The notes below the pieces were generated by a model. It searched no databases. It was not told the DNA's origin and saw only the letters and a list, made by a program, of their open reading frames with translations. Positions 1 to 18,767 of a stretch of DNA of 18,767 nt are shown here, in pieces (the stretch's first letter is position 1; every line of letters starts with the position of its first letter). This DNA is from Clostridiaceae bacterium (lineage in GTDB: Bacteria; Bacillota; Clostridia; Clostridiales; Clostridiaceae): the NCBI GenBank assembly GCA_003510765.1, contig DOKV01000215.1, positions 1-18,767 on the forward strand, given 5' to 3'. The position numbers and the translations under genes are program-made.

Positions 1-33
1 AAGAAAAAATATGTTAAGAAGGAGTGAGATAAT

Positions 34-1044
34 ATGTCTTACAACAATGCACTGATTTATCTAACAGATAACATAGGGATTGTTACAGACCTTGGACAAG
101 TAGATACTTCAAGTATGCCATTTTATTTAAAAACTGAGTTTGAATATCGAAGAATTGAGATTTTAAGAAAAAAGATAATTTTAGCGATTCTTCGAATAAG
201 TGGTGACATTACAATCGATAGACTTAAAAAAAGAAAAAATACAATGATGCAGTTCATCAATTCTGATGAATCAGTTGTTTTCGTTTTTGATGAGATTACT
301 AACTATCAGAGAAGACGATTAATTGAAGAGCAATTGTCGTTTGTCGTACTTGGTAAAACAATTTTCATTCTTGAACTTGGCACAATTTTTTCAGAAAGAA
401 CAATAGCGAAGTATCATAGGCAAGTAAACCTTAAAGAAGAGCAAATGAAACCAACGACACAAGCATTATTCCTTTACTTAATTAGAACTCAGGACTTTTC
501 ATCATCGATGACGGAAATTGCAATTAAACTTTCGGTATCCATTATGTCCATATCCAGAGCATTTGCAGATCTAAGAAAATTAGGGCTCATAAAGCAGACC
601 AACGAATCTGAAAACACTTCTTATAAACTAAATGGGAAGAGAAGCGAAGTTTGGGATAAGGCTCTGCCTGCCATGGCGAGTCCTGTGTTTAAAACGGTAT
701 ATGTTGATCAGACAAGTTTAGAAAAGGAGCAGATAGAATTACTTTCGCTATCTGGAGAATCAGCTCTGTCCAGATATTCAATGCTATCAGCCCCAAAGAA
801 TACTGTGTATGGGATTCATAAGAACCTGTTTGCTGCGAAATTCAAGAACGTGATAATATTGCCAATTAGAGATGAGAATACAATCACCATCCAGCTCTTA
901 ACTCACTCCCTTTTTACCAGAGGCGGCTGTTTTGATGAACTATCTACCGCACTAATACTAATTGATGAACCAGATGAACGCGTTAATGGTGAAGTGGAAA
1001 GCATGCTTGATCATTATTTTGGAGAAGAGGTCACTAATGAGTAA
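34..1044 (+). CDS. Putative antitoxin/regulator of an AbiE-like pair (winged-helix protein)
   Basis: This 336-residue protein is probably the DNA-binding antitoxin partner of the nucleotidyltransferase encoded just downstream. A winged-helix segment is visible at about residues 140-200, with a recognition-helix-like stretch at 159-188 (MTEIAIKLSVSIMSISRAF) followed by a LRKLGLIKQ wing, as in MarR/GntR-type regulators. The N-terminal 130 residues and the C-terminal 130 residues match no family I can name. The start is supported by an AAGGAG site at 19-24. The stop overlaps the start of the next gene by 8 bases (ATGAGTAA), the usual arrangement of antitoxin-toxin operons. Base use is more AT-rich than in the genes after 2.5 kb, consistent with acquisition. 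The antitoxin role rests on the neighbour and the winged helix, not on a direct family match. Confidence 0.7.
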   Translation: MSYNNALIYLTDNIGIVTDLGQVDTSSMPFYLKTEFEYRRIEILRKKIILAILRISGDITIDRLKKRKNTMMQFINSDESVVFVFDEITNYQRRRLIEEQLSFVVLGKTIFILELGTIFSERTIAKYHRQVNLKEEQMKPTTQALFLYLIRTQDFSSSMTEIAIKLSVSIMSISRAFADLRKLGLIKQTNESENTSYKLNGKRSEVWDKALPAMASPVFKTVYVDQTSLEKEQIELLSLSGESALSRYSMLSAPKNTVYGIHKNLFAAKFKNVIILPIRDENTITIQLLTHSLFTRGGCFDELSTALILIDEPDERVNGEVESMLDHYFGEEVTNE

Positions 1045-1813
1045 AGTTAAGGCAATTGGAAAAAGAGAACTTGACACCTTCAAGTTTCATTTTAATGAAT
1101 ATAAAGACCAGTATGTGCTTATAGGTGGGAGTGCGACGAAATTAGTGCTTGAAGAGGCGGATTTAAACGCTCGAGCCACTAAAGACCTTGATATCGTCCT
1201 ATGTACGAAAGCTTTGACTAGAGAATTTGTCATCAAGTTTTGGGAGTTCATCAAAGCGGGCGGATATGAGATTAAGAGACGCTCAAATGGGAATAGCATT
1301 TATTACCGATTTGAAAAGCCGACTGACGAGAAATTTCCCTTCATGATTGAGCTACTTTCTGAAAAAGTTGAGTATTTCGAAGAAACGAATCAAACAGTGC
1401 TACCGCTTGTGGTAAATGATGATATTATCAGTTTATCCGCAATCATTATGAACCGTGAATATTATGATTTTCTCATGTCGAACAAGACCGAACTCGATGG
1501 AATTATAATCGCAGATGAAAGGTTATTAATTCCGCTTAAAGTTTCTGCATATCATGATCTCCGTAGAAGAAGAGAAGCGGGTGAGAACGTCAAAGGCGAC
1601 GATATTAGAAAGCATAGAAACGACGCTATAAGGCTTTCTGTTCTTCTTACTGATGTTCCCATGAATAATGTGCCAACTATCATTAGAGACGAAATTAGAG
1701 TATTTACTGACGAATTATCCGATGATGGCAGCTTATTGAGAAACTTAGGAATAAACTCATTAAGCATTGAGTCAATAAAGAACCTACTGAGAAGTGTTTA
1801 TAACGTTTTTTAG
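1037..1813 (+). CDS. AbiEii/MenT-like nucleotidyltransferase (putative toxin)
   Basis: This 258-residue protein has the layout of AbiEii/AbiGii-type nucleotidyltransferase toxins. A GGSA motif lies at residues 30-33, followed by the metal-binding pair D50 and D52 in ATKDLDIVL. A possible third acid is E105 in PFMIELLS. A conserved lysine sits at K168 in LLIPLKVSAYHDL, and a KHRND motif at 192-196 is typical of the family C-terminal to the core. Characterised MenT members transfer nucleotides to tRNA; whether this one does is unknown. I chose the ATG at 1037, not the in-frame ATG at 962, because GGAGAAGAGG at 1021-1030 is a good ribosome binding site and the 8-base overlap with the upstream gene indicates coupling. 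All key residues are present, so the enzyme appears intact. Confidence 0.82.
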   Translation: MSKVKAIGKRELDTFKFHFNEYKDQYVLIGGSATKLVLEEADLNARATKDLDIVLCTKALTREFVIKFWEFIKAGGYEIKRRSNGNSIYYRFEKPTDEKFPFMIELLSEKVEYFEETNQTVLPLVVNDDIISLSAIIMNREYYDFLMSNKTELDGIIIADERLLIPLKVSAYHDLRRRREAGENVKGDDIRKHRNDAIRLSVLLTDVPMNNVPTIIRDEIRVFTDELSDDGSLLRNLGINSLSIESIKNLLRSVYNVF

Positions 1814-1943
1814 TATTTCACTTTCGGCATAATTTAAACAAAAAGAACAGGTAGCTTCATAACATAATTAAAACACTATTTTCATTTTAGAAGAGACCAT
1901 CGGGAAAGTACCTAATTGACCTCTAAAAAGAACAAACATGACG

Positions 1944-1988
1944 AAAAGCTAGAAATGCCGTTTATGTTGGGCCCTTTCTAGCTTTTTT
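1944..1988 (+). terminator. Rho-independent terminator after the AbiE-like pair
   Basis: A perfect 12-base stem, AAAAGCTAGAAA (1944-1955) with TTTCTAGCTTTT (1975-1986), encloses a 19-base loop and runs into a T tract (1983-1988). It lies about 130 bases after the toxin stop. No gene is seen between the two. Confidence 0.85.
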
Positions 1989-2079
1989 ATATGGATTTTG
2001 TTTTTGTCTCAGTTATGTCTAATTTTTGAGCATGACAAAAACAGGGTTGATCCAGAGGCAATTGTTATAATTAGGTCAT

Positions 2080-2362
2080 GCTGTTTGTCATTTTTTCCTT
2101 CCAAGAGCCCGTATGCTCCAGCTTTCTTGTAAGCGCTACTCCATCGGTCCCGAGTACTCTTAATCCTCTTAATCCCAAGAACCTCTATCGGGAAGCCATG
2201 GGTCTCGAAGATATCTATTGCCAACTTTCTCTATTTGTAGGATTTGATGAAAATCTCTTTAAACACTTCCGTGTATAGGATGCATTTTGGGCTAACGGAT
2301 TGGACATAGAAGTTCTTTGACAGTTCTTCCACTTCTTCTTTTGCAAACAGTTTCTTGCTCAT
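2080..2362 (-). pseudogene. Decayed IS3-family transposase OrfA fragment
   Basis: Reading the minus strand from an ATG at 2362, behind a good GAGGAGG site, gives an N-terminus typical of IS3-family OrfA proteins (MSKKLFAKEEVEELSKN), then an in-frame TAG at 2231-2233. The reading continues in the same frame with the helix-turn-helix part LAIDIFETHGFPIEVLGI, RDRWSSAYKKAGAYG and LLEGKND. After that, near 2080, similarity to the family is lost. No OrfB (DDE catalytic) part is present. The remnant is therefore broken by one nonsense codon and truncated at its 3' end. A TGTACTGGG on the minus strand at 2405-2397 could be the left terminal inverted repeat, since IS150-group ends begin similarly. The matching right end was not found. 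Confidence 0.75.
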
Positions 2363-2412
2363 CTGGTTACCCTCCTCAATCCTAGCCTAATTTTCTCCCA
2401 GTACAACAAAAC

Positions 2413-2460
2413 TACCCTATAACTTAGCAACCTTTTTGGGGTTATCTATGTTATAGGGTA
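2413..2460 (-). terminator. Inverted-repeat hairpin, possible terminator of the GNAT gene
   Basis: A perfect 11-base inverted repeat, TACCCTATAAC (2413-2423) and GTTATAGGGTA (2450-2460), has a nested AACC/GGTT pair inside. On the minus strand it lies about 41 bases after the acetyltransferase stop and is followed by a T-rich stretch (TAGTTTTGTTG). It sits just outside the likely left end of the IS remnant, so it could instead be linked to the insertion. The stem is AT-rich, so confidence is moderate to low. Confidence 0.45.
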
Positions 2461-2500
2461 TATATTGTTGCCTGGTTTTGCAAGGACTCCTTTTTGCCTT

Positions 2501-3067
2501 TTACAAGCTAGGATCTTTCTGCTCTAAAAGGGCCTCTCTTATGTTAAAATACTCTTCTCTCTTCATGGAATAACATCGGTCATCCACGATTTCTCCATCC
2601 ACTAAAATAGAGCATGCTCGAAGGACGCCTTCAAAATGAAAGCCTGCCTTTTCTAAGACTCTTTGAGATTGCACATTAAAGGGATAATGATAAGCAGAGA
2701 CTAGGTTCAGCTGAAGGGTCTCAAAGGCATAGGCCAATAGTCCCTCTAGTGCTTCAGGCATATAGCCTTTTCCCCAATACCTACTGGAAAGCACATAACC
2801 CACCATCTTTGCTCCTTTATATTCTCTTTTACGATCTTCATGAAGACCTAAGGAGCCTACTACTTTACCGGAAGCTTTTTCCACCAAAGCAAAGACTTCG
2901 TCTCCTGCCATGAAATTTCCCAAGATATCTTTGGATTCTTCTAGTGTGGCATGGGTTTTCCACCCTGCAGGAGGGCCTACTTTGGGGTCTTTGGCATACT
3001 CATGGAAATCTTGAAGATCTTTCTCTTCAAAGGGTCGCATTACTAATCTTTTGGTCTCTAGCATCAT
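2501..3067 (-). CDS. GNAT-family N-acetyltransferase (RimJ/RimL-like)
   Basis: This 188-residue protein is an acetyl-CoA-dependent N-acetyltransferase of the RimJ/RimL type. The N-terminus LETKRLVMRPFEEKDLQDF is characteristic. The acetyl-CoA pyrophosphate-binding motif appears at about residues 96-106 (RYWGKGYMPEA), and the typical N-x-x-S-x-R-V-L-E-K-A-G-F segment lies at 131-143. Members acetylate ribosomal protein N-termini or small amines; the substrate cannot be told here. The start is one of two tandem ATGs after GAGGTGAGG, and the first is used. The gene follows the Crp/Fnr gene on the same strand with a 63-base gap, so it may be cotranscribed or have its own weak promoter. Confidence 0.9.
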   Translation of the reverse strand: MMLETKRLVMRPFEEKDLQDFHEYAKDPKVGPPAGWKTHATLEESKDILGNFMAGDEVFALVEKASGKVVGSLGLHEDRKREYKGAKMVGYVLSSRYWGKGYMPEALEGLLAYAFETLQLNLVSAYHYPFNVQSQRVLEKAGFHFEGVLRACSILVDGEIVDDRCYSMKREEYFNIREALLEQKDPSL

Positions 3068-3130
3068 TTCCTCACCTCTTTATATATCTATCATACCGTA
3101 CATTCCCTTTTAGGCATACCATTAGAAGAC

Positions 3131-3790
3131 TCAAGAATTGCTATTTTTTAGGGTGATGGAGTTCTTATCAAAGGTCAAGATCCCTTCTTCTCTTAACTTT
3201 TGTAATTCTCGGCTCAAAGAAGTTCTCTCGACCAAAAGCTTTTCCGCCAATTGCTTTTTACTCATGGACAGCATCACTTGGCTGGTCCCTGTTTTATCAG
3301 CTTCTTTTTCCAAATAGCTGAGAAGCCTCTTTCTTAAGGTGGTTTTGGACAATGCTTTGATCTTCTCTGTGAGCAAGATGGTTTTGTCTGAAATCGCATG
3401 AAGGTATCCCATCAAAAAATCCTCTTCCTTCAAAAGAAATAAAATTCCTTCTTTGGAGATCCGAAGAAGCACTGTATCTTCCCGAGCAAATAGTGTCATG
3501 GGATAGAAGGGAGCTTTAGAAAATAAAAGGTTGGCCCCAAAAAGATCTCCTGTGAAAAACTGTTCAAAGTGTAGCTGACTACCTTCTTCTTCCAAGTGAT
3601 CTATGGAAATTTTCCCCTGAACTACTACATCTACGGTGCCTACAGATTCTCCTTGGATACAAATACAAGCATTCTTCGCATATTTTCTTCGCTCCACAGG
3701 ATGGGCTTCTAAAAAAGCCATGAGTACATCCTCTGCCAGAGCATCAAAAAGCGGGATTCTCTGTAGATCCTGTAAATATTCCTTGAACAT
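3131..3790 (-). CDS. Crp/Fnr-family transcriptional regulator
   Basis: This 219-residue regulator has a cyclic-nucleotide-binding-type beta-roll at about residues 10-120 (QRIPLFDAL near the start, then FTGDLFGANLLF), a dimerisation helix at about 125-150, and a C-terminal helix-turn-helix at about 177-203 (MSKKQLAEKLLVERTSLSRE). It lacks an Fnr-type N-terminal cysteine cluster; the only cysteines seen are near residues 42-44. I chose the ATG at 3790 rather than an upstream TTG at 3805 because GGGGAGAAGA sits just before it. It is divergent from the cupin gene. The GTTAC-N4-GTAAC palindrome between them is a candidate binding site, probably activating the cupin gene and possibly overlapping this gene's own promoter. 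The effector is unknown. Confidence 0.9.
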   Translation of the reverse strand: MFKEYLQDLQRIPLFDALAEDVLMAFLEAHPVERRKYAKNACICIQGESVGTVDVVVQGKISIDHLEEEGSQLHFEQFFTGDLFGANLLFSKAPFYPMTLFAREDTVLLRISKEGILFLLKEEDFLMGYLHAISDKTILLTEKIKALSKTTLRKRLLSYLEKEADKTGTSQVMLSMSKKQLAEKLLVERTSLSRELQKLREEGILTFDKNSITLKNSNS

Positions 3791-3809
3791 TCTTCTCCCC
3801 CCCAAATAT

Positions 3810-3823
3810 GTTACATCGGTAAC
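3810..3823. promoter_or_regulatory. Candidate Crp/Fnr operator (GTTAC-N4-GTAAC)
   Basis: A perfect palindrome with 5-base arms, GTTAC (3810-3814) and GTAAC (3819-3823), separated by ATCG, lies between the divergent Crp/Fnr and cupin genes. Its centre, 3816.5, is at -41.5 relative to the start predicted from the TATACT box, the classical class II activator position. Confidence 0.6.
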
Positions 3824-3845
3824 GCCTTATCTTAGATATGGCCAG

Positions 3846-3851
3846 TATACT
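3846..3851 (+). promoter_or_regulatory. Predicted -10 element of the cupin gene
   Basis: TATACT matches the -10 consensus well and would place transcription start near 3858. The hexamer 17 bases upstream (CGCCTT) is a poor -35 element, so this promoter probably needs an activator. Confidence 0.5.
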
Positions 3852-3884
3852 GTAGTTATTATGGAAAAGAAAGAGGAGAACACA

Positions 3885-4220
3885 ATGTTAGAAACCATTT
3901 ATACCTATTCCCTAGAAGATGGTAAAAAAGTAGAAAAGCTTTTTGACCACCCCCATGCCATGATCAATCATATGGTGTTCCCAAAAGGGGAAGGCCTACC
4001 TGAACATTTTTCCAATTCCAATGTTTATATGGTCATCGTGAGAGGTACCTTAACCCTTCAATTAGGCGATCAAGAACCCCATCATTATCAAAAGGGAGAA
4101 CTGGTGAACATCCCCTATAAAGTAAAGATGAATGTGGGGAACAGCCACCAGGAAACCTTAGAGATCTTTGTGATCAAAGCCCCTACACCACTGAAATATC
4201 TAGAGGATCTGAAAGGATAA
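3885..4220 (+). CDS. Small cupin-domain protein
   Basis: This 111-residue protein is a single small cupin barrel. The first cupin motif is recognisable at residues 35-61 (GEGLPEHFSNSNVYMVIVRG, then LQLG). It has only one of the usual two histidines (H41), and the second motif near residues 71-86 lacks its histidine. A full metal site is therefore doubtful, and the protein may be a sensor or binding protein rather than an enzyme. The open frame extends upstream to 3636, but AGAGGAG at 3871-3877 and the divergent promoter support the ATG at 3885. It is likely controlled by the adjacent Crp/Fnr regulator. Confidence 0.85.
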   Translation: MLETIYTYSLEDGKKVEKLFDHPHAMINHMVFPKGEGLPEHFSNSNVYMVIVRGTLTLQLGDQEPHHYQKGELVNIPYKVKMNVGNSHQETLEIFVIKAPTPLKYLEDLKG

Positions 4221-4253
4221 CCAAAGAAAACCCCATAGAAGAACCAAGGAGAA

Positions 4254-4291
4254 AAAGAGGATAGACCCCACACCAGGGGCCTGTCCTCTTT
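4254..4291. terminator. Bidirectional terminator between the cupin gene and pcm
   Basis: The arms AAAGAGGA (4254-4261) and TCCTCTTT (4284-4291), with an inner CCCC/GGGG, form a stem of about 16 pairs with one mismatch and a 6-base loop. T-rich sequence follows on the minus strand (TTTTTCTCC) and, more weakly, on the plus strand. It can end the convergent cupin and pcm transcripts. Confidence 0.7.
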
Positions 4292-4314
4292 AAACTTTTG
4301 AGAGCTTTCTTCCC

Positions 4315-4896
4315 TCAAAATCCATCCTCTCCCAACAGCTCCACAAACCGCACGTAAGCATGCTCTGTTATGAACACTTCTCCATGACTTTTCTCCACCA
4401 AGAAGAGCTTTTGCAGCCCTTTCTCGCCCACAGGAAGGACCATCTTGCCTTGGGGCTTCAACTGTGCCACGAGAGCCTTTGGTATTCTCCTACCCGCTGC
4501 TGTGACCATGATCCGGTCATAGGGTCCTTTCTCTGGCCATCCATAGGTCCCATCGGCTACTTGTTATTGGATATTTGCCATGCCCAATTCTTCTAAGCGC
4601 TCTCTTGCTTCTTTTTGCAGCGCTGAAAGGCGCTCCACCGTATATACCTCTTTGGCCACCAAAGAGAGCAGTGCCGTTTGATACCCAGATCCAGTCCCAA
4701 TTTCCAGGACGCGATGCTCTTTGTCCACCTGAAGAAGCGCTGTCATTTTCAGTACCAAGCTAGGCTGAGAAATGGTTTGGCCCAGGCCGATGGGTAAAGG
4801 TTTGTCTAAGGTTGCTTCTCCCTTCCATGCCTTGTGCAGAAAGAAGGCACGGTCTAGGGACTTAAATTTTTCCATAAGAAACGTCTCCATCATCAT
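4315..4896 (-). pseudogene. pcm: Protein-L-isoaspartate O-methyltransferase, interrupted by an in-frame TAA
   Basis: The family repairs damaged aspartyl residues by SAM-dependent methylation. The N-terminal half, starting at the ATG at 4896 behind AAGGAGGGG, carries GQTISQPS (residues 39-46) and SAM motif I VLEIGTGSGYQ (63-73). It then hits a TAA at 4566-4564 (codon 111). The same frame continues without a shift through QVADGTYGWPEKGPYDRI, VTAAGRRIPKAL, LVLPVGEKGLQ-like sequence and VRFVELLGEDGF, all normal for Pcm. The full length of about 193 codons is slightly short but otherwise complete. One substitution, for example a tyrosine codon changed to TAA, would explain it. It is either a recent pseudogene or a sequencing error. 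It lies convergent to the cupin gene. Confidence 0.85.
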
Positions 4897-4940
4897 TTCC
4901 CCTCCTTGCCTACACATTACCACAAAGAGACGACAATGCA

Positions 4941-4984
4941 AGAAAGGGAGAGCCTCCGCTCATAGAGCGCTTCTCTCCCTTTTC
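4941..4984 (-). terminator. Terminator after the NifX-like gene
   Basis: AAAGGGAGAG (4943-4952) pairs perfectly with CTCTCCCTTT (4973-4982), with a nested CGCT/AGCG stem in the loop. It lies directly after the NifX-like stop on the minus strand and is followed there by CTTTCTTG, a modest T tract. Confidence 0.7.
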
Positions 4985-5000
4985 TAGATCAGACGGATCA

Positions 5001-5375
5001 TTACTGATGATTTCTACAGTGATGGGCATGTCCTTCTTCATGATCATGACCTGCACAAGGCACTCCTGTGGACAAAAGCTCTCCTGCTACATAAGCCTTT
5101 AGTGCGGCCTCCGGATCTCCTTGAACCCCACTAATCACTTCTATATTACCAGCTTCAAGCTTTTTCACAGCCCCTTCACCAAGGCCTCCTGTGAGAAGTA
5201 CGGATACCTTTTCCTTCAGGAGTAGTCCTGGCAATGAGCCTTTCTCCCGTTCTGGACGCTCCAAAAAACCAAGGGCCTGTACCTCATTCTCTTTTTTTTC
5301 AAAGAGAAGAAACCCTTCACTTTGTCCAAAATGCGCCGATACCTGTTCTTCAAGAATAGCCACTGCGATTTTCAT
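5001..5375 (-). CDS. NifX/NafY-like dinitrogenase iron-molybdenum cofactor-binding family protein
   Basis: This 124-residue protein has the single-domain fold of the family that includes NifX, NafY and the small archaeal MTH1175-type proteins. It starts with MKIAVAILEEQVSAHFGQSEG, typical of the family, and has VSVLLTGGLGEGAVKKLE at about 57-73, followed by IEVISGVQGDPEAALKAY. The C-terminal tail from residue 107 is rich in histidine and cysteine (CAGHDHEEGHAHHC), suggesting metal or Fe-S cluster binding. No nitrogenase genes are present, so a general Fe-S or metal cofactor role is more likely than nitrogen fixation. Its ATG at 5375 follows AGGGGAA. It is 21 bases after the DUF134 gene and almost certainly cotranscribed with it. 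Confidence 0.9.
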   Translation of the reverse strand: MKIAVAILEEQVSAHFGQSEGFLLFEKKENEVQALGFLERPEREKGSLPGLLLKEKVSVLLTGGLGEGAVKKLEAGNIEVISGVQGDPEAALKAYVAGELLSTGVPCAGHDHEEGHAHHCRNHQ

Positions 5376-5396
5376 GTTCTTTTCCCCTTTTCTTGT

Positions 5397-5774
5397 TTAT
5401 TCACAGCCACAAGGGTTTTCTTCTAAATTTTGGCAGCACCCACGCTTTTGTCCATTTCTTTCACTACAGCGTCTTTGCCCTTCTCCAATTTTCACTTCTC
5501 CACCTTCAATTTTTAAGGTGAGACCAAAAACCAGTACCTCAGAAAGCTTCTTTCTTGCTGTAGCATAAATGCTTTGTACCGTGGTTCGTGCGACGCCCAT
5601 GATGGCTGCACATTCTTCTTGGGTCAATCCTTCATAATCCATGAGTCTGATGGCTTCATACTCATCTATAGTCATCACCAGCACTTCTTCCCCCTGGTGA
5701 GCCTTCTTCATAGGACCAAAAGTATCAATCTCTGGTACGCAGCAAACTCTTCTCCATTTCATGGGTCTTGCCAT
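5397..5774 (-). CDS. DUF134 family helix-turn-helix protein
   Basis: This 125-residue protein belongs to the DUF134/UPF0251 family. It has the standard start MARPMKWRRVCCVPEIDTFG, a conserved MTIDEYEAIRLMDYEGLTQE block at residues 34-53, and a sigma-70 region 4-like helix-turn-helix at about 50-77 (AAIMGVARTTVQSIYATARKKL). The C-terminal tail contains several cysteines (C103, C113, C114, C122, C124) that could bind metal. It is commonly found next to NifX-like genes, as here, and is inferred to regulate them. I chose the ATG at 5774 because GGGAGGAAG precedes it; an upstream start at 5798 would fall in the leader. The promoter contains two inverted repeats that suggest autoregulation. Confidence 0.9.
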   Translation of the reverse strand: MARPMKWRRVCCVPEIDTFGPMKKAHQGEEVLVMTIDEYEAIRLMDYEGLTQEECAAIMGVARTTVQSIYATARKKLSEVLVFGLTLKIEGGEVKIGEGQRRCSERNGQKRGCCQNLEENPCGCE

Positions 5775-5791
5775 GGTTTCTTCCTCCCTCA

Positions 5792-5806
5792 GGACCATCT
5801 AGGTCC
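5792..5806. promoter_or_regulatory. Inverted repeat at the predicted transcription start of DUF134
   Basis: GGACC (5792-5796) and GGTCC (5802-5806), separated by 5 bases, lie directly after the -10 box, a position suited to a repressor operator. The link to DUF134 is inference. Confidence 0.4.
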
Positions 5807-5834
5807 ATTCTACTCTTTTTATGACATATGTCAA
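5807..5834 (-). promoter_or_regulatory. Predicted promoter of the DUF134-NifX operon
   Basis: On the minus strand, TTGACA (5834-5829) and TAGAAT (5812-5807) are separated by 16 bases, placing the start near 5800. A perfect 12-base palindrome TGACATATGTCA (5822-5833) overlaps the -35 box. Confidence 0.6.
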
Positions 5835-5843
5835 TAATTTAAC

Positions 5844-6617
5844 TTACTCAAAAATGATCTGATTTCGTTCATTATATAAGGTTCTATAACCAAAATAAAG
5901 GGCAGAAAACACCGATAGACACACCACGGTGGTGATGGCAATCATGATGGCGATTTGATAAAGTATGGCCGTCATGGGTAAGGTCCCCGACAAAATCTGT
6001 CCCGTCATCATGCCTGGTAAAGAGATGATGCCCATACCCAGCATGGAATTCATGGTAGGTAGTAGCGCTGTCTCTAAAGCATTGTTCACAAAGGGGAGTA
6101 AGATTTTTCTTGGGGCAACCCCCACATAAAGAAGCGACTCGATGCGATTTCTTTGCGCGGCGAGACTCTCTCTAAAAGTTTTCAAAGCAAGGGTTAAGCC
6201 TGTCATGGCATTCCCAAAAATCATACCGCTGAGGGGAATGGTGTATTGAGGATTAAAGAAATCCATACCTACCACTATTTGTACAAAGAAAAAGACGACT
6301 AGGGTCCCTGCGCAAGCTAAAGAAAGACCAATGGCCAGTTTAAACTTCTGATTAATCCCTTTGTTTTTCCCGAGTACCCGCAAGGTAGCAAAAGTGGTCA
6401 TGGCCAGAATGTAGGCCACGGTGAAAAGCGGATGGGGATTCCCCAAAATATAGGTCAACACAAGACCTGCCAGCACCAACTGAACCGTCATCCGGAAGCT
6501 GGCCAAGAGCAGTAGTTTTGTTTGGTTGATCTGGGCCTTCTTCATGATGAAGAGTACCACCAATAGGAGGAGATAAATGATGGCAAATTGCCCTATGGTC
6601 ATTTCAACAACCCCCAT
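5844..6617 (-). CDS. fetB: FetB-type ABC transporter permease (YbbM family)
   Basis: This 257-residue protein is a hydrophobic permease of the FetB/YbbM family, with about six to seven membrane segments. Recognisable family stretches include LLLASFRMTVQLVLAGLVL (about residues 36-54), GMIFGNAMTGLTLALKTF (about 151-168) and LPTMNSMLGMGIISLPGMM. In Escherichia coli FetAB is linked to iron export under oxidative stress; other members are only annotated by similarity. It follows the ATPase gene with one base between stop and start, so the pair is coupled. The ATG at 6617 is preceded by AAGGAGGGG. A later in-frame ATG at 6602 is less well placed. Confidence 0.92.
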   Translation of the reverse strand: MGVVEMTIGQFAIIYLLLLVVLFIMKKAQINQTKLLLLASFRMTVQLVLAGLVLTYILGNPHPLFTVAYILAMTTFATLRVLGKNKGINQKFKLAIGLSLACAGTLVVFFFVQIVVGMDFFNPQYTIPLSGMIFGNAMTGLTLALKTFRESLAAQRNRIESLLYVGVAPRKILLPFVNNALETALLPTMNSMLGMGIISLPGMMTGQILSGTLPMTAILYQIAIMIAITTVVCLSVFSALYFGYRTLYNERNQIIFE

Positions 6618-6618
6618 A

Positions 6619-7248
6619 CTAAGCCCCTCCTTTCTTTACATCGATGATGTGATCCGCAAAGGACGCCGACAGGGCATCGTCATGGCTTACAATGACCATG
6701 GTCATGCCCTTTTCCTTAGCAAAGACCTTAAGATCCGCTAATAAAGCTTTAGAGGTGGTAAGATCCAGCGCTGAGGTGGGTTCATCCATTAAAATCACCT
6801 CTGGCGCTAAGGAAATACAGATGGCGATGTATACCCTTTGTCGCTCACCTCCAGACATGCTGGTGGCTGAAGCATTCAAATCAAAGTCTAGATGACAAAG
6901 CTTGAGATACTTCTGTATGGTTTCATCACTGGGCGTGTCCATCTCTCGATATCGATAATACTCATGAAAATTTTCCCGAATACTCAGATCAAACAAATAC
7001 ACATTTTGCCCAATGAGAATCACCTCTTTTCTCAGGGTCACCGTATCCATCTCTGCAAGGTTTCTCCCTTTATAAAAGAGCGCTCCACTGGATGGACTGA
7101 CACTGGCATTGAGAAGCTTTAACAAAGTGCTTTTTCCTGCGCCACTGGGTCCTTTGATGAAGGTAATCCCTTCCTTGGGAATTTGCACATGGCCATAGGT
7201 CAAAATATCTTTAAATCCAGGATTTTGAATGTCAAATAAACTTTCCAT
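6619..7248 (-). CDS. fetA: FetA-type ABC transporter ATP-binding protein (YbbL family)
   Basis: This 209-residue ATPase has all ABC motifs: Walker A GPSGAGKST at residues 33-41, Q-loop Q81, signature SGGERQR at 132-138, Walker B VILMDEPTSALD at 151-162 and the H-loop histidine at 189 (VSHDD). Its short length and its pairing with the FetB-type permease support the YbbL/FetA assignment, which implies iron or related metal homeostasis. The start is backed by a GAGG site a few bases upstream. The 131 bases between this gene and the end of the glycosyltransferase gene should hold its promoter, but no strong match was found. Confidence 0.92.
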   Translation of the reverse strand: MESLFDIQNPGFKDILTYGHVQIPKEGITFIKGPSGAGKSTLLKLLNASVSPSSGALFYKGRNLAEMDTVTLRKEVILIGQNVYLFDLSIRENFHEYYRYREMDTPSDETIQKYLKLCHLDFDLNASATSMSGGERQRVYIAICISLAPEVILMDEPTSALDLTTSKALLADLKVFAKEKGMTMVIVSHDDALSASFADHIIDVKKGGA

Positions 7249-7379
7249 GATTACCTCACTTTACCTATATTCTCCATCTATCTTATCACAATCCTTCCCC
7301 TAAAGCTTTACATGAGGATGAGACAAAACACGATACAACCTTTAACCGATGCTCTTCTTTGCTCTTTTTTGAGTATTGC

Positions 7380-8786
7380 CTAGGTGTAGTTTTGTTTCTT
7401 TCGCTGAATTTCACCCCAAACATTCTTTTTCTTTTTGTACCCAATGAAGGCTGTGGCCCGGACAAAGGATAACATATAGCGATACAATGCTGTTTCAAGG
7501 GTGACCATCAGTAGCGCTTTCAAGATATCTGATCCATGAAGTTTGATACCTTGGCTATACACCCTTTGTAAAAAGGCCGTCATACTTAATAAAATGTTAT
7601 AGCCTGTATAAATGAGCAGTAGCCGAATCATGAAGGGTACAAATAACAAGTTCAGCTGCCAAGCAAGGATAATATTGAGAATGCCCAGGACCTCAATATA
7701 GGGAGACCACAGTTCAAAAAATAAATAATAATAGTATGAAAAGCTTCTGGAGAACCCAGCTTTAAAGGGATTGGCCAACTCTTTATACTTACTTAAGGAT
7801 TGATAAAGACCTAAATACCATCTTTTTCGTTGCTTCATCACATCTTTTAAGGAAGAAGGAGATTGACTCCAACAAATCGCTTTGGGTTCATAGGCAATTC
7901 TACACTGCCTTTGATTATTGATACAGTAGGCATTGATCTTCATAACCAGTTCCATGTCTTCTCCCAAAGTATCTATACTGTATCCCCCCACCGCCATCAA
8001 AACATCCTTCCGAAACAGCCCAAAAGCCCCAGAAATAATGAGATTCGCATTGAACTGGTCTAGTAAGATTCTTGAAGCGAGAAAAGAGCGATCATACTCC
8101 ACCACCTGCATCCCCACAATGGGGTTCCAAGGTAGTCGATAGTCTATGACTTTACCTTTTTCCATATGGACTGTTTGGGAAATTCTGATCATCCCTCCCA
8201 CGGCAATGATCCGTTCATCTCGCATCACGGGTTGAATGATCCTCTCTAGAGAATCTCCCTGCAGTAAGGAATCTGCATCAATGGCTACCACATAGGGATA
8301 CCTGGAAATATTCACCCCTGCATTTAGGGCATCTCCTTTTCCACCATTCTCCTTGATTACCAAGGTTATCTTAATATTTTTCATTTGCCCTTCATAAACT
8401 TCTTTCACCTTGGCGGTGGGAATCCGTCCATGAATGGGCTTTCTGGTTCGTATCAGATGAAAGTACTCAATCAAAACCTTTGATGTGGCATCCTTTGAGC
8501 CATCATCCACAATGACCAACTCGTAGAGTTTATACTGTAAATTCAATAGACTTCGTATGCTGTCCACGATGGTCACTTCTTCATTGTACGCAGGAACCAA
8601 TACGGAAATGGGAATGTAGTATTCATGCTTTAATTCATTATTATATCGAATCATTCGATCTTGGGTGTGGAGCTGAATGGCCCCATAAAAAACTGTAATG
8701 AATAGATATGTTGTATAGATGATCATGTACACAACAAAAAAGAGACTGATCTTTTCCACAACATTTTCTAAGAAGATTTCCATCAT
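7380..8786 (-). CDS. Membrane GT2 glycosyltransferase (processive polysaccharide synthase-like)
   Basis: This 468-residue protein is a family 2 glycosyltransferase of the type that makes poly-N-acetylglucosamine, hyaluronan or cellulose-like polymers. A membrane segment lies at about residues 13-35. The catalytic domain follows, with VPAYNEE at 64-70, DDGS at 94-97, DAD at 170-172, GED at 275-277 and the processive-enzyme motif QRKRW at 319-323. Further membrane segments are at about 365-400 and 425-450. Which sugar is used cannot be decided. It is the last gene of a seven-gene operon. Its ATG overlaps the stop of the HEAT gene by 4 bases (ATGA), a sign of translational coupling. No clear terminator was found after it. 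Confidence 0.92.
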   Translation of the reverse strand: MMEIFLENVVEKISLFFVVYMIIYTTYLFITVFYGAIQLHTQDRMIRYNNELKHEYYIPISVLVPAYNEEVTIVDSIRSLLNLQYKLYELVIVDDGSKDATSKVLIEYFHLIRTRKPIHGRIPTAKVKEVYEGQMKNIKITLVIKENGGKGDALNAGVNISRYPYVVAIDADSLLQGDSLERIIQPVMRDERIIAVGGMIRISQTVHMEKGKVIDYRLPWNPIVGMQVVEYDRSFLASRILLDQFNANLIISGAFGLFRKDVLMAVGGYSIDTLGEDMELVMKINAYCINNQRQCRIAYEPKAICWSQSPSSLKDVMKQRKRWYLGLYQSLSKYKELANPFKAGFSRSFSYYYYLFFELWSPYIEVLGILNIILAWQLNLLFVPFMIRLLLIYTGYNILLSMTAFLQRVYSQGIKLHGSDILKALLMVTLETALYRYMLSFVRATAFIGYKKKKNVWGEIQRKKQNYT

Positions 8787-9862
8787 TTCCTTTGACTCCT
8801 CTCAGTGATTCTATACTCCAGGATTTCTTTTGCATAGACATCTTCCCCAAGCAAAATATCCTTCATATCTATCAAACTTCTTTTTTGCTCAATGAGCGCT
8901 TCACTGGCATTAAAACGCACGTACCAGTTGGGGTCTCCCAAGCTTTCTTTCAACACTTCTAGAGTCTCTTTGGACTCATATTTGCCTAGGACTCTAGCGG
9001 CTACCACGCGTATTTCATACCCCTTTTTAGGATCCAGGACATATTGCCGAAGGACTTCTTCTGCGGGTTCATAAAGGTTTTTCATAAAATAACGCATGGC
9101 AGAAAGCCTCAATTCAATATTTTCACGCTCATCGGTCATGACTTCATACATCTCCCTCTTATAAGAGGAAGATTTTTGCGTGATATAGAGGAGCACGCCT
9201 TGCCTTAGGGTAGGCAGAAAACGCCTCCATTGTTGCCACAATATCTTGGTCAGCTCTTCATGATCCCCTGGATATAGGGTCAAACTATCCCCCACAAGCT
9301 TTGCATGGTGACTCCAGTTCTTGTCTGTAAACTCCGTAAGCACACGCAATACCCACGACATCTGCCCAGCGGAGATCACCGCTTTTAAGACGCTATCTCG
9401 CACATAAATACTTCTTTGGTCCAAATAGCCTAAAAAAATGTAGAGAAACTGATCGTCTGTCCAAGCACCTTTACTAAATCGGCTATAGAACAGCGCAAAG
9501 TAGGCTTTGTCCATGGTCCCCTTGTCTCCATATTCCTTGGCCAAGTACAGGATGACTTTTTGGAGGTCGCAAAGAATCCTCAGGAGCACCTCCTCTTCTT
9601 GAAAACTTTCTAGGGCTTTCTCAAAGTACTTCAATTCCTCTGTATCCACCAACTCTTTTTGTAGCTTCTTGATGAAGTCTCGATGGACACCTTTCCCCAA
9701 ATTCACTTGATAGATTTGATTGGCCATGGCCACTTGCCATCCCATGACGGCTCTTTTTTCCTTATAGTTTCGATAGGCACTATAGAGGATGTAGCTCAGT
9801 GTGTACAAAAGAATCATCACGCAGAGGAACAGATAGATGTATAAAATGGTATTCACAATCAT
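8783..9862 (-). CDS. Membrane-anchored HEAT-repeat protein
   Basis: This 359-residue protein has one N-terminal membrane segment at about residues 3-30, followed by basic residues (YRNYKEKR). By the positive-inside rule the rest lies in the cytoplasm. The remainder is helical, with HEAT/PBS-lyase-like repeats clearest at about 280-330 (IRVVAARVLGKYES, then DPNWYVRFNASEAL). HEAT arrays are protein-binding scaffolds. The overlap with the GT2 gene suggests it binds or organises the synthase. I chose the ATG at 9862 because GGAGGGATTAAG precedes it and it lies one base after the previous stop. An in-frame ATG at 9919 would add 19 residues inside the upstream gene. Confidence 0.85.
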   Translation of the reverse strand: MIVNTILYIYLFLCVMILLYTLSYILYSAYRNYKEKRAVMGWQVAMANQIYQVNLGKGVHRDFIKKLQKELVDTEELKYFEKALESFQEEEVLLRILCDLQKVILYLAKEYGDKGTMDKAYFALFYSRFSKGAWTDDQFLYIFLGYLDQRSIYVRDSVLKAVISAGQMSWVLRVLTEFTDKNWSHHAKLVGDSLTLYPGDHEELTKILWQQWRRFLPTLRQGVLLYITQKSSSYKREMYEVMTDERENIELRLSAMRYFMKNLYEPAEEVLRQYVLDPKKGYEIRVVAARVLGKYESKETLEVLKESLGDPNWYVRFNASEALIEQKRSLIDMKDILLGEDVYAKEILEYRITERSQRK

Positions 9863-9863
9863 C

Positions 9864-11957
9864 TTAATCCCTCCAGTATGCTTGTAAGATTTTGTATGCT
9901 TTTTTATGTCTCTCTTCATAAGAGCCTACCCTTGGTAGGGAGGGAAAGTTCTTTTCATGGAGCTGAATCATTTCCTCCCCTCCTCCGACACCAATATGAT
10001 AGGACCTTATTTGCCTAGGCTCTACACCATAGTGCTCATAGTAGTCCTCATGAATCGATCTCTCTACAGGGTTATAGAAGTTTAACAAATAGTAAGGGAT
10101 TTTTATTTCCACAAAATCCTCTCCAAAGGAGTAGTCCGTTAAGGAGCTGTAGTTCGGGTCTAGAGGATTTCCCACCCCATGAAATAAGTTGCCTGTTTCA
10201 TAGGTTTCATAGTTCCAAAGCACTGCATTTTCTTCCAGGTCAAGATCATGAGGGATTCTTCGTCTAATCATCTCTGGTACCACAAATTTTCTACTATTTT
10301 TTGCTGGAAACAATACATAGGGATTCACCCCTCTTAAACGCTCTAAAAAATTAGGCCGAAGGCTATGATACCTTTCGTGGACCCTAAACTCTCCTTTTTC
10401 TTCTCCATGAATGTACAGGAGAAAATCCACAGGTCTTGAGAAGGTCGCCTTAGGCTCTATGGACGAGGTAGCGCCCTGGCCCATAAGAAAATCCAATCCA
10501 ATGATCAGCTCTTGCTCCTTGATGTCAGGATGCCGAACCAATATGTACATGTGATTATGGTCAAAGGTTGATTGTAAGATCCACCCATTGGCTTCCACTT
10601 GTTCCACACCTGCCCAGTCCTCTTCCTTTCCATCCACCCTCATGACCCCCTCATCACGATGGACATCAAAGGCCATGAGCCCGTAATGCTGGGTTTCCGT
10701 CTGTGCATCTTGCCATAGATAAGCTGCTTCATCATCCGTGGCATAGGCTGTGGTCCAATTTCTTAGATACCACTGATCTTGCCAACTGGCCAGTATACCA
10801 TGGGCAATATTGGCCGATTTAAGCTCTTCCAGTATAGAGACCATCTTCTCTCCTTGGTCTTGTTCTTCGATGCGCTCCATGGCAGAGGATGATGCACGTA
10901 CACTGGCCACATTCACATGCACCATCACCAGAGGCACTTCATGATGTTGCTCCAGAAGGGTCAGGTAATTCGTCACTTCCTCTCTGGAAAGCAGCGCTTG
11001 ATTTTGTCCATTGGGGGCCAGATTCTCCAAAAGATCCACTGTGGTCTCCGTGTATTGATATGCCGCAAAGTGCCCAGCTAGGAAGGCTTCCGTATCATAG
11101 ATGTTTTCCATGTCTATTCTATTGAATTTACCTGTGAGCGCAGCATAGCTTTCCTCATACTCAAAAGGATCCATGAGACTAGTATTGAAAAAACTCACTG
11201 GCCTTTGGGCCCCATACTTTCTTGTTTCATAGTGCACCATAGTATCTAACACTTCTGCCAGGACGGTTTCAAAGGCATTGGCTCCATTGGTATACAGAAA
11301 CTCTCCTTGATAATCCATCCCATCCTTATATAAAAGATTCGTGTAGGCCACAAAATCCGGATGCCAATCATCTCCCACAATAAAGCCCAAGACATAAGGA
11401 GACAGATCTTTAAAATAAAACCCGTTACCACTGGTCTTCTCATTGAGAAGAATTCTTCTACCGTGCACCACATCCACAGCTTTTTTCCCTTCCTTCAAGA
11501 GTGCTTCTCGAAACTCTGGAGAAAATGCATCTCGTTGCTTTTCCACTGCATCTTCCTCCACTCGAATACCCTGGAGAAGATAGAGTGGCTCCTCATGGTC
11601 TTCATTAAATCGATGCAAGGCATTATAGAAATCGTCATTGTACACCATATTGATTTTAACGGTGTTGGCCCCCACTGCTTGAATTTCTTGAAACCAGCGA
11701 TAATAGGTTTCTTCATCAATTTGAAAGTCCATGGGACTTTCAAAGGCTCTGGCTTGAGCCACATGAATACCTCTAATCTCCAGGGGTTCATAGCCTTCAT
11801 CCCCCAAAAAATAATACTCTTTCTCCTTTGTTTTAAAAGAAACCACCACGGGCTGTCCGTCACCATTGTCTAGATAGAGCCCTTCCATGAAATATCCATA
11901 GATTCCTGCAAAAAAGAGGATGGCCACAAGAAACAACCCTGTAAAAAACTTTTTCAA
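9864..11957 (-). CDS. Secreted or anchored glycoside hydrolase-like (TIM-barrel) protein with CBM9/DOMON-like C-terminus
   Basis: This 697-residue protein has a hydrophobic signal or anchor at residues 4-22, followed by a domain resembling family 2/5-type TIM-barrel hydrolases. The opening IRGIHVAQARAFESPM and WFQEIQAVGANTVKINMVY (about 88-106) look like the first strands of such a barrel, and ILASWQDQWYLRNWTTAY (about 388-405) like a late strand. Candidate acids such as D196, D197 and D394 are present, but I cannot assign a catalytic pair. From about residue 437, VDGKEEDWAGV begins a beta-rich domain resembling CBM9 or DOMON carbohydrate-binding modules. It likely acts on the polymer made by the GT2 enzyme outside the membrane, but no precise family or activity is recognised. 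Confidence 0.75.
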   Translation of the reverse strand: MKKFFTGLFLVAILFFAGIYGYFMEGLYLDNGDGQPVVVSFKTKEKEYYFLGDEGYEPLEIRGIHVAQARAFESPMDFQIDEETYYRWFQEIQAVGANTVKINMVYNDDFYNALHRFNEDHEEPLYLLQGIRVEEDAVEKQRDAFSPEFREALLKEGKKAVDVVHGRRILLNEKTSGNGFYFKDLSPYVLGFIVGDDWHPDFVAYTNLLYKDGMDYQGEFLYTNGANAFETVLAEVLDTMVHYETRKYGAQRPVSFFNTSLMDPFEYEESYAALTGKFNRIDMENIYDTEAFLAGHFAAYQYTETTVDLLENLAPNGQNQALLSREEVTNYLTLLEQHHEVPLVMVHVNVASVRASSSAMERIEEQDQGEKMVSILEELKSANIAHGILASWQDQWYLRNWTTAYATDDEAAYLWQDAQTETQHYGLMAFDVHRDEGVMRVDGKEEDWAGVEQVEANGWILQSTFDHNHMYILVRHPDIKEQELIIGLDFLMGQGATSSIEPKATFSRPVDFLLYIHGEEKGEFRVHERYHSLRPNFLERLRGVNPYVLFPAKNSRKFVVPEMIRRRIPHDLDLEENAVLWNYETYETGNLFHGVGNPLDPNYSSLTDYSFGEDFVEIKIPYYLLNFYNPVERSIHEDYYEHYGVEPRQIRSYHIGVGGGEEMIQLHEKNFPSLPRVGSYEERHKKAYKILQAYWRD

Positions 11958-11969
11958 TTGACCTTCCTC

Positions 11970-13424
11970 CTATCTCGTGATTTCAAAACTATTTCTAGAT
12001 GGATGACTATATTGCCGTAGCGTATGCATATGTTCGTCTAGCCATCTGCCACGCATCCTTAAAAACTCCGCCATGGTTTCCACAGCTTCTTCATAGCTCT
12101 CCACATTTCTCGTAAGCCTTAATAAATAGCCCTCTGGATAATAATTGGACATGGAAAAAACGCTGCCCCACACTGCATAGTTTCTCGTTACCGCAGTACC
12201 TAAATAGGCTTCTGTTTCTGTGATGTACGCCATTAATCTCTCTTCGCTTAAAATGCTTCTTCGTAAGACGCTATATCTCCTCAGAAGCCCTTCTACAAAT
12301 TGAGGATCTTTTAACAGGGTATCAAAGAACACTGCCCCCGTTAAAGAAAATCCCGCTACAGAATGACTGATTTCCTGATAATTGTCCAAGGCATTGTTGA
12401 AATCCCATACCACAGGGGTTAAGAGTCCCCTGGTATCTTTATACCAAAAAGTGGAGTAGAACCCTGCATCCACATTACGGAATAATTCATTCAGGATAAA
12501 GTAGTCTTGAAAAGCTTGTACATTTAGGGTCTTTGAAAACCCTTCATAACGCTCTTCTAAGGGTCTCAAATATAGGCTCTTGGCAATTTTTGTCAAATCT
12601 TTTTCCACATAGTCTTTCCGGTCTAGCGTAAATTGTCCCTGACCTGGATATACCAAATCAATATCTCGACCTTCCGTCCGATACGTCTTTGTGAGAAACT
12701 CTGTGAGCTTCGAATTTGGATCCATCTTTGGCGCTCGATCCATTTCCACAAGGTAACTTGTGAGAGCACTATTTCTTAGGGGGGTGTCAATCTCCACCCT
12801 ACCTTCCCCCTTGCTGATGGTTTCCATGAGTACGTAAACCCCTTGATACTTACCATCTTGAAAGAGCTCCACGAACCTTACCTCCGGTGCATAGGGCATC
12901 ATCTCTCCAGCAAGATTCATGGCCATGTAGTTTCTAATAAGGGTTCGGTCCAAATAGGGTCCGTGCAATGCCCACTCATCATGAGCCTCCATACCCAGTA
13001 GCGCCTTTCTTACTTCTTCTCTTTCCTTGTTGACAATGCGTATGGCATAAGACTTTTTACTGAAATACCTTGAAGAATTCCCTCTATATCGAACCCGTGC
13101 TATAAAAGTCTTATTTTCATCTAAATGATCATAGACCACAGACATATCCGCTAGGATATCCGTAGTACCATCCTCAGCCAGTTCATAGACCAGGTCTTGC
13201 CCTGGAATCGGTGTCCCTGGTATTCTCTGGTCATTTGTGTCGATGGAAAATACGGGCAAATGGGTTTGAAAACCCGCTGTACGGTATCTGAATTCCTTTT
13301 CACTGGGATAGCTTAGGTGCTGATGAAATCGCTCTTCAAACCTACCTTCATCCACATAATAAAGTGCAATGGATGCACTCACTATGAGGAGTACCAAAGC
13401 CACCATGATTATTTTGTACTTCAT
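11970..13424 (-). CDS. CotH-family kinase with N-terminal membrane anchor
   Basis: This 484-residue protein matches the CotH kinase family, known from Bacillus spore coat phosphorylation. A membrane anchor lies at about residues 5-23, so the kinase domain is predicted outside the membrane. Family motifs are RYRGNSS (112-118) with K123/K124, DRTLIRNYMAMNL (159-171), LMETIS (199-204), ILNELFRNVD (310-319) and VVWDFNNALDN (338-348). D319 and D341 fit the catalytic aspartates known in CotH, although the last motif has N343 where many members have another acid. It sits 6 bases after the DUF4956 gene. Linkage to a polysaccharide operon rather than to spore coat genes points to a role in modifying an envelope protein or polymer. 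The substrate is unknown. Confidence 0.9.
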   Translation of the reverse strand: MKYKIIMVALVLLIVSASIALYYVDEGRFEERFHQHLSYPSEKEFRYRTAGFQTHLPVFSIDTNDQRIPGTPIPGQDLVYELAEDGTTDILADMSVVYDHLDENKTFIARVRYRGNSSRYFSKKSYAIRIVNKEREEVRKALLGMEAHDEWALHGPYLDRTLIRNYMAMNLAGEMMPYAPEVRFVELFQDGKYQGVYVLMETISKGEGRVEIDTPLRNSALTSYLVEMDRAPKMDPNSKLTEFLTKTYRTEGRDIDLVYPGQGQFTLDRKDYVEKDLTKIAKSLYLRPLEERYEGFSKTLNVQAFQDYFILNELFRNVDAGFYSTFWYKDTRGLLTPVVWDFNNALDNYQEISHSVAGFSLTGAVFFDTLLKDPQFVEGLLRRYSVLRRSILSEERLMAYITETEAYLGTAVTRNYAVWGSVFSMSNYYPEGYLLRLTRNVESYEEAVETMAEFLRMRGRWLDEHMHTLRQYSHPSRNSFEITR

Positions 13425-13430
13425 GGCGCA

Positions 13431-14105
13431 TCAACTAATTTCATCGCTTTGGGTGATGACATTCACATACTCAATGTCCCCAAGCTCATATATTTTTTCT
13501 GTGATGGTTTTGTTGTTTTTACTGGACCGATTGTATTGACTTCTACTTAGTTCAAAAATAAATTCTATGGAATCATTGGTGGAGTTTTTCACTCTTAGAA
13601 AGGCCTTTTTGTCAAAATACTTAAACACTGCCCCTTCAATGACAATTTCCTTCAATCGGCTCCCACGAATAATGATGAGCATACGATTTTCATTCTTCAC
13701 CCGCCCCAAAAGAAGAAGCACCAAAAATACCACCACACTGCCAAAACTTGCCACCAAATAGTCCCCAGCGCCTGTGCTGATTCCTACAATAATGGCCCAA
13801 AAAATATACGTGGTATCTCGAGAATCTTTGATGGCTGTTCTAAAACGCACAATGGACAAGGCGCCCACCATACCCAGTGACAAAGCAATATTGTTGCCGA
13901 TGACCGTCATCACTGTGGAGGTTAAAATGGTCAAGGAAATCAACGATACATTGAACTTTTTACTATAGGCTGTGCCCACATGGGTAAACCAATAAGACAC
14001 ATAAATGGCCAAGGATAAGGCCGTTGCGGCTAAAATATTGATGACAATATCCCGGGGCGTTAAGGAACCTGATTGTTCTAGTAACTGAAATAATACATCT
14101 CTCAT
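13431..14105 (-). CDS. DUF4956 membrane protein
   Basis: This 224-residue protein has four or more membrane segments at about residues 20-40, 52-70, 99-114 and 118-134, followed by a soluble C-terminal domain (140-224). The family signature is VGALSIVRFRTAIKDSRDT at about 80-98, with RFRT at 87-90. Its function is not established. It regularly accompanies VTC-domain and CotH genes. By analogy with the membrane part of the yeast VTC complex it could be the membrane channel or anchor for the cytoplasmic VTC-like polymerase; that is inference. The gene begins 17 bases after the VTC gene and ends 6 bases before CotH. Confidence 0.88.
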   Translation of the reverse strand: MRDVLFQLLEQSGSLTPRDIVINILAATALSLAIYVSYWFTHVGTAYSKKFNVSLISLTILTSTVMTVIGNNIALSLGMVGALSIVRFRTAIKDSRDTTYIFWAIIVGISTGAGDYLVASFGSVVVFLVLLLLGRVKNENRMLIIIRGSRLKEIVIEGAVFKYFDKKAFLRVKNSTNDSIEFIFELSRSQYNRSSKNNKTITEKIYELGDIEYVNVITQSDEIS

Positions 14106-14122
14106 AATATCCCTCTCTCTAC

Positions 14123-14818
14123 TTAAAATAAATAATGTTTGCTGATTACCCTACTCATACTGTACTTTCCAATGGAAAGCTCTTGCTTCTCCAGTCCATC
14201 TAGCCAGTCTTTCAAATAACTCAAGAGAAACCCATTGTATTTTACTTCTAACACCACCAGTCCAGGGTCTAGAAGATAGTTTTCATTAAGATTAGGCGAA
14301 AAAATATCAAAATTACTCTCTGTCCCTCTGATGTGATGGTCAAAGGTAATTCGGATTTTGTTTTCCTTGGCCACAAAAGCCTTTCTTTCATAAGTGACCA
14401 CAGACTTTGGTTTGTAGCCATGCATCATCATGACTCCATAACACTCTTCTGCAAAGACCGATGATTTCCCTAAAAGACCTCCATAGGCGCCACTGATCAA
14501 CTCTTTGCTTTCTGCTAAGGACAACTTCAAAGAGCTCTTTTTTTGCTGCTCTCCTTGCTTCTTCTTCATCTCCAGTAGCCCAAAATCAGGCCGGTCCATA
14601 TATGTGCGAAGCCTTATTTTTCTCCTTACTTCTAAGCCATCCTCCTTTTCATGAAAATCTCGATCCTCTAGCGAATCAAAGTACAAGGATCGTAGGGTAT
14701 ACCCATCTCCCTTGCTATGTTCATCCACCGTCATCACCTGTTCTAGAAAGTGACGAAACTTTCGGTATTGGACTTCTTCTAAAAGGTACTTCTTTTCCAC
14801 TCTATATACTTCATTCAT
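14123..14818 (-). CDS. VTC-domain protein (polyphosphate polymerase-like)
   Basis: This 231-residue soluble protein is a single VTC domain, the CYTH-like tunnel fold that polymerises ATP gamma-phosphate into polyphosphate in yeast Vtc4. The key residues of that tunnel can be seen: RVEKKY at 6-11, RSLYFD at 43-48, a basic RRKIRLRTY strand at 65-73, LEMKKK at 82-87, TYERKAF at 142-148, RITFD at 156-160 and LEVKYNGFL at 190-198. It appears complete for a free-standing bacterial member. Its start overlaps the lipoprotein stop by 8 bases, and the next gene, DUF4956, is 17 bases away. The activity is predicted from the family, not proven here. Confidence 0.9.
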   Translation of the reverse strand: MNEVYRVEKKYLLEEVQYRKFRHFLEQVMTVDEHSKGDGYTLRSLYFDSLEDRDFHEKEDGLEVRRKIRLRTYMDRPDFGLLEMKKKQGEQQKKSSLKLSLAESKELISGAYGGLLGKSSVFAEECYGVMMMHGYKPKSVVTYERKAFVAKENKIRITFDHHIRGTESNFDIFSPNLNENYLLDPGLVVLEVKYNGFLLSYLKDWLDGLEKQELSIGKYSMSRVISKHYLF

Positions 14819-15680
14819 AACCTAAAAGCTCCTTCACTGCGTTGTAATCATGGTAAACCAAATGGATCCTTTGCTCTGCCAATGCCTCTTGAATGGCCGT
14901 GAAATTCTCTTCCACCGCAGAAAAACCTAAGGCATAATAGGTGTTCCTTTCCGTGAGGCCATGGGTTCCTGGAGGCTTCATTTCATAGATGGTCATCATG
15001 TCTTTCTTGGCCTCTTTCGCATAGGTTGCTTCTAAAGACAGATGTTCCAACTCTTTTCCAACGTAATAGTTCATCACCGCCACTTGATCTGATGCTTCCA
15101 CAATGATCTCATATAACGCTTCTTCCAACATCCAATGATCATAGTAGTACGGAATACATACGATAAATTCCAGTTCTTTACTTTTTGCCACCTCATAGGC
15201 TTTTTTGAGCCCACTGACAAAGGCCGCCATAATCTCTTCTTGATCCTCTTTAAATTCCGGCAAAAGATAGGGTTCCACATCCATGACGATGCCTTTAAAT
15301 CCATGGTCTTTAGGCACATGTTCGTTGATCCAAGCCATCCGCTCTATTCGTCGAATCATGCTTTCTCCTTCTTCATCTAGGCCCCAGCTAGGGTCTCCTG
15401 TGAGTGCATACACCGAGAGGTTTTCCTTTGCTGCCCTTTCTAAAAACATTTGCACGTCAGCAACGTCTGCTGACGACGAAATGGTCTGAAAGACCGTATT
15501 CAGCTCCAAGTGGTCCATGACCTTTATAAAGGTATCTAAATCTTCCAGGTGCATAGAAGATGTCCAAGAGAAGATGCCTCTTATACCCTCTTCAGCTGGC
15601 ATAGGCTCCTCTTCTATTGTACAACCAACCATGAATAGAAGCATCATCATCAGAAAACTTCCTAAAATTCTCTTGCCCAT
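14811..15680 (-). CDS. Lipoprotein with GH18-like domain
   Basis: This 289-residue protein begins with a lipoprotein signal ending at Cys20 (LLFMVGC, followed by an acidic linker). The rest resembles a small TIM barrel of the GH18 kind: GIFSWTSSMHLEDLDTFI near the start, VMDVEP at 132-137 with D134 and E136 in the position of the GH18 D-x-E pair, and VMNYY at 202-206 like the M-x-Y-D strand. The spacing is that of short non-chitinase relatives, so the activity is uncertain. It may cut or bind a GlcNAc-type polymer. I chose the ATG at 15680 because AGGAG precedes it; an upstream ATG at 15719 would spoil the signal peptide. It is the first gene of the seven-gene operon. Confidence 0.78.
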   Translation of the reverse strand: MGKRILGSFLMMMLLFMVGCTIEEEPMPAEEGIRGIFSWTSSMHLEDLDTFIKVMDHLELNTVFQTISSSADVADVQMFLERAAKENLSVYALTGDPSWGLDEEGESMIRRIERMAWINEHVPKDHGFKGIVMDVEPYLLPEFKEDQEEIMAAFVSGLKKAYEVAKSKELEFIVCIPYYYDHWMLEEALYEIIVEASDQVAVMNYYVGKELEHLSLEATYAKEAKKDMMTIYEMKPPGTHGLTERNTYYALGFSAVEENFTAIQEALAEQRIHLVYHDYNAVKELLGYE

Positions 15681-15786
15681 GTGATCCACTCCTCTCCAAA
15701 ACAGCAAAAAAGCCTTCAACCCTATGACATAACCTAGCTCGTTTATCGACTTTTTTTCACCTTTCTTCAGACTATGTGATAAAATT

Positions 15787-16800
15787 CTATACGTCTTCTG
15801 GCAAAATGCCTTTCAACGTGTTTTCAATTTCCTCATCCATCTCTACATCAGCGGGCTCTGCCTTGGGCATTCTTCGCTGATCCCGATAGAGTACAGGAGA
15901 GGTCCCAAAAAATACTTCTTCCTCAAAGGCCGCCCGCTCCATGGTGGTGAGTTCTTTGGCGATGGTGGTGACATTACGCAAGAAATCAGGAGAATGAATG
16001 CCTTCCACGGTTTCTCCTTTGGTCTTTCGGTAGTAGGAGTAGTTTTTCCACAGGCTATGGGTGATTTTCTTCACCGTGGAGGGCTTTCTTAATGTTTCTA
16101 AGATTTCTTTTCGGATGCTTACAATCAATGCTTCATCCACAGATTTTGGCAGCTCCGCCAAGCGCCTACCCAGGTCTCTGGCAAAGGCATCATCAATTTC
16201 TTGGCAAAGGAACTTCAACACATACCAAGCGTTATATAGGTCTTCTTTGGTGTCTAAGGAAACAGACTTAAACCAATGGAAAGCCAAAAGTCTTCTGCGC
16301 CAGTCCCACCAACGAATGGGACTTTGCACGTCCGTTGCAGGGATCAAGAACAGCTCTTCATCTAGGAGTATAGCTCCAAAGATGCCAGGAGGATTCCCTC
16401 TTTTTTGTTTTTTCAAGGAGGTGCGGTACACGCCACAAGTGGGACTCCCATCCATATAAATATAGGCTGAAGCATTGGCACGTTTTAAGGTTTCCAAGCA
16501 GCTTTCACAGCCAAGTTTCACCTCTTCCGTCACATCCCTGCCTCTTCTGTTTTTGATACGGGCTTCTCCTGTCCATACCATAGCCCCATCTCCTCCAGAC
16601 AAATGAATGGGATCCCTAGGTACCCCTAGACCTGACATGGTTTCGGGACACACAGGGCACCAATTAAAATCTTGCTTTTCACGACCAAGGCTTGCCAGCA
16701 TGTCCCACCCTTTGTTGTTGTATCGCACTGGACTGCCCATGCAGCAGGCGCTGATGCCTATGGTAATCTTGTCATGAATGATGATGTTTTTCTTGTCCAT
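15787..16800 (-). CDS. DUF523 (TudS-like) protein with unassigned C-terminal domain
   Basis: The N-terminal 130 residues or so are a DUF523 domain: GISACCMGSPVRYNNKGW at 15-32, WCPVCPE at 47-53, and MDGSPTCGVY at 116-125, with C19/C20, C48, C51, C98, C101 and C122. The related TudS enzymes use a [4Fe-4S] cluster held by three of such cysteines to remove sulphur from thiouracil. This protein could be a desulfidase, but the full family is functionally diverse. Residues 200-337 form a helical domain I do not recognise; it is not the YbgA/DUF1722 domain often fused here. I chose the ATG at 16800 because GGGGGGGAGATC precedes it. An upstream in-frame ATG at 16914 lies in the promoter region. Confidence 0.85.
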   Translation of the reverse strand: MDKKNIIIHDKITIGISACCMGSPVRYNNKGWDMLASLGREKQDFNWCPVCPETMSGLGVPRDPIHLSGGDGAMVWTGEARIKNRRGRDVTEEVKLGCESCLETLKRANASAYIYMDGSPTCGVYRTSLKKQKRGNPPGIFGAILLDEELFLIPATDVQSPIRWWDWRRRLLAFHWFKSVSLDTKEDLYNAWYVLKFLCQEIDDAFARDLGRRLAELPKSVDEALIVSIRKEILETLRKPSTVKKITHSLWKNYSYYRKTKGETVEGIHSPDFLRNVTTIAKELTTMERAAFEEEVFFGTSPVLYRDQRRMPKAEPADVEMDEEIENTLKGILPEDV

Positions 16801-16833
16801 GATCTCCCCCCCATTTTTTCGAATAGTAAGATA

Positions 16834-16857
16834 ATTATACAGCAAGAACCTGTTCTT
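16834..16857 (-). promoter_or_regulatory. Predicted -10 box and palindrome before the DUF523 gene
   Basis: On the minus strand, TATAAT (16839-16834) is a perfect -10 box with a poor -35. A 14-base palindrome AAGAAC-N2-GTTCTT (16844-16857) lies in the spacer, where a bound regulator would block the polymerase. Confidence 0.5.
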
Positions 16858-16917
16858 TCCCACTTTCATTTCACCATGTGCTATCACGTAAGAGCCCAAG
16901 GCACTTTTAGCCAAGAA

Positions 16918-16957
16918 AAAGGACCTCTTCCAACGTCTATGTTAGAAGAGGTCCTTT
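16918..16957 (-). terminator. Strong terminator after the DUF302 gene
   Basis: AAAGGACCTCTTC (16918-16930) pairs perfectly with GAAGAGGTCCTTT (16945-16957), and AAC/GTT extends the stem inside the loop. On the minus strand it lies directly after the DUF302 stop and continues into CCTTTTTCTT. Confidence 0.88.
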
Positions 16958-16964
16958 ACTGTAT

Positions 16965-17459
16965 CTATTCTTTGATGATCTTCGCCAAAATCACTTCTGT
17001 TTCTCCCGCAGCTTGCTTCATGACATCATTGATCATGCCACCAAAGGGCATGGCCATGAGTCTGGAATTCATCCTGGTGATGTAGGTTTTTCCATCAGAT
17101 TTTTCATAGATGGCCACCCTACATGGCATCAAAGGAGACACGATACGCTCATCATCCTCGGCCAAAATCACAGCAGAATACTTGGAAGAGCAAAGCTCGT
17201 AGACCTTCACCTGCAAAACATCGTGACCAAAACCTGCCAAAACCTCTTGCATATCATGAAGTCCTGCCAGCTTCCAGTTGGCTGCCACCACTTCTTCTTC
17301 AAAACGCTCCACTGTTTCTTCAAATCCATAGGCACCCTCATCTTCCATCATCATCATTTTAGGCGCTGATAGAAAGAGAAGCCCTCCTGTAAGCAGTACC
17401 CCCACAAGGAGTGCCACAATAGATGTAGTCACCGTTTGTTTGTTTAGCCATTTGTTCAT
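16965..17459 (-). CDS. Membrane-anchored DUF302 protein
   Basis: This 164-residue protein has an N-terminal membrane segment at about residues 12-32, then a DUF302 domain at about 50-160. The family pattern is clear: GHDVLQVKVYELCSSKYSA with C90 and LMPCRVAIYEKSDGKTYI with C113, both usually conserved, then RMNSRLM near 129-135. The function is unknown; members often lie near sulphur, redox or Crp/Fnr genes, and the two cysteines suggest redox chemistry or ligand binding. The ATG at 17459 follows AGGAGG with good spacing. It lies 76 bases after the Crp/Fnr gene and has a candidate class II site upstream. Confidence 0.9.
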   Translation of the reverse strand: MNKWLNKQTVTTSIVALLVGVLLTGGLLFLSAPKMMMMEDEGAYGFEETVERFEEEVVAANWKLAGLHDMQEVLAGFGHDVLQVKVYELCSSKYSAVILAEDDERIVSPLMPCRVAIYEKSDGKTYITRMNSRLMAMPFGGMINDVMKQAAGETEVILAKIIKE

Positions 17460-17498
17460 GTTGTTCCTCCTATATCGTATAATGTCTTATCTACATGT

Positions 17499-17539
17499 AC
17501 TATACGGGAGGATTGTAAAAGGTTCAGTGACAAAGTCAC
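17499..17539 (-). promoter_or_regulatory. Candidate Crp/Fnr-activated promoter of the DUF302 gene
   Basis: A palindrome GTGAC-N3-GTCAC (17527-17539), centred at 17533, overlaps the stop of the Crp/Fnr gene. TATAGT (17504-17499, minus strand) predicts a start near 17492, which puts the palindrome centre at -41. The -35 hexamer (CTGAAC) is weak, which fits activation. Confidence 0.45.
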
Positions 17540-18201
17540 AGTACCTTCAAAATTTCGAGTTTTTCTTTTTCCAGCACCTGGAGAGCCCCTCTTTGCAAAG
17601 CCACCATCTCTTTTTTCTCCATTTCCTTCAGCAAGCGACTCACCACCTCTCTAGCGGTACCCAGCTCCCTGGCCAGGTCTTCATGGGTCATGAAAAGACA
17701 TCCTTCTTCATCCATATGATCTAAAAGAAGCTTGGCCATGCGCTGACTCATACTGTGGAAGGTCACCTCTTCAAGTAGTGCCAACACCTCACTGAAGGCT
17801 GTGAAAATTCTACTCATGATGAAAAACTGAAACTGCTCATTATCCCGGACCATCTTCTTAAAGACCCCTTCAGGAATCACCAGGATTTCTCCTGACTTTT
17901 CCACCTGAGCCACGGCATCCATGGGGGTCTGTTTCAATATACAGGTGAGACTAAAGAGGCAAAACTCTCCCCCTGAGATCCGGTATAAGGTGATCTCTTT
18001 CCCATCTGGCAAGGTTTTGTACACCCGAATTTGTCCAGACAGTAGAAAGAAGACTTGGCTACAAATCTTCCCACTTTCCAGGAGCATCGTTCCTTCTTTC
18101 ATGGGCTCCAAAAAGGAGTACTCATACAAATAGGCTTTCTCCTCCTTTGTAAATCCCTTGAATTCTGGGAGCATCTCTTCTAAGGTTTCTATATGTTTCA
18201 A
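17536..18201 (-). CDS. Crp/Fnr-family transcriptional regulator
   Basis: This 221-residue regulator has a cyclic-nucleotide-binding-type domain at about residues 10-125 (LESGKICSQVFFLLSGQIRV, then ISGGEFCLFSLTCIL with C81 and C87) and a C-terminal helix-turn-helix at about 171-195 (THEDLARELGTAREVVSRLL). The cysteines at 47, 81, 87 and 168 do not form an Fnr N-terminal cluster, so the signal is unclear; redox sensing is possible. The start is TTG at 18201, supported by AAGGAGAGG just upstream. It follows the DUF2254 gene with 23 bases between and precedes the DUF302 gene, its likely target. Confidence 0.9.
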   Translation of the reverse strand: MKHIETLEEMLPEFKGFTKEEKAYLYEYSFLEPMKEGTMLLESGKICSQVFFLLSGQIRVYKTLPDGKEITLYRISGGEFCLFSLTCILKQTPMDAVAQVEKSGEILVIPEGVFKKMVRDNEQFQFFIMSRIFTAFSEVLALLEEVTFHSMSQRMAKLLLDHMDEEGCLFMTHEDLARELGTAREVVSRLLKEMEKKEMVALQRGALQVLEKEKLEILKVL

Positions 18202-18224
18202 TGGCCTCTCCTTTTTGTCTTCTT

Positions 18225-18767
18225 CTACTTCTCTGCTTTCCTTCTAATTTCTTGTATTTCTCTCTGAAAAAGCTTTCGATCCATTTCTTCATACTGTCCT
18301 TTGGACAAAATGGCTTCTACATAGTCCATATGGGCCAATACCACCTCTTTATGGTGGGCCGTGGCTTTTTCTAAAATATGCCCATGGGCTTTTACCACCG
18401 AAAGCATTACATACAGGTCTTCTCGTCCATAATGGATGATTTGGTGAAAGGTATCTGTCAGCACCAGGTTCAGGTCATAGCCTTCTCGGTAAAGGATTCC
18501 CTTGGTGCCTTCCTCAGTGAGCATCACATAGCCATTCTCTAGATCTGCCATGTCACGAAGAAGAAGTCCCAGGTCTTGGATGCAGAAAATGGCCATGTTG
18601 GGATCGTTGACCCCAGGAGACAACGCCTTTAACGCTACTTCTACGAGCTTTTGGATGGTAAAGCCAAAATCTTGAAACTCGGTTCTCCTTAACCCTACAC
18701 TGATTTTTCCTTGAATGCGCGCTGGTAAATCCTCTGGAAGATTACTATGCCGGTCATAAAAAATCCG
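18225..18767 (-). CDS. DUF2254 membrane protein, C-terminal part (runs off the right edge)
   Basis: The frame is open from the right edge to a stop at 18225, giving about 180 C-terminal residues; the true start lies outside the window. The visible part carries the family signature FGFTIQKLVEVALKALSPGV followed by NDPN and CIQDLGLLLRDMADL. DUF2254 proteins have N-terminal membrane segments, not included here, and a soluble C-terminal region; their function is unknown. A TTG at 18623 is inside this conserved block and is not the real start. It is likely cotranscribed with the Crp/Fnr gene 23 bases downstream. Confidence 0.85.
   Translation of the reverse strand, partial: RIFYDRHSNLPEDLPARIQGKISVGLRRTEFQDFGFTIQKLVEVALKALSPGVNDPNMAIFCIQDLGLLLRDMADLENGYVMLTEEGTKGILYREGYDLNLVLTDTFHQIIHYGREDLYVMLSVVKAHGHILEKATAHHKEVVLAHMDYVEAILSKGQYEEMDRKLFQREIQEIRRKAEK

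Follow-up and report, generated by a model that had tools for sequence, protein, structure and literature searches.

The window analysed here, an 18,767-nucleotide stretch of DNA from a Clostridiaceae bacterium (contig DOKV01000215.1), contains six genes that form one conserved unit. They encode a VTC-domain protein, a DUF4956 membrane protein, a CotH-family protein, a 697-aa protein that we label GH697, a HEAT-repeat protein and a GT2 synthase, and are joined by a TIM-barrel lipoprotein gene that is a lineage-specific extra. We consider it probable that this locus is a synthase-dependent exopolysaccharide operon, with its parts acting as proposed below.

Organization of the locus

A check of the window coordinates placed all seven ORFs on the minus strand between 7380 and 15680. 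From the lipoprotein gene to the GT2 gene they are:

14811..15680, minus strand: TIM-barrel lipoprotein gene, 289 aa from the ATG at 15680; lipobox-like ...LFMVGC, recognized by eye
14123..14818, minus strand: VTC-domain protein gene, 231 aa; PF09359, 1.1e-37
13431..14105, minus strand: DUF4956 membrane protein gene, 224 aa; PF16316, 3.3e-14
11970..13424, minus strand: CotH-family protein gene, 484 aa; PF08757, 2.9e-60
9864..11957, minus strand: GH697 gene, 697 aa; predicted TM segment, TIM barrel and beta-rich domain, without a Pfam family
8783..9862, minus strand: HEAT-repeat protein gene, 359 aa from the ATG at 9862 (378 in the longest ORF); PF13646 (HEAT_2), 1.6e-7
7380..8786, minus strand: gene of a GT2 synthase, apparently of processive type, 468 aa; PF00535, 2.1e-25, and PF13641, 8.5e-23

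With the lipoprotein and HEAT starts at 15680 and 9862, the recomputed intergenic distances in this order are -8, 17, 6, 12, 1 and -4; coordinates and distances are the same as in a preliminary description of the locus. A promoter scan returned 18 sites against 18.4 expected.

Conservation of the gene set

We collected a neighbourhood set anchored on GH697, limited to the best 80 of 412, so that co-occurrence within it is conditional on GH697. Among the loci of this set with enough flank, the window counted, the VTC, DUF4956, CotH, GH697, HEAT and GT2 genes were co-oriented and in a fixed order in 51 of 52, a count that tolerates other genes standing in between. Given this frequency the six-gene arrangement is far beyond chance, and neither scattering nor purely pairwise linkage occurred in this set for six of the seven genes. 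One locus (L070) has GH697, HEAT and GT2 without the VTC, DUF4956 and CotH trio. The lipoprotein gene stood at its canonical place in only 13 of the 57 scorable loci (best 80 of 412), and for this reason "6 + 1" fits better than the "seven-gene" unit of the preliminary description, of which the six ordered genes held but the lipoprotein did not. The gene set is kept nearly gene for gene in loci whose record titles name Clostridia, Bacilli and Coriobacteriia. Cultured species not known to us as pathogens are among the carriers, for example Proteiniclasticum ruminis (L002, lipoprotein subtype) and Anaerotignum sp. MB30-C6 (L025, the other subtype), which makes the operon directly testable.

In 16 of the 81 loci (best 80 of 412) the unit contains or adjoins a profile match to polysaccharide deacetylase (PF01522), and there is one clean GH697-deacetylase fusion, P0050. 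A co-oriented GGDEF/EAL gene follows directly downstream in 40 of these 81 loci, and in none of the 13 lipoprotein-type loci, the window among them. Deacetylase and GGDEF/EAL genes were both looked for in the window, and neither was found.

The GT2 synthase and its HEAT partner

The GT2 protein carries the motifs DDG (94-96), DAD (170-172), GED (275-277) and QRKRW (319-323), the residues of which are invariant across 11 aligned rows, position 321 excepted. We take these to play the roles of the D, DxD, ED and QxxRW motifs in synthase catalysis. Hydropathy indicates hydrophobic segments at both ends of the protein, and against TIGR03937 (PNAG synthase) it scores 139.6 bits, under the equivalog cut-off of 422.3. 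By its sequence it appears to be a processive-type, PgaC/IcaA-like synthase. The HEAT protein shows, on hydropathy, an N-terminal TM segment followed by basic residues, because of which its HEAT part is predicted to be cytosolic. The HEAT gene is present in 79 of the 81 loci (GH697-anchored set, best 80 of 412). The earlier proposal that a GT2 of processive type is partnered by the HEAT protein is supported.

The two TIM-barrel proteins

GH697 gave zero Pfam matches up to E 10. Its structural model consists of an N-terminal TM segment, a clan GH-A-like TIM barrel and a C-terminal beta-rich domain, and comparison of predicted structures found the barrel to be GH157-like, with a fold of the clan GH-A type. 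The column at the end of strand 7, tied through a weak profile match (E 0.003) to GH157 E224, which we take to be the nucleophile, has His347 in the window and Glu in 54 of the 81 loci (best 80 of 412). At the end of strand 4, the putative acid/base column, picked from the model's strand 4 without residue alignment to GH157, has Asp197 in the window and Glu in 67 of the 81 loci of the same set. By this assignment, the GH697 barrel of the window's lineage appears to have lost its nucleophile residue.

For the lipoprotein, the 302-aa ORF drew only three sub-threshold Pfam matches (E 0.1-0.2). The predicted structure is a TIM barrel that matches several glycosidases, although the top Foldseek rows are sugar epimerases, not glycosidases. 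Both proteins have N-terminal hydrophobic segments and are predicted to be located outside the cell, in agreement with the preliminary view of two external TIM-barrel proteins. That view also had both barrels trimming the polymer; given the His at the nucleophile position of the nearest fold relative, trimming probably fits the small lipoprotein only, and not GH697. The lipoprotein is a candidate extracellular glycosidase and the likely hydrolase of this lineage. Judging from these residues and neighbours, the loci seem to form two subtypes: one with a nucleophile-bearing barrel, partly accompanied by the deacetylase and the GGDEF/EAL gene, and one with a barrel lacking the nucleophile plus the lipoprotein. 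This suggests that one protein has taken over the hydrolase role of the other.

The phosphate-type trio

Pfam matches confirmed the VTC, DUF4956 and CotH assignments, the VTC domain scoring 130.3 bits against a cut-off of 23 and the CotH domain 204.9 against 23.8. No TM segment was found in the VTC protein. Its profile matches the polymerase domain of yeast Vtc4 (PDB 3g3q; E 8e-5) with basic residues aligned: K10, R69, R71, K85, R145 and R156 are invariant in 15 rows and stand opposite K/R of Vtc4. These are presumably tunnel residues, and the protein appears to be polyphosphate-polymerase-like. Unlike in the yeast VTC complex, the VTC domain of the window stands alone; we assume that any membrane part of bacterial VTC would be supplied by DUF4956, and not by a TM domain as in yeast. 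On hydropathy, the DUF4956 protein has four hydrophobic segments and a soluble C-terminus, and the CotH protein an N-terminal TM anchor, with CotH itself predicted to lie outside the cell. The CotH motif WDFN (W340-D341) and D347 are invariant in 12 rows; alignment to the solved structure 5jd9 was limited to the first half of 5jd9.

The preliminary reading of these three proteins as a phosphate-type trio is supported, but this operon is not their only setting, VTC-DUF4956 being present in many other contexts. In our genome sample VTC adjoins DUF4956 at 84 of 91 DUF4956 places, and at 47 of the 91 (contig ends counted in) the pair has no CotH within 2.5 kb. Furthermore, 13 of 40 fetched VTC-DUF4956 regions lie near a cluster of which two members were scanned, both being Cthe_2159 carbohydrate-binding proteins. 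We regard VTC-DUF4956(-CotH) as a portable module, found beside Pel genes and elsewhere. Given that the pair often occurs without CotH, or near Cthe_2159, the polymer is not necessarily the target of the phosphate.

Comparison with known systems

A gene set of like kinds and order is already in print as NELoc-2 of C. perfringens (PMC2879425, Table 4; also covered in PMC5964661 and PMC11677781). After a sigma-factor gene, Table 4 gives a 348-aa hypothetical protein, VTC (232 aa), a 226-aa protein, a resolvase, VTC (230), a 222-aa protein, CotH (497), a hypothetical protein (685), HEAT (377) and a glycosyltransferase (466). For the 226- and 222-aa proteins the table gives the annotation tubulin/FtsZ, with a location at the cytoplasmic membrane; because of their place and size we take both as DUF4956. 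If this is correct, NELoc-2 and the window, judged solely from gene names, order and sizes, would have the same gene kinds and order and similar sizes (in the window VTC 231, DUF4956 224, CotH 484, GH697 697, HEAT 359 or 378, GT2 468). NELoc-2 differs in the doubling of VTC and the next gene around the resolvase, in the sigma gene and, in a later study, in anti-sigma and deacetylase genes; the table shows no evident counterpart of the window's lipoprotein. The preliminary statement that no characterised system is known with the full set stands for function, the accessible openly licensed literature having yielded no functional study of such an operon, NELoc-2 included, but not for the gene set. 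New are the breadth of conservation, the two apparent subtypes, the probable nucleophile loss and the trio loci without Pel genes nearby. In our judgement, Gram-positive anaerobes are a group whose exopolysaccharide systems have been poorly explored.

In clostridia and streptococci, the CotH/polyP-polymerase/DUF4956 trio is found next to pelDEADAFG (PMC7112168). This Gram-positive Pel locus (pelDEADAFG with CotH/PPP/DUF4956/DUF4832) is like the window in that an exopolysaccharide synthase is accompanied by the trio and by a TIM-barrel glycosidase, in the window a candidate one (PMC7112168, PMC12345266). It is unlike it in that the synthase is PelF/PelG, not GT2/HEAT, and GH697 is not described in the portions of these papers considered. 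PelG/PelF families were absent among the Pfam matches of 17 window proteins, a part of the window's ORFs, and a branch with SH-aLRT 97 separates the 66 operon-linked VTC rows from the two Pel-linked rows, which lie outside this group. In S. intermedius, deletion of the DUF4956 or CotH gene alters Pel amount and aggregation, the former raising and the latter lowering Pel, while deletion of the polyP-polymerase gene is without effect and Pel production does not depend on the accessory genes (PMC12345266).

Proposed function and alternatives

From the observed gene order, conservation and residues and the predicted folds, we infer a polymer, a topology, hydrolysis and phosphate steps as follows. 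The GT2 synthase, inside the cell and held by its membrane-anchored HEAT partner, would polymerise and extrude a sugar chain, plausibly of N-acetylhexosamine, which the membrane-anchored GH157-like barrel with its C-terminal beta-rich domain would receive or guide outside. The lineage's barrel seems to be without the nucleophile residue, and the lipoprotein would be the likely hydrolase. Cytosolic VTC and membrane DUF4956 would constitute an auxiliary phosphate module, and CotH outside a kinase-like enzyme acting on the polymer or its surface proteins. We counted in favour of an exopolysaccharide operon the six-gene order, the GT2 motifs, the deacetylase and GGDEF/EAL neighbours, the glycosidase-type folds, the Pel-linked trio with the effects of its DUF4956 and CotH deletions in S. 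intermedius, and the branch that sets the operon-linked VTC rows apart. Counted against it were the GT2 score below the PNAG cut-off, the absence of deacetylase and GGDEF/EAL from the window, the dispensability of the S. intermedius accessory genes for Pel, the trio-less L070, VTC-DUF4956 contexts without CotH or near Cthe_2159 proteins, the epimerase Foldseek rows and the GH697 anchor on which the co-occurrence is conditional.

The locus could instead be a variant of Pga/Ica PNAG synthesis, with the GT2 as PgaC/IcaA, HEAT substituting for PgaD, PgaB represented by GH697 together with a deacetylase or the lipoprotein, and the trio a passenger. We know of no Pga/Ica system with a HEAT partner, a GH157-like protein or a phosphate trio. 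A PgaC/IcaA-type GT2 and an extracytoplasmic deacetylase and/or glycosidase are indeed features in common (PMC7112194), though CotH, HEAT and polyphosphate have 0 occurrences in the main text of that paper; with the GT2 far under the TIGR03937 cut-off (422.3), GH697 GH157-like and no deacetylase found in the window, we hold this variant to be unlikely. Regulation of the synthase by VTC, DUF4956 and CotH, through phosphate signalling or protein phosphorylation and with an unmodified product, would agree with S. intermedius, where Pel was up in the DUF4956 deletion, down in the CotH deletion and still made (PMC12345266), and with a regulatory role proposed for CotH (PMC7112168). CotH is, however, predicted from hydropathy and the deduced topology to lie outside, away from the catalytic side of the synthase, and we regard regulation as somewhat unlikely. 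That the operon chiefly yields a surface layer of proteins bearing polyphosphate or phosphate, for which the sugar synthase makes only the anchor, would suit the frequent VTC-DUF4956 pairs of the genome sample, often adjoining secreted-type proteins, CotH or Cthe_2159; but the trio is here bound to GT2, HEAT and GH697 in a fixed order and the Pel linkage points to polysaccharide, so we find this highly improbable.

As to the phosphate steps of the exopolysaccharide operon, VTC-DUF4956 might be a split complex making polyphosphate from ATP inside and exporting it via DUF4956, with CotH using it to phosphorylate polysaccharide or surface proteins; polyphosphate would be the donor because there is no obvious ATP outside the cell. 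We judge this version very unlikely, and if true it would mean that phosphorylation outside the cell is coupled to a sugar synthase, through a cassette in common with Pel. That the trio appears to accompany two or more different synthases, and stands in further contexts as well, narrows the range of its possible functions.

Architecture and conservation of the operon

The seven minus-strand ORFs of the preliminary description were borne out, with recomputed gaps of -8, 17, 6, 12, 1 and -4 bases:

7380-15680, minus strand: operon, 5' to 3' TIM-barrel lipoprotein, VTC, DUF4956, CotH, GH697 (697-aa protein with a GH157-like TIM barrel), HEAT and GT2

Pfam assigns five of the seven products (VTC, DUF4956, CotH, HEAT_2 and GT2), and neither the 697-aa protein nor the lipoprotein (289 aa, or 302 aa as the longest ORF) has an above-threshold Pfam family. 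By eye, a purine-rich, RBS-like stretch precedes six of the seven genes, none being seen upstream of CotH.

A homology search with GH697 recovered 88 proteins at E <= 0.001 (7998 candidates scored), and a profile made from 15 of them was scanned against a one-genome-per-species collection. The best 80 of 412 relatives, with Clostridia, Bacilli and Coriobacteriia among the titles of these 80, were combined with the window into 81 loci for neighborhood comparison. Profiles built from the window genes matched VTC in 66, DUF4956 in 68, CotH in 74, GH697 in 81, HEAT in 79, GT2 in 77 and the lipoprotein in 15 loci, many of the misses falling at contig ends. GH697 is preceded by at least 4 kb and followed by at least 3 kb of sequence in 52 loci. 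In 51 of these, all six genes from VTC to GT2 lie on one strand and in order, intervening genes being permitted, a figure conditional on GH697 presence and on the best-80-of-412 selection. The exception, locus L070, is without VTC, DUF4956 and CotH (the trio). It keeps GH697-HEAT-GT2 and a GGDEF/EAL gene, showing that the trio can be missing.

Accessory genes and subtypes

A Pfam scan of ten proteins neighboring the operon in related loci revealed recurrent polysaccharide deacetylases (PF01522), a few of them bearing SLH or fn3 domains, together with proteins of the EAL or GGDEF/EAL type in which a solute-binding-type family is matched weakly. Deacetylase profile matches occur in 16 of the 81 loci, and a GGDEF/EAL gene lies directly downstream of GT2 on the same strand in 40 (39 of the 69 with at least 4 kb of downstream sequence). 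The lipoprotein gene immediately precedes VTC in 13 loci, diverged matches away from the operon in L067 and L073 being counted as absent. All 13 lack both the deacetylase and the GGDEF/EAL gene after GT2, though the downstream sequence of L048 is too short to score; this lipoprotein subtype is that of the window. Another gene recurs in 21 of the 81 loci, mostly directly after GT2 and between it and the GGDEF/EAL gene. Its small product, about 168 aa, looks coiled-coil and DivIVA-like by eye; the one member scanned gave only sub-threshold Pfam matches.

Sequence features of the conserved proteins

GT2 carries the motifs typical of processive enzymes of its family, whose roles there we take as established. 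Its top NCBIfam match, the PNAG synthase family PgaC/IcaA, scores 139.6 bits where the cut-off is 422.3; GT2 is thus PgaC-like and below the score for family membership. HEAT has a single N-terminal hydrophobic helix by hydropathy. Basic residues come next (by eye), suggesting that the HEAT part lies in the cytosol, beside the synthase.

Judged by their residues, VTC and CotH appear intact. The VTC profile matches the polymerase domain of yeast Vtc4 (E 8e-5); the window VTC sequence used singly matched no VTC structure. K10, R69, R71, K85, R145 and R156 are invariant in 15 rows and align opposite Lys/Arg of Vtc4 with roles in binding. In CotH, W340-D341 and D347 are kept in 12 rows, the alignment to solved CotH spanning the first half only.

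The trio in other contexts

Among 148 genomes sampled from the class of the Anaerotignum genome carrying L025, which we take to be Clostridia, 73 encode DUF4956, at 91 places; VTC, CotH and other families were searched only in these 73. Of the 91 places, 84 have VTC on the same strand within 1.5 kb, 38 have CotH within 2.5 kb, and 47 have VTC but no CotH within that distance, places at contig ends being included in these and the following counts. Eight of the 91 are the GH697 operon, three lie near PelG, and 27 combine VTC and CotH away from both GH697 and PelG, although one of these, G115, may be a Pel locus broken across contigs, since its PelG sits on a different contig. We examined 40 regions (20 of the 27 trio-only places, 18 of the 47 and two of the three Pel places), and in 13 one BLAST cluster occurs near the trio or pair, mostly adjoining VTC-DUF4956; both of the members scanned belong to the Cthe_2159 carbohydrate-binding proteins. 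VTC-DUF4956 is thus the constant pair, with CotH as one of at least two partners.

In the VTC tree (midpoint root), the 66 operon-linked rows fall on one side of a branch with SH-aLRT 97, separate from the two Pel-linked rows, and the coupling to GT2/HEAT thus probably arose once and then stayed.

In regions L096 and L104 a DHH-type inorganic-pyrophosphatase-like gene (by eye) lies just ahead of VTC-DUF4956-CotH, a position that would be in keeping with phosphate-polymer chemistry. Another BLAST cluster occurs in 25 of the 40 regions (L089-L128), often as two adjoining genes whose products, about 230 and 450 aa long, match a response regulator and a histidine kinase in size.

Published relatives and probable function

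Systems of this kind are already known, and a gene set of like kinds and order is in print as NELoc-2 of Clostridium perfringens (PMC2879425, Table 4), which differs in that its VTC pair is doubled, with a resolvase between the copies. Its VTC-paired proteins, annotated as tubulin/FtsZ and located at the membrane, we take as DUF4956 by place and size alone. Two later studies found NELoc-2 in strains (PMC5964661, PMC11677781), one adding deacetylase and anti-sigma genes; the available portions of the three papers report no product. CotH, HEAT and polyphosphate do not occur in the main text of a paper that surveys exopolysaccharide operons systematically (PMC7112194). Gram-positive Pel loci, in the portion available, pair the trio with a DUF4832 protein (PMC7112168), whose glycosidase activity has been demonstrated in Streptococcus intermedius (PMC12345266). 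The analyses of the latter study, from 2025, in the text available, found no three-gene arrangement beyond the Pel locus; the window and the non-Pel trio loci are counter-examples beyond the scope of that search.

We consider it rather probable that the operon builds and processes an exopolysaccharide. The phosphate genes would, on one reading, feed polyphosphate to an extracellular kinase, which we regard as unlikely; alternatively, they may serve modification or regulation. In the sections available, S. intermedius without the accessory genes continues Pel production, DUF4956 deletion gives more Pel and CotH deletion less, and both deletions weaken aggregation, most clearly in one medium (PMC12345266). 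The new points on the operon are its composition, its breadth, its division into two subtypes, and the likelihood that the large GH697 barrel has lost catalysis, judged from sequence, in the window's lineage.

Other genes of the window

34-1813, plus strand: 336-aa winged-helix-like protein and nucleotidyltransferase-like protein
4564-4941, minus strand: protein-isoaspartate methyltransferase ORF, 125 aa
5844-7248: UPF0014/ABC transporter pair, after GT2

The first pair is AbiE-like by eye and had no match in a Pfam scan. The methyltransferase ORF is probably truncated, as its match spans only positions 18-126 of a 210-position profile. Genes of about equal size to the transporter pair also follow GT2 in Proteiniclasticum ruminis (L002), the window's nearest row on both trees, and the host is thus probably near the genus Proteiniclasticum.
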